In this document: piece after piece, positions 1 to 64,000 of the stretch
Layout: each line of letters opens with the position of its first letter
Numbering within the stretch: the first letter of the stretch is position 1
NCBI GenBank assembly: GCA_015057305.1
Contig: SVES01000002.1
Coordinates: 1-64,000, forward strand
DNA: 64,000 nt
Reading direction: 5' to 3'
Source of the DNA: Pseudobutyrivibrio ruminis
GTDB taxonomy: Bacteria; Bacillota; Clostridia; Lachnospirales; Lachnospiraceae
Made by a program: the position numbers and the translations under genes
The notes under the pieces: generated by a model
What the model was told of the DNA's origin: nothing
What the model saw: the letters and a program-made list of their open reading frames with translations, nothing else
The model's database searches: none

Positions 1-23
1 TCCGTAGACTCCAGTTCCTCCTT

Positions 24-59
24 ATAAAAAAAAGAAAAGGTCGCGGCGGAAGCCGCGAC
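24..59 (-). terminator. Intrinsic terminator of the HAD phosphatase gene
   Basis: An 8-bp GC-rich stem (40-47 with 52-59) closes a 4-base loop. On the minus strand it is followed by a T-rich run (complement of 24-39). It lies just past the stop of the minus-strand gene ending at 105, so it most likely ends that transcript. Confidence 0.8.
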
Positions 60-77
60 ACTTTGTCTACACTCTGA

Positions 78-109
78 AATCCCTTGTTAATTACAAGGGA
101 TTTTTTATT
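78..109 (+). terminator. Intrinsic terminator for a plus-strand gene upstream of the window
   Basis: A perfect 10-bp stem (78-87 with 93-102) with a 5-base loop is followed by TTTTATTTT on the plus strand. It would end a plus-strand transcript that enters from the left edge. Its U-tract overlaps the last codons of the minus-strand phosphatase gene. Confidence 0.75.
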
Positions 110-755
110 TTATAATATCTAATAATTCACTGCTGTGGTCGATAAATGCAACAGGATGAAATTGACCAAGTACATCCATTCCTCGAAATCCATAGGTGCA
201 AAGAACATAGTCTAGACCAGAGTTTTCAGCGGTTGCAGCATCCACCTCGGAATCTCCTACATATAAAACCTTGGAGCGGTCTGTAATATTAAGAGCATCC
301 AAAGCCAGATTAATAGGCGCTGGGTCAGGTTTTCTAGGATGTTTTCCGTTGTCGCCAATAACGATTGATATGTCAGGAGCAAAAAAATCATTAAGTAGTG
401 ATTCGCTGGCGGTCTGGCCCTTGTTTGTAACTATGGCCATTTTGATACCCATTTTAGATAGTTTTTTAGTAGTATCTAATATGCCATCATATGGTTTGGT
501 TTTTATAAGGTTGTGAGTGTTATAGTATGCCACGAATTCATGGAAAAATTCATCAAAATGTTCATATGCTTCACCTTCTGGAAGAGCCCTTACCACTAAC
601 ATTCTTAACCCGTTTCCCACAAAGCGTCGAACGTCATCAATGGAGTGAGTAGGTAATCCATATTTGTCTAGCATATAGTTTATCGAATCGGTTAAATCCT
701 CTAGGGTATACAATAATGTTCCATCCAGGTCGAATAAAATTGTCTCGTATTTCAT
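105..755 (-). CDS. HAD-superfamily phosphatase, phosphoglycolate phosphatase-like
   Basis: A 216-aa haloacid-dehalogenase-fold hydrolase, probably a cytosolic small-molecule phosphatase of the Gph/PpaX/YjjG type. Motif I is FDLDGTL near the N-terminus, with D9 the expected nucleophile and D11 the acid/base. A helical cap spans about residues 18-85, motif III lies around GKHPRKPDP, and motif IV is GDSEVDAATA, the Mg-binding acidic pair. Length is normal for the family. A GAGG Shine-Dalgarno precedes the ATG at 755. It is divergent from the acetyltransferase gene. The exact substrate cannot be read from sequence; phosphoglycolate or pyrophosphate are the usual guesses. Confidence 0.88.
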   Translation of the reverse strand: MKYETILFDLDGTLLYTLEDLTDSINYMLDKYGLPTHSIDDVRRFVGNGLRMLVVRALPEGEAYEHFDEFFHEFVAYYNTHNLIKTKPYDGILDTTKKLSKMGIKMAIVTNKGQTASESLLNDFFAPDISIVIGDNGKHPRKPDPAPINLALDALNITDRSKVLYVGDSEVDAATAENSGLDYVLCTYGFRGMDVLGQFHPVAFIDHSSELLDIIK

Positions 756-876
756 AATTACTTTTCCTCTTTTCTATTTATCAATATTATAATATTTCCA
801 TAAGTCTATTGTTGATTAATAATAATTCATTTGATATGATTTTTTTAGTTATTATTTATGTGCGAAAGGGAGAAAA

Positions 877-1395
877 ATGGATTACTTAATTAGAGAGGCT
901 GAAATTTCCGACGCAAAAGCAATACATGATATTTATGGCTATTATGTTGAAAATACTTATGTTACATTTTCAGAGGAAAACCCCTCAGTAGGTGAATATG
1001 AGGAAAAAATTTTAAATACCAAAAAGAATTATCCCTATATAGTTGCCTGTGATAAAGCGGGACAGGTTCTGGGAATGGCTTATGGTGGCAGACTTCGTCA
1101 GCATGACGCCTATAAATATGCGGTTGAGACTACAATTTATTTAGCGGCTGATGTACCTAAACAAAAGGGTATAGGAAAGGCACTATACCTGGAGCTTGAG
1201 AAAAGGCTTAAGGCAGGGGGATATAAGTTTATGTATGGTGTTATTACAGATGATAATTATCCTAGCATTGAGTTTCACAAGCATCTCGGATTTGAAGAAG
1301 TAGGACATTTTACTGATATTGGATATAAATTTGGAAATTGGAAAGGAATAGTATGGCTTAGAAAGCAGATAGGGTCTCTATCTGATATGCCATAG
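877..1395 (+). CDS. GNAT N-acetyltransferase, phosphinothricin acetyltransferase-like
   Basis: A 172-aa GCN5-related acetyltransferase. The N-terminal IREAEISDAKAIHDIY opening and the VTFSEENPS segment are typical of the Pat/Bar (YncA/MnaT-like) branch, which acetylates small amines such as methionine derivatives or phosphinothricin. The acetyl-CoA pyrophosphate loop is QKGIGKAL around residues 108-115, followed by the NYPSIEFHKHLGF motif. The start is supported by GGGAG seven bases upstream. The gene ends eight bases before the GH25 gene, so the two are probably co-transcribed although their functions are not obviously linked. The natural substrate is unknown. Confidence 0.85.
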   Translation: MDYLIREAEISDAKAIHDIYGYYVENTYVTFSEENPSVGEYEEKILNTKKNYPYIVACDKAGQVLGMAYGGRLRQHDAYKYAVETTIYLAADVPKQKGIGKALYLELEKRLKAGGYKFMYGVITDDNYPSIEFHKHLGFEEVGHFTDIGYKFGNWKGIVWLRKQIGSLSDMP

Positions 1396-1402
1396 GACAT
1401 AA

Positions 1403-2410
1403 ATGAAAAAGACATTAAGATATTTTTTTGTTTCAATTTTATCGATAATATTTACACTTATTGCTGTGTGCATTATTTACATCATGGCAGAGACACATAA
1501 TCACTCAGCAAATAATAATAACGGGAATACTGAAACCTACACCAGCCAGGAGGTTGCGGAGCTGGTAGATGAGGCGCAAATAGAGGGTAGGGCCTCCATT
1601 TTAAATCAGATTAAGGAATCCCTTGAAAGTGGTAATACCGTTATTTCAGTACTGAAATCATTATATCCTGAATACATTGTTGTGGCTGCAAACTCAAAGT
1701 ATAATTTTGTTGCTATAAATAATGATTTGCCTATGAACAGCTTCAATATAGACAACCTTCAGGAAAATGAAAAAGGGCAATATTCCTATATAGTGGATGG
1801 ACAAACTACATCAAGGTTTGGTATAGATGTATCGTCCCATCAGGGCGACATAGACTGGGCGGCAGTGGCTGCTGATGGTGTTGAGTTTGCATTTATCAGA
1901 GCCGTGTATAGAGGCTATGGCACTGGCAAGCTCATGATAGATGAAAAATGTCTTGAAAATATTCAGGGGGCGCAGGCTGCAGGAATTGATGTGGGTGTGT
2001 ATGTGTTTTCACAGGCTATTAATCAGGCAGAGGTGCTTGAGGAAGCCTCCACAGTAATTGGCATGCTACAAGGATATACATTGCAGCTTCCAATTGTTTT
2101 TGATGTTGAGAAGGTTTCGGATAGCTCCGCTAGAACTAATAATCTGACAGTAGAAGATAGAACAAATCTTACAATAACATTCCTAGAAGCAATTAAAAAT
2201 GCTGGATATCAACCTATGTTTTATCATAATACTGAAATGGGGGCAATGCTTCTTGATTTAACCCAGCTTACAGAGTATCCAAAATGGTTTGCAGGTTACA
2301 ATAAAGAATTCTATTGGCCATATGAATATTCATTGTGGCAGTATTCTGAAACAGGTAGCATTAGTGGAATTAATGGAAATGTAGATTTAGATATTTGGCT
2401 AGCCCAATAG
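1403..2410 (+). CDS. Membrane-anchored GH25 muramidase (lysozyme-like)
   Basis: A 335-aa protein with an N-terminal membrane anchor or uncleaved signal (about residues 8-30), a linker of about 110 residues, and a C-terminal glycoside hydrolase family 25 domain (about 138-335). Diagnostic GH25 segments are FGIDVSSHQGDIDW, FAFIRA, the GVYVFSQA strand and FDVEK, which supply the acidic catalytic residues. GH25 enzymes cut the beta-1,4 bond between MurNAc and GlcNAc in peptidoglycan, so a role in wall turnover outside the membrane is inferred. Its stop codon lies in the loop of a terminator hairpin shared with the converging aminotransferase gene. Confidence 0.9.
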   Translation: MKKTLRYFFVSILSIIFTLIAVCIIYIMAETHNHSANNNNGNTETYTSQEVAELVDEAQIEGRASILNQIKESLESGNTVISVLKSLYPEYIVVAANSKYNFVAINNDLPMNSFNIDNLQENEKGQYSYIVDGQTTSRFGIDVSSHQGDIDWAAVAADGVEFAFIRAVYRGYGTGKLMIDEKCLENIQGAQAAGIDVGVYVFSQAINQAEVLEEASTVIGMLQGYTLQLPIVFDVEKVSDSSARTNNLTVEDRTNLTITFLEAIKNAGYQPMFYHNTEMGAMLLDLTQLTEYPKWFAGYNKEFYWPYEYSLWQYSETGSISGINGNVDLDIWLAQ

Positions 2411-2426
2411 TAGGCTAGCCAATTTT
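2395..2426 (+). terminator. Terminator overlapping two convergent gene ends
   Basis: A perfect 10-bp stem (2395-2404 with 2413-2422) with an 8-base loop is followed by TTTT. The GH25 stop codon (2408-2410) lies in the loop and the aminotransferase stop codon (complement of 2399-2401) lies in the left stem, so both convergent genes terminate in one hairpin. The U-tract favours plus-strand termination. Confidence 0.75.
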
Positions 2427-3487
2427 GTATTATCCTCAGGATTCATAAAGCAAAATCTGATATAGTTTTCTCCCAGATATGGGAATGTAGAACAATCTCT
2501 AATCATTAGTCCCTGGCGGATGCACTTATCAAATAGCATACCGCTAGTGATATTATCATCCAGGATTTTTAATAGCATAAAGTTGCCTTCTGGCTTGTAA
2601 GGTTTGAAACGGGTGCTTTCTTCAAACAGCTTGAAAAGTCTATCACGCTCTGATTTGATTAAAGCCCTGGTGGTTTTAATGTACTGTTCATCTTGAAACA
2701 TTAACGTTCCTGCAACAACTGCTATGGAATTGATAGTCCATGGATCCTTGCGGCGGTTGATAGATTGAAGTAAGTCTGCATTAGAGCAGATTGCGTAGCC
2801 TAGGCGAAGTCCCGGTGCAGCAAAAAACTTGGAGGTGCCACGAAGGATTGCAATGTTTGTATAGGTTCTAGTGAGACTGACTGAGGAGATTTTATCGACG
2901 TTTTCAGCAAACTCCACATAGGTTTCATCTACCATAACAAAGATATCACACTCCTTGCAGGCGTCCAAAATTCGGCGCATAGAATGTGTGTCTATTGCAG
3001 TGCCTGTAGGGTTATTGGGATTACATATTATAAGCATATCAATGTCTTCTGATAGCTTGCTTATAAAATGATTGCAGTCAAGTACAAAATCATTTTCTTC
3101 TCTAAGAGGATAGTAAATAGTCTTGCCTCCACCCAGTGCAATTTCACGCTCATACTCAGAATAGGTAGGTCCAAGAATCATTGCCTTTTTTGGCTGTTCA
3201 ATTTGTACAAAAAGAGATATCAGCTCAGTGGAACCGTTGCCTACTATGATATTTTCAACTTCAATTGAGCAGTAATTGGCAATACACTGTCTAAGCTTAA
3301 CATAGTCTCTGTCAGGATAGGTGGTGATGCAATCAATTTGTTCTGTAATACCAGCTTTTAGCATTGGAGAAATGCCCAGTGGATTGACATTGGCAGAGAA
3401 ACTGATTATATCTTCTTTTTTAATACCATAAATTTTTTCTATTTTCTCTAAATCACTTCCGTGAAAATGGTCTTTATGTTTTATCAT
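2399..3487 (-). CDS. PLP-dependent class I/II aminotransferase (HisC/CobD-like)
   Basis: A 362-aa fold-type-I PLP enzyme. It shows the N-terminal HGSD and SANVNPLG segments, the cofactor contact NPNNPTG, the DETYVEF motif and the Schiff-base lysine in GTSKFFAAPGLRLGY, followed by a C-terminal RFCF arginine motif. The HGSD...SANVNPLG opening resembles L-threonine-O-3-phosphate decarboxylase (CobD), while overall it also fits histidinol-phosphate aminotransferase. No cobalamin or other histidine genes are adjacent, so the substrate is open. The start chosen is the ATG at 3487, with GAGGTG six bases upstream; an in-frame GTG at 3496 overlaps that Shine-Dalgarno and is less likely. Confidence 0.83.
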   Translation of the reverse strand: MIKHKDHFHGSDLEKIEKIYGIKKEDIISFSANVNPLGISPMLKAGITEQIDCITTYPDRDYVKLRQCIANYCSIEVENIIVGNGSTELISLFVQIEQPKKAMILGPTYSEYEREIALGGGKTIYYPLREENDFVLDCNHFISKLSEDIDMLIICNPNNPTGTAIDTHSMRRILDACKECDIFVMVDETYVEFAENVDKISSVSLTRTYTNIAILRGTSKFFAAPGLRLGYAICSNADLLQSINRRKDPWTINSIAVVAGTLMFQDEQYIKTTRALIKSERDRLFKLFEESTRFKPYKPEGNFMLLKILDDNITSGMLFDKCIRQGLMIRDCSTFPYLGENYIRFCFMNPEDNTKLASLLLG

Positions 3488-3557
3488 ATTCGTCACCTCG
3501 CTTCTAACATAGTATCACCTTGTAAAATAATTATCTACAATTTTGTTCGTTATTGAT

Positions 3558-3585
3558 TTGAAAACACAACATGTTGTGTTATAAT
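3558..3585 (+). promoter_or_regulatory. Promoter with an 18-bp palindromic operator in its spacer
   Basis: TTGAAA (3558-3563) and TATAAT (3580-3585) are separated by 16 bases. A perfect 18-bp palindrome, AACACAACATGTTGTGTT, occupies 3563-3580 and so fills the spacer exactly. A repressor bound there would block RNA polymerase. It is the evident promoter of the 3652-10496 operon. Confidence 0.75.
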
Positions 3586-3651
3586 TTGATATGAATATGC
3601 TAGGAGTAGTGTGTTAACCGCCAAACTCCAGTAATTGTTGAGGGTATTGTT

Positions 3652-6600
3652 TTGAGAAAAAGAATCTATCGAATATCAGAGGATAAATTCGATGACTTAA
3701 AACCGGATATAGAGTTTGAGGCTGAGCAGATTGATGAGACCTGCTTTGTTTCTGATGAGTTTTCTGGAAGTATTTATTTTAAAAGTACTAATGGAGTTAA
3801 GATACGTGGCGTAGTTTATTGTGATAGTCCATATGTCCAGATTGAAGAACCATGGTTCGACAAAGAAAATGTTCATATTGAGTACAAGGTTGCTGATTAC
3901 AATTTCAAGGCTGGAGAAAAGCTTACTGGCAAGTTTACCATTATTGCTGTAGGAATAGAAAAGCAAATTGACTTCACAATCACTTATATCAAAAGACCGT
4001 TAATGTCCTCTGTAGGAGAAATCAAGACCTTGGAGGAATATTGTGAGCTTGCTCAGAATCATTTCACAGAGGCTGTATCTTTATTTTACACAGACAGATT
4101 TTCAGAGTTTATTTCCGATTTTGATAAGCGCACAAGGCTTTTATATAGAGGCTTTAAGGCAGCCCCTGTTGCATCTGTAAATGTAGATGAGTTCCTGGTT
4201 TCTACTGGATATAAGCCAAAGATGACCTTTGATTTACAGGAACGTGAGGACAAATACTTTGAAGTAAATGAAAATGTCAGGGGAGAGATAGAAATTACCC
4301 GTTCTACATGGGGCTATATCGATATAAAGGTTTCTTGCGATGCGGATTTTGTTTCTGTGGAAAAGAATAGTATCACTTCTGATTTCTTTCTTGGTTCAAT
4401 TTTCAATATGAATTATTACATCCATAAGGACAAAATGCATGAGGGGCTGAATTTTGCCAAGATTACTTTTGACTATAGGGATATTCATAAGGAAATTACC
4501 ATCGTTGCATCTACTGCCAGAGAGGATGCCAAGCTTGAGACCGAATCTCATAATAAAAACATGTATGTTTTAAAGGCATGTAGATTATACGAGGATTTCA
4601 GACTGAGGCGAATTACCACTAGCCAATGGTGTCATGAAACATTGGAAATTCTTGCTGAAATAGCAAAGAACGAAGAACTGGATAATTTTAACCTGTTGAC
4701 CAAGGCACTTTTGCATGTGACTAATAATCAAAAGCAGGAAGCACTTTGGATAATACAGGATTTAAAGCGTTCAATCGAAGATAAGGGAAGCGCTGAGTGG
4801 GCCTATCTTCTTTACGTGTGCACCCTTATAGAGCGAGAAGAGGATTATGTTGATAGACTAACTGAAAATATAGAGGTTATTTTCAGGGAACATCCAAATG
4901 ATGTTAGAATCTTTTGGTTTTTGTTGTTTTTAAGGAAAGAATACATTAAAAATTCTACAGCAAAGCTTAGAGATATTGCAGAATGGATTAATCGTGGTGT
5001 TGATTCCCCACTTTTATATATTGAAGCCTACTACATTTATGTACAGGATCCATATCTTATCACAGCCTTTGATGAGGTGACTATAAAGGTTCTTAATTGG
5101 GCTCGAAAAAAGAATGCTATTTCTCGGGATATTGCTATCCAGATGATTCATGTTTTGGATAATGAGAGAGTTTTCAATTCGAAGGTTATGCCTATTCTTG
5201 AAAGCTGCTACGAGATTTATCCTGATTTGCAGCTATTGCTTTCAATTGTGTCATATTTACTTAGAGCCAATTTTGTTGAACCTAAGTATTTTAAATGGTA
5301 CAAGCTGGCAATAGAGGCTAATTTACATGTGTCTGGCATTTTTGAGGCTTACATGGATGCAATGCCTTCATATTCTGTAGATAAATTTCCGCAGATTTTG
5401 ACTATGTTTTTCAAATACAATAATGATCTTTCATACGAAAAGAAAGCCTTATTGTATGCAAATATTATCCTTCATCGCAGTGATGATTTGGATACTTATG
5501 AACACTATGAGCAGGCAATTGAAGCCTTTGCCTTAGAGCAGCTAAAGCTTGGAAGGCTGGATGATAATTTGGCTGTTTGTTATCAACGTTTGATGGAGTT
5601 AGGGATTTTTGATTCTGAAGTGGCTAGACTTATGTCTGAGCTTGCCTTTAAAAAGAAGCTTGCAGTTATTAATTCAAATGTGCGCCGTATCTTTTTATAT
5701 CAGGAGGAGTTCAAGGCCCCAACCATTTCAAATGTTATCGACCATAGAGCCTACATAAACTACATTGGCAGTAAAGGGGTTATTTTCCTTGAGGATGAGG
5801 ATGGTTATCTATTTGTTGATGATGAAGCCTTTCTAACAGAGGATGTTATTAACGCTACAGAGTATTATAACACCCTTAAAGAGCTTACCACCGCAAGCTT
5901 ACCTTATGTACTTACAGATTTTGAAAGAGCCGTAGAAGATGATAATCCTGAGCAGCAACCAGCTGTGGAGGATGTTAAGCTTGTCCTTGAGTCAAATTTG
6001 ATTTCCCTTGATTATGTTCGAAGAATTTATCCAAAGCTGATTCAAGTACTTAGAGATAATGATGAAGATGGAATGATTATTCACCATTTCATGGAAGAAG
6101 CCGATTTAAAGTCTTTAAGTGAAGATGTTATTGGTCTTGTACTTGAGGTGTTTATTTCAAATGGCAAATATGATGAAGCATATTATATGCTTAAAAATAC
6201 CAATGCTTCTAAGCTCAAGCCTGAGATTCTTGGAAAGCTTTGTAAATATTTAGTGTCAAAAGCGCCAGAGCAGGTTGATGATTTCTTGATTCTTTTATCA
6301 GCATCTCTTGTTTCTAAGGGCATTTATTTAGGGGAAATTGTCAGGTATCTTGTTAGATTTTTTGTTGGACCCACAGATACAATGCTTCTCATATACAAGG
6401 ATGCCTACGAGAGAGGGGATGATGTAGTTGAATTTGCAGAACGAATCCTCACACAGGTTTTATACAGAGATTTTCTCTGTGACAATATAATGGATGTCTT
6501 TGACACATACGCCAGCAGACGCAATAACAAAATGATTGTTGAAGCATTTCTTACTTTCCAGGCCCATGAGTATTTATCAGAACAAAAGCAGGTGCCAGAG

Positions 6601-7188
6601 GAGATTTTCGCTCATATCTATCATAGATATCAAAAGGGATTATCTGTTAACGAGAGTATGCGCATAGCTCTTTTAAAATATTTGTGTATGCAAAAGAATT
6701 TAGAAGAAGATGAGCTTGATATGCTTGATGCACTTTTGGCAGATGCAATACTTAGAAATCAATATTTTGGCTTTTTTGTAAATTGTAATGAAAAGCTTCG
6801 CATTAAATATCATCTATATGACAAGCATTTTGTAGAAATTACTACTGCAAAAAGGAAGTCGGTTGTCATTACCTATTCTATAAATGGACAGCCTCCTGTC
6901 CAGGAGGATATGATAGAAATGTATGATGGCCTTTATGTAAAGCAGTTTATTCTTTTCTATGGAGATGAATTACGATATGAAATATATTGTGATGAATTGT
7001 CCAATGAGCCACTAAAGTCGCAAACCATTGTAATGAGCGATGAGCCTGATATAAAAAATGGTCGATTTGCATTGATGAATAGTATCAGCAGATATCAAAT
7101 GTATGGCGAAAATGGAGAGCTTGCTACAGCCCTTAAAAATTATCAAGGGTTAGATACAGTTACAAGGGATTTATTTAATATTATTTAA
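3652..7188 (+). CDS. DUF5717-like giant protein with Ig-like and helical-repeat regions
   Basis: A 1178-aa protein that I associate with the Lachnospiraceae family DUF5717; its function is unknown. The N-terminus holds two beta-rich Ig-like units (about 20-115 and 180-290) that look homologous: both carry an F-x-G-x-I strand followed by a Val-x-Cys-Asp segment and a V-x-x-E strand. Residues 300-1050 are almost all helical with TPR-like spacing, and a beta-rich domain closes the protein (about 1065-1178). No signal peptide or membrane segment is seen, so a cytoplasmic scaffold is inferred. Translation starts at TTG 3652, with AGGG seven bases upstream. It is first in an operon with an Hsp70-fold ATPase (gap 11 bases). 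Confidence 0.8.
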   Translation: MRKRIYRISEDKFDDLKPDIEFEAEQIDETCFVSDEFSGSIYFKSTNGVKIRGVVYCDSPYVQIEEPWFDKENVHIEYKVADYNFKAGEKLTGKFTIIAVGIEKQIDFTITYIKRPLMSSVGEIKTLEEYCELAQNHFTEAVSLFYTDRFSEFISDFDKRTRLLYRGFKAAPVASVNVDEFLVSTGYKPKMTFDLQEREDKYFEVNENVRGEIEITRSTWGYIDIKVSCDADFVSVEKNSITSDFFLGSIFNMNYYIHKDKMHEGLNFAKITFDYRDIHKEITIVASTAREDAKLETESHNKNMYVLKACRLYEDFRLRRITTSQWCHETLEILAEIAKNEELDNFNLLTKALLHVTNNQKQEALWIIQDLKRSIEDKGSAEWAYLLYVCTLIEREEDYVDRLTENIEVIFREHPNDVRIFWFLLFLRKEYIKNSTAKLRDIAEWINRGVDSPLLYIEAYYIYVQDPYLITAFDEVTIKVLNWARKKNAISRDIAIQMIHVLDNERVFNSKVMPILESCYEIYPDLQLLLSIVSYLLRANFVEPKYFKWYKLAIEANLHVSGIFEAYMDAMPSYSVDKFPQILTMFFKYNNDLSYEKKALLYANIILHRSDDLDTYEHYEQAIEAFALEQLKLGRLDDNLAVCYQRLMELGIFDSEVARLMSELAFKKKLAVINSNVRRIFLYQEEFKAPTISNVIDHRAYINYIGSKGVIFLEDEDGYLFVDDEAFLTEDVINATEYYNTLKELTTASLPYVLTDFERAVEDDNPEQQPAVEDVKLVLESNLISLDYVRRIYPKLIQVLRDNDEDGMIIHHFMEEADLKSLSEDVIGLVLEVFISNGKYDEAYYMLKNTNASKLKPEILGKLCKYLVSKAPEQVDDFLILLSASLVSKGIYLGEIVRYLVRFFVGPTDTMLLIYKDAYERGDDVVEFAERILTQVLYRDFLCDNIMDVFDTYASRRNNKMIVEAFLTFQAHEYLSEQKQVPEEIFAHIYHRYQKGLSVNESMRIALLKYLCMQKNLEEDELDMLDALLADAILRNQYFGFFVNCNEKLRIKYHLYDKHFVEITTAKRKSVVITYSINGQPPVQEDMIEMYDGLYVKQFILFYGDELRYEIYCDELSNEPLKSQTIVMSDEPDIKNGRFALMNSISRYQMYGENGELATALKNYQGLDTVTRDLFNII

Positions 7189-7199
7189 AGGACTAAAAA

Positions 7200-8441
7200 A
7201 TGAGTAATTCTGAGGGAGCTTACCTTGGCATAGACATAAGCTCAAGGAGTACAGTACTTAGTATTTACAAATCGAATATGGAAGAACCGGCTACAGTCAG
7301 TACAGTTCTTGGTGAGGAAAATTATTCTATACCAACTGTGCTTGCTAAAAGGCTAGGTATGGGGCAGTGGTTTTTTGGAGATGAGGCTGTTTTAAAAAGC
7401 AGAGTAAAAGAGGCGGTCCTTGTAGAGGATTTATATAATCTTGCACTGGCAAATGAAAATGTTTTTCTAGATGGTGAGGATTACACTGCAAGGGATTTAA
7501 TGGTTATCTTTTTTAATAAACTGTTTTCTATACCAGGTCCGATGGCTGCTATGGGAGAGATTGAAAAGCTGGTAATCTGCGTTCCACAAATCAGTATTCA
7601 AGTTATGGAACTAATGAATTTTGTGGTGGCGAAGCTAAAGATTGATTCCAAGAAACTTATGATAATAGATAGGAATGAATGTTTTTATTATTATGCTTTG
7701 TCGGGAAAGCCAGAGCTGTTTTTGTACAATGTTGCATTGTTTGACTATAGCGGTACCAATATGATTTCCTGCGTTATGAATAGGAATCAGGCCACCAGAC
7801 CACAGCTGATTACTCTTGATGTTGTCAATCATGGTGATATTACAGAAAACAAGGATGAGCTTTTTGATGAGATCATCGCTGACACCTTTGGAAGTAAGTT
7901 ATTTTCTTCTGTATACCTTGTGGGAGATGGCTTCGATGGTGATTGGATGAAGGAAAGCCTATCGAGACTTTGTAAGGGGCGTAAGGTTTTTCTTGGAAAA
8001 AATCTTTATTCTAAAGGAGCTTGCTACGGCGGTTATATAAAAGATGGTAAAAGAGATTGGCCTTTTATTTTTATTGGTGATAATGATTTAAAGCTCAATC
8101 TTTCTATAAAGATTTTAGACAAGAATGTAATGAAATTTTTCACACTGATAGATGCAGGTGAAAGTTGGTATGACGCCAAGGGTGAGTGTGAGGTTATTTT
8201 AGATGGCGAACCTGAATTTGAAGTATATATTCAGCGTCCTGAATCTCGTGAGGCTCATACGGAGGTCTTAGAATTAACAGATTTACCTAAGAGAGAAAAT
8301 CGGACTACAAGGCTTCGTATTGAAGCAAGACCGATTTCAGATGTTGATGTATCTATCGTAATTACGGATTTAGGTTTTGGTGAAATATCGCCTTCCTCAG
8401 GGAAAAGCTGGGAGCATACTATTTCACTGAAAGGGGTTTAA
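7200..8441 (+). CDS. Hsp70/actin-fold ATPase-like protein (DUF5716-like)
   Basis: A 413-aa protein with the layout of an Hsp70/actin-superfamily nucleotide-binding domain. A phosphate-1 loop YLGIDISSRSTVLSIY lies near the N-terminus, a degenerate phosphate-2 strand VALFDYSGTNMISCV near residue 178, and an adenosine-type VYLVGDGFDGDW near 238, followed by NLYSKGACYGG, which resembles the DnaK-family NxxAxGAA helix. A beta-sandwich tail (about 310-413) occupies the place of a small substrate-binding domain. The family is DUF5716 as I recall it. Chaperone, cytoskeletal or signalling roles are all possible. Its stop overlaps the next start by one base (TAATG), so translation is coupled. Confidence 0.78.
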   Translation: MSNSEGAYLGIDISSRSTVLSIYKSNMEEPATVSTVLGEENYSIPTVLAKRLGMGQWFFGDEAVLKSRVKEAVLVEDLYNLALANENVFLDGEDYTARDLMVIFFNKLFSIPGPMAAMGEIEKLVICVPQISIQVMELMNFVVAKLKIDSKKLMIIDRNECFYYYALSGKPELFLYNVALFDYSGTNMISCVMNRNQATRPQLITLDVVNHGDITENKDELFDEIIADTFGSKLFSSVYLVGDGFDGDWMKESLSRLCKGRKVFLGKNLYSKGACYGGYIKDGKRDWPFIFIGDNDLKLNLSIKILDKNVMKFFTLIDAGESWYDAKGECEVILDGEPEFEVYIQRPESREAHTEVLELTDLPKRENRTTRLRIEARPISDVDVSIVITDLGFGEISPSSGKSWEHTISLKGV

Positions 8442-9271
8442 TGAGTACTTTAATTTATTGTGCTAATTCAATAGCTGCTACTCCTTATTATATTGAGGAG
8501 GCATCTTTAAATGTATATTCCTTGGAAGAGCTTAGCTATTTTATGCTAAATAATATTTACCTATTATCCACAAGGCTTATGAATGCGGAATTGTGTAATT
8601 GGATTGGTAGAGAGCTAAAGCAGCCAAAGCTTGCAAGCGAATTATTGTCTATGGTGCAAAACAATTCGCCATTACACATTTTTGTGGGACATATTTTAAA
8701 TGCAAATGGTTATGCATCAAACAAAGAGATAAAGGATGCTCTGGCTATCATTTCAACCTTTGAAAACAAATCAGAGGCAGAAAGAAAAAAGCTTAGAGCA
8801 GATAGACTTATGGCTGGAGGCAAGCTTGTAGATGCCATGTATGAGTACGAGACCTTGCTTTCAGACGAAGTTGCTAAGACCATGTCTAGAATTACAGAAG
8901 GTGATGTGTATCATAATCTTGGTTGTGCCTTTGCAAAGCTTTTCTTTTTTGAAGAAGCCTGTAGATGCTTTGATGAGGGGTATAAGCGCAATCAGAAAAA
9001 GCAAACACTTTATCAGCTTTTATATTCAGCTAGATGTGCAAAGAATAAGCAGATGTTTGACGAGTATGTTTCCAAATATCAGGTTTCTAGGGCAGATGTG
9101 GAGGAAGTACTGCAGATTGTTTCGAGAGCCACTGTAAAAGAAGATATTGTAGGCTTCGACAGCTCTGTAAATGATTTATTGTACGGCAATTCAAGTGAAG
9201 AAGCTAAGGCTACAATCGAAAATGTTATAGCTAATTGGAAAAAAGAGTATATTAGGATTTGTAGAATTTAA
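8441..9271 (+). CDS. TPR-like helical protein of the Hsp70-fold operon
   Basis: A 276-aa protein with no family I can name. It is predicted to be all helical. Residues 110-220 read as TPR-like helix pairs, with segments such as VYHNLGCAFAKLFFFEEACR having the W/L-G-Y-A-F spacing of TPR motifs. No signal peptide or membrane helix is present. It is translationally coupled to the upstream ATPase gene and followed 19 bases later by the membrane coiled-coil gene. By position it may be an adaptor between the ATPase and the other two products; that is inference only. Confidence 0.72.
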   Translation: MSTLIYCANSIAATPYYIEEASLNVYSLEELSYFMLNNIYLLSTRLMNAELCNWIGRELKQPKLASELLSMVQNNSPLHIFVGHILNANGYASNKEIKDALAIISTFENKSEAERKKLRADRLMAGGKLVDAMYEYETLLSDEVAKTMSRITEGDVYHNLGCAFAKLFFFEEACRCFDEGYKRNQKKQTLYQLLYSARCAKNKQMFDEYVSKYQVSRADVEEVLQIVSRATVKEDIVGFDSSVNDLLYGNSSEEAKATIENVIANWKKEYIRICRI

Positions 9272-9290
9272 CTTTTGTGGGGAGAAATAT

Positions 9291-10496
9291 ATGGGATTAT
9301 TTACTAGTAGACAAAAGAAAAAAGAGCTTCGTGCAGCTAAAATTGATGATGCTTTCAATAGAGTCTATACCCAGATAGAAGGTATCGATAACTGGAATGA
9401 CCCAAAGAAGCTTGAACATTATATACTAGACTCCTGTGAGCAAATCATTGCTTCAACTAAAGCCATGGAGCGCCAAAAAATGGAATATCGTATTGTTACG
9501 CGATATCTTAATGATATTAAAACAATTGAGAATCTCCCTAAAGACAAGGCAAAGGATTTGCGTACTACAGCCGCAAGAATCTGTGAGCTGGAGCAGAATC
9601 TTATCAATGCAAGAGCAATTCAGAGAAATATAACAGAGGAACAGTTTGAGGTAATATCTGATGATGAGCAGGATATGCCTGAAATTATTAATCGATTTTC
9701 TTCCGATGAAATATATCAAGCAAAGCTTAAACGAAATCTTGGTTACCTGGAAGGAGAAAAAAGCAGGTGGGAGATTGAAAGGGAAGAACTAAAGGAGCAG
9801 GTGAAACTCTTTAGAAGAATGGCGATAGTTATCATGGTTTCTTTTATGACTCTATTGATATTACTATTTACAATGTATAACGCCTCCAAGACAGATATTT
9901 CTGGCTGGGTACTTGCAGTTTTATTTATCTGTGCGGTTAGTGGTTTTATTGTATTTCTTAGACAAAATAAAATTGCCAAGGATAATAAGGTTGCTATTGT
10001 ACATTTGAATCAGGCTATAAGCATGTTAAATGTAGAACGAATGAAATACGTTAATGTTAGAAATAGCGTAGAGTATTCAAAGGACAAGTACCATGTTCGT
10101 TCCGCTGCAGAATTGCAATATGTTTGGGAACAATATCAGGATAAGGTGAGAGACCAACAACGATATATAGAAAACAACGAGGATTTGGAATTCTACAGCA
10201 GCAAGCTGGAAAGATTACTTGGAAGTTTAGGGTTGGCTGACGACAAAATCTGGCTCAATCAGGTTAATGCATTAATAGATAGACAGGATATGGCTGATTG
10301 CAGACATAGACTTGTAATGCGTAGGAAAAAGATTAGAGATAGACTTGAGGATCATAGAAAGCTTGTTCAGGAAGAGCGGGATGAAATAGATAGGCTCATG
10401 GCGAACCATGAGCACTACCTGCCTGAAATTCAGGAAATTATTAAGTCTGTTGATAAGCTTTGTGGTACCAGCTCAAGCATAAAAAAGGATGCTTAA
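9291..10496 (+). CDS. Membrane protein with long coiled-coil arms
   Basis: A 401-aa protein of unknown family. The N-terminal 175 residues are charged and helical, two transmembrane helices follow (about 177-197 and 204-224), and the rest (225-401) is charged heptad-rich helix, including a region of dense Arg/Lys/Glu near 340-375. Both arms probably face the cytoplasm, as expected for a helical hairpin anchor. It is the last gene of the operon starting at 3652 and could tether the ATPase and scaffold to the membrane. Its stop codon abuts the stop codon of the converging EEP-family gene with no base between. Confidence 0.72.
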   Translation: MGLFTSRQKKKELRAAKIDDAFNRVYTQIEGIDNWNDPKKLEHYILDSCEQIIASTKAMERQKMEYRIVTRYLNDIKTIENLPKDKAKDLRTTAARICELEQNLINARAIQRNITEEQFEVISDDEQDMPEIINRFSSDEIYQAKLKRNLGYLEGEKSRWEIEREELKEQVKLFRRMAIVIMVSFMTLLILLFTMYNASKTDISGWVLAVLFICAVSGFIVFLRQNKIAKDNKVAIVHLNQAISMLNVERMKYVNVRNSVEYSKDKYHVRSAAELQYVWEQYQDKVRDQQRYIENNEDLEFYSSKLERLLGSLGLADDKIWLNQVNALIDRQDMADCRHRLVMRRKKIRDRLEDHRKLVQEERDEIDRLMANHEHYLPEIQEIIKSVDKLCGTSSSIKKDA

Positions 10497-11579
10497 TTAC
10501 TTTAGGATAAAGTCCATATAAACTGGATTATGGTCAGAATACTTAAACTGAGTATCACATACATTTGAATATTTAACTTCTACATTGTTAGATACAATAA
10601 AGCCGTCAATGGTGAGTACAAAGGAATCCTCTGAATAAGGCGAATCTGCATTTCTACAGGAGGCAACAGGAGCAGCTTCATCAATAGGTCCTACAAGTGT
10701 AAAGGAATCGTCTAATAATTCATCAGGAAATGGCTGTGCCCAGTTTTCGCTGCTAGTAGTTCCAAAATATACTGAAGAATCAACTAGCATGTCTTTGTTC
10801 ATATCACCACCAGCTACAATATAGTTGCCTGCATTTAGTTCCTGAAGCATATCTTCATTTAGCATGACGACTTGATTTTCTGCTGTAGATGGGTCAGTTG
10901 TATAAGCTGATAAATGGACATTGTAAAGTACCAGCTTCTTACCATTATCTACGTCTATATAGCTTTTGGAGTAGCATCGATCAAGGTCAATAAGCTTTGA
11001 TAGGCCTTCCTCAATTGGCAGGGAACGGCGTATGGCACTTTGGATTTTTGTGGATGTCATTGTGAGAAGACCAGCCTTTGATTTTCCATGTGGTTGTGTT
11101 AATGGATACATTAAAAATGGGCTGTCATAATTTTGTGCAAAAACATAATTTAGATTATTGTTTTCGTCTAATATAGAGTATATTAAGTCTTTCTCATTTA
11201 CGTGATAGCTACGAGTTGAGTCTATATCAACTTCTTGAAATAAATAGAAATCTGGTGCGAGACTTTTTACACTTTCGGCTGAACCTTGGATATTTTCATT
11301 TACAGCAGCTTCAGAAAAAGCCCAGGATTCGGTGCCACCATCCATAAAGAATGAATAATCATCAGAGTAGGCTCCAAATCCTACATTGGAAGATGTAATA
11401 CGATAGGTTTCACCAGTGGTAACCGCTTCCTTAGTTGTATTTTGGCTACCTTCTATTTCCAACGAAAGATTGTCTTCAAGACGATAATAGGAAATAAGAA
11501 CATATGCCATATATGCAACAAAAATAATAACAAGTGAAATTATGACAACCAAAATTGGCTTAATGATTTTTTTAATCAT
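10497..11579 (-). CDS. Membrane-anchored endonuclease/exonuclease/phosphatase (EEP) family protein
   Basis: A 360-aa protein with an N-terminal membrane anchor (about 7-29) and an extracytoplasmic EEP-fold domain. Visible family motifs are ITSSNVGFG (first Asn), YLFQEVDID (metal-binding Glu), LYNVHLSAY, VAGGDMNKDM (GDxN) and the C-terminal KYSDHNPVYMDF with the catalytic SDH. EEP enzymes cleave phosphodiesters in nucleic acids, sphingomyelin or inositol phosphates; the anchored architecture suggests an external substrate, but which one is not visible. AAAGGAT precedes the ATG. The gene sits alone on the minus strand, back to back with the preceding operon's end. Confidence 0.86.
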   Translation of the reverse strand: MIKKIIKPILVVIISLVIIFVAYMAYVLISYYRLEDNLSLEIEGSQNTTKEAVTTGETYRITSSNVGFGAYSDDYSFFMDGGTESWAFSEAAVNENIQGSAESVKSLAPDFYLFQEVDIDSTRSYHVNEKDLIYSILDENNNLNYVFAQNYDSPFLMYPLTQPHGKSKAGLLTMTSTKIQSAIRRSLPIEEGLSKLIDLDRCYSKSYIDVDNGKKLVLYNVHLSAYTTDPSTAENQVVMLNEDMLQELNAGNYIVAGGDMNKDMLVDSSVYFGTTSSENWAQPFPDELLDDSFTLVGPIDEAAPVASCRNADSPYSEDSFVLTIDGFIVSNNVEVKYSNVCDTQFKYSDHNPVYMDFILK

Positions 11580-11681
11580 AATTAGTTTTATCCTTTCAAT
11601 AAATTGCTAATATAAATATAGCATGATTTTAGGATTGGATAAAGTTGTCATTTTTAATATAAAAATAGTTAGGAGAAGAAT

Positions 11682-12914
11682 ATGATTTACAAATTCAAAC
11701 AATCGGCAGAATTAAGACTTAACACATCATATGTGATTATACAAGGACTATACTGGATGCTGGTATGCTGTACTATTAGTCTGGGGTCAGCCTATTTGAC
11801 AAATAGAGGTTATTCAACTGTAGGTATAGGAGCTTTATTTGCGGTGGCTTATTTACTTGCAGCAGTGCTTCAACAGACGATTTCAGTGGCTACAGATAAT
11901 TCCACAAATTTTAATGTGGTGGATGTATTATTTGTTCTTGGTGCCATAATGGTTGTGGATTTGATAGCTTCAATAGGAACCAGCACAAAGGGGTTTGCAA
12001 CGGGCTTTACATTTTTAATTGGGGTTATGGTGGCAACAATTATGCAGCCATTTCTAAACGCCCTCAATTTTCATATAGAAAAATACGGGGTAAAAATGAA
12101 TTATGGAGTTGCCAGGGCTGGAGGTTCATTCTTTTTCTTTTTGATGAGTCTAATAGCAGGAAACCTTATGAAGGCAATTTCTGAAAAGGCGGCACCAGTT
12201 TTAGGTTTGATTGTTTCTTTACTATTTATTGCAACAATAATTTGGATCTATTTCGAATTAAAGAAATTTGGAAAGCTTACAAAGGAATTTGACCCATTAG
12301 ATACAATACAAAGCAATGACTCTTTTAGTGTTGATTCTATCAAAAGCTTTATTGAAAAATACAAAATGTTTTTCATCTTTTTAATAGGACTTGTAGGTTT
12401 TTATTTTGGACATGTATTTATAAATAATTTCCTATATCAACTTACACTAAATGTAGGTGGAGATGAAGGAGATAATGGAGGATTGCTAGCCCTTCAGGCA
12501 ATAGTTGAATTGCCAGCAATGATTTTCTTTGCACAGTTAAAGGATAGATTTGGGGCAAAGTTTTTACTTGCTTTATCAGCTGTTTTTTATTTTGTAAAAA
12601 TGCTTGCAACAGTACTTGCTACATCTGTTGGCATGTTGTATTTTAGTATGATTTTTCAGGCATTTGCATTTGCAGTATTTATTCCTGCTTCAGTTCATTT
12701 CGTGGATGAAATTATGCCTAAAAAGGATGCTGTCAAGGGACAGGCTTTTATTACAATAGCTATGACTGTTGGAAATTTATTATCTAGTCTTATCGGTGGC
12801 TTGCTCATTAGAGTAGTAGGAGTTTCTGCAAGCATGTGGTTTAGTACAGTTATCACTTTGTTGGGAACAGTTGTTGCTATATGGGCACTTATGAATATTA
12901 AAGAAAATAGTTAA
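11682..12914 (+). CDS. MFS transporter, 12 transmembrane helices
   Basis: A 410-aa major facilitator with about 12 hydrophobic helices and a central charged loop near residues 190-225. The N-terminal LRLNTSYVIIQGLYWMLVC and overall shape resemble the LacY-like/MFS_1_like group, which includes sugar, nucleoside and phenylpropionate symporters. The loop-2/3 signature is weak, so the substrate cannot be assigned. AGGAG lies six bases before the ATG. It is flanked by the divergent EEP gene and followed by an AT-rich palindrome at 12957-12976, so it is probably monocistronic. Confidence 0.85.
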   Translation: MIYKFKQSAELRLNTSYVIIQGLYWMLVCCTISLGSAYLTNRGYSTVGIGALFAVAYLLAAVLQQTISVATDNSTNFNVVDVLFVLGAIMVVDLIASIGTSTKGFATGFTFLIGVMVATIMQPFLNALNFHIEKYGVKMNYGVARAGGSFFFFLMSLIAGNLMKAISEKAAPVLGLIVSLLFIATIIWIYFELKKFGKLTKEFDPLDTIQSNDSFSVDSIKSFIEKYKMFFIFLIGLVGFYFGHVFINNFLYQLTLNVGGDEGDNGGLLALQAIVELPAMIFFAQLKDRFGAKFLLALSAVFYFVKMLATVLATSVGMLYFSMIFQAFAFAVFIPASVHFVDEIMPKKDAVKGQAFITIAMTVGNLLSSLIGGLLIRVVGVSASMWFSTVITLLGTVVAIWALMNIKENS

Positions 12915-12956
12915 ATTATATAACGAAAAATAGCTTTTGATTTTCCTATAAAAACG

Positions 12957-12976
12957 TAAAAATCTATAGATTTTTA
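12957..12976. terminator. AT-rich 20-bp perfect palindrome after the MFS gene
   Basis: TAAAAATCTATAGATTTTTA is a perfect palindrome 43 bases after the MFS stop codon. As RNA it would form an A/U-rich hairpin ending in U residues, so a weak bidirectional terminator is plausible. A protein-binding site for the next gene's promoter is an alternative. Confidence 0.45.
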
Positions 12977-13026
12977 TATTGTAAATTGCTAAAATAATTG
13001 TATATAAATCGTAAAAAAGGATTGAT

Positions 13027-13623
13027 ATGGCTAGATACAATATTGGTGGATACATATTCGATGATGAGAATAAAGCAAAGAAAGCCGCCAAGGAGCTTAA
13101 GGCAGTAGAATATATCCTGGGACAGATTAAGGATGCAGACGAGAAGGGGGTACTTACTGTTTATAAAAAGCTCATTAAGCAACGGCTGTTTTCCACTGAA
13201 ATTGGGATGAGCTTTTTGTCTCAATTGAGACAGAATCTTATTGATTCAAATGTTTTTTCCGAGGATGAAATACCTGCGGTTTATTCTCTTGAAGAATCAA
13301 TAGAGAAAAAACAATCAGAAGAAATTACAAACGCAAAAGAAAAGTCTAAATCTACTAAAGAAAAAGCCGATAAATTTGTTGGGACGGCAGATTCGGATGC
13401 CTTTGCTCAAATTAAAAAGCTTAAAAGAATCAATAGTATTTTATTAATCCTTTGTATTACACTTTTGTTAAGTGTTATAGGTATGTTTTATGTGAATTCC
13501 ACAATAAACAGTCCTACAATCCTCAATTATGAGGAAAAGCTAATAGACAAGTATTCCTCTTGGGAACAGGATCTCACAGAGAGAGAAAACGCCCTTAAGG
13601 AAAAAGAACTTAGTCAACAATAA
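13027..13623 (+). CDS. Single-pass membrane protein upstream of a two-component system
   Basis: A 198-aa protein without a family name I recognise. Residues 1-85 are helical and charged, 95-120 are a Lys/Glu-rich linker, a transmembrane helix lies at about 139-160, and the C-terminal 38 residues are charged and coiled-coil-like. The orientation, with a cytoplasmic N-terminal domain, is inferred from the Lys-rich segment preceding the helix. AAGGA stands five bases before the ATG. It ends 23 bases before the response regulator gene and is likely co-transcribed with it. Confidence 0.68.
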   Translation: MARYNIGGYIFDDENKAKKAAKELKAVEYILGQIKDADEKGVLTVYKKLIKQRLFSTEIGMSFLSQLRQNLIDSNVFSEDEIPAVYSLEESIEKKQSEEITNAKEKSKSTKEKADKFVGTADSDAFAQIKKLKRINSILLILCITLLLSVIGMFYVNSTINSPTILNYEEKLIDKYSSWEQDLTERENALKEKELSQQ

Positions 13624-13646
13624 ATTTCAAGGATGGGGTTGGTGTT

Positions 13647-14336
13647 ATGTCAAAAAACAAAATTCTTGTGGCTGATGATGAAAGCCGAATGAGGAAGCTA
13701 ATCAAAGATTATTTAATCAGGGAGGATTACGAGGTAATCGAAGCAGAAAACGGAGAACAGGCTCTTGATATGTTCTATATGGATAGCGAAATTTCGCTTA
13801 TCATATTGGACGTTATGATGCCAAAGGTGGATGGCTTCGCTGTTCTTAAAGAAATCCGAGAGACTTCTTCAATTCCAGTTTTAATGCTTACAGCTAAAGG
13901 CGAAGAAAATGATGTGCTTAATGGCTTCGAGCTAGGAGCTGACGAATATATTAACAAGCCATTTTCGCCAAAGATTCTTATGGCAAGAGTTAATGCTGTT
14001 CTTCGTAGAAGTACAGATGATTCCATTGGTAAGAAAATTGTTGAGGCAGGTGGTATTCAGCTTGATGTTGACGCTCATGTTGCAACAAATGACGGAACAC
14101 CAGTTGAGCTTTCAGTAAAAGAATTTGAATTGCTTTATTACTTCATTAACAACGAAGGAATTGCTCTCTCAAGAGAAAAAATCCTGAATCATGTATGGGA
14201 TTACGATTACTTTGGAGATGCACGAACCATAGATACTCACGTTAAAAAGCTTCGTAGTAAGTTAGACGATAAGGGAAATTACATCAAGACTATTTGGGGC
14301 ATGGGGTATAAATTTGAAGTCGACGCAAAGGTCTAA
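13647..14336 (+). CDS. OmpR/PhoB-family response regulator
   Basis: A 229-aa DNA-binding response regulator. The receiver domain (1-120) has the acidic pair D10/D11, phospho-acceptor D55 in IILDVMMP, T82 in LMLTAKG and K104 in INKPFSP. The C-terminal winged helix (about 130-226) ends with the usual ARTIDTHVKKLRSKL recognition helix and the KTIWGMGYKF hairpin. The partner kinase gene overlaps its 3' end by 23 bases, so the two form a coupled two-component pair. Target genes are not evident; the lipoprotein gene downstream is a candidate. Confidence 0.95.
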   Translation: MSKNKILVADDESRMRKLIKDYLIREDYEVIEAENGEQALDMFYMDSEISLIILDVMMPKVDGFAVLKEIRETSSIPVLMLTAKGEENDVLNGFELGADEYINKPFSPKILMARVNAVLRRSTDDSIGKKIVEAGGIQLDVDAHVATNDGTPVELSVKEFELLYYFINNEGIALSREKILNHVWDYDYFGDARTIDTHVKKLRSKLDDKGNYIKTIWGMGYKFEVDAKV

Positions 14337-15825
14337 TAAAATTAATCGCCAAATTGTAGGACTGATATTACTAATAATACTTGGGTCACTAGTGGTTGTT
14401 AGTATACTATCGTCCTGCTTTTTAGGCGATTATTATATTTTTGAAAAAAGAAAGGATATGAAATATATATATTCAAACCTTTCTGAAAGATGTGATTCCC
14501 ATAAATTATATGGTTCAGATTATTCCGAAGAACTTGTAGCTTTATTCGATAATTATTCAGTTTCTTGTCTTATTACGGAAGCTGATGGGGAGCCTCTAGT
14601 TTCGTCTAATACCGATTCAGCGGTTCTATTACATCAACTTAATTACGCGATGTTTTCTAAAGATGAGTCAGTTAAAGTTATTAACTCCACAGAGGAGTAC
14701 GAACTTTTTACTCAGAGATTTCCAGGGTCAAAGGATGATTATTTATTGCTATTAGGGCTGTTGCCAGATGGCAATGTAATTTTCATGAGAGCGAATCTAG
14801 CAGCCATGGAGCATGTTAGTTCAATCACTAATAAATTCTTTTTGCACATGGTAATATTGGCTTTGTTTGTAACAGCTTTGTTTAGCCATTTTGCTATAGA
14901 CAGATTCACCAAGCCTTTATTTAATATTATTGATATAACAAAGCGTATTTCTAATTTTGACTTTGAAGCCCACTATAAGCCTCAAAAGGTCTATAATGAA
15001 ATGGATGATTTAGGTGAGCATATCAATGAAATGTCCACCACATTAAAGCGTGCCATTACTCAGCTTAGGGCTGCTAATGAAAGCCTAAAGCACGACCTTG
15101 AGGTTAAAGAAGAAACTGAAAACATGCGAAAGGAATTCGTATCAAATGTTTCTCATGAGCTAAAGACACCTATCGCCTTGATTCAGGGATATGCTGAAGG
15201 CCTTCAAGAAGGAATCATGGATGATGAGAATAGTAGACAGATTTATTTGGACATCATTATTGATGAAGCAAACAAGATGAATCGACTGGTTAGAGAGATG
15301 CTTATCCTCAACCAGCTTGAAGCAGGCCAAATGAATATGGATATGGTGGATTTCAATGTTACTGATATGATTGATGGGGTGGTTGATAGCAACCAAATCA
15401 ATTTTGAAGCACAAAATATTACTTATTCATTTATTAATAAAGAAGAATGTATAGTTCATGCTGATGAATTTTTAGTGGAACAGGTTATTACAAACTTTGT
15501 AAGCAACGCTATTCATTATGTTATGAACGAAAATATTATTACAGTTCGATATGATTTTGTAAAAAAAGGAAAAGTTCGAATTAGTGTATTCAATTCAGGA
15601 AATAATATTGCCAAGAAAGATATAAAGCATATTTGGGAAAAATTCTATAAGGCTGATAAGGCAAGAAGCCGTGAATATGGTGGAAGCGGTATTGGTTTAT
15701 CGGTTGTTAAGGCAACTATGGACCTTATGCATGAGAAGTTTGGAGTTGAAAATTTGCCTAATGGAGTTGAATTTTGGTGCGAACTACCTTTGGCAAAAGA
15801 CACAAAAATCAACAAAAATTCATAG
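14314..15825 (+). CDS. Membrane sensor histidine kinase
   Basis: A 503-aa kinase with two transmembrane helices (about 13-36 and 167-186) bounding a 130-residue extracytoplasmic sensor, then HAMP (about 187-240), HisKA with phospho-acceptor H281 in FVSNVSHELKTP, and HATPase_c with the N-box NFVSNAIHYV and the GGSGIGLSVV G-box. The start used is TTG at 14314, inside the regulator gene, with GGGG seven bases upstream; it is needed to keep the first membrane helix, since the next ATG (14458) would remove it. It should phosphorylate the regulator encoded just upstream. The signal sensed is unknown. Confidence 0.92.
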   Translation: MKSTQRSNKINRQIVGLILLIILGSLVVVSILSSCFLGDYYIFEKRKDMKYIYSNLSERCDSHKLYGSDYSEELVALFDNYSVSCLITEADGEPLVSSNTDSAVLLHQLNYAMFSKDESVKVINSTEEYELFTQRFPGSKDDYLLLLGLLPDGNVIFMRANLAAMEHVSSITNKFFLHMVILALFVTALFSHFAIDRFTKPLFNIIDITKRISNFDFEAHYKPQKVYNEMDDLGEHINEMSTTLKRAITQLRAANESLKHDLEVKEETENMRKEFVSNVSHELKTPIALIQGYAEGLQEGIMDDENSRQIYLDIIIDEANKMNRLVREMLILNQLEAGQMNMDMVDFNVTDMIDGVVDSNQINFEAQNITYSFINKEECIVHADEFLVEQVITNFVSNAIHYVMNENIITVRYDFVKKGKVRISVFNSGNNIAKKDIKHIWEKFYKADKARSREYGGSGIGLSVVKATMDLMHEKFGVENLPNGVEFWCELPLAKDTKINKNS

Positions 15826-15909
15826 AATTTTCTGATTTTTTCTGTTGAACAATACACATAATAATGCTAACATACCATTAATGATTGGTTTATTCTTCTA
15901 GGAGATGAC

Positions 15910-16680
15910 ATGAAAATTAAAAGATTATTCCTTTTGATTTCTATATTGTGTTTTTCTCTGACCTTTACCGCATGTGGAGAATCACTTTATACTATGAGTG
16001 ATGAAGAGGAGGCCATCATAGTTGCATATGCATCTAAGGCTGTTTCAAAGTTTAATAAAAATCAAACTATTGGAATTGCAAACGCAAGAGTAAAGCCTGG
16101 AGAATTAGATGAAGACTATGAGGCTACATCGGAGGGCACAACAGAAAATCAGGAAGAGGAAGCAACTGAGCCAGAGATTGATCCTGTTACGGGAGAACCT
16201 ATTATTACAGATTCTGATGAAACAGAAGGACTTGAGGAGACAGTAGAGGATGGCTCAACTGATTCTACTAGCCAGGGTCTTTCATTTACAAAGGCAATGG
16301 ATATTGAAGGAGTTGAATTCACCTGTTTAGAATTCGATGTCTCCACAGAGTATAAGACAAACAATTTCGCATTAACTTCCGTTTCAGGTAAGCAATATGT
16401 GGTTTTATCAATTGAGGCAAAAAATACCACAGATAAGTCGATTGACTTTTCACAATTTTCAAAGAAAACCTATAGCCTTTCTTTGAATGGAGGAGAAAAG
16501 ACAAACAATCAATATACTCCATTGTCAAACGACTTAGCAAACTACAATGGTATACTGGCAGCTGGTGATACAAAGTCATTTGTTTTAGTTTTTCTTTTCA
16601 GCAACTCGTCAGTAGAAAATATATCATCCCTGGAGCTTTTTGTTACCAGCGATGGCACAACAAGAGGGACAACCATATAA
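15910..16680 (+). CDS. Lipoprotein with a DUF4352-like domain
   Basis: A 256-aa lipoprotein. The signal sequence ends in the lipobox FTAC with lipidated C22. An acidic Glu/Thr-rich linker (about 60-120) follows, then a beta-sandwich domain (about 125-256) with the DUF4352/immunoprotective-extracellular pattern YVVLSIEAKNTTDKSIDF. Such domains bind or shield proteins on the outer face of the membrane; the exact role is unknown. It lies 84 bases after the histidine kinase, behind a possible promoter (TTGAAC at 15845, TAACAT at 15868, spacer 17), and may belong to its regulon. Confidence 0.82.
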   Translation: MKIKRLFLLISILCFSLTFTACGESLYTMSDEEEAIIVAYASKAVSKFNKNQTIGIANARVKPGELDEDYEATSEGTTENQEEEATEPEIDPVTGEPIITDSDETEGLEETVEDGSTDSTSQGLSFTKAMDIEGVEFTCLEFDVSTEYKTNNFALTSVSGKQYVVLSIEAKNTTDKSIDFSQFSKKTYSLSLNGGEKTNNQYTPLSNDLANYNGILAAGDTKSFVLVFLFSNSSVENISSLELFVTSDGTTRGTTI

Positions 16681-16721
16681 ATCATTATTGATTTAAATGA
16701 TTTAAATGAGAGGAGATTTGC

Positions 16722-17645
16722 ATGGATACTAATATTTTATTGGAATCGGGCACAAACGAACTTGAAGTACTTGAATTCAAGGTTGGCAAAAATTTCTACG
16801 GAATTAATGTCGCCAAAATAAGGGAAATTTTGTTATATCAACCAGTAACGCCTTTACCTAATGCGCATCCTTCGATTGAGGGAATATTCATGCCAAGAGA
16901 TATTATGATTTCTGTTATTTCTCTTCGCAAATGCCTGAATATTACAGATGAGCCTTCTGGTGACGGACTGTTTATTATTACAAACTTCAATAGTTTGAAT
17001 ACAGCCTTCCATGTTGATGAAGTGCTTGGTATTCACCGTGTATCTTGGGAAGATATTATTAAACCAGATGCAACTATCAGTTCTGATGAATCTGGTGTAT
17101 CTACTGGTGTAATTAAGCTTGAAGACAGATTAGTAGTTATTCTTGATTTTGAAAAGATTGTTACAGATATTAATCCTGAGACTGGCCTTAAGGTTTCAGA
17201 AATGGATGAATACGAGTCAAAGGATAGAAGTAAATCACCTATTATGCTTTGTGAGGATTCACCACTTTTGTCAAAGCTTATTGTAGAATGTTTAAAGAAG
17301 GCTGGTTACACAAACCTCAATGTCAATATGAACGGACAAGAGGGTTGGGATAAGCTTGTGGAGATGCACAAGGCTGGTACAGTTTTAGACGATGTTCATC
17401 TTATCATTACTGATATTGAGATGCCTCTTATGGATGGACACAGATTATGTAAGCTTGTTAAAGAGAATGATACTTTAAAGAACATACCTGTTATTATTTT
17501 CTCTTCTCTTATTAATGATGAAATTAGAAGAAAAGGTGAGAGTCTCGGCGCTGATGCTCAGCTTACAAAGCCTGAAATTGGAAAGCTTATTTCAGTTGTA
17601 GATGAGTTGGTTGCTAAATACGAGGAAGCACGCAAAGGAAAATAA
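16722..17645 (+). CDS. cheV: CheV-type chemotaxis coupling protein (CheW plus receiver)
   Basis: A 307-aa protein with an N-terminal CheW domain (about 10-160, starting LEVLEFKVGKNFYGINVAKIREIL) and a C-terminal receiver domain (about 172-302). The receiver has the acidic CEDS pair and phospho-acceptor D231 in LIITDIEMPLMDG, with a conserved lysine in QLTKPE. CheV proteins link chemoreceptors to CheA and aid adaptation, so this organism probably has chemotaxis genes elsewhere. The GAGAGGAG ribosome site precedes the ATG closely. A terminator follows, so it appears monocistronic. Confidence 0.92.
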   Translation: MDTNILLESGTNELEVLEFKVGKNFYGINVAKIREILLYQPVTPLPNAHPSIEGIFMPRDIMISVISLRKCLNITDEPSGDGLFIITNFNSLNTAFHVDEVLGIHRVSWEDIIKPDATISSDESGVSTGVIKLEDRLVVILDFEKIVTDINPETGLKVSEMDEYESKDRSKSPIMLCEDSPLLSKLIVECLKKAGYTNLNVNMNGQEGWDKLVEMHKAGTVLDDVHLIITDIEMPLMDGHRLCKLVKENDTLKNIPVIIFSSLINDEIRRKGESLGADAQLTKPEIGKLISVVDELVAKYEEARKGK

Positions 17646-17658
17646 ACCTTTAAAAGAT

Positions 17659-17686
17659 GGGGTATGCAATGCATGCCCCTTTATTT
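17659..17686 (+). terminator. Intrinsic terminator after the cheV gene
   Basis: A 9-bp stem with one G-U pair (17659-17667 with 17671-17679) and a 3-base loop is followed by TTTATTTG. It lies 13 bases after the stop codon. Confidence 0.8.
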
Positions 17687-17707
17687 GATTAAACGGGGGA
17701 TATGTAG

Positions 17708-19624
17708 ATGTCTCAGTCAGAAGACTACTTGGATGGACTATTAAACTCAATAAATAAGGCTAAGACTGATGCTAAACAGGTTCAGGAAAATGCTGAAAAG
17801 AAACAGCAGCAGGTTGTAGAAAGCCGCAAGGCAGTAGCACCTGAAGAAGATTTTTTTACAGCAACTGGAATTAATGTTGAAGATATTCAGACGAAGACCT
17901 CACATCCATACCTCAGGAAGGTTCTTTCTGAGGAGGATTTTTTGCGTCAATTTGAGGAGGAACTTGAGTCTGAAGATGTAGATCTATTTATCAGTAATTT
18001 TGAGCAGAAAATCGACGAAGAGGAGCAGCATTTTCAGGAAACTGGCGAATTACCAGAGTCAGCTAATGTTGTTGATTCACTTTTAGATAACATAAAAACT
18101 GTAGTAAATGATGAGACAAATAAGCTAAATGATGATGCTGACCACGAACTTGAAAAAAAGGAACCAGATGCTGAAATAGAACAGGAAGCTGATAGTGATG
18201 TTTTAGATTTAGATAGTGATGCTTCCTCTAGTGACGATTTACTTTCAAATGTAATGAGTGAGGAAAATCCAGAGGAATCAGCTGATGTTCAATTGGATGA
18301 GGGTATCATGGATGAGGAGGCTCCTTTAAATATTCCAGAAAATGAAATTGATTTATCTACATTTTTAGAGGAAGAAGGCGCCGAGGAGGAGTCAGCTTCT
18401 GAAGATGATGATTTTGGATTTTCGTTGGATGATGCTACTGATTTATCAGCCGAGGAAGAACCTCTTGATGATTCATTAAAAGAGTTTTTGCCTGATGAAA
18501 TGGATGCCCTTGATGATGCAGAATACGGTGAAGGGGAAGAACCGGATTTATCTGGTGAAGGTGAATTGGATTTAGAGGATTTGCTTGAAGGCGGAGACGA
18601 AGATTTACTTGATATTTCCTCAATCTTAAGCGGTGATGATGAAGGTGAAGATTTAAATCTTGAGATAGACGAATCTGCTGAGGCTGAGGAGCCAGAGGCA
18701 GAAGAAGGCGGCAAAAAAGGAAAAAAGAAAAAGGAAAAGAAGGCAAAGAAAGAAAAAGGCGAAAAAAAGCCAAATCCATTCCTTGAAAAGCTTCTTTTAA
18801 TTATTTTTGGTGCCCCTGATGAGGATGAGTTGGCTGAAGCTGAAGAAGCAGCAAAAAAGAAGGCTGGCGGCACAGTTGAAATTCAATATGATGAGGATGG
18901 AAATCCTATAATTCCTGAAGGTGAGGAAGACCCTAAGGAAAAGAAGAAGAGAGAAAAAGAAGAAAAGAAAGCTGCAAAAGAAGCGGCAAAGAAGGAAAAG
19001 GAAGCAGCTAAAAAAGAGAAGGAGGCTGCCAAGAAAAAAGAAAAGAAAGCAAAGCCTCCAAAGCCTAAAAAACAAAAGAAACCAAAGGAGCCAGATAATT
19101 CTCCTAAAATTCCTATTTCCATTATTGCAACATTTTTGGTATTATCTATATCAATAATTGTTGTAGTAATGATTGGTATGACCTTTACAGGATTAAAGCG
19201 CCATATGGCACAGGCTAATGAGCTATTTATGGCAGGGGATTATCTTGCAGCTTATGAAAAGCTCAATGGCTTTGATCTTTCTGATGAAGACGTTGCTCTG
19301 CTTAGAAATCAGGCTAGAACGTTAGCAGATTTACAACAATGTCAACAGCAGTACGAGGCCTTTATTGCCTATGAGCAATATAACTTTGCCTTAGATTCAT
19401 TGATTGTAGGTGTTGGTCGCTACGATAAATATAAGGATGATGCTGTTGAATATGGTATTTCCGAACAGTACGAAGCCTATGGAGCTACCATAATATCAGA
19501 ACTTGAAAGTACATTTGGTTTGAGTGAAGAGGAAGCCTTGGCTATTTACAAGCAACCAAACAGACATTACTACACAATAGAACTTAGAAAGGTGCTGAGA
19601 AAGCTAGGGTTACCGGACACATGA
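17708..19624 (+). CDS. Large acidic, Lys/Glu-rich single-pass membrane protein
   Basis: A 638-aa protein of no family I can name. Residues 1-105 are helical and polar. About 105-335 is strongly acidic, rich in Asp, Glu and Ser (many LDLED and EDDD runs). About 335-465 alternates Lys-rich stretches with Glu-Ala, including tandem AAKKEK/KEAAKKEKEA repeats near 428-450. A transmembrane helix lies at about 471-494, and the C-terminal 144 residues are helical with a TPR-like pair. The charge pattern suggests a long cytoplasmic disordered arm and a folded external domain. The gene overlaps hisH by four bases (ATGA). Confidence 0.78.
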   Translation: MSQSEDYLDGLLNSINKAKTDAKQVQENAEKKQQQVVESRKAVAPEEDFFTATGINVEDIQTKTSHPYLRKVLSEEDFLRQFEEELESEDVDLFISNFEQKIDEEEQHFQETGELPESANVVDSLLDNIKTVVNDETNKLNDDADHELEKKEPDAEIEQEADSDVLDLDSDASSSDDLLSNVMSEENPEESADVQLDEGIMDEEAPLNIPENEIDLSTFLEEEGAEEESASEDDDFGFSLDDATDLSAEEEPLDDSLKEFLPDEMDALDDAEYGEGEEPDLSGEGELDLEDLLEGGDEDLLDISSILSGDDEGEDLNLEIDESAEAEEPEAEEGGKKGKKKKEKKAKKEKGEKKPNPFLEKLLLIIFGAPDEDELAEAEEAAKKKAGGTVEIQYDEDGNPIIPEGEEDPKEKKKREKEEKKAAKEAAKKEKEAAKKEKEAAKKKEKKAKPPKPKKQKKPKEPDNSPKIPISIIATFLVLSISIIVVVMIGMTFTGLKRHMAQANELFMAGDYLAAYEKLNGFDLSDEDVALLRNQARTLADLQQCQQQYEAFIAYEQYNFALDSLIVGVGRYDKYKDDAVEYGISEQYEAYGATIISELESTFGLSEEEALAIYKQPNRHYYTIELRKVLRKLGLPDT

Positions 19625-20226
19625 TAGCAATACTTGATTATGATGCAGGAAATATAAAAAGTGTAGAAAAAGCATTCAAAATCCTTGGTGAGGAGACTAT
19701 CCTCACCAGGGATTTTAGTGTGATTAAGGACGCCGACAGACTGGTTTTACCAGGTGTCGGCTCTTTTGCTGCCGCAATGGATAATCTAAAAAAATATGAA
19801 TGTGACAAAGCTATATATGATTTTGTTGCCAGTGGCAAACCTTTTCTTGGGATATGCTTAGGATTACAGCTTTTGTTTGATTCTTCCGAGGAATCACCAG
19901 GAGTACAGGGACTTGGTCTTTTAAAAGGAGAGATTAAAAGGATACCAGATGCTGAAGGAATAAAGGTTCCTCATATTGGATGGAATTCATTGGACTTTCC
20001 AAACAAAGGTAGATTGTTTGAGGGTATCCATGAGGGCGCCTTTGTATACTTTGTTCATTCCTATTATCTAAAGGCAAAGGAAGAAGGCATTGTTACAGCA
20101 ACAACTGAATATGGCTGTCATATTCACGCTTCAGTACAAAAGGACAATATATACGCCTGCCAATTCCATCCAGAGAAATCCTCAACTGTTGGATTAAAGA
20201 TACTTGAAAATTTTGCCAAATTATAA
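19621..20226 (+). CDS. hisH: Imidazole glycerol phosphate synthase, glutaminase subunit HisH
   Basis: A 201-aa class-I glutamine amidotransferase. The catalytic triad is C79 in PFLGICLGLQLL, and H183 and E185 in QFHPEKS. The start MIAILDYDAGNIKSV and the LPGVGSF loop are typical of HisH. It releases ammonia from glutamine and channels it to HisF, giving imidazole glycerol phosphate and AICAR in histidine synthesis. It overlaps the upstream gene by four bases and precedes hisF by 16. The rest of the his pathway is not in this window. Confidence 0.96.
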   Translation: MIAILDYDAGNIKSVEKAFKILGEETILTRDFSVIKDADRLVLPGVGSFAAAMDNLKKYECDKAIYDFVASGKPFLGICLGLQLLFDSSEESPGVQGLGLLKGEIKRIPDAEGIKVPHIGWNSLDFPNKGRLFEGIHEGAFVYFVHSYYLKAKEEGIVTATTEYGCHIHASVQKDNIYACQFHPEKSSTVGLKILENFAKL

Positions 20227-20242
20227 AATGTAGGAGAGCATA

Positions 20243-21004
20243 ATGCATACAAAAAGAATAATTCCTTGCCTTGACGTAAAGGATGGCAGGGTTGTAAAAG
20301 GTGTAAATTTCGTTGATTTAAGGGATGCTGGCGATCCTGTTGAGATAGCTGCGGCATACGATAAGGCTGGGGCTGATGAAGTAGTTTTTTTGGATATTAC
20401 AGCATCTTCAGATGGCCGAAATACTGTTGTAGATATGGTTCGTCGCGTTGCAGAACAGGTATTTATCCCATTCACAGTAGGAGGAGGAATCCGTACTGTT
20501 GATGACTTTAAAGCTTTACTCCGTGAGGGAGCGGATAAAATCTCTGTTAATTCTGCTGCAATCGATAATCCAAGATTAATTGCAGATGCAGCTGACAAAT
20601 TTGGAAGTCAATGCGTAGTTGTTGCAATTGATGCAAAAAAACGTTCAGACTCCAGTGGATTTAATATATATAAGCATGGTGGACGGCTTGATTGTGGTAT
20701 TGATGCTGTTGAGTGGGCTATTCAAGCAGAAAAGCTTGGGGCAGGAGAAATACTTCTCACCTCAATGGATTGTGATGGCACAAAGGCAGGCTTTGATATA
20801 GAGCTTACAAAAGCTGTTTCTGATGCTGTAAATATTCCTGTTATTGCCTCCGGTGGAGCGGGAACAATGGAACATTTTAAGGCTGCATTAACTTTAGGCG
20901 GAGCTGATGCTGCTCTTGCTGCCTCATTGTTCCATTATAAAGAGCTTGAAATTTATGACTTAAAAAAGTACCTCCAAAATGAGGGGATACCAGTGCGGTT
21001 ATAA
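20243..21004 (+). CDS. hisF: Imidazole glycerol phosphate synthase, cyclase subunit HisF
   Basis: A 253-aa beta/alpha barrel of the HisF family. It begins [18 protein letters not shown], containing catalytic D11, and shows the phosphate-binding loops VGGGIRT and ASGGAG; the second catalytic Asp is in the CVVVAIDAK strand. With HisH it converts PRFAR and ammonia to imidazole glycerol phosphate plus AICAR, and AICAR feeds the purine genes a little further on. GGAGAG precedes the ATG. A terminator follows. Confidence 0.96.
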
Positions 21005-21030
21005 ATAGTAACTATAAATATTAATTAGTG

Positions 21031-21071
21031 GGGATATTGTTAACAAAAATAACACATATCCCTGTTATTAT
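21031..21071 (+). terminator. Terminator-like hairpin after hisF
   Basis: GGGATATTGTTA (21031-21042) pairs with TAACACATATCCC (21050-21062) with one bulged base and a 7-base loop, followed by a T-rich TGTTATTAT. Position suggests termination of the hisHF transcript. Confidence 0.6.
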
Positions 21072-21151
21072 GTTAGTAAGTAAAAGTGTAAATGCTTTGA
21101 GACAAAACAAATGAACAAGGATGTTCGAGATATTTCAAAGGAGTGATGTTT

Positions 21152-21928
21152 ATGTCTTTAACTATTAATTCATTTGGAAACAATTCAATATACTCACTGT
21201 TTGGTGGAAACAGTTCATCAGGTGTGAGTTCTATGTTTGGAGGACTTGAAGGTTCTCTTAGCAACTTGTCCCAGATTAAATCAGGTTCATATGGAAAGCT
21301 TGTGAAAGCATACTATTCAAAGTATGATTCAGATGGGAATTTAAAGTCTGATTCTAGCACAAAATCTAAGGTGGCAGATTCTACTTTATCTGAAATTAGA
21401 AATGATTCATCTGATTTAAGCAAAGCTACCGATAAGCTTTTGGCTAAGGGAAAAAATTCTATTTGGGACGAGGTAGAAACCACTGACGAGGATGGCAATA
21501 CTACAAAAGGCTACGATAAGGATAAGATTTATAGTGCTATAAAAGACTTTGCTGATTCATATAATGAGCTTGTAGATAGTGGTCAAAAGGCAAATAGTAC
21601 AGGAATTCTATCCCAGGTTGCATCTATGGTTACAACATCTGCAAAAACGGCACAGACTTTGGCTAAGGCAGGAATTTCTATAGATAGTAACAACCATCTT
21701 AATGTTGATGAAGATTTTCTTAAGAACAAAGCCAACATGACTTATGTAAAGGATTTATTTAATGGAACTGGAAGCTATGCTTATCAGGTAGCAACCAAAT
21801 CATCAATGGCTAACTCCTATGCAAGCAATGAGCTTGCCAAAGCAACAGGTCGTAAATCTTATACAAACACTGGTGATTACTCATTATCTGCTGATGATAT
21901 GCTGAGTAAATTCAATACCACCACCTAA
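21152..21928 (+). CDS. FliD-like orphan protein
   Basis: A 258-aa Ser/Asn/Lys-rich protein without signal peptide or membrane helix. The C-terminal half resembles the D1/D0 region of the flagellar cap protein FliD: a helical stretch ending in NSTGILSQVASMVT, then AGISIDSNNHLNVDEDF and the MTYVKDLFNGTGSYAYQV segment, which matches the FliD pattern of a GI-x-D-x-x-G-x-L-x-V-D strand and a VxxLF-G turn. At 258 aa it is much shorter than FliD (about 400-900). The start is the ATG at 21152, eight bases after AAAGGAG; two upstream in-frame starts lie inside or against that site. Export by the flagellar apparatus is only a guess. Confidence 0.62.
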   Translation: MSLTINSFGNNSIYSLFGGNSSSGVSSMFGGLEGSLSNLSQIKSGSYGKLVKAYYSKYDSDGNLKSDSSTKSKVADSTLSEIRNDSSDLSKATDKLLAKGKNSIWDEVETTDEDGNTTKGYDKDKIYSAIKDFADSYNELVDSGQKANSTGILSQVASMVTTSAKTAQTLAKAGISIDSNNHLNVDEDFLKNKANMTYVKDLFNGTGSYAYQVATKSSMANSYASNELAKATGRKSYTNTGDYSLSADDMLSKFNTTT

Positions 21929-22004
21929 TCTAATTTTTATGCTAGACATAACCCATGGGTTCAGTTATAATTTGTGGCGTAATTGCAAATTAAAGGAGGA
22001 ACCC

Positions 22005-22724
22005 ATGGTAGTAAAATCTTTAGCAAAAGAATTATCTGAAACCACGTATCCAGGCAGAGGCATTGTCATTGGCCGTTCAGAAGACGGAACCAAGGCTGTC
22101 TCTGCTTATTTTATTATGGGACGTTCAGAAAATTCCAGAAACAGAGTATTTGTAGAGGATGGAGAAGGAATTCGTACACAAGCTTTTGATCCTTCAAAGC
22201 TTACAGATCCTTCACTTATTATCTACGCACCGGTTAGAGTACTTGGCAACGATACAATTGTTACAAACGGTGACCAGACCGATACGATTTATGAGTTCAT
22301 GCAAAAGGGAGAGTCATTTGAGCAGTCTCTTCGACGCCGTGAATTTGAGCCAGACGGCCCTAATTTCACACCTCGTATTTCAGGACTTCTTCACGTTGAA
22401 AATGGAGAATTTTCTTATTTGATGTCCATTCTTAAATCTAACATGGGTGATAGTGATTCATGTAATAGATACACATTTGATTATTCTAATCCTAAGGCTG
22501 GGTCAGGCCGATTTATTCACACTTATATGAACGATGGCAATCCACTTCCATCTTACGAAGGAGAGCCAACACCAATTGAAATCAAAGGAAATATCGACGA
22601 GTTTACAGATATGATTTGGAAAAACCTTAACGAAGACAATAAGGTTTCACTTTTCGTTCGCTACATCGACATTGCAACAGGCACCACAGAAACTCGTATC
22701 GTAAACAAGAACGTAAGGGGATAA
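22005..22724 (+). CDS. purO: IMP cyclohydrolase, PurO type
   Basis: A 239-aa protein matching the archaeal-type IMP cyclohydrolase family, with the N-terminal TTYPGRGIVIGRSEDG, the YFIMGRSENSRNR segment (R-rich nucleotide contact) and RISGLLH further on. It closes FAICAR to IMP, the last step of de novo purine synthesis. AAAGGAGGA lies four bases before the ATG at 22005. The AICAR transformylase gene is 165 bases downstream, so the two reactions normally fused in bacterial PurH are encoded separately here. Confidence 0.85.
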   Translation: MVVKSLAKELSETTYPGRGIVIGRSEDGTKAVSAYFIMGRSENSRNRVFVEDGEGIRTQAFDPSKLTDPSLIIYAPVRVLGNDTIVTNGDQTDTIYEFMQKGESFEQSLRRREFEPDGPNFTPRISGLLHVENGEFSYLMSILKSNMGDSDSCNRYTFDYSNPKAGSGRFIHTYMNDGNPLPSYEGEPTPIEIKGNIDEFTDMIWKNLNEDNKVSLFVRYIDIATGTTETRIVNKNVRG

Positions 22725-22762
22725 GTAATAATTTAGCAATAAATTCACATAGAGTGAAAATA

Positions 22763-22848
22763 GCTGGTAGGCAACAAGCTATTATATTTCTAAAGCGAAG
22801 CTTTTTATGCGTAGCGTAGAAATAATAATGCTTGTAGCCGTAACCAGC
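22763..22848. other. 86-nt imperfect hairpin between the two purine genes
   Basis: GCTGGT (22763-22768) pairs with ACCAGC (22843-22848), GGC with GCC, ACAAGC (22774-22779) with GCTTGT (22830-22835), and the ATTTCTA/TAGAAAT arms (22785-22791 with 22816-22822) continue the stem. The apex (22792-22815) can form a further small hairpin. There is no U-tract, so it is not a plain terminator. It could be a regulatory RNA, an RNA-processing site or a small palindromic repeat. Confidence 0.6.
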
Positions 22849-22889
22849 GAGAAATATAGTTGAAAACAGTCGGACTTAGGAGAGAAAAA

Positions 22890-24068
22890 ATGAAAGAATT
22901 AGAATTAAAGTATGGATGTAACCCTAATCAGAAGCCTTCAAGAATTTACATGGAAGAAGGCGAGCTTCCTATCGAGGTTTTAAGTGGAAAACCAGGTTAC
23001 ATTAATTTCTTGGATGCATTTAATGGTTGGCAGCTTGTTTCAGAATTAAAGAAGGCTACAGGATTGTCAGCAGCTACTTCCTTCAAGCATGTTTCACCAG
23101 CAGGTGCTGCCGTGGGATTACCTCTTTCAGACGTAGAGCGTAAGATTTACTGGTGTGATGATTTGGACATGGAGTTTACTCCTCTTGCTAATGCTTATGC
23201 AAGAGCTAGAGGCGCAGATAGAATGTCATCATTTGGAGATTTTATTTCTCTTTCAGATGTGTGTGATGTGGCTACAGCAAAGCTTATTAAAAGAGAAGTT
23301 TCAGATGGTGTTATTGCTCCAGGCTATGAGCCAGAGGCACTTGAAATACTTAAGGCAAAGAAGAACGGAAATTATGCAGTAATCAAGATTGATCCAAATT
23401 ATGTTCCCAAGCAGCTTGAGCGCAAGGAAGTATTTGGAATCACCTTTGAACAGGGTAGAAATGAGCTTGTTATTGATGATGATTTCTTTTCTAACATTGT
23501 TACAGATAACAAAGCTCTTACAGAGCAGGCAAAGATTGATTTGGCTATAGCTATGATTACACTTAAGTATACACAATCAAATTCAGTTTGCTATGTAAAG
23601 GATGGTCAAGCAATTGGTATCGGTGCTGGTCAGCAGTCACGTATTCACTGTACACGCCTTGCTGGTCAAAAGGCTGATAACTGGTGGCTTCGTCAGGCTC
23701 CAAAGGTTTTAAATCTTGATTTTGTTGATGGAATTAAAAGAGCTGACAGAGATAATGCAATAGACCTTTACATTGGTGAAGAATTTGAGGATGTTATTGG
23801 GGATGATGTATGGCAAAAGACCTTTAAGACGCGTCCTTCTGAGTTTACAAAGGCTGAAAAGCGTGCATGGCTTGATAAAATGACAGACGTTGTACTTGGC
23901 TCAGATGCATTTTTCCCATTTGGGGACAACATTGAGCGTGCCCATAAGTCTGGCGTTAAATATGTTGCACAGCCAGGTGGTTCAGTTCGTGATGATAATG
24001 TAATAGAGACATGTAACAAATATGATATGGTAATGTCATTTACAGGTCTTCGCCTTTTCCACCATTAA
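22890..24068 (+). CDS. purH: Stand-alone AICAR formyltransferase (PurH C-terminal type)
   Basis: A 392-aa protein equivalent to the AICAR transformylase half of PurH. It starts [13 protein letters not shown] and has the [13 protein letters not shown] active-site loop, the [29 protein letters not shown] region (given by key motif GAGQQSR) and a C-terminal [11 protein letters not shown]. It lacks the roughly 200-residue MGS-like cyclohydrolase domain found in bifunctional PurH. It transfers a formyl group from 10-formyl-THF to AICAR. The start is ATG 22890, preceded by AGGAGAG; a TTG 30 bases upstream lacks a good site. Confidence 0.92.
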
Positions 24069-24078
24069 CTATTTAGAA

Positions 24079-24936
24079 TTAAATTCTGTTTTTATATTCG
24101 AGAGGAGTACAGCCGTACTCCTCTTTAAAATATTTAATGAAAGCACTAGTGCTAGGAAAAGCCAATAAATCTGATAGGGCTGAGATTGAAAAATCAGATA
24201 GCTCTAAGGCACTTTTTGCATAGCTTAGTTTTTCTTTTCTTATATAGGTAGTCGGTCTTATACCCATTTCATCATGAAAAATTTTTGATATATAGCCAGT
24301 ACTTTTTCCTGTGATTTTTGCTAAATCGGAAAGGGTGATTTTGTCATGAAGATGTCTGGAAATGTATTCTAGACACTTGCGTAAATGCAATCCGTATTTA
24401 CGATATTTTGAATCTCGAACCTGTGCAGTAAAGTCATAAAGAGCGCAATCCTGTAGCTGATTAATTTTAGATATATCTGTTATAGGCAGACAGTATTTTA
24501 TATAGTTATCGCTAAGGGCATATGCTACATGCTCTGTAAGCCCACCTGCTATGGCAGCTCTTGTATATAATGTGATACCACAGATGAACATACTACGGGC
24601 CTGGAGCAAAGGATTCTCAGACAGTTCACCTACATCAGAAAATAAACCAGGATTGTAATGGTTTGATGAAACGTAATAGGTATTTATAAGTGAAGAAATT
24701 TTTTCCACATTTCCGGTGGTAATATAGTATTCAATAGTTTTTTCGCTGATTCTTTTATATGAGATAGGAGTACCTTCCCCCTCAGTTTCCATAAATAACT
24801 GATGATTGAATGCTTTAATTATGTTGTCGTGTAATTCAGCAACAGCTTTGCCTGGCTGAAAAGTGGTGGTTGTTTTTATGTTTTCAGAGTTTAATAAATC
24901 ATAAAGAGCCTTTGCGGTAACCAGTGTTTGAGACAT
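24079..24936 (-). CDS. AraC-family transcriptional regulator
   Basis: A 285-aa regulator with a C-terminal double helix-turn-helix (about 190-285): ITLSDLAKITGKSTGYISKIFH, with the second unit FSISALSDLLAFPSTSAFIKYF and the signature EEYGCTPLEYK. The N-terminal 180 residues are a helical sensing region without a recognisable cupin. It is divergent from the GH3 beta-glucosidase and probably controls it through the direct repeats at 24957-24994. The start is the ATG at 24936, with GGAGGG on the minus strand five bases upstream. An internal 10-bp palindrome (24101-24124) near its 3' end may help terminate the converging purH transcript. Confidence 0.9.
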   Translation of the reverse strand: MSQTLVTAKALYDLLNSENIKTTTTFQPGKAVAELHDNIIKAFNHQLFMETEGEGTPISYKRISEKTIEYYITTGNVEKISSLINTYYVSSNHYNPGLFSDVGELSENPLLQARSMFICGITLYTRAAIAGGLTEHVAYALSDNYIKYCLPITDISKINQLQDCALYDFTAQVRDSKYRKYGLHLRKCLEYISRHLHDKITLSDLAKITGKSTGYISKIFHDEMGIRPTTYIRKEKLSYAKSALELSDFSISALSDLLAFPSTSAFIKYFKEEYGCTPLEYKNRI

Positions 24937-24956
24937 AATTGCCCTCCTAAATTTGA

Positions 24957-24994
24957 TATACGAAATCATATAATTATATTCGAAATGATATATT
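24957..24994. promoter_or_regulatory. Tandem direct repeats, likely AraC-family operator
   Basis: Two near-identical sites with the core CGAAATCATA (24961-24970) and CGAAATGATA (24981-24990), with TATA flanks, are spaced exactly 20 bp apart. Direct half-sites two helical turns apart suit a dimeric AraC-family activator. They lie in the divergent region between the araC-like gene and the GH3 gene. Confidence 0.6.
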
Positions 24995-25058
24995 ATATAA
25001 TATTATAAGTGATATCTTTTATTTAACAATAAAAATATTTCAAGCAAGGAGAAGAGCA

Positions 25059-27470
25059 ATGGAGAAATACGAACAGGAACATTTAGAATTTGTTGAAAGC
25101 ACTGCATCAGAGTGCACATTATTTTTAAAGAAAAACGACGCTTTTCCTTTGGAAAAGCCTTGCAAAATAGCTGCAATTGGAAATGGCGTCAGACACACAA
25201 TCAAAGGTGGCACAGGCTCTGGGGAAGTTAACAGCAGATTTTGGGTTACTATTGAAGAAGGACTTGAGAAGGCTGGATTTACAATTACAACAAAAAACTG
25301 GTTGGATGAATTTGATAAGGTTTTAGAAGGAAACCATGTTAAATTTATTGAAAAAATCAAAGCAGAGGCAGCTGCGGCAGGAGTTCCTCCAATGATGTAC
25401 GGTATGGGTGCAGTAGAACCAGAGCCAGAACACAGCATTTCAAATGAAGTCGAGGGCGATGTGGCTATTTATGTGCTTGCAAGAAATTCAGGCGAGGGTA
25501 ACGATAGAAAGGTAGAAAAAGGTGATGTACTTTTAACTGATTCAGAGATTAGAGACATTCTTGCTCTAAATGCCAAGTTTGAAAAGTTCTTACTGGTTTT
25601 AAATGTTGGCGGACCTGTCGATTTATCTATGGTATCAGAGGTAGAAAACATTCTTCTTTTATCTCAGCTTGGAGTTGTAACCGGAACCGTACTTGCAGAT
25701 ATTATTTTAGGCAAAACAAATCCATCAGGAAAGCTTACTACTACCTGGGCAAAGGCAAGCGATTACAGCAAAATCGGTGATTTTGGTGATAAGGATGATG
25801 TAAACTACAAGGAAGGTATTTATGTAGGCTACAGATATTTTGATTCTATTTCAGCTAATAAGCCAATGTTTGCATTTGGATATGGAAAGGGCTACAGTAC
25901 CTTTACTATCGAAAACGAATCTATTACAAACAAGGGACAGGAGATTACTGTTAACACAAAGGTTACAAATACCAGCAATTTCCCAGGAAAAGAGGTTGTT
26001 CAGATTTATGTTTCATGTCCAGCTGGCAAGCTTGATAAGGCAAGCAAGGATTTAGCTGCTTTTGTAAAGACAAAAGAATTGTCTCCAAATGAAAGTCAGG
26101 TAGTAACTGCTACTTTTAAGCTTTCTGATTTAGCCTCATATGATGAGGAGGACAGTGCATATATTCTTGATAAGGGAAATTATGTAGTTTTAGTTGGCAA
26201 TAGTAGTGATAATGTTACAGCGGCTGGTTGTATTACCCTAGATGAATTTGTTCAGGTGAAGAAGACAAGAAACTGTCTTGGAAATCCTGGCTTTAAGGAT
26301 TACAAAGCAGATAAAAAGGAAGAGACAGGCGATTATAAAACAGTTATTACACTTACTGCAGCGGATTTTGAAACTGAAACTGTAAAATATGATGTTGATT
26401 ATCCAATAGATGATTTTATTGCAAAGCTTTCTGATGAAGAACTTACATATATTAATACAGGTGCATTTACTCCTGACAATGATGGCTTATCTATTATTGG
26501 AAATGCAGGCTTCGCCGTTGCCGGTGCTGCTGGAGAAACAACTACAAAGGTAGCAGGTGTCAAGAGTATGGTAATGGCTGACGGACCTGCTGGACTTAGA
26601 CTTTCTCAGAAATTCTATAGAGATGAAAATGGAACAGCACATGGTATTGGTGGCGGATTGCCACAAAGCATGTTGGATTTAATGAGCGAAGAAGAAAGAC
26701 AGGCTCTTGCTAAGGCTGTTGCTTCTGCACCAGATAATGAGAATATTGAATATCAGTATGCTACAGCAATTCCTATTGGCACAGCAATTGCTCAGAGCTT
26801 TAACTATGATCTAGCAAGAAGCTATGGAGATATAGTTGGTGATGAAATGGAGAGATTCCATGTACAATTATGGCTTGCACCAGCACTTAACATTCACAGA
26901 AGCATCTTGTGTGGACGTAATTTTGAGTACTATTCAGAGGATCCATTAGTTTCAGGAATGTTTGCGGCAGCAATTACAGAGGGGGTTCAAAAGCATAAGG
27001 GCTGTGGCACTACTATAAAGCATTATGCTGCTAATAACGCCGAGACAAATAGATACAATAACAATTCACACGTTTCAGAGCGTGCTATGCGAGAGATTTA
27101 TTTAAAGGGCTTTGGAATTTGCGTTAGAAATAGTCAGCCAAAGGCTGTTATGACCTCATATAATCTTTTGAATGGCATTCATACATCTGAACATAGAGGT
27201 TTAATTGAGGACATTCTAAGATGTGAATACGGCTTTAAGGGTATTGTAATGACAGACTGGGTTATTGCAATGTTCTCAGCTCCAGATGTTAAGTATAGAG
27301 GCGCTCTTGCTTCAGAGGTAGTAAAAGCTGGTGGAGATTTGTTTATGCCAGGCTGCGAGGCTGACTATGATGGAATTATGGCAGGGTTAAAGGATGGCTC
27401 AATTTCAAGAACACAGATTCAGCAAAATGCTACAAGAGTCTACAGAATGGCTAATGAATTGCAGAATTAG
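25059..27470 (+). CDS. Cytoplasmic GH3 beta-glucosidase with reversed domain order
   Basis: An 803-aa glycoside hydrolase family 3 enzyme without signal peptide, so it acts on imported glucosides. Domain order is permuted: the GH3 C-terminal alpha/beta domain comes first (about 1-270; ILALNAKFEKFLLVLNVGG, FGYGKGYSTF), then a fibronectin-III-like domain (about 285-375), and last the (beta/alpha)8 domain (about 430-803). The catalytic barrel shows KHYAANNAETNRY, SERAMREIYLKGF and the nucleophile D733 in GIVMTDW. A similar inverted order has been reported for beta-glucosidases of rumen clostridia. GGAGAAG precedes the ATG. It is divergent from its likely AraC regulator. Confidence 0.92.
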   Translation: MEKYEQEHLEFVESTASECTLFLKKNDAFPLEKPCKIAAIGNGVRHTIKGGTGSGEVNSRFWVTIEEGLEKAGFTITTKNWLDEFDKVLEGNHVKFIEKIKAEAAAAGVPPMMYGMGAVEPEPEHSISNEVEGDVAIYVLARNSGEGNDRKVEKGDVLLTDSEIRDILALNAKFEKFLLVLNVGGPVDLSMVSEVENILLLSQLGVVTGTVLADIILGKTNPSGKLTTTWAKASDYSKIGDFGDKDDVNYKEGIYVGYRYFDSISANKPMFAFGYGKGYSTFTIENESITNKGQEITVNTKVTNTSNFPGKEVVQIYVSCPAGKLDKASKDLAAFVKTKELSPNESQVVTATFKLSDLASYDEEDSAYILDKGNYVVLVGNSSDNVTAAGCITLDEFVQVKKTRNCLGNPGFKDYKADKKEETGDYKTVITLTAADFETETVKYDVDYPIDDFIAKLSDEELTYINTGAFTPDNDGLSIIGNAGFAVAGAAGETTTKVAGVKSMVMADGPAGLRLSQKFYRDENGTAHGIGGGLPQSMLDLMSEEERQALAKAVASAPDNENIEYQYATAIPIGTAIAQSFNYDLARSYGDIVGDEMERFHVQLWLAPALNIHRSILCGRNFEYYSEDPLVSGMFAAAITEGVQKHKGCGTTIKHYAANNAETNRYNNNSHVSERAMREIYLKGFGICVRNSQPKAVMTSYNLLNGIHTSEHRGLIEDILRCEYGFKGIVMTDWVIAMFSAPDVKYRGALASEVVKAGGDLFMPGCEADYDGIMAGLKDGSISRTQIQQNATRVYRMANELQN

Positions 27471-27480
27471 TTAAAAAAGC

Positions 27481-27508
27481 TTGAAAAATCAAATAATTCT
27501 GATATAAT
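27481..27508 (+). promoter_or_regulatory. Promoter of the rimP-nusA-infB operon
   Basis: TTGAAA (27481-27486) and TATAAT (27503-27508) are separated by 16 bases, about 100 bases before rimP. Transcription would begin near 27515, placing the hairpin at 27536-27562 in the leader. Confidence 0.7.
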
Positions 27509-27535
27509 TAATTTTGTTATTGATGAGAGCGACTT

Positions 27536-27562
27536 AAGAGAGAGCAATATTTGCTCTCTCTT
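27536..27562 (+). terminator. 12-bp hairpin in the rimP leader (attenuator or terminator)
   Basis: AAGAGAGAGCAA (27536-27547) pairs perfectly with TTGCTCTCTCTT (27551-27562) around a 3-base loop, followed by TGTTTATGCTTTTT. It may terminate the GH3 transcript. Because a consensus promoter lies just upstream, it would also sit in the leader of the rimP-nusA operon and could attenuate it. Confidence 0.6.
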
Positions 27563-27605
27563 TGTTTATGCTTTTTAACGTTAAAACTGAATAAGGAGGA
27601 CATTT

Positions 27606-28076
27606 ATGTCAAAACACACCGATTACGAAAAACGTACGGAAGAATTGATTACTCCTATTCTTGATGAGATGGGCTTTGAGCTATATGATGTAGAATACGT
27701 CAAGGAAGGCGCAGATTATTATCTTAGGGCCTACATCGACAAGGAAGGTGGAATCACAATTGATGATTGCGTTGAAGTCAGTCGTCGCATGAACGATTTG
27801 CTTGATGCAGAGCCTCAGATTGGTGGTGACGATGGTTACATATTCGAAGTTAGTTCACCTGGTCTTGGCAGAGTTCTAAAAAAAGATAAGCATTTAGAAA
27901 AAGCCATTGGAGAAGATGTTGATATCAAGACATACAAGCCTGTTAATGGAGCTAAAGAATTTACAGGTACTCTAAAGGCCTTTGATAAGGATACAATTAC
28001 CATTGAATTTGAAGATGGTACAGAAATATTTTCTAGAGCAGATGTTGCTCAGGTTAGATTAACAATAGATTTTTAA
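27606..28076 (+). CDS. rimP: Ribosome maturation factor RimP
   Basis: A 156-aa protein with the RimP N-terminal domain (PILDEMGFELYDVEYVKEG, YLRAYIDKEGGITIDDC) and a C-terminal SH3-like domain (about 90-155; FTGTLKAFDKDTITIEF). RimP aids maturation of the 30S subunit. AAGGAGGA precedes the ATG. It is first in the classic rimP-nusA-infB operon, 15 bases before nusA. Confidence 0.96.
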   Translation: MSKHTDYEKRTEELITPILDEMGFELYDVEYVKEGADYYLRAYIDKEGGITIDDCVEVSRRMNDLLDAEPQIGGDDGYIFEVSSPGLGRVLKKDKHLEKAIGEDVDIKTYKPVNGAKEFTGTLKAFDKDTITIEFEDGTEIFSRADVAQVRLTIDF

Positions 28077-28091
28077 TATTAGGAGGACATA

Positions 28092-29282
28092 ATGGCAGCT
28101 AATACAAATGATTTTTGGGATGCTCTTACAGACCTTGCAAAAGAGAAAAATATCAGCATGGATGTGTTGATTGAAACAATTGAGAATTCACTTCTCATTG
28201 CATGTAAGAACAATTATGGAAAGGCAGACAATGCTACTGTAGAAATTGATAAGGCTACAGGTGAGTATCATGTTTTTCTTGCTAAGACAGTAGTTGATGA
28301 GGTGTTTGATCCAGTTGAGGAGATATCACTTGCTGATGCACAGAATATTGATGGAAAATATCAGATTGGTGATGTAGTTCGTGTGGAAGTTAAATCTAAG
28401 GATTTTGGACGTATAGCAGCTACAGCAGCAAAGAATACAATCACTCAGAAGATTCGTGAGGAAGAACGTAAGGTGCTTTATGAGGAGTATTATGAGCTTC
28501 AGCACAAGGTTGTTACAGGTGTTGTTACACGTTTTTCAGGAAAGAATATTCATGTCAATCTTGGAAAGCTTGAAGGCTTCCTTTCAGAAACTGAGCAGGT
28601 TAGTGGAGAATATTACAAGCCACAGGATCGTATTAAGGTATACATTGTAGAGGTTAAGACCTCTAACAAGGGACCACGTATTCTTGTGTCTCGTACTCAT
28701 CCAGAGCTTGTTAAGAAGCTTTTTGAGGAAGAGGTTTCTGAGGTTCGTGATGGCATTGTTGAGATCAAATCAATCTCTCGTGAGGCAGGTAGCCGTACAA
28801 AGATTGCTGTATGGTCAAAAGATGAGGATGTTGATCCAGTAGGTGCATGCGTAGGTCAAAATGGTTCACGTGTTAATGCAATTGTTAACGAACTTCGTGG
28901 TGAGAAAATTGACATTGTTGAGTGGGATGAGAACCCAGCTTACTTAATCGAAAATGCACTTTCGCCTGCAAAGGTTGTTGCAGTTGTTGCTGATGCAGAT
29001 GAAAAGAGCGCAAAGGTCGTAGTTCCTGATTATCAGCTTTCACTTGCTATTGGTAAGGAAGGTCAGAATGCACGTCTTGCTGCGAGACTTACAGGCTTCA
29101 AAATCGATATCAAGAGTGAGACTCAGGCAAAAGAAGCTGGAGATTTCCTTGATTATGAAGAAGAGTATGATGATGACGAGTACTATGATGACGACGAGTA
29201 CTATGACGAGGATGGCGAATACACAGATGAAGATTCTGCAGAAGAATATCAGGAGTCTGAGGAGTCATCTGAGGAAGAGTAA
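28092..29282 (+). CDS. nusA: Transcription termination/antitermination factor NusA
   Basis: A 396-aa NusA: N-terminal RNA-polymerase-binding domain (1-125), S1 domain (about 135-200; GVVTRFSGKNIHVNLGKLEGFL), and two KH domains (about 200-345) including VGACVGQNGSRVNAI and LAIGKEGQNARLAARLTG. The C-terminal acidic repeats of proteobacterial NusA are absent; instead there is a roughly 47-residue tail dominated by Asp, Glu and Tyr. NusA modulates pausing and termination. Its stop overlaps the ylxR start (TAATG), so the pair is coupled. Confidence 0.97.
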   Translation: MAANTNDFWDALTDLAKEKNISMDVLIETIENSLLIACKNNYGKADNATVEIDKATGEYHVFLAKTVVDEVFDPVEEISLADAQNIDGKYQIGDVVRVEVKSKDFGRIAATAAKNTITQKIREEERKVLYEEYYELQHKVVTGVVTRFSGKNIHVNLGKLEGFLSETEQVSGEYYKPQDRIKVYIVEVKTSNKGPRILVSRTHPELVKKLFEEEVSEVRDGIVEIKSISREAGSRTKIAVWSKDEDVDPVGACVGQNGSRVNAIVNELRGEKIDIVEWDENPAYLIENALSPAKVVAVVADADEKSAKVVVPDYQLSLAIGKEGQNARLAARLTGFKIDIKSETQAKEAGDFLDYEEEYDDDEYYDDDEYYDEDGEYTDEDSAEEYQESEESSEEE

Positions 29283-29548
29283 TGATTACCAAGGAATTAC
29301 CCCTTAGGAAATGTGTTTCCTGCGGACAGATGGTTCCTAAAAATGAGTTACTTAGGGTGGTAAAGACAAGTGATGGAATCAGTGTTGATATTACCCTAAA
29401 GGCTCAGGGACGAGGCGCTTATGTCTGCAAGAAAAAGGAGTGTGTTGATAATGCTATTAAGAAAAAGGCATTCAATCGCTCTCTTAGACAGGCTGTTTCT
29501 GGGGAGGTACTTAATCAATTATACATGGAGTTGGAGAATGGTAGATAA
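29282..29548 (+). CDS. ylxR: YlxR (DUF448) RNA-binding protein
   Basis: An 88-aa protein of the YlxR family. It starts with the PLRKCVSCGQM motif and has the conserved GRGAYVCKKKECVD segment, with Cys pairs, followed by the KKKAFNRSLRQ basic helix. YlxR is a small nucleoid/RNA-binding protein found almost always between nusA and infB. It overlaps nusA by one base and ylxQ by eleven. Confidence 0.93.
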   Translation: MITKELPLRKCVSCGQMVPKNELLRVVKTSDGISVDITLKAQGRGAYVCKKKECVDNAIKKKAFNRSLRQAVSGEVLNQLYMELENGR

Positions 29549-29843
29549 AGCACTTAATATGATTAGCATGGCTATGAAGGCTGGAAAGCTTGTTAGTGGT
29601 GAGTTTGCCTGTGAACAGGCTATCAAAGATGGCAGTGGTATCCTATGCGTAGTTGCTACTGATGCTTCTGCAAACACAAAGAAATCATTCTCAAATTCTT
29701 GCGATTTCTATGATGTTCAGTATATAGAATACGGAACTAAAGAATCTTTAGGTCATGCAATTGGAAAAGAATATCGGGCATCCATTGTAGTGTGCGATGA
29801 AAATCTATCCTTAAGCATTGTAAATAAGATAGGTCAGGCTTGA
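29538..29843 (+). CDS. ylxQ: YlxQ, L7Ae/L30e-family RNA-binding protein
   Basis: A 101-aa L7Ae-like protein: the helix LNMISMAMKAGKLVSGEFAC matches the KAGKxxxG signature of the family, and later ILCVVATDAS and GHAIGKEYRASIVV complete the fold. These proteins bind kink-turn RNAs. The start is the ATG at 29538 inside the end of ylxR, with TTGGAG just upstream. A longer upstream reading frame exists but runs through ylxR in another frame and is not supported. Confidence 0.9.
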   Translation: MVDKALNMISMAMKAGKLVSGEFACEQAIKDGSGILCVVATDASANTKKSFSNSCDFYDVQYIEYGTKESLGHAIGKEYRASIVVCDENLSLSIVNKIGQA

Positions 29844-29858
29844 TAAGGAGGATATTAG

Positions 29859-32516
29859 ATGGCAAAAATTAAAGTACATGAATTAGCTAAAGAGCTAGGA
29901 AAAGAAAGTAAAGATATTATTGCTTTTTTAGGCTCTAATGGTATAGAAGTTAAGGCAATGAGCGGTTTAGAGGAAGATATGGTACAGAAGGTTCGAAAGA
30001 ATTTTTCTAGCTCAGAAGTAAAAGAGGCTGCTCCTGCAAAGAAAGAGGCTAAGGCGGAAGCAAAGGCAGATGATGGTGCTAAGGTCAAGAAGTCTCGTCC
30101 AACAGAAAAAGAAGGTGCTGCAAAAAAGAATATTTATGTAGTACGTAGAGATGGAAACGACAAAAAGAGACGTAATAATTCTGATTCATCTCGCAATGAT
30201 AGAGGCGACAGAAGAGAAAATCGTGAGAAGAGACCTCAGAATAACGAGGCAACAAGAGGACCAATTCGTCCACGTTCTTTTTCTGACGGACTTCGTCCTT
30301 CTCAGAGAGCTTCTGTTCAATCTACTGATACTGAGTTTGTTTCAAAGAAAAAGCCAGTAGAGGAAGAAGCACCTAAGCAGGAGAGACGCCAAGAAAGACC
30401 AGAGCGTAGCGAACGTCCAAATAGAGCTGAGCGAAATGAACGTCCAAATAATCGTCAGGACAAGCCAGCTCGTGGTGACAAAAACGATAGAAAAGACAAT
30501 CGTGATAAATTTGATAACAACAGTAGAGGTGACAGAAACCAGCGTGGTAACAATCGCCCATCACAGGCTGCTGCACCAGCTGCTGATGTAGTTCCAGCAA
30601 ACTCTAATAAGGGTGGTCGCCGTGACGACAAGAAAAAGAAGAATAATAGAGATAACAACAATTTAGGTGGCAAGAAGCAAGAGAACTTCATCAACCTAGA
30701 AAAGAACGGTGGTAAGAAGAAAAAGAACAATACTCCTAAGGCACCTGAGCGTGATATGAATGAAGTTCTTACAATTACAATTGCTGATAGAATTACCATC
30801 AAAGATCTTGCAGACAAGATGAAGGTTCAGCCTTCTGCTGTTGTAAAGACATTGTTTATGAAGGGCAAAATGGTTACAGTTAACCAGGAAGTTGACTTTG
30901 AGGAGGCTTCAGAAATCGCTCTTGAATTCAATTGCATCTGCGAGGAAGAAGAAAAGGTAGATGTTATTGCAGAACTTCTTAAGGAAGAAGAGGAGGATAC
31001 ATCAAACTTCCCATCACGTCCACCTGTTGTCTGTGTAATGGGTCACGTTGACCACGGTAAAACATCACTTCTTGATGCAATCCGTGATACGAAGGTTACA
31101 GACCGTGAGGCTGGTGGTATAACACAGCACATTGGTGCTTATACAGTATCAATTAATGGACAGGATATCACATTCCTTGATACACCAGGTCATGAGGCAT
31201 TTACAGCTATGCGTATGCGTGGTGCTAATTCAACAGATATCGCTATCCTGGTAGTTGCTGCTGATGATGGTGTAATGCCACAAACAGTTGAGGCTATTAA
31301 CCATGCTAAGGCTGCTGGCATTGAAATCATTGTTGCAATCAACAAGATTGATAAGCCAAACGCTAACATCGACAGAGTTAAGCAGGAGCTTTCTGAGTAC
31401 CAGCTTATCCCAGAGGATTGGGGTGGAAGCACAGTATTCTGTCCAGTTTCAGCTCACACTAAGGAAGGTATTGATAACCTTCTTGAAATGATTCTTCTTA
31501 CAGCTGAGGTACTTGAGCTTAAGGCTAACCCTAAGCGTAAGGCCCGTGGTCTTGTTATTGAGGCTCAGCTTGATAAGGGACGTGGTGCTGTTGCAACAGT
31601 ACTTGTTCAGAAGGGTACACTTCATGTTGGTGATCCTGTTGCCTGCGGAAGCTGTCATGGTAAGGTACGTGCTATGATTGATGATACAGGAGCACGTGTA
31701 AAGACTGCTGGTCCATCTGTACCAGTTGAGATTCTTGGTCTTTCTGAGGTTCCAAATGCTGGCGAAGTATTTATGGCATTTGATTCAGAGAAGGAAGCTC
31801 ATGCATTTGCAGATACATTCGTTGCAGAGCACAAGAATCGTCTTGTTGAACAGACTAAATCTAAGATGTCTCTTGATGCACTCTTTAGCGAGATTGAGTC
31901 AGGAAATCTTAAGGAACTTGATATTATTGTTAAGGCCGACGTTCAGGGTTCTGTTGAGGCTGTTAAGCAGTCACTTGAGAAGCTTTCTAATGAGGAAGTT
32001 GTTGTTAAGACAATTCACGGCGGTGTTGGTACAATCAACGAATCCGATGTAGTTCTTGCATCTGCATCTAACGCTATTATCATTGGATTTAATGTACGTA
32101 TCGATCCTCAGGCTAAGGCTACTGCAGATAGGGAAGGTGTAGACCTTCGTCTCTACAAGGTTATCTATGATGCTATCAATGATGTAGAGGCTGCTATGAA
32201 GGGTATGCTTGATCCTGTATATGAGGAAAAAATTATTGGTCACGCAGAGGTTCGTCAGATATTCAAGGCTTCTGGTGTTGGTAACATCGCTGGTTCTTAT
32301 GTTACAGACGGTTTCTTCGAAAGAGATTGTATGGTCCGCGTAAATCGTGGTGGCGAGCAAATCTTCGAAGGCAAGCTTGCATCTCTTAAGAGATTCAAGG
32401 ATGATGTTAAGGAAGTTAAGTCTAACTTTGAATGTGGTCTTGTTATTGAAGACTTTAATGATGTTCAGGAAATGGATATTATTGAGGCTTACAAGATGGT
32501 TGAGGTACCAAGATAA
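29859..32516 (+). CDS. infB: Translation initiation factor IF-2
   Basis: An 885-aa IF-2. An N-terminal IF2-N subdomain (1-55) precedes a low-complexity region rich in Arg, Asn, Asp and Lys (about 60-290) and a second IF2-N unit (about 300-355). The GTPase domain (about 387-560) has [23 protein letters not shown] and NKIDKPNA, followed by domains II-IV. It brings initiator tRNA to the 30S subunit. AAGGAGGA precedes the ATG. Its stop overlaps the rbfA start by one base. Confidence 0.97.
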
Positions 32517-32893
32517 TGAGAAAGAATTCAGTGAAAAACACACGTATTAACGAAGAAGTTATGCGTGAGCTTGCTAACATTATACGTCTTGAGGTCAAGG
32601 ATCCACGCATCTCTCCAGTTACATCTGTTGTATCTGTAGAGGTGGCTCCAGACCTTAAGACATGCAAGGCATATATTTCAGTATTAGGTGATGATGAGGC
32701 TGCTAAAAAGACTATTGAAGGTCTTAAAAGCTCAGCAGGATTTATCCGCCGTGAGCTTGCCCACAGAGTTAATCTTAGAAACACACCTGAGATTACATTT
32801 GTTTCAGACCAATCAATCGCTTATGCTGCTAAAATGAGCAAATTAATCGACGAGGTCAACGCACCTTTGCATGAAAGAGAAGAAAATGATTAA
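32516..32893 (+). CDS. rbfA: Ribosome-binding factor A
   Basis: A 125-aa RbfA: VMRELANIIRLEVKDPRI, then the central VVSVEVAPDLKTCKAYISVLG strands (key motif APDLKTCKAY) and the RRELAHRVNLRNTPEITF end typical of the KH-like fold. It binds immature 30S subunits during 16S processing. Translation is coupled to infB by TAATG, and the next gene starts within its last codons. Confidence 0.95.
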   Translation: MRKNSVKNTRINEEVMRELANIIRLEVKDPRISPVTSVVSVEVAPDLKTCKAYISVLGDDEAAKKTIEGLKSSAGFIRRELAHRVNLRNTPEITFVSDQSIAYAAKMSKLIDEVNAPLHEREEND

Positions 32894-33863
32894 TAACTTC
32901 AATGAATTAATAGCATCTGCCCAATCAATTGCCATCAGCGGCCATATTCGCCCTGATGGTGATTGCGTAGGCTCATGCCTTGCTGTATACAATTATATAG
33001 CTACCTATTATCCTGCTTGTGACGTTCATGTATATCTTGATCCAATTCCTAATATATTCAAGTTTTTGAAGAACGCGGACAAGATAGAAGATATACATAC
33101 ACTTGCTGAGGATAAGGTTTTTGATTTATACATTGCACTAGATTGTAGTGAGGGTGGTAGATTAGGAGATGCTTTCAATTATTTCCAAAAGGCTAAGCAT
33201 ACTATTTGTATAGATCATCATTTTACCAATGGTGGTTTTGCTGAGCATAGCTATATTATTCCAGATGATAGTTCTACCTGTGAGCTTGTATTTAATCAGT
33301 TTGGCAGAGATAAAATTACTAAAGATATTGCAGAGTGCTTATATTTAGGTATAGTTCATGATACTGGTGTGTTTCAGTATTCATGTACCACAGAAGCTAC
33401 TATGGTAGCAGCTGGGTTTTTAATGTCAAAGGGTATTGATTATCCAAAGATTTGTACTGACACATATTTTGCTAAGACCATGATTCAAAATCGCATGTTA
33501 GGCAAAGCGTTACTTTCATGTAAGACTTTTCTTGATGGTAAAGTAATTGCGGCAGTTATTACAAAGGAAGACATGGCCGAGTATGGTGCCGAGAGTAAGC
33601 ATTTAGAGGGCATAGTTCAGCAGCTTCGTGACACTACTGGTGTTGAAGTGGCAGTATTCCTTTATGAGCTTGAAGATGGAGATTTCAAGGGAAGTACTAG
33701 AGCCTCAGGAGATGTTGATTTGACTGTTATTACTGGTGCTTATGGTGGTGGCGGTCACAAGAAGGCTGCTGGATTTTCTGTAAACACTAATGAACCATGG
33801 AAGGTCATTGATAATATTGTTTCTATGGTTGAAGAACAACTTAAAGAATTAGGATTATATTAA
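32886..33863 (+). CDS. nrnA: DHH/DHHA1 phosphoesterase, NrnA-like
   Basis: A 325-aa member of the DHH family. Metal-binding motifs are HIRPDGDCVGS, YIALDCSEGG and CIDHHFTNGG; the C-terminal DHHA1 motif is GAYGGGGHKKAAGF. NrnA degrades short oligoribonucleotides and dephosphorylates pAp. The start is placed at ATG 32886, overlapping the rbfA end by eight bases, with GAGAAG close upstream. The in-frame ATG at 32871 is an alternative adding five residues. It directly abuts truB. Confidence 0.93.
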   Translation: MINNFNELIASAQSIAISGHIRPDGDCVGSCLAVYNYIATYYPACDVHVYLDPIPNIFKFLKNADKIEDIHTLAEDKVFDLYIALDCSEGGRLGDAFNYFQKAKHTICIDHHFTNGGFAEHSYIIPDDSSTCELVFNQFGRDKITKDIAECLYLGIVHDTGVFQYSCTTEATMVAAGFLMSKGIDYPKICTDTYFAKTMIQNRMLGKALLSCKTFLDGKVIAAVITKEDMAEYGAESKHLEGIVQQLRDTTGVEVAVFLYELEDGDFKGSTRASGDVDLTVITGAYGGGGHKKAAGFSVNTNEPWKVIDNIVSMVEEQLKELGLY

Positions 33864-34769
33864 ATGGATAGTGGCATAATCAATGTCTATAAAGAAGCCG
33901 GGTATACTTCATTTGATGTGGTTGCCAGGCTTCGTGGCATTTTAAAGGTAAAAAAAATTGGACACACAGGAACATTGGATCCTGATGCAACAGGAGTACT
34001 TCCAGTCTGTGTTGGTAAGGCTACAAAGGTATGCGATATGCTCACAGACAAGGACAAGGTTTATGAGTGTGTAATGAAGCTAGGTGTGGAGACGGATACC
34101 TACGATATGAGTGGTCGTATCTTAGAACGTAAGTCGGTTACAGCTACAGAGGATGAAATCGTAAATGCGATTAATTCCTTTGTTGGAAATATAATGCAGG
34201 TCCCACCTATGTATTCTGCCCTAAAGGTTAATGGTAAAAAGCTCTATGAGCTTGCCAGAGAGGGCAAGGAGGTTGAGCGCAAGGCAAGGCCTGTAAGTAT
34301 TTTTAGTATTGATATATTGGAAATTAATATCCCAGAGGTAAGTATCAGGATACATTGCAGCAAGGGTACATATATCAGATCTCTTTGCCATGATGTTGGT
34401 GCTAAACTTGGTTGCGGCTGCGCCATGAAATCCCTTGTTCGAACTAGGGTTAGCATGTTTGATATTTCTGATGCAAGAACATTGGATGAAATAGAACGTA
34501 TTGCAAAAAATGGCAATATAAAAGGCATTCTGCTTCCACTTGATCAGGTATTTGAGGGTATGCGGACTGTGTTTGTTGTGCCTACTGAGGAGGCCATAAA
34601 GCTTGCTGTTAATGGTGGTAAAATATCTGAAGGTCTAGTTTTCGCCGAGTCTATAAGCGAATTTAATGAAGGTGAAAAATATCGGATATATTTACCTGAT
34701 AACAGATTTTTGGGAGTGTATAGCTATCAGGAATCACAATTTGTATTGGAAAAGTTTTTTCTTGAATAA
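33864..34769 (+). CDS. truB: tRNA pseudouridine-55 synthase TruB
   Basis: A 301-aa pseudouridine synthase. The catalytic Asp is in KIGHTGTLDPDATGVLPVC near residue 40. The MQVPPMYSALKVNGKKLYELAREG and GTYIRSLCHDVG motifs are typical of TruB. It makes pseudouridine 55 in the T-loop of tRNAs. It starts on the base after the nrnA stop codon, with its ribosome site inside nrnA. Confidence 0.96.
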   Translation: MDSGIINVYKEAGYTSFDVVARLRGILKVKKIGHTGTLDPDATGVLPVCVGKATKVCDMLTDKDKVYECVMKLGVETDTYDMSGRILERKSVTATEDEIVNAINSFVGNIMQVPPMYSALKVNGKKLYELAREGKEVERKARPVSIFSIDILEINIPEVSIRIHCSKGTYIRSLCHDVGAKLGCGCAMKSLVRTRVSMFDISDARTLDEIERIAKNGNIKGILLPLDQVFEGMRTVFVVPTEEAIKLAVNGGKISEGLVFAESISEFNEGEKYRIYLPDNRFLGVYSYQESQFVLEKFFLE

Positions 34770-34780
34770 ATGAAAGAATA

Positions 34781-35704
34781 ATGATTATGGAATATATTAA
34801 TTCACTTTTTGATATAAATATCCAAGAACCGACTGCAGTTACAGTTGGCAAATTTGATGGAATTCATAAGGGACATAATTTGCTTACAAATGATATTATT
34901 TCAAAGGGCAGTAAGGGGTATAAGTCCTGTCTTGTAACTTTTAAAAACTCTGTCAGAGAGGCTATTTATAACGACGACAGTCCATCTCTTATTACTAATA
35001 AAGAGAGGATGTTTATGCTAGAGAGCAATGGTCTGGACTATATGGTTGAGTGCCCCTTTGATGATAGATTAATGCAGACAGATGCCACCAGCTTTATTGA
35101 GCTTCTAGTTAATAATCTAAACATGAAGTACATGGTTGTTGGCTCAGATTTTACATTCGGATATAAAGGTGCAGGAGATGTAGAGCTGTTAAAAGAGCTT
35201 TCTGAGCGGTATGATTTTGAACTACGAGTCATTGATAAGATTAAAAGGAATAATCGTGATATCAGTAGCACCTATATTCGCGAAGAGCTTAGAGAAGGTC
35301 ATATTGATGTGGTAAATGAAATGCTTGGTTATGAGTATTTTGTTTGGGGGGAGGTAGTGCATGGAGCACATCTAGGCACTAAAATAGGTATTCCTACAAT
35401 CAATATTATGCCTGAACGTAACAAGCTTGTTCCAAAGTTTGGGGTATATGTTACCACAATTGATTTTGATGGAAGAATATATCATGGAGTTACTAATGTT
35501 GGGACAAAGCCTTCAGTTTCAGAAAAGAATATAGTAGGCATAGAAACACACATTTTGGACTATAATGGAGATCTATATGGTAAATATGTAAGAGTTACAT
35601 TTCAATCCTTTTTAAGACCAGAGATGAAGTTTAATTCCGTTGAAGAATTAAAAAATCAAATGAAAAGGGACAAGCTAAAAGCTAAAAGTTATTTTAATAA
35701 ATAA
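34781..35704 (+). CDS. ribF: Bifunctional riboflavin kinase/FAD synthetase
   Basis: A 307-aa RibF. The N-terminal FAD synthetase domain has GKFDGIHKGHNLL (nucleotidyltransferase HxGH), VGSDFTFGYKGAGDVE and ISSTYIREEL. The C-terminal riboflavin kinase domain (about 180-305) has GTKIGIPTINI, GVYVTTI and GVTNVGTKPS. It makes FMN and FAD. Last gene of the operon starting at 27606. Two in-frame ATGs (34781 and 34787) are equally possible starts. Confidence 0.95.
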   Translation: MIMEYINSLFDINIQEPTAVTVGKFDGIHKGHNLLTNDIISKGSKGYKSCLVTFKNSVREAIYNDDSPSLITNKERMFMLESNGLDYMVECPFDDRLMQTDATSFIELLVNNLNMKYMVVGSDFTFGYKGAGDVELLKELSERYDFELRVIDKIKRNNRDISSTYIREELREGHIDVVNEMLGYEYFVWGEVVHGAHLGTKIGIPTINIMPERNKLVPKFGVYVTTIDFDGRIYHGVTNVGTKPSVSEKNIVGIETHILDYNGDLYGKYVRVTFQSFLRPEMKFNSVEELKNQMKRDKLKAKSYFNK

Positions 35705-35740
35705 TTCTTTAGATAAATATTTCATAATTGTTACAAAATA

Positions 35741-35769
35741 TTGACATAGCTTCGTCCTATTGTTATAAT
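35741..35769 (+). promoter_or_regulatory. Consensus sigma-A promoter of the NlpC/P60 gene
   Basis: A perfect TTGACA (35741-35746) and TATAAT (35764-35769) are separated by 17 bases, 36 bases before the start codon of the cell-wall hydrolase gene. Expression should be strong and constitutive unless repressed. Confidence 0.85.
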
Positions 35770-35804
35770 TCATTTGTTGTGTTTTAAACATATTTGGAGG
35801 TTTT

Positions 35805-36872
35805 ATGAAGAAACGTATAGTTTCGGCATTTTCATTAGTTTGTGCTACAGCGCTTATTTTTGATTATAGCTTAGATTCGAAAAATAATACAAAGACATCT
35901 GAAGCAGCAGAGTATTCTACAATTGCTGGTGTTATTTCAGCTACTAATGTTGATATAGCATCACTTGATGCACTTACAGTAGAGGATTCTGATGCTATTG
36001 CTACAGCTAAATCACTTGGTGATATTTATGGTTACAATAATTTAGGTATATGCAATGTAACTGAGGGCAATCTTAATATTCGTGAAACAGCCTCTACAGA
36101 TGGTAAGCTTGTTGGTAAATTCCCTGCAAATGCTGGTTGTGAAATAGTTAGCCAGGAGGGAGAATGGAGCTACATCAAGTCTGGTGAGGTAGAGGGCTAT
36201 GTTCTTACCGAATATCTTCTTACTGGAGATGAGGCTTGGGACAAGGCAGTAGAAATTGCTCAGTATGTTGCCACATCTACCACAGGCGGTCTAAGAGTTC
36301 GTGCAGAGGGAAATACAGAATCAGAAATCATTTATCAGCTTGCAGAAGGCGAAGAAATAGCTATTTTAGATGGCACTCAGGATGATGAGTGGATTAAAGT
36401 AGATGTTGATGGTGATGAGGGATATGTTTCAGCAGAATACGTTGATGTTGATTTATCTTTAAAGACTGCCATGACACTTACAGAGGCAAGATATGGTGAG
36501 GGCGTTTCTGATGTTCGTTCAGCTATTTGTGATTACGCCCTTCAGTTCGTTGGAAACAGATATGTCTGGGGCGGTACATCCTTAACTAATGGTGTAGATT
36601 GTTCTGGATTTACAATGCAAATTATGGCACAATATGGAGTGTACCTTTCACATTCATCTAGGGCACAGGCTAACGAGGGAACAACTATTTCCACATCAGA
36701 GCTTAAGCCTGGAGATTTAATTTTCTATGGAAAGGGCAGCACAATAAATCATGTTGCTATTTACATTGGTGGTGGACAGATTGTACATGCGTCTAATAAG
36801 AGAGATGGAATAAAAATTTCTAACTATACCTATCGTACACCAATCAAATGTGTTAGAGTAATTTATGATTAA
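35805..36872 (+). CDS. Secreted SH3b-NlpC/P60 cell-wall endopeptidase
   Basis: A 355-aa secreted protein. A signal peptide covers about residues 1-33. Two bacterial SH3 domains follow (about 80-135, GNLNIRETASTDGKLVGKF; and about 155-210, GGLRVRAEGNTESEI), then an NlpC/P60 peptidase domain (about 235-355). The catalytic Cys is in NGVDCSGFTMQ and the His in INHVAIYIGGG. Such enzymes cut gamma-D-Glu to diamino acid bonds in peptidoglycan stem peptides. It has its own strong promoter and is followed by a SEC-C gene 30 bases on. Confidence 0.94.
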   Translation: MKKRIVSAFSLVCATALIFDYSLDSKNNTKTSEAAEYSTIAGVISATNVDIASLDALTVEDSDAIATAKSLGDIYGYNNLGICNVTEGNLNIRETASTDGKLVGKFPANAGCEIVSQEGEWSYIKSGEVEGYVLTEYLLTGDEAWDKAVEIAQYVATSTTGGLRVRAEGNTESEIIYQLAEGEEIAILDGTQDDEWIKVDVDGDEGYVSAEYVDVDLSLKTAMTLTEARYGEGVSDVRSAICDYALQFVGNRYVWGGTSLTNGVDCSGFTMQIMAQYGVYLSHSSRAQANEGTTISTSELKPGDLIFYGKGSTINHVAIYIGGGQIVHASNKRDGIKISNYTYRTPIKCVRVIYD

Positions 36873-36902
36873 ATAATTAATAAAGGAAGGATAGTTACAG
36901 AA

Positions 36903-37412
36903 ATGAGCTTACTTGCAGATTGGCAAAAAATTGCCTACAATCAGAATCAGTCACAGGCTGATTTACAGAGATTTTGGCAGAATTATTTTCTCTTAGAAAA
37001 GGGTATTTACGAGCAGCTTTTAGACGACCCTGATACTGAAGTTAAGGGCACAGTTAAGGAGCTTGCTGAGAAGTATAAAATAGAAGTTATGCCTATGGTT
37101 GGTTTCTTGGACGGTATTAATGAATCACTTGTTACTCCAAACCCAATCGAGACAATGGATGAGAACACAGAGGTTTCTCTCAAATTTGACAAGGAAAAGC
37201 TTTTCAAGAACATGATTGATGCAAAGGCTGATTGGCTTTATGGTCTTCCACAGTGGGAGAAGATCTTTGACGAAGAGACTAGAAAGTCTCTTACAAAGGA
37301 AGCTAAAAATATGCATACAATTATTCGTTCTGAAAAGAAGGTTGGACGTAACGATCCATGTCCTTGTGGTTCAGGAAAGAAATACAAGCATTGCTGCATG
37401 AACAAAAAATAG
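36903..37412 (+). CDS. SEC-C motif protein
   Basis: A 169-aa protein. Residues 1-145 are mostly helical ([31 protein letters not shown]) and have no name I know. The C-terminus is a clear SEC-C zinc-binding motif, [18 protein letters not shown]. This motif occurs at the end of SecA and in many stand-alone proteins that bind zinc, ribosomes or SecB. The upstream neighbour is a secreted hydrolase and GGAAGG precedes the ATG, so co-transcription is likely. A strong terminator follows. Confidence 0.88.
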
Positions 37413-37419
37413 TATTTTG

Positions 37420-37446
37420 ACGCATCTCCTAGGAGGTGCGTTTTTT
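37420..37446 (+). terminator. Intrinsic terminator after the SEC-C gene
   Basis: A 9-bp stem with one G-U pair (37420-37428 with 37433-37441) around CTAG is followed by TTTTTTAATTTT. It ends the nlpC-secC transcript and stands only a few bases before the large inverted repeat. Confidence 0.88.
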
Positions 37447-37453
37447 AATTTTA

Positions 37454-38077
37454 GTTACTATTCACACACACTGCTTGTGGATATGTACTTGCCGTGCCCC
37501 TGGCCTCACACCCCAGTAGGGAAATCATTTGAGCAGATTTGTAGATTATCTTTATGTGTATAATCTTGCATATGTAGGTGTACTTACACAGCTTTTACAA
37601 TTCTAAGGACATGTATGATGAGGACGGACAATATTGTTGTAATAATCATCTAGTCTTAACTAATTTTGTATATTACTATTTGCTGATACATTCACTAAGT
37701 AGAACTAAAAAGAGATATTTGTATGGAAATTGCACCGTGGCACATTCAACATCGTGTTTCAACGTGACCACTGCTGCCGCCATCGTAGCGGCAGCTGCAA
37801 TTCCATATCAAATATCTCTTTTTGTTCTACTAAGCTCATTCCAAAGCAAATAGTAAATATACTAAAATTAGCTTAAGACTGATGATTCTATAAGTTATAG
37901 AATGTCCGTCCTCAGCATACTTGGACGAAAGAATTGTAAAACTTTGTAAGAACACCTATAAATAAATATGCAAGATTCCACATTTAGATAATCTAAAATC
38001 TGCGATTGTTTCCCCCTACTGGGGTGTGAGGCCAGGGGCTCGGCAAGTACATTTTCTGAGATTGTGTGAATAGTAAC
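37454..38077. repeat. 624-bp full-length imperfect inverted repeat, candidate large structured RNA
   Basis: The gene-free region holds one giant palindrome. Paired blocks, outside to inside: 37454-37468 with 38063-38077 (15/15); 37483-37521 with 38014-38052 (38 of 39 complementary); 37620-37630 with 37903-37913 (11/11); 37700-37734 with 37796-37829 (nearly complete with single-base bulges). The intervening segments also align along both arms with mismatches and indels. The apex (37735-37795) branches into a 4+3 bp stem (37737-37743 with 37764-37771) and a perfect 8-bp hairpin (37773-37780 with 37788-37795). There is no convincing ORF and no clear target-site duplication. It could be a large noncoding RNA or a non-autonomous palindromic element. 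Confidence 0.85.
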
Positions 38078-38098
38078 AATAAGTTTTTGCAAATGGTG

Positions 38099-38127
38099 TT
38101 GACATAAGAATTAATAAATAGTAAAAT
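38099..38127 (+). promoter_or_regulatory. Promoter of the zinc-ribbon membrane protein gene
   Basis: TTGACA (38099-38104) and TAAAAT (38122-38127) are separated by 17 bases, 33 bases before the start codon and about 20 bases outside the inverted repeat. Confidence 0.8.
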
Positions 38128-38159
38128 GCTACCATAATGAATCGAGAGAGGTAATCGAT

Positions 38160-39023
38160 ATGTATTGTAAAATTTGTGGTAAAGAGATTTTAAATGATAA
38201 TAGATTTTGCTATTACTGTGGTACTGATTTGCGTAAAGCAAAGGCATCTAAGAAAAAGGGCGTGAGTATAGCTATTGCAATTGTTCTTATGCTAGTGATT
38301 GGCGGCGGTAGTGTCTTTGCTTACGTTTCTTATACAAATGAAAGTAATATTAAAAAGATAAGCTCTGAAACCTCTAAGAAGCATAAGAATAAGTCAAAAT
38401 CCAAGATATATGATGATTACGAGGATTATGACTATGATTACTCATATTATGATGAGGATTACTTTGACTATGATTATTATGATGACTTTTATGATTACGA
38501 TTATGATGATGATGATTTCGAAAGAGATTATGATATGGAGGCATCAATTGCTGAGAAGCTTACAGTAGATGCTACAGATATGAGTGATAAGACATTGTAT
38601 TATTCATATGATGGTAAAACAAAGGCTGGCTCATATTGGGAGTTTTTGGATGATAAGAACTGTAAGCTGGTTTTTGAGGATGGTGGTTATTATGAGGGAA
38701 CTTATACTGTTATGGAAGGTGAGATTGGCATGTATTACACCGAGTTAGGGTACCCTGAATATGGCCTTACATATGATGAATTAAAAAGTGCCGTGGATGC
38801 TAATAAAGAGGATTTTGATAATTGCAATGATTATGTTGTTTTAGTATTTGATAATCTTATTGAATATGCATATGATGGAACAGTTGTTGATGACGAAGCT
38901 GTTGACAGAATATTGTTTTACGGAGCAACCTTTGACGAAGAGGGGGATACCCTATATGAATTAGTTGGTGGTAATTCCATGGAATATTATTATTTTATAG
39001 ATTTTAAGGATGATACATTTTAA
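38160..39023 (+). CDS. Zinc-ribbon single-pass membrane protein with an Asp/Tyr tract
   Basis: A 287-aa protein. An N-terminal zinc ribbon has four cysteines (C3, C6, C17, C20), then a basic linker, a transmembrane helix (about 33-56), a Lys/Ser-rich linker, an extreme Asp/Tyr tract (about 82-125, almost only D and Y with few other residues), and a C-terminal beta-rich domain (about 130-287). The topology puts the zinc ribbon inside and the rest outside. The family is not one I can name; many Lachnospiraceae proteins share the zinc-ribbon/TM start. The ribosome site GAGAGG is well placed. Confidence 0.8.
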   Translation: MYCKICGKEILNDNRFCYYCGTDLRKAKASKKKGVSIAIAIVLMLVIGGGSVFAYVSYTNESNIKKISSETSKKHKNKSKSKIYDDYEDYDYDYSYYDEDYFDYDYYDDFYDYDYDDDDFERDYDMEASIAEKLTVDATDMSDKTLYYSYDGKTKAGSYWEFLDDKNCKLVFEDGGYYEGTYTVMEGEIGMYYTELGYPEYGLTYDELKSAVDANKEDFDNCNDYVVLVFDNLIEYAYDGTVVDDEAVDRILFYGATFDEEGDTLYELVGGNSMEYYYFIDFKDDTF

Positions 39024-39067
39024 ATGCTTCCATAAGATTAAAGCTAAGGGAGAGGTTAAAATATTTA

Positions 39068-39763
39068 ATGCTAAAAAAATCGTTTTTTAGATTTGTGGAT
39101 TCACTGGATTTGACAAATAAATTATCTAATAAAGCTGTATTGAATTTTTTTGATATAATGCATATTAAAATATCAAAAAGAAAGTCGAAAACAAATGCGA
39201 TAATTAATACAAAAAATATAGATAAGCTTTTGTTAAAAGAAGGATATATTGAAAATCAAAGCTGGTGGAAAAGGATTTCTTATGGAAGTTCAACTATGGA
39301 TTATTCTGGCTGTGAAATAATAGCTGTATATAATGCTTTATTTAATTTGAATAAAGAGCAGTCTTGTAATAATATTGTTGAATTGATTAGTTATTTTGAA
39401 AAGCATGGTTCAGCCTTGCGAGGATTTTTTGGTACATCCCCTAGAGCTATAGAAAGATATTTTGCCAAGAAGGGTTATGATACTGCCATTTCCTTGGATG
39501 GAACGGCTCAATCTATAGAAGCAATTGAAAATAGATATGAAACCTTTATTGTGACATTTTTTAATGATGTAAATCGTTTATCTAGTGGGGTTCACACAGT
39601 ATGTATTACAGGAAAAAGAAACGGATATTACATCCATAATAATTACAAAATTGATTCTAAAACGGGATTTTATACTAGTCAGGGACCTTTTGACACGCTA
39701 GAAAATTCTATAAGATTAATAAAACCAAATAGTAAAATGATTTCTCTTATTGGTATAAAGTGA
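39068..39763 (+). CDS. C39-like papain-fold protein
   Basis: A 231-aa protein. The first 65 residues are basic and without signal peptide. The rest matches the C39-like (C39_2) peptidase pattern: the Cys helix DYSGCEIIAVYNALF (C82), a His strand GVHTVCITG (H176) and an Asn in YYIHNNYKID (N191), giving a plausible Cys-His-Asn triad. Known relatives cut leader peptides or are of unknown use. No bacteriocin precursor or ABC exporter is nearby. The gene follows the zinc-ribbon gene by 44 bases and ends at a shared terminator. Confidence 0.72.
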   Translation: MLKKSFFRFVDSLDLTNKLSNKAVLNFFDIMHIKISKRKSKTNAIINTKNIDKLLLKEGYIENQSWWKRISYGSSTMDYSGCEIIAVYNALFNLNKEQSCNNIVELISYFEKHGSALRGFFGTSPRAIERYFAKKGYDTAISLDGTAQSIEAIENRYETFIVTFFNDVNRLSSGVHTVCITGKRNGYYIHNNYKIDSKTGFYTSQGPFDTLENSIRLIKPNSKMISLIGIK

Positions 39764-39794
39764 AAAGCACTATCGTATTTACGATAGTGCTTTT
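39763..39794. terminator. Bidirectional terminator between the C39-like gene and aroA
   Basis: AAAAGCACTATCGTA (39763-39777) pairs with TACGATAGTGCTTTT (39780-39794), giving A/T tracts on both sides, as in a bidirectional terminator. The C39-like gene's stop ends at 39763 and the aroA stop (complement of 39779-39781) lies inside the hairpin. Confidence 0.85.
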
Positions 39795-41050
39795 AAGGTT
39801 TCAAAGAAATTTGGGTAGGAAATAACACAGCAGTTTTCGTTATCAAAGGTGGTTTCACCATTTGCTACAAGACCAGCAATTGCAAATGACATGGCAATGC
39901 GATGGTCTTTATAAGTTTTTATTAATGCACCGTGTAAAGGCTTCTGGTTAGCAATAATCATACCATCATCTGTTGGTGTAATATCACATCCCATATTTCT
40001 AAGATTTTCAGTAACTGTTTCAATGCGGTTACTTTCTTTAACTTTTAGTTCTGCAGCATCTTTAATTGTTGTAGTTCCAGAGGCGCAAGCAGCCATAACA
40101 GCGATAACAGGAATTTCATCAATAAGGGTAGGGATGATGTCCCCTGAAATTTCGCATCCATGAAGGGAGCTGGTAGTTACATGGATATCTGCAACAGGTT
40201 CACCAGAAACAATTCGATTGTTTAATAATTCAATATTTCCGCCCATATCCTTTGCAACCTGGATAATACCTGCACGGGTTGGATTTGTATTTACGTTTTT
40301 TATTAGTAAGTCAGCATTAGGACATATTAAACCTGCTACAATAAAATAAGCTGCAGAAGATATGTCACCTGGGACGACAATTTTTTGTCCAATAAGCCTT
40401 GGATTTCCTTGAACGGATGCTGTTAATCCATTTGATTTAATATCTGCACCAAATCCCTTTAACATCAATTCTGTATGATTGCGAGAAATAACAGGTTCAG
40501 TAACTGAAGTTATTCCATCTGCGTATAATCCAGCTAAAAGTACACATGATTTTACTTGAGCACTTGCTACAGGAGAATCATAGTGGATTGAATGTAGTGG
40601 TGTGCCACCAATTTCCAGTGGAGCACAACCATTATCTTTTATAGATTTAATATAAGCACCCATCTGTGTAAGAGGAGTGATAATACGTCCCATTGGGCGT
40701 TTTTGTATGGATTCATCCCCATTAAGTGAGGAGACAAAAGGTTGCCCAGCTAAAATCCCTGAAATAAGGCGAGTAGTAGTTCCACTGTTTCCCACATCTA
40801 GCATTCTTTTGGGAGAAGTTAGACCATGTAGTCCTTTTCCATGTATTACCACGTGATCATGCTCCTGGGTTATATCAATTCCCATGGCGCGAAAACAGGC
40901 TATAGTGCTTCTGCAATCTGCCCCATCTAAGAATCCAGTAAGCTCCGTAATTCCCTCAGCAATTGCTCCGAACATTACCCCCCTGTGACTAATTGATTTA
41001 TCACCAGGAACTGTTATTTCCCCTTTTAGACTGTTTACTTTAGTTATCAT
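39779..41050 (-). CDS. aroA: 3-phosphoshikimate 1-carboxyvinyltransferase (EPSP synthase)
   Basis: A 423-aa EPSP synthase with two inverse alpha/beta domains. Recognisable segments are VPGDKSISHRGVMFGAIAEG (shikimate-3-phosphate contacts), LDVGNSGTTTRLISGIL (PEP loop), GDESIQKRPMGRI, and KVKESNRI plus DHRIAMSFAIAGL near the C-terminus. It joins shikimate-3-phosphate and PEP in the chorismate pathway. It starts within the last bases of tyrA (overlap one base) and is read from the same transcript. Confidence 0.97.
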   Translation of the reverse strand: MITKVNSLKGEITVPGDKSISHRGVMFGAIAEGITELTGFLDGADCRSTIACFRAMGIDITQEHDHVVIHGKGLHGLTSPKRMLDVGNSGTTTRLISGILAGQPFVSSLNGDESIQKRPMGRIITPLTQMGAYIKSIKDNGCAPLEIGGTPLHSIHYDSPVASAQVKSCVLLAGLYADGITSVTEPVISRNHTELMLKGFGADIKSNGLTASVQGNPRLIGQKIVVPGDISSAAYFIVAGLICPNADLLIKNVNTNPTRAGIIQVAKDMGGNIELLNNRIVSGEPVADIHVTTSSLHGCEISGDIIPTLIDEIPVIAVMAACASGTTTIKDAAELKVKESNRIETVTENLRNMGCDITPTDDGMIIANQKPLHGALIKTYKDHRIAMSFAIAGLVANGETTFDNENCCVISYPNFFETLKALS

Positions 41051-42150
41051 TAATTTGTCCTCTGTCGTACGTAGTAATTGTTATGTGTTAAAACTGTTTT
41101 TGCTTTATCCAGTGAATCCTGACTATAAAATTCAATTCTTAAAACTCCTGGTTCATATTCTCTATTATGAATAATATCTATGTTTTTGACGCTAATATCC
41201 CCATTGGCTAGTAATTGCAGTACCCCAACTAATGTACCTGGTTTATCATCAATGTCACAGTATAATTCAAAGAATCGGGCTTGTCCCTTCTCAGGAATAG
41301 TGAGAGAATCTCTATAATCCTTTGCTTTTGTCCAAAGGCTAATAATCTCATCTGGATTTGACTGGGCTATAGCATTTTCAAATTCATCCAACTCATTTTT
41401 GAAATCCCCAATAAGTTTAAGTATAGCATTTTTATTACTAAGAAATATGTGCTGCCACATTGTAGGTGAACCTGAGGCAATACGAGTTATATCCTTAAAT
41501 CCACCTGCAGCAATTGTTTTGCAGATTTTTTTTTCATTGTCATTATCATTTACAAGATTAACCAGTGCTGCTGCAATCACATGAGGTAAGTGAGAGATTG
41601 TGGCAGTAGCTTCATCATGTTCTTCGGGGGTAAGCTGAATAGGAATGGCACCAAGACTTTTAATATAGCTGGTGAATTCGTTCAAGGTTTCACGCTTCAT
41701 ATCAGAATCGGCTGTCAAAATATAGTATGCATTTTCTAGTAGAGCTGCAGATGAATATTCTAAACCAGTCATTTCTGAACCAGTCATTGGATGTCCGCCA
41801 ATAAATTGATTTGTGATACCAAGCTCACGAGCTACTGAAGTTATATCACCCTTAACACTTCCTACATCAGTAATGATGCAATCAGGCTTTACAATGTCCT
41901 TAAGTTTACGTAAGTAATCACAATTGACTTTTACAGGTGAACATAGAAAGATTACGTCACACTGTCCAAACTGATGTAGTTTTAAAAGTCCGTTGTTGTC
42001 AATTAAGCGTTCCTCAAAAGCGGCTTCTATAGTAGATTCTCTGGATGCAGTAGCCAAAATTCTAGTATTAGGATAAATCTTTAATATTGCTTTTGCGATA
42101 CTTCCACCAATTAGTCCCAAGCCCACAAAGCCAATAGTTTTTGTTTTCAT
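41050..42150 (-). CDS. tyrA: Prephenate dehydrogenase with C-terminal ACT domain
   Basis: A 366-aa dehydrogenase. The NAD-binding Rossmann motif is GFVGLGLIGGSIAKAI, followed by DVGSVKGDI and the GGHPMTGSEMTGLEYS active-site segment (key residues GGHPMTGSE) with a conserved His in ATISHLPHVIA. A C-terminal ACT domain (about 295-366; FELYCDIDDKPGTLVGVL) points to tyrosine feedback. It oxidises prephenate to 4-hydroxyphenylpyruvate. The start is ATG 42150, seven bases after AAAGGGG on the minus strand; the ATG six bases upstream overlaps that site. Confidence 0.95.
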   Translation of the reverse strand: MKTKTIGFVGLGLIGGSIAKAILKIYPNTRILATASRESTIEAAFEERLIDNNGLLKLHQFGQCDVIFLCSPVKVNCDYLRKLKDIVKPDCIITDVGSVKGDITSVARELGITNQFIGGHPMTGSEMTGLEYSSAALLENAYYILTADSDMKRETLNEFTSYIKSLGAIPIQLTPEEHDEATATISHLPHVIAAALVNLVNDNDNEKKICKTIAAGGFKDITRIASGSPTMWQHIFLSNKNAILKLIGDFKNELDEFENAIAQSNPDEIISLWTKAKDYRDSLTIPEKGQARFFELYCDIDDKPGTLVGVLQLLANGDISVKNIDIIHNREYEPGVLRIEFYSQDSLDKAKTVLTHNNYYVRQRTN

Positions 42151-42223
42151 AAGCATGCCCCTTTATTATGCTACTTTAACGTGTTAAAGCAATTATTTTA
42201 TTTAATAATATCATATTTATGCA

Positions 42224-42252
42224 TTGTAAATAGTCTGAATATTAAATATAAT
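42224..42252 (+). promoter_or_regulatory. Promoter of the EF-G-like gene
   Basis: TTGTAA (42224-42229) and TATAAT (42247-42252) are separated by 17 bases. The leader to the start at 42323 is about 65 bases, GC-richer than its surroundings near 42276-42298. Confidence 0.6.
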
Positions 42253-42322
42253 AATTATAAGTTTTATAAACAACAAGGCGCTGCGGGGTGAAGGCGTCAA
42301 AAAACAATGGGAGGTACAGCAC

Positions 42323-44419
42323 ATGAAGGTTTTTACTACGGACAAAATTAGAAATGTTGTGTTACTTGGTCATAGCGGGGCGGGCAAAACCAGTCTCATC
42401 GAATCAATGGCTTTTCTGGCTGGTCAAATCAGCAAGCCTGGCACTATAGAGGCTGGTAATACCATTAGTGACTACGACAAATTGGAACAAAAAAACAAGT
42501 TTTCTATTTACACATCTTTAGCACCAATCGTGTGGGGCGACACAAAGATTAATTTCCTAGATACACCAGGATTTTTTGATTTCGTTGGAGAAGTTGAGGA
42601 AGCTGTAAGTGCAGCTGACGCAGCAATTATTGTTATTTCAGGTAAAAGCGGAATAGAGGTTGGTACAAAGAAGGCTTGGGAGATGTGCGATAAATTTAAT
42701 CTTCCAAGGATGGTTTTTGTAACTGACATGGATATAGATGATGCCAGCTATAGAGAAATTGTTGAAGAACTTCAGGAGCTTTATGGCAAAAAGATTGCAC
42801 CTTTCCATTTGCCTATTAGAGAAAATGGCGAGTTTGTTGGCTATGTAAATGTTATTCAGCAGATTGGTAAGCGCTGGAAGGGCGATGGGGCTCCAGAGCA
42901 TTGTGATGTGCCAGATTACAACAAGGAATATTTGGAGAAATATCGTGAAGCCTTGATGGAATCAGTTGCTGAGACATCAGAGGAATTCATGGATAGATAC
43001 TTTGGTGGAGAAGAATTTTCAGAGGATGAAATTAGACAGGCACTTCGCGCTAATGTAGGCACGGGAGATATTGTTCCTGTGATGATGGGTTCAAATACTC
43101 TAAATCGTGGACAATACACTATGCTTGTAGATATCGTAAAATATCTTCCAAGCCCTGAGGACAGAAAGGTCTCTGGAATTAACGCAAACACAAATGAGGT
43201 TTACGAAGCAAATTACGATTTCTCTAAACCTAAGAGTGCTTATGTTTTTAAGACAATTGTTGATCCTTTTGTAGGAAAATATTCTCTTATAAAAGTAAAT
43301 TCTGGTGTTCTTAAAACAGATGATTTACTTTATAACAAGCACAAGGAGACAGAGGAGAAAATAGGAAAACTTTATGTATTAACTGGAAGTAAGGCCGAGG
43401 AAGTACCAGAGCTTCATGCTGGTGATATAGGAGCTCTTTCTAAGCTGCAGAAGGTTGCAACAACGGATTCACTTTCAACAAAAGCAAATCCTATTCTTTA
43501 TATTAGAACTCCTTTATCTACACCTTATACTTACAAACGCTATAAGGCTAAGAATAAAGGGGATGAGGATAAGATTGCTCAGTCTCTTGCAAAGCTTTGT
43601 GCTGAAGATCTTACAATTAAGGTGGTTAATGACGGGGAGAACAGCCAGTCGCTGATTTATGGAATTGGTGATAGACACATTGATATGCTAGTGCAGAAGC
43701 TTAATGAAAAGTACAAGGTAGATATTGAGCTTAGCCAACCAAAGATTGCATTCAAGGAAACAATTCGTGGTAAGTCAGATGTTGAATACAAATATAAGAA
43801 GCAGACTGGCGGTCATGGACAGTATGGACATGTAAAGATGACCTTTGAGCCATCTGGAAATATGGAGGAGCATTATAACTTTACAGAATCAGTTGTAGGC
43901 GGTGCTGTTCCTAAGAACTATTTCCCAGCAGTTGAAAAGGGCTTACAGGAGGCTGTACTTGCAGGTCCACTTGCTGCATATCCTGTAGTTGGAATCCATG
44001 CTAATTTGTACGATGGAAGCTATCATCCAGTAGATTCATCAGAAATGGCATTTAAGGTTGCTGCAAAGGGCGCTTTCAAGGAGGGTATTATGAAGGCAAA
44101 TCCTATTCTTCTTGAACCTATCGAAACTTTAAGGGTTGTAGTGCCAGATGCATATACAGGAGATGTTATGGGTGATCTTAACAAGAGAAGAGGACGTGTA
44201 CTTGGTATGAATCCAACAGAAACTGGAGGAAAAACCGAAGTTCTTGCGGAAGTTCCTATGGCTGAGCTTTATGGTTATGATACAACACTTCGTTCAATGA
44301 CTGGTGGTTACGGCACATTTTCTTATGAGTTGGCTCGTTATGAGCAGGTTCCATCTGATGTACAGGCTAAAGAGGTGGAACGTAGAGCTAATAAGATTAA
44401 GGATGTTGATGAGGAATAA
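42323..44419 (+). CDS. Elongation factor G-like GTPase
   Basis: A 698-aa protein with the full EF-G domain plan: GTPase (1-270), domain II, III, IV (GGHGQYGHVKMTFEP) and V (RGRVLGMNP). The P-loop is GHSGAGKT (16-23). Two usual residues differ: the catalytic His after DTPG is F84, and the NKxD guanine motif reads TDMD at 134-137. The EF-G-like subfamily is distinct from the canonical translocase, which should be encoded elsewhere with the rps genes. Translocation, recycling or a regulatory role are possible. GGGAGG precedes the ATG. Confidence 0.9.
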   Translation: MKVFTTDKIRNVVLLGHSGAGKTSLIESMAFLAGQISKPGTIEAGNTISDYDKLEQKNKFSIYTSLAPIVWGDTKINFLDTPGFFDFVGEVEEAVSAADAAIIVISGKSGIEVGTKKAWEMCDKFNLPRMVFVTDMDIDDASYREIVEELQELYGKKIAPFHLPIRENGEFVGYVNVIQQIGKRWKGDGAPEHCDVPDYNKEYLEKYREALMESVAETSEEFMDRYFGGEEFSEDEIRQALRANVGTGDIVPVMMGSNTLNRGQYTMLVDIVKYLPSPEDRKVSGINANTNEVYEANYDFSKPKSAYVFKTIVDPFVGKYSLIKVNSGVLKTDDLLYNKHKETEEKIGKLYVLTGSKAEEVPELHAGDIGALSKLQKVATTDSLSTKANPILYIRTPLSTPYTYKRYKAKNKGDEDKIAQSLAKLCAEDLTIKVVNDGENSQSLIYGIGDRHIDMLVQKLNEKYKVDIELSQPKIAFKETIRGKSDVEYKYKKQTGGHGQYGHVKMTFEPSGNMEEHYNFTESVVGGAVPKNYFPAVEKGLQEAVLAGPLAAYPVVGIHANLYDGSYHPVDSSEMAFKVAAKGAFKEGIMKANPILLEPIETLRVVVPDAYTGDVMGDLNKRRGRVLGMNPTETGGKTEVLAEVPMAELYGYDTTLRSMTGGYGTFSYELARYEQVPSDVQAKEVERRANKIKDVDEE

Positions 44420-44442
44420 TTAAATAGCTATTGATGTTTTTG

Positions 44443-44475
44443 CAGGCTGCCATAATTTGGCAGCCTGTTTTATAG
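44443..44475 (+). terminator. Intrinsic terminator after the EF-G-like gene
   Basis: A perfect 10-bp GC-rich stem (44443-44452 with 44458-44467) with loop TAATT is followed by TTTTATAG. Confidence 0.9.
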
Positions 44476-44488
44476 TTGAAATAAAGTG

Positions 44489-44517
44489 TTGACACTAATA
44501 TTTATAAGTATTAATAT
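44489..44517 (+). promoter_or_regulatory. Promoter of the membrane-protein cluster
   Basis: TTGACA (44489-44494) and TAATAT (44512-44517) are separated by 17 bases, 34 bases before the first small membrane-protein gene. No other promoter of similar quality was seen before the GH114-like gene, so one long transcript is likely. Confidence 0.75.
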
Positions 44518-44550
44518 ACTACTATAAAAACTGTTTGAAGGGAGAATCAT

Positions 44551-44808
44551 ATGGCTTTTATTGGAATTTTCTTAGTGATGTTGATATTTTTACTTGCATG
44601 TATTGCTATATTTGTAGGTTTAGCTACAGCTATAAGCCTAGGCTTGGTTGCCTTGATTAGCGGCATCATATTAACTGCAAAAGGAACTGAGGTGGTTGGA
44701 AAATCAAAAAAGAAGATATTTGGTATTACATTAATTGTAGTGGCTCTTGGGATGATAATACCATTTGGAATTCTGATGTTTAAATTTGTTTCTATGTTTT
44801 TAGGTTAA
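44551..44808 (+). CDS. Small two-helix membrane protein
   Basis: An 85-aa protein made almost only of two or three hydrophobic helices (about 2-45 and 57-83) with a short basic loop KGTEVVGKSKKK between them. No family is recognised. AAGGGAG precedes the ATG. It is the first gene after a consensus promoter and precedes four more membrane-protein genes on the same strand. Confidence 0.65.
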   Translation: MAFIGIFLVMLIFLLACIAIFVGLATAISLGLVALISGIILTAKGTEVVGKSKKKIFGITLIVVALGMIIPFGILMFKFVSMFLG

Positions 44809-44840
44809 TTAGCATAATAAAAGAAAAATTTACAGGGCGA

Positions 44841-45872
44841 ATGACAATTATGAATTATATTTTAAAATTTGTGCTATTTTTGATTATTTTTGCAGGTCCA
44901 GTTGCGGGAGTATATTTATTAATAAAAGAAAAGAGATTGAGATTCTTTTATGTGAAATATGGTATCGTATCCGTTGTTTTATTATTACTAGATGTTATTT
45001 TTGCAATTACTTCGCCAGACTTTTATGGAGTGGCTTTTGCATTTGTGCTATTTTTACCATATCACATTATACTCATGCTACTGTTTTGTATTGTTGGTAT
45101 AATTGTAAATGCAGCTAGGACTAAATTTTTTACCAAAGCTGAAGCATTTAAAATGATTGGGATTGCTATATGCATAGTATTGGTTCTTACAGGTTTTGAG
45201 GAATACCGTAATTACGAACTTAAAAAAGATTTTAGTAAATATCCTAACATTACATTTTTGGGAAAGAATTTTAATCCTTATGAATGTATGATTGTTAAAT
45301 GGAATAGTACAGATAATACATATAAAAAGTATTTACTTGTAGAGTCAATGGGAAATTCATATGAAAAGTTTGATTATTTGATAAACAATCCAGATGATTA
45401 TTATGTAAGTAAAAAATATTTAGATGGCACTGGAAATTTTTATTATTCCTTTAATATCTACGGAGAAAATGGTGCTATTACTTCAGAAGTATATCGTGTA
45501 AATATTGCTTCTAAAAAAACAGAGAGAATAATTCAAGATGATTTGATAGATGACTTTGAAACGTCACCTTTAGATAATAATTTAATCTATTATCACTCAT
45601 CAAATCAGATTAAAATTTTTAATATATCTACAGGAGAGACATCTGTTTTATTAGATAATACGAAAAATGATTCTCTTAAATTTACTGATTACATAATTAG
45701 AATTTCTGATGATGGAAGGTTCATTATGTACTGTAAAGCAATTGATTATGATTTGTTTTTGTGGGGATTTGATTGCGTTTATGTTTATGATACTAAAGAA
45801 GGTACTACGCAAGAAGTGATAAAAACTGATCTTTGTGAAATTGATGCTGATAGTTTAAAATGGGAAGAATAA
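44841..45872 (+). CDS. Membrane protein with four N-terminal helices and a soluble beta-rich domain
   Basis: A 343-aa protein of unknown family. Four transmembrane helices fill residues 1-125. The remainder (about 130-343) is soluble and rich in short beta strands with repeated Y-x-Y and DNNLIYYHSS, IKIFNISTGETSVLLDN, FIMYCK units, resembling beta-propeller blades as in WD/TolB-like domains. The external domain might bind a ligand. An in-frame ATG at 44850 is an alternative start. Its stop codon overlaps the start of a 23-codon ORF. Confidence 0.65.
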   Translation: MTIMNYILKFVLFLIIFAGPVAGVYLLIKEKRLRFFYVKYGIVSVVLLLLDVIFAITSPDFYGVAFAFVLFLPYHIILMLLFCIVGIIVNAARTKFFTKAEAFKMIGIAICIVLVLTGFEEYRNYELKKDFSKYPNITFLGKNFNPYECMIVKWNSTDNTYKKYLLVESMGNSYEKFDYLINNPDDYYVSKKYLDGTGNFYYSFNIYGENGAITSEVYRVNIASKKTERIIQDDLIDDFETSPLDNNLIYYHSSNQIKIFNISTGETSVLLDNTKNDSLKFTDYIIRISDDGRFIMYCKAIDYDLFLWGFDCVYVYDTKEGTTQEVIKTDLCEIDADSLKWEE

Positions 45873-45943
45873 TGGAAGATTTTGCGTTAACAGAAAGAAC
45901 AGGCTTTTCTGTAGTTGAATGTGGTGGAAGCGAAATAAAGTAA
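45872..45943 (+). CDS. Candidate 23-aa small protein, translationally coupled
   Basis: An ATG overlaps the upstream stop codon (TAATG at 45870-45874) and follows GGGAAG at a usable distance. The frame runs 23 codons (MEDFALTERTGF..., ending EIK) to TAA at 45941-45943, which is the first part of the next gene's TAAGGAAAGG ribosome site. That tight fit suggests real translation, at least as a coupling leader. It shows no hydrophobic helix and has one Cys. It could also be chance or a decayed gene end. Confidence 0.4.
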   Translation: MEDFALTERTGFSVVECGGSEIK

Positions 45944-45958
45944 GGAAAGGAAAAAGTT

Positions 45959-47185
45959 GTGAAAGAATATGAATATAGGGTACAGGAATCCGTACTCATT
46001 AAGATTTTAGGAATTGCATTTATCGTAATCGGGATAGGTGTTGCCGGGTTAGGACTTTTAATAACCGTAGAAAATGGTCGCTATGTATGCTTAATAGCAG
46101 GAGGAATAATTGCAGCCATAGGAGGGCTTTTCTTACTGGATTTCTACAGAAGAGGCCTTTACATAATTCGAGAAGGAAAAGAATATATTTATAAGCCTTT
46201 TATTGGGCCTTCAAAACACTTTTTCAGATCAGATGTGGCAAAATCAGAGATTCGCCCTGTTAAATTTTCACCTCAAGATCAATGTGTGGTTCTTTATGAT
46301 TATGAAGGCAAAAAGCTTGCAGGTGTTGAGCTTAATATGGTAAACGCTGACAGATTTGCACAAGAAATTGCTTCACCTGAGGATTTTGATAAATTTGAAA
46401 AGGGCGAGACTGTAAGCACACTTGGTGATTACTTTGAAGAAAACACAGCAGTTGATGATTCAAATGGCATTGTGGAAAATAAAGAAGAACGTTTAAAAAA
46501 GATTAAAGTAATTAAAATAGTAAATTATATCTTAGGTGCCTTATTACTTGGCAGTTCTTTTGTTGCTATTAGAACAGATTTTAGAGTCTTTAGTTTGGTT
46601 TATATTATTGGATGTTTGTTTACCTGGCTCTATGGTATTGTGCTAAGAGACTATGTGGTAATTGAATATAATAATAAAAAGAAATATGAAGAAGAATATG
46701 CTTCAATGGGATTTCCTATATTTTGTGCAGCCATTGCTTCATTAATGGGACTATCCTTGTTTCGTAATATTACCTATGTAGATGATGTCTTTAACTTGGT
46801 TGTGGTATTAATATTTTCACTAGCTATGGTGTTAATTTTTATAATTTTACCAAAGAAAAAGCCATATAAAAAATATTTTTACGTGCTAATATTTTTTATG
46901 GGATTATTCAGTGGACTTTTCCTTATGGATTCGGTGTCCTATTATACTGCAGATGTAGATAGAGTGGAAGATATCGAGATAATAGATACTGAAATAACCC
47001 ATGGGTCCAAAGGACGTAGAAGCTATTATCTTACAATTAATTCAGATTCTTTGTATAATGAAAGAGTTAACGTACCTAAATACATATATGATTACGCAGA
47101 GAGTCCACTTAAGGAAGATTTGGTTGTAGTATTTGCAACAGATATTTTGAATCAAGAATTTTACACTATAGAATTAGATTATTAG
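45959..47185 (+). CDS. Multi-pass membrane protein with an inserted PH-like domain
   Basis: A 408-aa protein of unknown family. Two N-terminal helices (about 15-60) precede a soluble domain (about 62-145; GLYIIREGKEYIYKPF, CVVLYDYEGKKLAGVEL) that reads like a bacterial PH-type domain. Six or so further helices (about 187-320) follow and a C-terminal beta-rich segment (about 330-408). The start is GTG at 45959, eight bases after TAAGGAAAGG. It lies in the same transcript as its neighbours. Confidence 0.65.
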   Translation: MKEYEYRVQESVLIKILGIAFIVIGIGVAGLGLLITVENGRYVCLIAGGIIAAIGGLFLLDFYRRGLYIIREGKEYIYKPFIGPSKHFFRSDVAKSEIRPVKFSPQDQCVVLYDYEGKKLAGVELNMVNADRFAQEIASPEDFDKFEKGETVSTLGDYFEENTAVDDSNGIVENKEERLKKIKVIKIVNYILGALLLGSSFVAIRTDFRVFSLVYIIGCLFTWLYGIVLRDYVVIEYNNKKKYEEEYASMGFPIFCAAIASLMGLSLFRNITYVDDVFNLVVVLIFSLAMVLIFIILPKKKPYKKYFYVLIFFMGLFSGLFLMDSVSYYTADVDRVEDIEIIDTEITHGSKGRRSYYLTINSDSLYNERVNVPKYIYDYAESPLKEDLVVVFATDILNQEFYTIELDY

Positions 47186-47200
47186 GAGAGGATGCTTGTT

Positions 47201-47917
47201 ATGAAAAAATTTGTTTTAAATCACATTTTTGAATTAGTTGGTGGAATTTTTAGTATTATTGGTATAGGGGTTCTTGCGGTAGGAATAATTCTTATCCTTC
47301 AGTCTAAAGCATTTATGGAAAATGCAGTTCAAGTAGATGGCGTGATAGATGAAATCGATATCTTTAATCATAGTGATGATACAGATGATATATATGTATC
47401 TTATTACTATGACGGAAAAGAATATAATCATGTTAAAATGAACTATTCTTCTTCTAGTATGTATGAGGGAGAAGAAATAGAGCTATATATTGATCCAGAA
47501 TCCCCAACAGATTTTAAAACAAAAGAGGAAGATACATTTTTAAAAATATTCTTTCCGGCCTTTGGTGGTGTATTTACATTAATTGGTCTTCCTATGCTTA
47601 TTGTTCCACTTAACAAAAAGGTTAGAAATAAAAAGCTTTTAGATAGAGGGCAGCATGTATATGCTGTAATAGAAAGTATTAATCTAAATTTAAGAGTTAC
47701 AATCAATGGCAGAAATCCATACATGGTTTTTTGTAGCTATAAAAATCCTAGTGATGGAATGATATATAAATTTAAAAGTGAGAATTTAATGTTTAATCCT
47801 AATGATTCATATAAAGTAGGAGACAATGTGGATGTTTATATAGAGCCAGAAAACTTAAAGCATTATTATGTAGATGTTATTGATAAGATGGCACCTTACG
47901 TGAAGGATTATACATGA
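47201..47917 (+). CDS. DUF3592-like membrane protein
   Basis: A 238-aa protein with a membrane helix (about 9-32), a soluble segment, a second helix (about 115-137) and a final soluble domain. The two soluble parts look like repeated DUF3592-type units: VQVDGVIDEIDIF, YVSYYYDGKEYNHVK and EIELYIDPESPTDF, then HVYAVIESINLNL, NPYMVFCSYKNP and VDVYIEPENLKHYYV. Function unknown. GAGG nine bases upstream supports ATG 47201; ATG 47192 is close to the ribosome site but possible. It ends two bases before the next gene. Confidence 0.65.
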   Translation: MKKFVLNHIFELVGGIFSIIGIGVLAVGIILILQSKAFMENAVQVDGVIDEIDIFNHSDDTDDIYVSYYYDGKEYNHVKMNYSSSSMYEGEEIELYIDPESPTDFKTKEEDTFLKIFFPAFGGVFTLIGLPMLIVPLNKKVRNKKLLDRGQHVYAVIESINLNLRVTINGRNPYMVFCSYKNPSDGMIYKFKSENLMFNPNDSYKVGDNVDVYIEPENLKHYYVDVIDKMAPYVKDYT

Positions 47918-47918
47918 T

Positions 47919-49214
47919 ATGGATTCTATGATGTTTTATATTATTGGAGCATTTTTGGGCTTGGTTGCTATCATGCTCTTTATAGTACCATTTAAAGTAG
48001 AATTAGGTTCGAAAGATAAAATTTTCTATATTGTGGTTGGAACAGTAATGGCTTGTCTTTCCATTTCATTGCTTACCCAAAATGGGGTGATGTTTGGAAT
48101 ATGCTTTTGCTTTGCAATGGCAATTATCTTAATTTGTTTTTCTGTGTCAGAGTTTTACTCCTTAGTAACTCATAATAGAATGGTTAATGGAAGATTAAGA
48201 CAAATCATCACGGTTACTCCCACTACTAGATTTCATTACCAATTGTATTTTAGTGTTAGCGGTTCAAAAGAAGACTATATTGTGGACTTCGCGTCTTCAG
48301 TAAAGTGGCTTGTAATTGGTGAATCATATGAAATATATATTTCAGATAAGGATAATAGGGCATATTTGAAAAAAGGATTTCACATATTTACTAGTATAGT
48401 AGCTGCATTTTTAGCAATCGGCTTTGGCAGCGTGTTTTTTCAGCTTGTTTTAGGTCGCATAGGGCTAGCTGCATCTTCTGCATATGATTATGGTGTGTAC
48501 ATAGGTGCTGCTCCAGAGAATTTAGCAAAAAAAGATTTGCCTGAAATTATTGTTGTTGACGCTCAGTATTATTCGAAAGATGATATTAATGAGCTTAAGG
48601 ATAATGGGTGTATCGTATATACGTATTTAAATATCGGCTCAATTGAAGCTTTTAGAGACTACTACACTAGTTATGAAGATATCACTTTAGATACATATGA
48701 AAACTGGGAAGATGAAAAATGGGTGGATGTGTCACAGGATAAATGGCAGGATTTTATTTCTGAAAAAGCGGATGAACTTTTGGACAAGGGCGTAGATGGA
48801 TTTTTTGTAGATAACTGTGATGTTTACTATCAGTATCCAACAGAAGATATCTTTCAGGGGTTGACTTTGATTCTAGAGGATCTAAATAGTAAAGATACTT
48901 ATGTTATGGTAAACGGTGGCGACGCCTTTGTGACTGAATACTATAATCGCAACAATACATTAGATAAGATATTAGACGGTGTAAACCAAGAAAGTGTTTA
49001 CACATATATTGATTGGGAAAATGATTCCTTTGATATTAATTCCTATTCCGATAGAGAATTTTTTACAAATTATTTAGAGCTAGTGTTAGATGCTGGTAAG
49101 GATGCATATGACCTTGAATATGCTACAGATTCTGATATAGCGAAGGATGCTTTGAAATATGCTAGGAAACATAAATTTAAAATATATGTTTCTGATTCGT
49201 TGGAATTAAACTAA
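47919..49214 (+). CDS. Membrane-anchored GH114-like glycosidase
   Basis: A 431-aa protein. The first 190 residues hold four or five transmembrane helices with an inserted DUF3592-like soluble stretch (VTPTTRFHYQLYFSV). The remainder (about 200-431) is a GH114/TM1410-type TIM-barrel: YGVYIGAAPENL, IIVVDAQYYSKDDI, VYTYLNIGSIE, DVSQDKWQDFI, GVDGFFVDNCDVYY and YVMVNGGDAFV. GH114 enzymes include endo-alpha-1,4-polygalactosaminidase, so exopolysaccharide cleavage is possible. It is the last gene of the membrane cluster and is followed by a terminator. Confidence 0.78.
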   Translation: MDSMMFYIIGAFLGLVAIMLFIVPFKVELGSKDKIFYIVVGTVMACLSISLLTQNGVMFGICFCFAMAIILICFSVSEFYSLVTHNRMVNGRLRQIITVTPTTRFHYQLYFSVSGSKEDYIVDFASSVKWLVIGESYEIYISDKDNRAYLKKGFHIFTSIVAAFLAIGFGSVFFQLVLGRIGLAASSAYDYGVYIGAAPENLAKKDLPEIIVVDAQYYSKDDINELKDNGCIVYTYLNIGSIEAFRDYYTSYEDITLDTYENWEDEKWVDVSQDKWQDFISEKADELLDKGVDGFFVDNCDVYYQYPTEDIFQGLTLILEDLNSKDTYVMVNGGDAFVTEYYNRNNTLDKILDGVNQESVYTYIDWENDSFDINSYSDREFFTNYLELVLDAGKDAYDLEYATDSDIAKDALKYARKHKFKIYVSDSLELN

Positions 49215-49240
49215 AATTCTGCTGATATCTAGTTGTTTAC

Positions 49241-49290
49241 AAAAGCTGTGGATGTTTTCATTGCAAAACGCTACAGCTTTTATTATAATT
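49241..49290 (+). terminator. Terminator of the membrane-protein cluster
   Basis: AAAAGCTGT (49241-49249) pairs with ACAGCTTTT (49273-49281), with an inner GTTTT/AAAAC stem (49254-49258 with 49265-49269), followed by ATTATAATTT. The leuS promoter elements lie inside the hairpin's loop and tail. Confidence 0.8.
49261..49289 (+). promoter_or_regulatory. Promoter of leuS nested in the upstream terminator
   Basis: TTGCAA (49261-49266), in the terminator loop, and TATAAT (49284-49289), in its tail, are separated by 17 bases. The leader to leuS would be about 110 bases and contains a further hairpin with a T-run at 49314-49336. Confidence 0.6.
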
Positions 49291-49313
49291 TCGGGTAGTT
49301 GTGAGTGAGGGAT

Positions 49314-49336
49314 AAATTTGCAAAGCAAATTTTTTT
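49314..49336 (+). terminator. Hairpin with U-tract in the leuS leader
   Basis: AAATTTGC (49314-49321... through the AAA loop) pairs perfectly with GCAAATTT (49325-49332), followed by TTTT. The stem is enclosed by GGGAT (49309-49313) pairing with ATCCC (49341-49345). No T-box consensus was found, so any attenuation mechanism is unknown. Confidence 0.5.
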
Positions 49337-49405
49337 AAATATCCCGAGCGATGTATCAGGATTATAGTATATAATCATGATGTTACATTATTGCGAGGTG
49401 AGAAA

Positions 49406-51811
49406 ATGAAACATAACTTTAAAGCAATTGAGAAAAAATGGCAGGCAGCCTGGGAAAAAGACGATATTTTCAAGGCTGTTGATGGTTCTGATAAGCCTAA
49501 GTTCTATGGATTGGTTGAGTTCCCATATCCATCAGGCGCTGGTATGCACGTTGGTCATATCAAGGCTTATTCTTCTGTTGAGGTAGTTTCTAGAAAGCGT
49601 AGAATGCAGGGCTACAATGTATTGTTCCCTATTGGATTTGATGCATTTGGTCTTCCTACAGAAAATTACGCCGTAAAGACAAACACTCATCCTAGAAAAA
49701 TTACTGACGACAATATTAAGAAGTTTACTACTCAGCTTAAGAGCGTAGGTTTTTCTTTTGATTACAGCCGTACAATCGACACAACTCAGGAGGATTACTA
49801 CAAGTGGACACAGTGGATTTTCCTTAAGATGTTCGAAAAGGGTCTTGTATTCAGAGATAAGACTTTAGTTAACTACTGCCCACATTGTAAGGTAGTTCTT
49901 TCAAACGAGGATTCACAGGGTGGCAAGTGCGATATCTGCGATACTGATGTTATCCAAAAGGAAAAGGACGTTTGGTACCTTCGTATTACAGAGTACGCTG
50001 ATAAGCTTCTTGAGGGTCTTAACGGACTTGATTTCCCTGAGAACATCAAACAGCAGCAGATTAATTGGATTGGTAAATCAAAGGGTGCCTTTGTTAATTT
50101 CACATTGGATGGTATTGAGGACAAGCTTGAGATTTATACAACTCGTCCTGATACACTTTGCGGTGTTACTTTTATGGTTATAGCACCAGAGCACCCATAC
50201 ATTGATAAGTACGCTGACAAGATTTCTAACATGGACGCAATCCTTGCTTACCGAGCTGAGTGCCAGAAGAAGTCAGAGTTCGAGCGTACACAGCTTGTTT
50301 CTAAGGATAAGACAGGTGTTAGGGTAGAGGGCTTTGATGCAATCAATCCAATCACTGGCAAGAAGATTCCTGTATATATTTCTGATTATGTAATGATGGG
50401 CTATGGTACAGGTGCTATCATGGCTGTTCCTGCTCACGACCAGCGTGACTGGGATTTTGCTACTAAGTTTGGAATTGATATCATCCCTGTTATCGAAGGT
50501 GGCGATGTTACTAAGGAAGCATACACAGGCGAAGGTAACATGATAAACTCAGAGTTCTTAAATGGTCTTAACAATAAGAAGGACTCAATCGATAGAATGA
50601 TTAAGGAATTAGAGAAGCTTGGCTGTGGTAAGGCTGGTGTTCAGTTCAAGATGAAGGACTGGGCATTTAACAGACAGCGTTACTGGGGCGAGCCTATTCC
50701 AATTGTTCACTGTCCTACATGTGGCGATGTTGCAGTTCCATTTGAGGAGCTTCCACTTAAGCTTCCAGTAATGGAGAAGTTCGAGCCAGGTACAGACGGT
50801 GAATCACCACTTGCCAGAGTAGAAAGCTTTGTTAACTGCAAGTGTCCTAAGTGTGGTGGTGCTGCAAAGCGTGAGACAGATACTATGCCTCAGTGGGCTG
50901 GTTCGTCTTGGTACTTCCTTCGTTACATCGATCCACATAACGATAATGAATTTGCTGCTATGGATAAGCTTAAATACTGGATGCCTGTAGATTGGTATAA
51001 CGGTGGTATGGAGCACGTTACACGTCACTTAATTTATTCACGTTTCTGGCATCACTTCCTTTATGATCTTGGTGTAGTTAACACTCCAGAGCCATATTTA
51101 AAGCGTAGTGCCCAGGGTATGATCCTTGGTGAGGACGGACAGAAGATGTCTAAGTCTCGTGGTAACGTAATCGACCCGCTTGATATTGTTGATGCTTATG
51201 GTGCTGACACACTTCGTACTTACGTACTTTTCATGGGTGATTACGGCGCAGCTGCTCCATGGTCTGATGCTTCAGTTCGTGGATGTAAGAGATTCTTAGA
51301 GCGTTTTGCAGGCCTTACTGATATTGTTTCAGATGAAGCAAACAGCGAAAAGATTGAGACAGGTATTCACAAGACAATCAAGAAGGTTTCAGAAGATATC
51401 GAAGCTATGAAGTACAACACAGCTATCGCAGCTATGATGGGACTTCTCAATGATATCGTTGCTGAAGGACACATTACAAAGGATAATCTCATTATCCTTG
51501 TTAAGCTTCTTTGCCCATTTGCTCCACATCTTGCAGAAGAGATGTACGCAGAGCTAGGTGGCGAAGGCTACTGCTCACTTGCTGCATGGCCAGAATATGA
51601 CCCTGCTAAAATCGTAGAATCTACTATCGAAATCGCAGTTCAGGTTAACGGAAAGCTAAAGGCTACAATCACAATACCTAACGGCTGCGACAAAGACACA
51701 GCCCTTGCCACAGCCAAGGCTGACGAATCCGTAGCAAAGGCTCTTGATGGCAAGAACCTGGTAAAAGAAATCTACGTACCAAACAAGATCGTAAACCTAG
51801 TTGTAAAGTAA
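49406..51811 (+). CDS. leuS: Leucyl-tRNA synthetase
   Basis: An 801-aa class-I synthetase. The HIGH-type motif is HVGH (48-51) in FPYPSGAGMHVGH, the KMSKS motif is DGQKMSKSRGN, and the editing (CP1) domain shows TTRPDTLCGVTFMVIAPEH (key residues TTRPDTL) and GTGAIMAVPAHD. The zinc-binding region has paired CxxC motifs (YCPHC, CDIC, CPTC and CPKC). It charges tRNA-Leu. The start is the ATG at 49406, after GAGGTG; an upstream TTG overlaps that site. Confidence 0.97.
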   Translation: MKHNFKAIEKKWQAAWEKDDIFKAVDGSDKPKFYGLVEFPYPSGAGMHVGHIKAYSSVEVVSRKRRMQGYNVLFPIGFDAFGLPTENYAVKTNTHPRKITDDNIKKFTTQLKSVGFSFDYSRTIDTTQEDYYKWTQWIFLKMFEKGLVFRDKTLVNYCPHCKVVLSNEDSQGGKCDICDTDVIQKEKDVWYLRITEYADKLLEGLNGLDFPENIKQQQINWIGKSKGAFVNFTLDGIEDKLEIYTTRPDTLCGVTFMVIAPEHPYIDKYADKISNMDAILAYRAECQKKSEFERTQLVSKDKTGVRVEGFDAINPITGKKIPVYISDYVMMGYGTGAIMAVPAHDQRDWDFATKFGIDIIPVIEGGDVTKEAYTGEGNMINSEFLNGLNNKKDSIDRMIKELEKLGCGKAGVQFKMKDWAFNRQRYWGEPIPIVHCPTCGDVAVPFEELPLKLPVMEKFEPGTDGESPLARVESFVNCKCPKCGGAAKRETDTMPQWAGSSWYFLRYIDPHNDNEFAAMDKLKYWMPVDWYNGGMEHVTRHLIYSRFWHHFLYDLGVVNTPEPYLKRSAQGMILGEDGQKMSKSRGNVIDPLDIVDAYGADTLRTYVLFMGDYGAAAPWSDASVRGCKRFLERFAGLTDIVSDEANSEKIETGIHKTIKKVSEDIEAMKYNTAIAAMMGLLNDIVAEGHITKDNLIILVKLLCPFAPHLAEEMYAELGGEGYCSLAAWPEYDPAKIVESTIEIAVQVNGKLKATITIPNGCDKDTALATAKADESVAKALDGKNLVKEIYVPNKIVNLVVK

Positions 51812-51817
51812 TTTACT

Positions 51818-51966
51818 AACTAAGCACAAATTAGGTGTTCATGCTCCCGCAGGGCATCCCCCATACTTTCGCATGGGAACCCTCCCGCCGGCGTAGGTCC
51901 TTCCCATGCTCGGTATGGTGCCTCCCTGCTCGCGCTTGCCTAGTCTATGTGTGCTTAGTTTTTTAG
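51818..51966 (+). other. 143-nt nested hairpin ending in a U-tract
   Basis: Nested pairings: AACTAAGCACA (51818-51828) with TGTGCTTAGTT (51950-51960); GCAGGG (51849-51854) with CCCTGC (51924-51929); CCATAC (51861-51866) with GTATGG (51913-51918); GCATGGGAA (51871-51879) with TTCCCATGC (51901-51909). TTTT follows. It lies seven bases after leuS and is much GC-richer than its surroundings. It surely acts as a terminator of leuS, but its size suggests a stable RNA or repeat element too. Confidence 0.75.
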
Positions 51967-51986
51967 TACCTATATTAATAATTTGA

Positions 51987-52044
51987 GCTGAATGCATCTT
52001 AGCCTTGGAAAGCACGAGCACGGGGTACTTGGGCTGCATTCAGC
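51987..52044 (+). promoter_or_regulatory. Structured leader hairpin upstream of icd
   Basis: GCTGAATGCA (51987-51996) pairs perfectly with TGCATTCAGC (52035-52044), with an inner AGCC/GGCT extension and a 30-base G-rich apex. It ends 23 bases before the icd start. It could be a cis-regulatory RNA. I do not recognise a known riboswitch consensus in it. Confidence 0.5.
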
Positions 52045-52067
52045 GGACTAAAGTAAGGAGAATAAGT

Positions 52068-53273
52068 ATGAGCAAGATTCAGATGACAACACCCCTAGTA
52101 GAGATGGATGGCGACGAGATGACTCGTATCCTCTGGCAGATAATTAAGGATGAGCTTTTGCTTCCATTTATTGATTTGAAGACAGAGTATTACGATCTTG
52201 GATTAGAGCATAGAAATGAGACTGATGATAAGGTTACAGTGGAATCCGCTGAAGCTACTAAGAAGTACGGCGTTGCCGTAAAGTGCGCTACAATCACTCC
52301 TAATGCTGCTCGTATGACAGAGTATAATCTTAAGGAGATGTGGAAGAGCCCTAATGGTACAATTCGTGCAATCCTTGATGGTACTGTGTTTAGAGCTCCA
52401 ATCGTTGTAAAGGGTATTGATCCAAATGTTAAGACCTGGAAGAAGCCTATTACAATTGCCCGTCACGCTTATGGTGATGTATATAAAAATACAGAAATGC
52501 GTATTCCTGCAGCTGGTAAGGTTGAGCTTGTATATACTAATGCAGAAGGTGTTGAGGAAAGAGCTCTTGTTCATACATTTAATGGTCCTGGGGTAGTTCA
52601 GGGACAGCATAATATTGATGATTCAATCGAAAGCTTTGCTCATAGCTGTTTTAAGTTTGCACTTGATACAAAGCAGGATTTGTGGTTTGCTACAAAGGAT
52701 ACTATTTCAAAGAAGTACGACCATAGATTTAAGGATATTTTCCAGGAGATATTTGATAAGGAATATAAGGATGCTTTCGAAAAAGCTGGAATCGAATATT
52801 TCTATACACTTATTGATGATGCAGTTGCCCGTGTTATGAAGTCTGAGGGTGGATTTATCTGGGCATGTAAGAACTATGATGGTGATGTAATGAGCGACAT
52901 GATTTCATCAGCATTTGGTTCACTTGCTATGATGACTTCAGTTCTTGTTAGCCCAGCTGGCTACTATGAATACGAAGCTGCTCACGGTACAGTACAGCGC
53001 CACTATTATAAGCATCTTAAGGGGGAGGAGACATCTACAAACTCTGTAGCTACAATCTTTGCCTGGACAGGAGCTCTTAGAAAGCGTGGAGAACTTGATA
53101 ACATCCCTGAGCTTTCATCATTTGCTGATAAGCTGGAAAAGGCTTGTATCAAGACAATCGAGGATGGCAAGATGACTAAGGATTTAGCTCTTATCACCTC
53201 AATTGAGAGCCCTACAGTTCTCAATTCCCGTGATTTCATCATCGAAATTCGCAAGACTCTGGAGTCCCTCTAG
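52068..53273 (+). CDS. icd: NADP-dependent isocitrate dehydrogenase
   Basis: A 401-aa enzyme of the homodimeric (eukaryotic-like) isocitrate dehydrogenase group: [16 protein letters not shown] start, the [16 protein letters not shown] substrate loop, [18 protein letters not shown], and the [14 protein letters not shown] coenzyme-binding segment. It oxidises isocitrate to 2-oxoglutarate with NADP, feeding glutamate synthesis. The start is ATG 52068, preceded by AAGGAG; a longer upstream reading would begin inside the leader hairpin. Confidence 0.96.
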
Positions 53274-53308
53274 AATTGTCAGACTACTAAATCTAGTGGT
53301 TAATCGTA

Positions 53309-53337
53309 TTGACATACACAATATAGTCTTTTATAAT
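53309..53337 (+). promoter_or_regulatory. Perfect consensus promoter upstream of scpAB
   Basis: TTGACA (53309-53314) and TATAAT (53332-53337) are separated by exactly 17 bases. Transcription should begin near 53344, inside the icd terminator stem, giving a leader of about 215 bases to scpA that includes the hairpin at 53436-53508. Confidence 0.85.
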
Positions 53338-53370
53338 AGTCTCATTCCTAGTCGTATGAGACTATTTTTA
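53338..53370 (+). terminator. Terminator of icd
   Basis: AGTCTCAT (53338-53345) pairs with ATGAGACT (53356-53363) around a 10-base loop, followed by ATTTTTATG. It abuts the -10 box of the scpAB promoter. Confidence 0.75.
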
Positions 53371-53435
53371 TGTTCGTAGAAGATTCTAACGAATCTGTAG
53401 ATAATTAAAATGCCACACAACCTTGGTGAGCGCGA

Positions 53436-53508
53436 GGAAGAGGGCCCCATGGAGTTAAGGAGGGACCCTTTAGGGAGGTTCCCTTGACTCCAATGGGAGA
53501 TGGCTTCC
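53436..53508 (+). promoter_or_regulatory. Long structured hairpin in the scpA leader
   Basis: GGAAG (53436-53440) pairs with CTTCC (53504-53508), CCCAT (53446-53450) with ATGGG (53493-53497), GGAGTTAAGG (53451-53460) with CCTTGACTCC (53482-53491), and GGGACC with GGTTCC/GGTTCCC (53462-53467 with 53477-53483). The stem is GC-rich. No ORF runs through it with a ribosome site. A regulatory leader or processing element is inferred. Confidence 0.6.
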
Positions 53509-53561
53509 GGGAGCACGGAGTACTAGGAGGCATTTTGAAGGACTTTGAGGGAGAATTTATT

Positions 53562-54317
53562 TTGGAGATGAATGTAAAGCTTCAGGTGTTTGAGGGTCCC
53601 CTGGATTTACTCCTACACCTGATAGATAAAAATAAAGTTGATATTTACGACATTCCTATTGTTGAGATTACTGATCAATATATGGAATATGTTCGTGCTA
53701 TGGATAATAGCGACTTGGATATCATGAGCGAATTTTTGCTTATGGCTACTACACTTTTGGATATTAAAAGCCGTATGCTTCTACCTCGTGAAGAAAAAGA
53801 AGATGACGAGGAAGAACAGGAAGACCCACGAGCAGAGCTAGTTCAACAGTTGCTTGAATATAAGATGTATAAGACTATTTCTTATGAGCTTAGGGATAGA
53901 CAGATGGATGCAAGTCTTGTGTTTTATAAGGAGCCTACAATTCCTGAGGAGGTCCTTAAATATGAGCAGCCTGTTGATTTAGAGGAGCTTATGAGTGATT
54001 TAACTTTAAATAAGTTGAATGACATATTTAATCAGGTTTTGAAGCGACAGGATAATAGAAGGGATCCAATCCGTTCTACCTTTGGGAAGATAAAGAAGGA
54101 AGAGGTTTCTTTGGAGCAAAAGATGGAGTGGACTATCGCTTTTGCCAAGGCTCATAATACATTTAGTTTTAGAAATCTTCTTGAATATGCTCACTCTAAG
54201 ACAGAGGTTATAGTTACATTCCTTTGTATATTAGAGATGATGAAGGCTGGTCAGATTAATATTGCTCAAGAAGAAACATTCGCTGATATCTTGATTGAAT
54301 CAAAGATAGCTGCTTAG
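53562..54317 (+). CDS. scpA: Segregation and condensation protein A
   Basis: A ScpA kleisin of about 251 aa: KLQVFEGPLDLLLHLIDKNKVDIYDIPI start, IMSEFLLMATTLLDIKSRMLLP, an acidic hinge with EDDEEEQEDP, and a C-terminal winged helix (about 170-250). ScpA bridges SMC heads and binds ScpB in chromosome compaction. The likely start is TTG 53562, eight bases after GAGGGAG; ATG 53568 has no room for a ribosome site, and longer upstream readings cross the leader hairpin. Confidence 0.92.
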   Translation: MEMNVKLQVFEGPLDLLLHLIDKNKVDIYDIPIVEITDQYMEYVRAMDNSDLDIMSEFLLMATTLLDIKSRMLLPREEKEDDEEEQEDPRAELVQQLLEYKMYKTISYELRDRQMDASLVFYKEPTIPEEVLKYEQPVDLEELMSDLTLNKLNDIFNQVLKRQDNRRDPIRSTFGKIKKEEVSLEQKMEWTIAFAKAHNTFSFRNLLEYAHSKTEVIVTFLCILEMMKAGQINIAQEETFADILIESKIAA

Positions 54318-54331
54318 GATATGGAGAGGGT

Positions 54332-54904
54332 ATGGAATTATCAGAGATAAAAAATATAGTCGAAGGCATATTGTTTGCAATGGGTGGAACAGTTGAGCCA
54401 GCCAAGATTGCAAAGGCACTGGAGCTTGAAGATGAGAAGGTTGTAGAGGCCATTCAATCACTTAAAAAAGATTATGAGGACCAAAATCGCGGAATCACTA
54501 TCACAGAAATAGATGGTGCTTATCAGATGTGCACTAGTCCTGATATATATGAATATCTTATCAGAATTGCAAAACAGCCTAAGAAATATGTTCTTACAGA
54601 TGTACTACTTGAAACTTTATCAATAATTGCATATAAGCAACCTATTACTAAATCTGAAATTGAAAAAATCAGAGGTGTTTCCTGTGATTTTGCAGTTTCA
54701 AAATTAGTTGAGTTTGGGCTTTGCTGTGAACTTGGAAGACTAGATGCACCTGGTCGACCAATGCTTTTTGGAACCACTGAGGAGTTTCTTCGTTCCTTTG
54801 GGGTAAGCTCCATTGATGAACTACCAGAACTCTCTCAAACCCAGATAGAAGAGTTCAAATTAGAAGCTGAAAATGAAGCAAATAGTGTTGAGGTAACTAT
54901 CTAG
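54332..54904 (+). CDS. scpB: Segregation and condensation protein B
   Basis: A 190-aa ScpB made of two winged-helix domains: IKNIVEGILFAMGGTVEPAKIAKAL and TLSIIAYKQPITKSEIEKIRGV, with the GRLDAPGRPMLFGTTEEFLRSFG end (motif GRPMLFGTT). It binds ScpA in the SMC complex. GGAGAGG precedes the ATG. It lies 14 bases after scpA and is followed by a terminator. Confidence 0.95.
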   Translation: MELSEIKNIVEGILFAMGGTVEPAKIAKALELEDEKVVEAIQSLKKDYEDQNRGITITEIDGAYQMCTSPDIYEYLIRIAKQPKKYVLTDVLLETLSIIAYKQPITKSEIEKIRGVSCDFAVSKLVEFGLCCELGRLDAPGRPMLFGTTEEFLRSFGVSSIDELPELSQTQIEEFKLEAENEANSVEVTI

Positions 54905-54938
54905 TTTATCTGTTTATTACATAGTGAATTTATAATAT

Positions 54939-54990
54939 GGGGTTATCATACTGGATGATTTATTTATCTAGCATGATAGCCCCTTTTTTC
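54939..54990 (+). terminator. Terminator of scpAB
   Basis: GGGGTTATCAT (54939-54949) pairs with ATGATAGCCCC (54973-54983) with one G-U pair, followed by TTTTTT. Confidence 0.88.
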
Positions 54991-55051
54991 AAGTATAATT
55001 GTTACCAATGTTTAGTTCATAAAGTTGTGACAATTTTTTAACACATTCGCA

Positions 55052-55080
55052 TTGAATTAACATGAAAAAATAGGTATCAT
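55052..55080 (+). promoter_or_regulatory. Promoter of the carboxyltransferase/sodium-pump cluster
   Basis: TTGAAT (55052-55057) and TATCAT (55075-55080) are separated by 17 bases, 50 bases before the first gene of the cluster. Confidence 0.55.
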
Positions 55081-55129
55081 TATACTTGCGAGAAATTTTG
55101 AAATAATTTTATATATATGGAGGTACAAG

Positions 55130-56464
55130 ATGGGTAATGATTCAAATCAAGCTCAGGCTAGAATTAATGCATTACTGGATGAGAACAGCTTTGTTGAGCT
55201 TCAGTCTCTAGTAACCAGTAGAAGCACAGATTTTAACCTTGATGCAAAAAAAGAACCATCAGACGGAGTAATTATTGGACATGGTCTCGTAGATGGAACC
55301 TTGGTTTTTGTATTTAGCCAGAATGCAGAGGTTTTAGGTGGCACAATTGGCGAAATGCATGCTAAGAAGATTCTATCTGTTTATGACATGGCTCTTAAGG
55401 TTGGCGCTCCTGTTATCGGTTTTATCGATTGCGGAGGCGTTCGTTTACAGGAGTCTTTTGATGCTCTTGAAGCACTTGGCTCAGTAATTGAAAGAGCGGC
55501 TGATGTAAAGGGTGTTATTCCACAGCTCATTTGTGTAGCTGGCAATTGTGGTGGCGGACTTTCAGTTCTTCCTGCACTTGCAGATTTTACATTTATGGTT
55601 GATGGAGCTAAGCTTTTCATCAATTCACCAGATACTATTACTGGCAATAGTTCTGATAAATGTGATACTTCTTCAGCTGAGTTCCAGTTTAATGAGGCTG
55701 GCACAGTTGATGTTCACGGCTCTCTTGGAGAGGTCGTTTCTTCAATGAGACAGATTATTTCTATGATTCCAAATGATATCGTGGAAGCTTCTGATGATTT
55801 GAATAGAGCAGCAGAAGGTCTTGAAGATAAGCTTGGTGATGCAACACTTGTTGCAACAGAGCTTGCAGATAATAGATGCTTTATAGAGCTTAAGGCTGGA
55901 TTTGCTAAGGAAATGGTTACAGGCTTGATGAAGCTTGATGGTGTTACAATCGGTGTGGTTGGTAACCGTGAGGTTGAAGGAAATGCAATTCTTTCAGCTG
56001 CTGGATGCGAGAAGGCTGCTGATTTCGTTGATCTTTGTGATATGTATGAAATTCCAGTTCTTACTATTACTAATGTTGCAGCATTTAAGTCATGCATTTG
56101 TCAGGAAAGACGTCTTCCTAGAGCACTTTCTCAGATGACACAGAGATTTGTTGATGCCAGCGTACCAAAGCTTAACCTTATTACAAAGCAAGGCTATGGC
56201 ACACCTTATGTATTTATGAATTCTAAGTCACTTGGCGCAGATCTTGTTTATGCATTTGAATCTACATCAGTAGGTGCTATGGAGGCTTCTAAGGCAGCTA
56301 AGATTCTTGCTGATAATGGTACAGATGCTGCTGCTATTGAAAAGGATTATGCTGAAATTCAGGATAGTGCACTTACAGCTGCTGCTCATGGACATATCGA
56401 TAGAATCGTTTCTATGGCAGATGCTAGAAAATATATTATTGCAGGATTTGAAATGTTCTTTTAG
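55130..56464 (+). CDS. Acyl-CoA carboxyltransferase subunit (MmdA/12S-like)
   Basis: A 444-aa crotonase-fold carboxyltransferase. The N-terminal half has INALLDENSFVELQ and GVIIGHGLVDGTLVFVFSQNAEVLGGTIGEMHAKKI (motif GGTIGEMHAKK), the GVRLQESFDAL segment and the oxyanion loop AGNCGGGLSVLPAL; the C-terminal half repeats the fold. It resembles methylmalonyl-CoA decarboxylase alpha or transcarboxylase 12S but is shorter than their roughly 510 residues. It would move CO2 between an acyl-CoA and carrier biotin. Substrate identity is inferred, not read. First gene of the cluster, 17 bases before the OadG-like gene. Confidence 0.85.
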   Translation: MGNDSNQAQARINALLDENSFVELQSLVTSRSTDFNLDAKKEPSDGVIIGHGLVDGTLVFVFSQNAEVLGGTIGEMHAKKILSVYDMALKVGAPVIGFIDCGGVRLQESFDALEALGSVIERAADVKGVIPQLICVAGNCGGGLSVLPALADFTFMVDGAKLFINSPDTITGNSSDKCDTSSAEFQFNEAGTVDVHGSLGEVVSSMRQIISMIPNDIVEASDDLNRAAEGLEDKLGDATLVATELADNRCFIELKAGFAKEMVTGLMKLDGVTIGVVGNREVEGNAILSAAGCEKAADFVDLCDMYEIPVLTITNVAAFKSCICQERRLPRALSQMTQRFVDASVPKLNLITKQGYGTPYVFMNSKSLGADLVYAFESTSVGAMEASKAAKILADNGTDAAAIEKDYAEIQDSALTAAAHGHIDRIVSMADARKYIIAGFEMFF

Positions 56465-56481
56465 AGCAGGAAGGTGAAAAT

Positions 56482-57336
56482 ATGAAGAAAAAATTATCAT
56501 TATTTTTATGCGCCTTAGTTCTTGCTCTTGGAGTTACAGCTTGTGGTGAGGTTAGTGATGATGATGTAATCGCTGATCGTACTGTTAAAGAATATCGCGA
56601 CGAAATCACAGAATATATGGAAGCCTATGGTTCTGTATTAAGTGGCGATGATTCTCAGATTAGAGAAGATTTATCACAACAGCTTGCTATGTATTACAAT
56701 GGTGCTACTCTTGAGGATCTTGCAGAAGCTCAAGGAGTTACCGTTGATGAAGTAGTTGATTTATACAAAGAGAGCTATTTAGACAGCGTTGGACAAATCG
56801 TATTTCCTGAGGATAGCACATTGGTTGCAGATTTGCGTGAGGAATTCCAGGAATGTATCGATGAAGCTGGCGATTATGAAGGCGTTAAAGAATTCACAGT
56901 TGAAAAGTCAGGAAAGACTGTTACATCAACAATTGTCGGTGATTTCTCAAAGAGAGATCTTAAGATGACATTTGTTTACTCGACACTTGATACTACAGTT
57001 CCTACAGCTATGAATGTTGAACCGGTTTATACACTTGGTGAGACAATGCAGAAGGCAGCACTTAATACAGTTATGGGTATTTTAATTGTATTCTGTATGT
57101 TGATTATTATGTCAGGAGTTATTAAGTGTTTTGAGATTATTCCTAAGCTTCAAAATAAGGCTAAGGAAAAGGCTGAAAATGTTGCTGCAACACCTGCTGT
57201 GGCACCAGTACAGTCAGCTGTAAAAAATGAAACAGATGATTTACAATTAGTTGCAGTTATTGCTGCTGCAATTGCTGCAAGCACAGGAGCTTCTACAGAT
57301 TCGTTTGTAGTTCGTTCTATCAAGAAAAGACGTTAA
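56482..57336 (+). CDS. Lipoprotein-OadG fusion subunit
   Basis: A 284-aa protein with two parts. The first carries a lipoprotein signal with lipobox VTAC (C21) and a folded external domain to about residue 180. The second is OadG-like: a transmembrane helix (about 196-218), an Ala/Pro-rich linker and the C-terminal DDLQLVAVIAAAIAASTG...FVVRSIKKRR typical of the gamma subunit of sodium-pump decarboxylases. Usual OadG is 80-130 aa and lacks the lipoprotein part. The gamma subunit assembles the membrane pump with the carboxyltransferase. It lies between the carboxyltransferase and biotin carrier genes. Confidence 0.82.
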   Translation: MKKKLSLFLCALVLALGVTACGEVSDDDVIADRTVKEYRDEITEYMEAYGSVLSGDDSQIREDLSQQLAMYYNGATLEDLAEAQGVTVDEVVDLYKESYLDSVGQIVFPEDSTLVADLREEFQECIDEAGDYEGVKEFTVEKSGKTVTSTIVGDFSKRDLKMTFVYSTLDTTVPTAMNVEPVYTLGETMQKAALNTVMGILIVFCMLIIMSGVIKCFEIIPKLQNKAKEKAENVAATPAVAPVQSAVKNETDDLQLVAVIAAAIAASTGASTDSFVVRSIKKRR

Positions 57337-57354
57337 GATTTTAGGAGGAATACC

Positions 57355-57711
57355 ATGAAAAATTATACAATTACTGTTAATGGAACAGTTTATGATGTTA
57401 CTGTAGAAGATAAGGGGGGTTCTGGGGTATCTCCAGTTACTCCAGCAGCTGCTCCAAAGGCAGCAGCTCCAGCACCAGCAGCTACAGGTGCCGCAGGCGG
57501 TGTTAAGATTGAAGCAGGCGCTGCAGGTAAGGTCGTTAAAATTGCAGCAACCGCTGGTACAGCAGTAAAGAAGGGTGATCCAGTAGTAGTACTTGAAGTT
57601 ATGAAGATGGAAACACCTGTTGTAGCACCTTCAGATGGTACTGTTGCATCTATCAACTGCAACGAAGGTCAGCAGGTTGAAGCTGGCGCATTACTTGCAA
57701 CTATGAACTAA
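57355..57711 (+). CDS. Biotin carboxyl carrier protein of the sodium-pump decarboxylase
   Basis: A 118-aa biotin carrier. An N-terminal strand segment (YTITVNGTVYDVTVED) is joined by a Pro/Ala-rich linker (about 25-48) to a biotinyl domain (about 48-118), with biotinylated K84 in EVMKMETP and the typical VVAPSDGTV hairpin. It carries carboxylate between the carboxyltransferases and the OadB pump. AGGAGGA precedes the ATG. Confidence 0.94.
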   Translation: MKNYTITVNGTVYDVTVEDKGGSGVSPVTPAAAPKAAAPAPAATGAAGGVKIEAGAAGKVVKIAATAGTAVKKGDPVVVLEVMKMETPVVAPSDGTVASINCNEGQQVEAGALLATMN

Positions 57712-57725
57712 TAGGAGGAATTCAC

Positions 57726-58874
57726 ATGAGTTACGTTGGAGAGACATTGTTAAACCTCGCTCATCAGACTGCATTTTTTAATCTGACTTGGGGTAACTAT
57801 GTCATGATAGCGGTTGCCTGTGTTTTCCTTTTCCTTGCAATCAAAAAGGGATATGAGCCATTACTTCTTTTGCCAATCGCATTTGGTATGTTATTGGTTA
57901 ATATTTATCCTGATATTATTGCATCCCCTGAGGAAACATCTAATGGTGTAGGCGGCTTGCTTTATTATTTCTACACTCTTGATGAGTGGTCAATCCTTCC
58001 TTCGCTTATTTTCATGGGCGTTGGTGCGATGACAGATTTCGGTCCACTTATTGCTAACCCAATTAGCTTCTGGCTTGGTGCGGCAGCACAGATTGGTATT
58101 TTTACAGCTTACCTGTTGGCAATCCTTTTAGGCTTTTCAGATCAGGCTGCAGCTGCTGTATCAATCATTGGTGGTGCAGATGGACCTACATCTATTTTCT
58201 TAGCTGGTAAATTAGGACAGTCAGCTCTTATGGGACCTATTGCAGTTGCTGCATACTCATATATGTCACTTGTTCCTATTATTCAGCCACCTATCATGAA
58301 GGCTCTTACTACAAAAGAAGAGCGTTCAATTAAGATGGCTCAGCTTAGACCTGTATCAAAGCTTGAGAAGATTTTGTTCCCAATCGTTGTTACAATTATT
58401 GTTTGTTTAATATTACCTACAACAGCTCCACTTGTTGGTATGCTTATGCTTGGTAACTTGTTCAAGGAGTCTGGTGTAGTTAATCAGCTTACAGAGACAG
58501 CATCGAATGCTCTTATGTACATCGTAGTTATTTTACTTGGTACATCTGTTGGTGCTTCTACATCAGCTGAGGCCTTCTTAAATGCAGCTACACTTAAGAT
58601 TGTTGTACTTGGTCTTGTAGCTTTCGTTTTTGGTACAGCTGCTGGCGTATTATTTGGTAAAATCCTATGCCATGTTACTGGTGGTAAGATTAACCCACTT
58701 ATTGGTTCGGCTGGTGTATCTGCCGTTCCTATGGCTGCTCGTGTTTCCCAGAAGGTTGGTGCAGAGGAGGATCCTACAAACTTCCTTCTTATGCATGCTA
58801 TGGGACCTAACGTTGCCGGAGTTATTGGTACAGCAGTTGCAGCCGGCGTATTTATGGCAATCTTTGGAGTTTAA
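57726..58874 (+). CDS. oadB: Sodium ion-pumping decarboxylase beta subunit (OadB family)
   Basis: A 382-aa membrane protein with about nine helices. The conserved central region has SIIGGADGPTSIFLAGKLG, with the Asp essential in this family, and GTSVGASTSAEAFLN; the C-terminal region has AMGPNVAGVIGTAVAAG. It decarboxylates carboxybiotin and exports sodium ions. It follows the biotin carrier by 14 bases. Downstream, before the next gene, a hairpin at 58922-58958 with a T-run may lower read-through. Confidence 0.95.
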   Translation: MSYVGETLLNLAHQTAFFNLTWGNYVMIAVACVFLFLAIKKGYEPLLLLPIAFGMLLVNIYPDIIASPEETSNGVGGLLYYFYTLDEWSILPSLIFMGVGAMTDFGPLIANPISFWLGAAAQIGIFTAYLLAILLGFSDQAAAAVSIIGGADGPTSIFLAGKLGQSALMGPIAVAAYSYMSLVPIIQPPIMKALTTKEERSIKMAQLRPVSKLEKILFPIVVTIIVCLILPTTAPLVGMLMLGNLFKESGVVNQLTETASNALMYIVVILLGTSVGASTSAEAFLNAATLKIVVLGLVAFVFGTAAGVLFGKILCHVTGGKINPLIGSAGVSAVPMAARVSQKVGAEEDPTNFLLMHAMGPNVAGVIGTAVAAGVFMAIFGV

Positions 58875-58921
58875 TGCATTAAGGAGTGAACCACAGAAGT
58901 GGGAGGATTCCTTGATGCCCT

Positions 58922-58970
58922 GAACTGCCCTTGCTGAAGGCAATTATAATGGCAGTTCTTCATATTTTTT
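58922..58970 (+). terminator. Intra-operon hairpin between oadB and the 5S-like gene
   Basis: GAACTGCC (58922-58929) pairs with GGCAGTTC (58951-58958), with an inner CCTT/AAGG stem, followed by TTCATATTTTTT. The T-run is separated, so partial termination is likely. Confidence 0.5.
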
Positions 58971-58995
58971 AAAATTAATAGGAGGAATAATCTTT

Positions 58996-60414
58996 ATGGC
59001 AGATATTAGTCCAAAGCCAGTTAAAATTACAGAGACAGTGCTCCGTGATGCACATCAGTCTCTTATAGCAACACGTATGCCTACCTCTATGATGCTTCCT
59101 ATCATCGATAAGATGGATAAGGTTGGATATAATGCAGTAGAATGCTGGGGTGGTGCTACATTTGATGCTTGCCTTAGATTCTTAAAGGAAGATCCATGGG
59201 ATAGACTTCGTAAGCTTCGTGATGGATTTAAGAACACAAAGCTTCAGATGCTTTTCAGAGGTCAGAACATCTTAGGATACAGCCAGTATCCAGATGATGT
59301 TGTAGAATATTTCGTTCAGAAGTCAATTGCTAATGGTATTGATATCATTCGTATTTTTGACTGCCTTAACGATATCAGAAACCTTCAGACAGCAGTAAAT
59401 GCTACAAAGAAGGAAAATGGTCACGCTCAGGTTGCTCTTTCTTATACACTTGGCGAGGCTTATACACTTGATTATTGGAAGGACATTGCAAAGCGTATCG
59501 AGGATATGGGCGCAGATTCTATCTGTATCAAGGATATGGCAGGCTTACTTGTACCTGCAAAGGCTTATGAGCTTGTTACAGCTTTAAAGGAATCTACATC
59601 GCTTCCAATCGAAATGCATACACACTACACATCAGGCGTTGCAAGTATGACTTACCTTAAGTCTGTTGAGGCTGGTGCTGATATTATCGACTGTGCAATT
59701 TCACCATTCGCACTTGGTACATCACAGCCAGCTACAGAAGTTATGGCAGCTGCATTTGAGGGTACACCATACGATACAGGATTTGATCAGGAGCTTCTTT
59801 CTGAAATCGCTGATTACTTCCGTCCATACAGAGAAGAGTGCATTGAAAGTGGACTTATGTCTACAAAGGTTCTTGGTGTTAACATCAACACTCTTCGTTA
59901 TCAGGTTCCTGGCGGTATGCTTTCAAACCTTATCAGCCAGTTAAAGGAGCAGGGTAAGGAAGATAAGCTTCGTGAGGTTCTTGAGGAAGTACCACGTGTA
60001 CGTAAAGACCTTGGCGAGCCACCACTTGTTACACCTTCATCACAGATTGTTGGTACACAGGCTGTATTCAATGTTCTTATGGGTGAGAGATACAAGGTTG
60101 TTACTGAGCAGACTAAGGACATCCTTCTTGGTAAGTATGGCCAGACAGTTAAGCCATTCAATCCAGAGGTTGTTGAGAAGGCACTTGGAGCTGACAAGGA
60201 CAAGGCAATCACTTGCCGTCCAGCAGATTTACTTGAGCCAGGTCTTAAGAAATTTGAAGAAGAGTGTGCTAGATGGAAGCAGCAGGATGAGGACGTTTTG
60301 TCTTACGCTTTGTTCCCAAAGGTAGCTACAGAATTCTTCGAGTATCGTGAGGCTCAGCAGACAAAGGTTGACCCAGCAAAAGCTGATAAAGAAAATAAGG
60401 CTTATCCAGTATAA
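58996..60414 (+). CDS. Pyruvate/oxaloacetate carboxyltransferase (OadA/5S-like), biotin domain absent
   Basis: A 472-aa protein of the DRE-TIM metallolyase type: KITETVLRDAHQSLIATRM (metal and substrate contact), RIFDCLNDIRNL, the carbamylated-lysine helix DSICIKDMAGLL and the metal-binding HTHYTSG. It matches the carboxyltransferase domain plus PYC_OADA tail of oxaloacetate decarboxylase alpha and transcarboxylase 5S. OadA is about 600 aa with a C-terminal biotin domain; that domain is missing here, the carrier being the separate 57355 gene. It exchanges CO2 between oxaloacetate/pyruvate and biotin. Confidence 0.92.
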   Translation: MADISPKPVKITETVLRDAHQSLIATRMPTSMMLPIIDKMDKVGYNAVECWGGATFDACLRFLKEDPWDRLRKLRDGFKNTKLQMLFRGQNILGYSQYPDDVVEYFVQKSIANGIDIIRIFDCLNDIRNLQTAVNATKKENGHAQVALSYTLGEAYTLDYWKDIAKRIEDMGADSICIKDMAGLLVPAKAYELVTALKESTSLPIEMHTHYTSGVASMTYLKSVEAGADIIDCAISPFALGTSQPATEVMAAAFEGTPYDTGFDQELLSEIADYFRPYREECIESGLMSTKVLGVNINTLRYQVPGGMLSNLISQLKEQGKEDKLREVLEEVPRVRKDLGEPPLVTPSSQIVGTQAVFNVLMGERYKVVTEQTKDILLGKYGQTVKPFNPEVVEKALGADKDKAITCRPADLLEPGLKKFEEECARWKQQDEDVLSYALFPKVATEFFEYREAQQTKVDPAKADKENKAYPV

Positions 60415-60431
60415 TATATAAGCAAATGTTC

Positions 60432-60468
60432 AAAGGGGTGATGCAGGATTTCTTGCATTGCCCCTTTT
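60432..60468 (+). terminator. Terminator of the carboxyltransferase/sodium-pump cluster
   Basis: A 14-bp stem with two G-U pairs (60432-60445 with 60454-60467) ends in CCCCTTTT, 17 bases after the stop codon. Confidence 0.85.
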
Positions 60469-60514
60469 CCTGTAATATAATTAAATCCCCTAAATAAATA
60501 TATGAGGATTTAAT

Positions 60515-61438
60515 ATGGCAACAACAACTGATTTAGTATCAAAGATAAATGAATATTATGGCAAAATGTCCAAGGGGCAGAAACTACTTGCAAATTATAT
60601 TATGGACAACTATGACAAGGCTGTTTTTCTTACAGCGGCAAAGCTTGGAGAGATTATAGGTGTGTCCGAGTCTACCGTTGTTAGATTTGCAACCTTTATT
60701 GGATACAAGGGCTATCCTGAGTTTCAAAAGGCTCTTGAGGAAATGGTGCGTCTAAAGCTGAATACTGCAGATACAGTTGAATTGACCAATGGCAGCATAG
60801 AACAAAATGGTGTACTTCGTTCTGTTTTGGTAGCGGATGCTCTAAAGGTGAAAAATACCATGGAAACAATTGATGAGGTTGCCTTTGAAAATGCAGTTGA
60901 AGTTATAAATAACGCTAGAAGAATATATGTTGTAGGTATTCGTACCTGTGCACCACTTGCTTCCTTTTTGTCCTTCTACCTAAATATGATTTTTGACAAT
61001 GTAGTTAATTTGCAGACTAGCTCCACATCAGAACTTTTTGAGCAAATGATACATATTGATGAAAGAGATTGCCTCATTGGTATTTCATTTCCAAGGTATT
61101 CTATGCGTACCCTAAAGGCTTTGGAATTCGCCAACAATCGAAGGGCTAATGTTATAACGATTACTGATTCAATTCATTCCCCTATGAATCTATATAGCTC
61201 GTGTAATTTAATCGCTGAAAGTGGTATGCATGCTGCTGTAGATTCTTTAGTGGCCCCTTTATCAGTTATAAATGCATTAATTGTTGCACTTTGTAATAAA
61301 AATCAAAATACAGTTGCAAAGAATCTTGAGATGATTGAGAATGTTTGGAATGATTACCAATTTTACGAAAATGATGAAATAGATTTAGTGGATGATTCAT
61401 TAAAAATGAATTATTCCTTTGAGGGTTTGGATGAGTAA
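60515..61438 (+). CDS. RpiR-family transcriptional regulator with SIS domain
   Basis: A 307-aa RpiR regulator. The N-terminal helix-turn-helix (about 1-75) includes LGEIIGVSESTVVRFATFIGYKGYPEFQ (motif VSESTVVRF), and the SIS domain (about 120-260) has RIYVVGIRTCAPLASFLSF and ITDSIHSPM. SIS domains bind phosphosugars, so control by a sugar phosphate or amino sugar is likely. No target operon adjoins it; the next gene overlaps it by eight bases, so the two are co-transcribed. Confidence 0.9.
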   Translation: MATTTDLVSKINEYYGKMSKGQKLLANYIMDNYDKAVFLTAAKLGEIIGVSESTVVRFATFIGYKGYPEFQKALEEMVRLKLNTADTVELTNGSIEQNGVLRSVLVADALKVKNTMETIDEVAFENAVEVINNARRIYVVGIRTCAPLASFLSFYLNMIFDNVVNLQTSSTSELFEQMIHIDERDCLIGISFPRYSMRTLKALEFANNRRANVITITDSIHSPMNLYSSCNLIAESGMHAAVDSLVAPLSVINALIVALCNKNQNTVAKNLEMIENVWNDYQFYENDEIDLVDDSLKMNYSFEGLDE

Positions 61439-62663
61439 GATAATAGTAATTGGCGGTGGAGCAGCCGGAATGATGGCTGCATATGCAGCTGGTTTATGCG
61501 GCCACAAGGTCATTTTAATAGAAAAGAATGAAAAGCTAGGGAAGAAAATATACATTACAGGTAAGGGACGATGTAATTTTACTAACGCTTGTTCCGAGGA
61601 AGATTTCTTAAAGAATGTAGTTAGTAATCCTAAGTTTTTATATAGTGCTATTTATACTTTTAATTCTGATGCAATGATTGATTTCATTGAAGGTCATGGT
61701 ACTGTAACAAAGGTTGAGAGAGGCAATAGAGCTTTTCCTGAATCGGATCATGCCTCTGATATTACCAAGGCATTAAAGAAAGGCTTAGATGAATTTTCAG
61801 TTGATATAAGGCTTAATACCGAAGTAAAAAATATTATTATTTCAGATGATATAGCGGTTGGAGTTGAATTAAAGGACCATAAAAAAATAAATGCTGACCA
61901 TGTAATCGTATGCACTGGTGGCTTATCCTATAGTACAACAGGTTCTACAGGTGATGGTCTGAAATGGGCAAAGCAGCTTGGGATTAAAGTGACAGATACC
62001 AGGCCAGCCCTTGTTCCACTTAATGTTAAGGAAGCATATATTGCCAAAATGCAGGGACTAGCCCTGAAAAATGTCAGTCTAAACATTTTTGAAGGCAATA
62101 AAAGTATATATGATGGTTTTGGAGAGATGCTTTTTACTCATTTCGGAGTTTCAGGACCATTGGTATTATCTGCTAGCTCTATAATAGGAAAGAAGCTGCA
62201 AGCTTGTGGCAATCTTAAGGCTGTTATTGATTTAAAGCCGGCTCTTTCATTAGAAGAGCTTGATAATCGGTTGCTTAGAGATTTTAATGAAAATATGAAT
62301 AAGCATCTTAGTTCTGTACTTAGAGGCTTGTTACCAGCATCCATGGTTCCTGTGTTTATTGAAATCCTTAATTTTGATGATGGTAGGCAGATTAATTCTG
62401 TAACCAAGGAAGAACGTATGGCTATAATTAATTTGTTAAAGGCATTTCCTTTTACAATTACTGGTCTGCGGGAATACAAGGAAGCAATTATCACACAGGG
62501 TGGCGTCTCAGTAAAAGCTATTGACCCATCTACCATGAAATGTAAAAATATAAATGGATTGTCCTTTGCTGGAGAAGTTCTTGATTTGGATGCTTTTACA
62601 GGAGGCTTCAACCTTCAGATAGCTTGGTCTACTGGCTATTTGGCAGGTATTTCTATTAGTTAA
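61431..62663 (+). CDS. BaiN/HI0933-type FAD-dependent oxidoreductase
   Basis: A 410-aa flavoprotein. The FAD-binding GxGxxG is IVIGGGAAGMMAAYAAG, followed by GRCNFTNACSEEDF (typical of the HI0933/BaiN family) and GGLSYSTTGSTGDGLKWA. The C-terminus has SFAGEVLDLDAFTGGFNLQIAWSTG (motif GGFNLQIAWSTG). The biochemical role is unsettled in most bacteria. The start is ATG 61431, five bases after GAGGG. Confidence 0.9.
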   Translation: MSKIIVIGGGAAGMMAAYAAGLCGHKVILIEKNEKLGKKIYITGKGRCNFTNACSEEDFLKNVVSNPKFLYSAIYTFNSDAMIDFIEGHGTVTKVERGNRAFPESDHASDITKALKKGLDEFSVDIRLNTEVKNIIISDDIAVGVELKDHKKINADHVIVCTGGLSYSTTGSTGDGLKWAKQLGIKVTDTRPALVPLNVKEAYIAKMQGLALKNVSLNIFEGNKSIYDGFGEMLFTHFGVSGPLVLSASSIIGKKLQACGNLKAVIDLKPALSLEELDNRLLRDFNENMNKHLSSVLRGLLPASMVPVFIEILNFDDGRQINSVTKEERMAIINLLKAFPFTITGLREYKEAIITQGGVSVKAIDPSTMKCKNINGLSFAGEVLDLDAFTGGFNLQIAWSTGYLAGISIS

Positions 62664-62687
62664 TTAATAATTTGGAGGATATAGATT

Positions 62688-63344
62688 ATGGCATTTAATG
62701 TTGCAATTGACGGACCTGCAGGAGCAGGAAAATCTACAATAGCTAAGGCGGTTGCTGCTAAGAAGGGGTACGTATATGTAGATACTGGAGCAATGTATAG
62801 AGCAATGGCTTTATATTTTCTTCGCTCAAATATATCAAAGGATGACGAAGCAAAGATTTCTTCAGTAGTAGACGATATAGTTGTTTCTATTAAGTACGAA
62901 GCTGGTTCACAGCATGTTATTCTAAACGGTGAGGATGTTACAGGTCTCATTAGAACAGAAGAGGTTGGCAACATGGCCAGTGCAACTTCAGTGTATAGCG
63001 CTGTAAGAACAAAGCTTGTTGCGTTACAGCAGGAACTTGCAAAAACTACTGATGTTATTATGGATGGAAGAGATATCGGAACTGTAGTTTTACCAAATGC
63101 AAATGTTAAGGTATTTTTGACAGCTTCAGTAGAATGTAGAGCAAAACGTAGATTTGACGAGCTTCAGGCAAAGGGAGAAAATCCTGATTTTGATAAAATA
63201 GCCAAGGACATAGAGGAGAGAGATTACAGAGATTCTCATCGTGAGATTAGCCCGTTAAAGCAGGCGGAGGACGCAATCTTAGTGGACAGCTCCAATATGA
63301 CAATAGATGAAGTGGTTGGGACTATTTTAGATTTGTGTAAATAG
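62688..63344 (+). CDS. cmk: Cytidylate kinase
   Basis: A 218-aa CMP kinase. P-loop GPAGAGKSTIAKAVA, the YVDTGAMYRAMALY CMP-binding segment, MDGRDIGTVVLP and RAKRRFDELQ are all diagnostic. It phosphorylates CMP and dCMP. It precedes ispH by 11 bases, an order common in clostridia. Confidence 0.97.
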   Translation: MAFNVAIDGPAGAGKSTIAKAVAAKKGYVYVDTGAMYRAMALYFLRSNISKDDEAKISSVVDDIVVSIKYEAGSQHVILNGEDVTGLIRTEEVGNMASATSVYSAVRTKLVALQQELAKTTDVIMDGRDIGTVVLPNANVKVFLTASVECRAKRRFDELQAKGENPDFDKIAKDIEERDYRDSHREISPLKQAEDAILVDSSNMTIDEVVGTILDLCK

Positions 63345-63355
63345 AGGATTATTCT

Positions 63356-64000
63356 ATGGATGTAATTTTAGCTAAATCAGCAGGCTTTTGTTTCGGAGTA
63401 CAAAGAGCAGTTGACGTTGTTGAGAAACAAATTCAAGAGGGGGACGGGTTTTTGTATACCTATGGTCCCATAATTCACAACGAAGAAGTTGTAAAAGAAT
63501 TTGAAAAGCATGGTGTCCAGGTTATGGATGAGGATAGAATAGAGGCTTATGCACCTGGTACTGTTATCATTCGTTCCCATGGAATCACAAAGGCAGTTGA
63601 GGAAAAGCTTAATGAGTTAGGACATAATGTTATTGATGCCACTTGCCCTTTTGTAAAGAAAATTCATAAGGCGGTTGATGAACACTCCAAGGCTGGTGAG
63701 TTTATAGTTATTATTGGAAACCCTGACCATCCAGAGGTAAAGGGAATTGTGGGATGGATTAATGGAAATAACTACAAAGTTATACCGGATGAGGAAACTG
63801 CAAAGGATTTTTCAGTAAATTCTTCTCAAGATATCTGTATTGTTTCTCAAACCACCTTTAACCATAATAAATTTCAAGAATTAGTTGAAATTATAAATCA
63901 AAAAGGTTATCATATTATTGTTTTGAATACAATATGCGATGCGACTAATAAAAGGCAGGTTGAAGCTGCAGAAATTGCTTCAAAAGTTGATGCCATGGTG
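63356..64000 (+). CDS. ispH: 4-hydroxy-3-methylbut-2-enyl diphosphate reductase, 5' part
   Basis: A partial gene running off the right edge (215 codons visible). The N-terminus MDVILAKSAGFCFGVQRAV has the first iron-sulfur Cys (C13 region). Later come YGPIIHNEEVVKEF, VIIRSHGITKAV, ATCPFVKKIHKAV (second Cys) and IVIIGNPDHPEVKGI. IspH makes IPP and DMAPP in the MEP pathway. In many clostridia it is fused to an S1-domain protein; that cannot be seen here. Confidence 0.95.
   Translation, partial: MDVILAKSAGFCFGVQRAVDVVEKQIQEGDGFLYTYGPIIHNEEVVKEFEKHGVQVMDEDRIEAYAPGTVIIRSHGITKAVEEKLNELGHNVIDATCPFVKKIHKAVDEHSKAGEFIVIIGNPDHPEVKGIVGWINGNNYKVIPDEETAKDFSVNSSQDICIVSQTTFNHNKFQELVEIINQKGYHIIVLNTICDATNKRQVEAAEIASKVDAMV

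Follow-up and report, generated by a model that had tools for sequence, protein, structure and literature searches.

Covariation of paired bases is a standard proof of a functional RNA structure, and long DNA palindromes are unstable in model bacteria (SbcCD). Among the closest described systems to the locus treated here is the TwoAYGGAY motif, which Rfam holds under RF01731 as a 168-nt Cis-reg RNA. The passages of Weinberg et al. (2010) on this motif judge it to be probably an RNA and probably not cis-regulatory, and place it in the human gut, gamma-Proteobacteria and Clostridiales.

The present locus lies in a stretch of 64,000 nucleotides from Pseudobutyrivibrio ruminis, which is called the window in this report. 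Its TwoAYGGAY match forms the apex of a palindrome at 37454-38077. We regard this palindrome as a member of a family of dispersed DNA hairpin elements that are non-autonomous, with a probability of roughly 0.6, and the best reading is that the element is very large for its kind. The features of the locus are as follows.

36903-37412, + strand: upstream gene, encoding a SEC-C motif protein
37419-37446, + strand: intrinsic terminator that belongs to the SEC-C gene and lies outside the element
37454-38077, no strand assigned: the whole palindrome, this copy of the giant hairpin element (inverted-repeat scan, fold and arm-versus-arm alignment)
37454-37466, + strand: left terminal motif GTTACTATTCACA, the outermost pairing block
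37454-37523, no strand assigned: left outer arm, locus-specific, partner of 38010-38077 with 86% arm identity, containing the 38/39 block 37483-37521
37524-38009, no strand assigned: unit common to other copies in the genus, with approximate limits (sequence matches)
37684-37845, - strand: apex, Rfam RF01731 TwoAYGGAY, 49.5 bits (gathering score 43)
37737-37771, - strand: second apical hairpin, whose loop is a shortened AYGGAY (ACGAT), read from the sequence
37773-37795, - strand: first apical hairpin, with an 8-bp GC stem and a shortened AYGGAY loop (ACGAT), read from the sequence
38010-38077, no strand assigned: right outer arm, containing the block 38014-38052
38065-38077, - strand: right terminal motif GTTACTATTCACA
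38099-38127, + strand: promoter-like site, outside the element
38160-39023, + strand: downstream gene, encoding a zinc-ribbon protein

Structure of the palindrome and its apex

An earlier note, made from the letters of the window, had described a 624-bp inverted repeat that folds into one hairpin, and this description proved to be real. The palindrome is near-complete: the minimum free energy of the 624 nt is -328.3 kcal/mol versus -141.7 (sd 5.7) for 20 dinucleotide shuffles (z -32.8), and the identity between the two arms is 76.6% with gaps (E 4e-108). The inverted-repeat scan found again the 38/39 block 37483-37521/38014-38052 and the 11/11 block 37620-37630/37903-37913 that had been reported. 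The exact 15/15 terminal pairing also holds (90% over 20 nt by the scan, the last 15 exact by eye), and the pairing around the centre is present up to the apex, including the apical hairpin with the 8-bp GC stem. The outer stem is composed of 70 + 68 bp around the unit at about 37524-38009; the limits of the unit are approximate, as most of the long matches run from query positions 65-73 to 552-566, and a few from 49-55 or to 580. An internal loop, which is kept in relatives, interrupts the palindrome at 37684-37699 and 37832-37850. The sequence CATTC is found on both arms of this loop in the same sense, and again in an apical hairpin; the CATTC internal-loop sequences are possible candidates for recognition sites.

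The flanking terminator and promoter-like site are both present as described, the former at 37419-37442 plus a T tail and the latter at 38099-38127 with 11/12 matches. The locus is also gene-free, as had been claimed: the longest ORF wholly within the element has 91 aa and a GTG start, and no Pfam family was found at E<=1 for this ORF or for two others (84 and 65 aa) that extend beyond the limits of the element. No T run directly follows the stem, and a TTTTT on the + strand starts 6 bases beyond it (by eye).

Three Rfam matches were obtained up to E 10, and none of them belongs to OLE, GOLLD, ROOL or HEARO, in agreement with the earlier note. The apex, on the other hand, matches RF01731 over model positions 1-168 of the covariance model; its 49.5 bits exceed the gathering score when a permissive filter is used, while a fast filter misses the match. 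Such a match to a described family had been named beforehand as evidence against a new class of RNA, and that suggestion is withdrawn. Both apical loops in the window are ACGAT, one base short of the exact loop of RF01731, and exact loops are found in other copies, e.g. ACGGAC twice in L135 (by eye). When 8 other loci were scanned with RF01731, the 5 with giant palindromes scored 61-69.

Copies, shared unit and outer stems

In the genome that contains the window, blastn gave 69 matching pieces at E<=10, several of them at contig ends; the window copy, hits on either strand and short chance hits are all counted in this number. The pieces comprise full palindromes of 690, 668 and 738 bp plus shorter derivatives, and blastn DNA matches were found in 23 of the 29 genomes of the genus. 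A 33-base apex pattern occurs in 57 stretches of genome contigs. Fifty-three of these are in Pseudobutyrivibrio, and the remaining four are in Lachnospiraceae bacterium AC2012 (two), Butyrivibrio fibrisolvens 16/4 (one) and a Lachnospiraceae MAG (one). Forty-eight loci from other genomes (L029-L076), which are best or picked matches with two loci entered twice, were inspected for palindromes: 47 carry one of 298-868 bp, longer than 500 bp in 42 of them, where some outer ends are too long (including the one behind the 868-bp length of L039), and L048 has no palindrome. The motif in the genus is mostly the apex of dispersed palindromes of 520-870 bp. No copies were found on plasmids, phages or viral contigs in searches for matches, one of them for the exact pattern, and carriage of the element by these was set aside. 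The idea that copies are extensions of flanking genes was also rejected, as the overlaps between stem and coding end in L008, L034 and L039 were interpreted by eye as chance extensions of the self-alignment or as insertions at stop codons.

A clear division is seen between the inner and outer parts of the copies. In P. ruminis DSM 9787 (G002) and its sister genome G003, nine other copies, representing six loci of which three are present in both genomes, share 478-488 bp with L064; the shared limits in L064 fall at positions 84-88 and 563-567, within 4 bp. The orthologue L071 matches L064 from end to end. Between loci, the outer arms are 48% alike (shuffled, 45%) and the units 91% alike (42 paralogue pairs). 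The unit forms a palindrome of its own, bears the TwoAYGGAY apex and lies at the middle of the outer stem. The outer arms are nevertheless 81-100% self-complementary despite the lack of kinship between loci. This constant unit within locus-specific hairpins suggests either settlement at the tips of hairpins or conversion of old copies, and the shared units could reflect gene conversion between such copies. Three more copies of about 750 bp in the genome of the window share the ends and the outer stem too (GTTACTATTCACGGATAT), and the relatives found in G006 and G010 carry GTTACTATTCACG at their ends and are 752 bp long. The GTTACTATTCAC ends recur in part of the copies, and the remaining copies have different, unrelated ends.

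Beyond blastn, the RF01731 model matches 27 of the 29 Pseudobutyrivibrio genomes, with 0 to 49 matches per genome (G001 has 0 model matches, yet 2 DNA matches), and 63 of the 397 sampled genomes of the family, which represent 56 of 334 genera; no match was found in 14 control genomes. Among 30 family loci (the best match of each genome), 27 have a palindrome centered on the motif, and three have none so centered. The length is 219-430 bp for 26 of these palindromes and 675 bp for the remaining one. Some of the short family palindromes (L248, L252, L256 and partly L232) end in a recurrent motif near AGGATTCGGGTGTCAAAAGG. This motif is possibly a second kind of end in Lachnospiraceae loci (among L230-L259).

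Covariation of the arms and the paired molecule

The earlier note had proposed covariation of the arms as a check for RNA. Strong covariation was indeed found, and the strand preference of an RNA was not. Among 28 non-redundant cores (the remainder of 40 full-length elements after near-identical ones were dropped), changes on both sides occur in 72 of 104 pairs, and the double-changed cells number 540 versus 165.5 when shuffled and at most 67 when slid. The structure used for this count was chosen by RNAalifold with G.U allowed; the G.T/A.C test on the arms omits the apex. Fifteen pairwise comparisons were made, and in each of them divergence is lower at paired than at unpaired sites. Double changes total 138 against about 19 expected, a number estimated by a rough formula from the fold of a single sequence; four of the 15 comparisons have none. 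The double changes are scattered in L067/L075 and L032/L033, and lie in runs in L135/L207 (five pairs drawn along the stem).

A one-strand RNA would tolerate G.U, and G.T appositions should therefore exceed A.C ones. The two are about equal: 251 G.T versus 263 A.C in 51 genus copies, which include orthologues and are not all independent, with 1,245 other mismatches and a lean of 23 copies to each side and five even; and 66 versus 66 in the arms of 27 family copies. The consensus energies (alifold) of the two strands are -110.6 and -110.5, with G.T at 2.5% and 2.4%. As a positive control, 30 of 30 T-box leaders from the genus fold better in sense, by a mean of -14.0 kcal/mol (30 loci from 11 genomes, 11 over and 19 under the Rfam cut-off). 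The T-boxes took the place of tRNAs, of which only 4 were found, with the sense strand better in 2. For individual cores, the sense strand has a slight folding advantage (20 of 28, mean -4.3 kcal/mol), and 23 of 28 have U.G on that strand at one apical pair, columns 230/237. The tendency is reversed for whole elements, of which 16 of 40 fold better in sense, and family apices show hardly any (18 of 30). The lean of the cores and the U.G pair hint at some RNA-level constraint. Overall, the sequence comparison supports the view that the arms are kept paired as DNA, or else equally on either strand. Complementarity without wobble, together with paired changes, would fit templated correction between extruded arms, and would also fit a role on both strands.

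Inversions, losses and synteny

Twelve pairs were first picked for a test of inversion, and then all pairs among 51 elements of at least 450 bp were compared. Fourteen pairs match on both flanks, and 11 of them align over most of the element: five, such as L034/L053, are inverted relative to the flanks and six are not. The orientation thus flips in place in five of the 11 full-length orthologous pairs, between species. In the other three pairs (L030/L042, L042/L051 and L047/L203), the alignment is weak or confined to the apex, and the two members may have been inserted independently.

The upstream SEC-C gene was matched in all 29 genomes, and the hairpin stands beside it only in the window genome; no hairpin of the same kind occurs within 1.5 kb of this gene in the 28 others, three of whose loci end at a contig end. 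Single syntenic copies had been named by the earlier note as the mark of an RNA; the copies are many and show no synteny at this locus, and a single-copy new ncRNA was rejected on these grounds. In a test of 11 loci between G002 and G003, from which four loci filled in both genomes were left out, five sites are empty with contiguous or nearly contiguous flanks, and six gave one-sided, rearranged or contig-end matches. At two of these five sites, stretches of 19 and about 32 bases that resemble one outer arm are left, as after a deletion; gain and loss are therefore not separated, and insertion is not proven. At one empty site, that of L070, the sister genome has a terminator hairpin where the element would stand. 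L012 was considered as a pre-insertion state and discarded, as its centre appears by eye to have been deleted at ATGT. The flanks of L068 and L073 are exchanged (G002:C14:14280-25492 versus G003:C1:1134549-1135375), as if about 11 kb had been rearranged between the two copies.

Target duplications, insertion sequences and other repeats

The earlier note had expected a mobile element to show many copies with target duplications, and only the former were found. A duplication of at least 4 bp occurs in 1 of 19 GTTAC-ended copies, which include 192-bp and 35-bp ones; with a shuffled mean of 0.67, this is the chance level. The sequence TTTACAAA beside L002 was considered by eye as a target duplication and rejected, as it is not repeated elsewhere. 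An autonomous partner was sought in the 29 genomes as an interval of more than 900 bp and less than 4 kb between exact 13-mer ends, a scan that imperfect ends would escape. One interval is a hairpin hit by an IS110-type element, another is a small hairpin holding an IS4-like element, and another contains a tRNA but no ORF that reaches 100 aa. The idea of an IS bounded by GTTACTATTCAC was rejected: the intervals of 1.7 kb and 2.3 kb represent an IS4-like element that has ends of its own (near CAATGTCATTAAGTTAAG) in the small hairpin and an IS110-type element in an apical loop. No transposase or recombinase is tied to the hairpin element, and we count this against the reading as a DNA element.

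IS elements were found by eye in several hairpins: an IS110-type element (PF01548, PF02371) in the second apical loop of a copy in G013 (L197, G013:C197), and IS4-like elements (PF01609 in the copy scanned), which occupy apical loops and a small GTTAC hairpin in G028 (L226, L228) and, in G012 (L216), a terminator loop of which 11 bp are duplicated. Hairpin tips are apparently landing places for IS.

Two other repeats were encountered. One is a second multicopy element of 192-194 bp with the same GTTACTATTCACAGT ends, found at L126 1501-1694 (G000:C12:104275-104468) and in L199, L200, L208, L209 and L210. It is distinct from the giant hairpins, has two internal hairpins whose stems differ yet stay paired (by eye), and gave no Rfam match in L199 or L200 at E<=0.01. 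Another is a repeat of about 75 bp (CTGTAGGYATCAAGCTC...GGCTTGTARCCGTAACAG) in L313 and L319, where it directly precedes the junction to the neighbouring gene. It lies within terminator-like stems that differ between the two genomes, and is a small-scale example of a hairpin within a locus-specific one.

Alternative explanations

The palindrome may be read into RNA from either side and function between neighbouring genes as a bidirectional terminator or a protector of mRNA 3' ends. The orientation of the flanking genes bears on this. According to an ORF heuristic, applied to the loci with 700 bp and ORFs on both sides, the pairs are convergent at 10, divergent at 4 and co-directional at 21 of 35 genus loci, and at 7, 3 and 15 of 25 family loci, respectively. 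Convergent pairs thus exceed divergent ones, in favor of such a role, but most of the classified copies lie between co-directional genes. Several copies begin within about 60 bases of an ORF end, a terminator-like hairpin stands just after the same gene in several other genomes at one locus (by eye), and the hairpin that replaces L070 points the same way; a role of the RNA on both strands would also give the same G.T/A.C symmetry. Nevertheless, the window copy comes after a complete terminator of its own and has no T run directly after its stem, and a terminator does not need a shared unit of 480 bp with a conserved apex. We consider this explanation unlikely.

A slightly smaller chance is given to a chromosome-organising repeat, i.e., a REP/BIME-like site that is bound by gyrase, by a nucleoid protein or by some other factor and is retained for that role. 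It agrees with the conservation of the apical hairpins and of sequences in the internal loop (CATTC on the two arms, for example) and with the wide spread over 56 of the 334 sampled genera, whereas the number of copies by the model swings from 0 to 49 per genome within the genus, and even G002 and G003, which are sister genomes, are not alike in their copies.

A large structured RNA of one strand, with the TwoAYGGAY motif as its apex, is the most doubtful reading, because, despite the Rfam entry, the published opinion that the motif is probably an RNA, the strong covariation and the prevailing apical U.G pair, no wobble preference exists in 51 + 27 copies, the consensus folds are equal on both strands where T-boxes are one-sided, 5 of 11 pairs show an inversion in place, and the hairpin at the window locus is not syntenic.

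A proposed mobile DNA hairpin and its possible mechanism

The many copies at unrelated places, the constant unit, the covariation that is alike on both strands, the inversions and the losses together support a DNA element better than an RNA gene. The earlier note had offered a non-autonomous palindromic element and a large one-strand RNA side by side; the many dispersed copies favor the former, and the latter loses ground through the lack of strand preference. No virgin site proves insertion. The mode of spread can only be inferred, since neither an enzyme nor target duplications were found, and no copies turned up on plasmids, phages or viral contigs.

The DNA hairpin element would work and spread as extruded DNA, either as a cruciform or as a hairpin on single-stranded DNA at the replication fork or during copying. 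It would be recognized by its shape together with the conserved apical hairpins and internal loops, would be mobilized by an enzyme supplied in trans, and would settle in hairpin-like intergenic spots near gene ends. During extrusion, a change in one arm would be repaired from, or copied to, the other arm, so that the arms stay complementary; quasi-palindrome correction is the concept behind such arm-to-arm repair. The loss of poorly paired copies would also keep the arms complementary. Recombination across the arms would flip the palindrome, and slippage at short repeats would delete it.

We further propose, at somewhat under even odds, that TwoAYGGAY is the tip of a hairpin-in-hairpin mobile DNA, which comes to rest on the tips of hairpins peculiar to each locus, moves or is copied in the folded state, and acquires through arm-to-arm templating a covariation that mimics that of RNA. 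If this is true, the covariation seen here arises without any RNA. Strong covariation without the strand preference of RNA means that the count of G.T versus A.C can tell DNA palindromes from RNA, and this count could re-sort other orphan families in Rfam. The many palindromes of 520-870 bp per genome also raise the question of how these bacteria replicate and keep such DNA.

Comparison with known systems

The apex of the window copy and its relatives resembles RF01731 in scoring above the gathering threshold across the full model. It differs in that the motif, a 168-nt RNA in Rfam, is here the tip of a far longer palindrome, mostly of 520-870 bp, and shows no strand preference; elsewhere in the family, the palindromes are shorter (219-430 and 675 bp). 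In the part of the literature covered by our search (passages of PMC2864571, PMC11701678 and PMC13155455), no description of the large palindromes was found. The tip of the element is thus already known as an RNA motif, and we regard the large palindromes around it as a new addition to the palindromic repeats of bacteria.

Among these repeats, the stem-loop and MITE-like ones (REP/BIME, ERIC, NEMIS and Correia) are likewise dispersed, non-coding, intergenic, palindromic and gene-free. The giant hairpins are several times larger, have an outer stem that differs at each locus and an apex with two conserved sub-hairpins, and show no target duplication. Invertible DNA flanked by inverted repeats is similar in that both orientations occur at orthologous places; here, however, the giant palindrome itself flips, and no invertase or its site is linked to the element. 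Finally, integron attC sites are also imperfect palindromes in which structure is conserved above sequence and unpaired features are conserved, and the giant hairpins are far larger than these sites.
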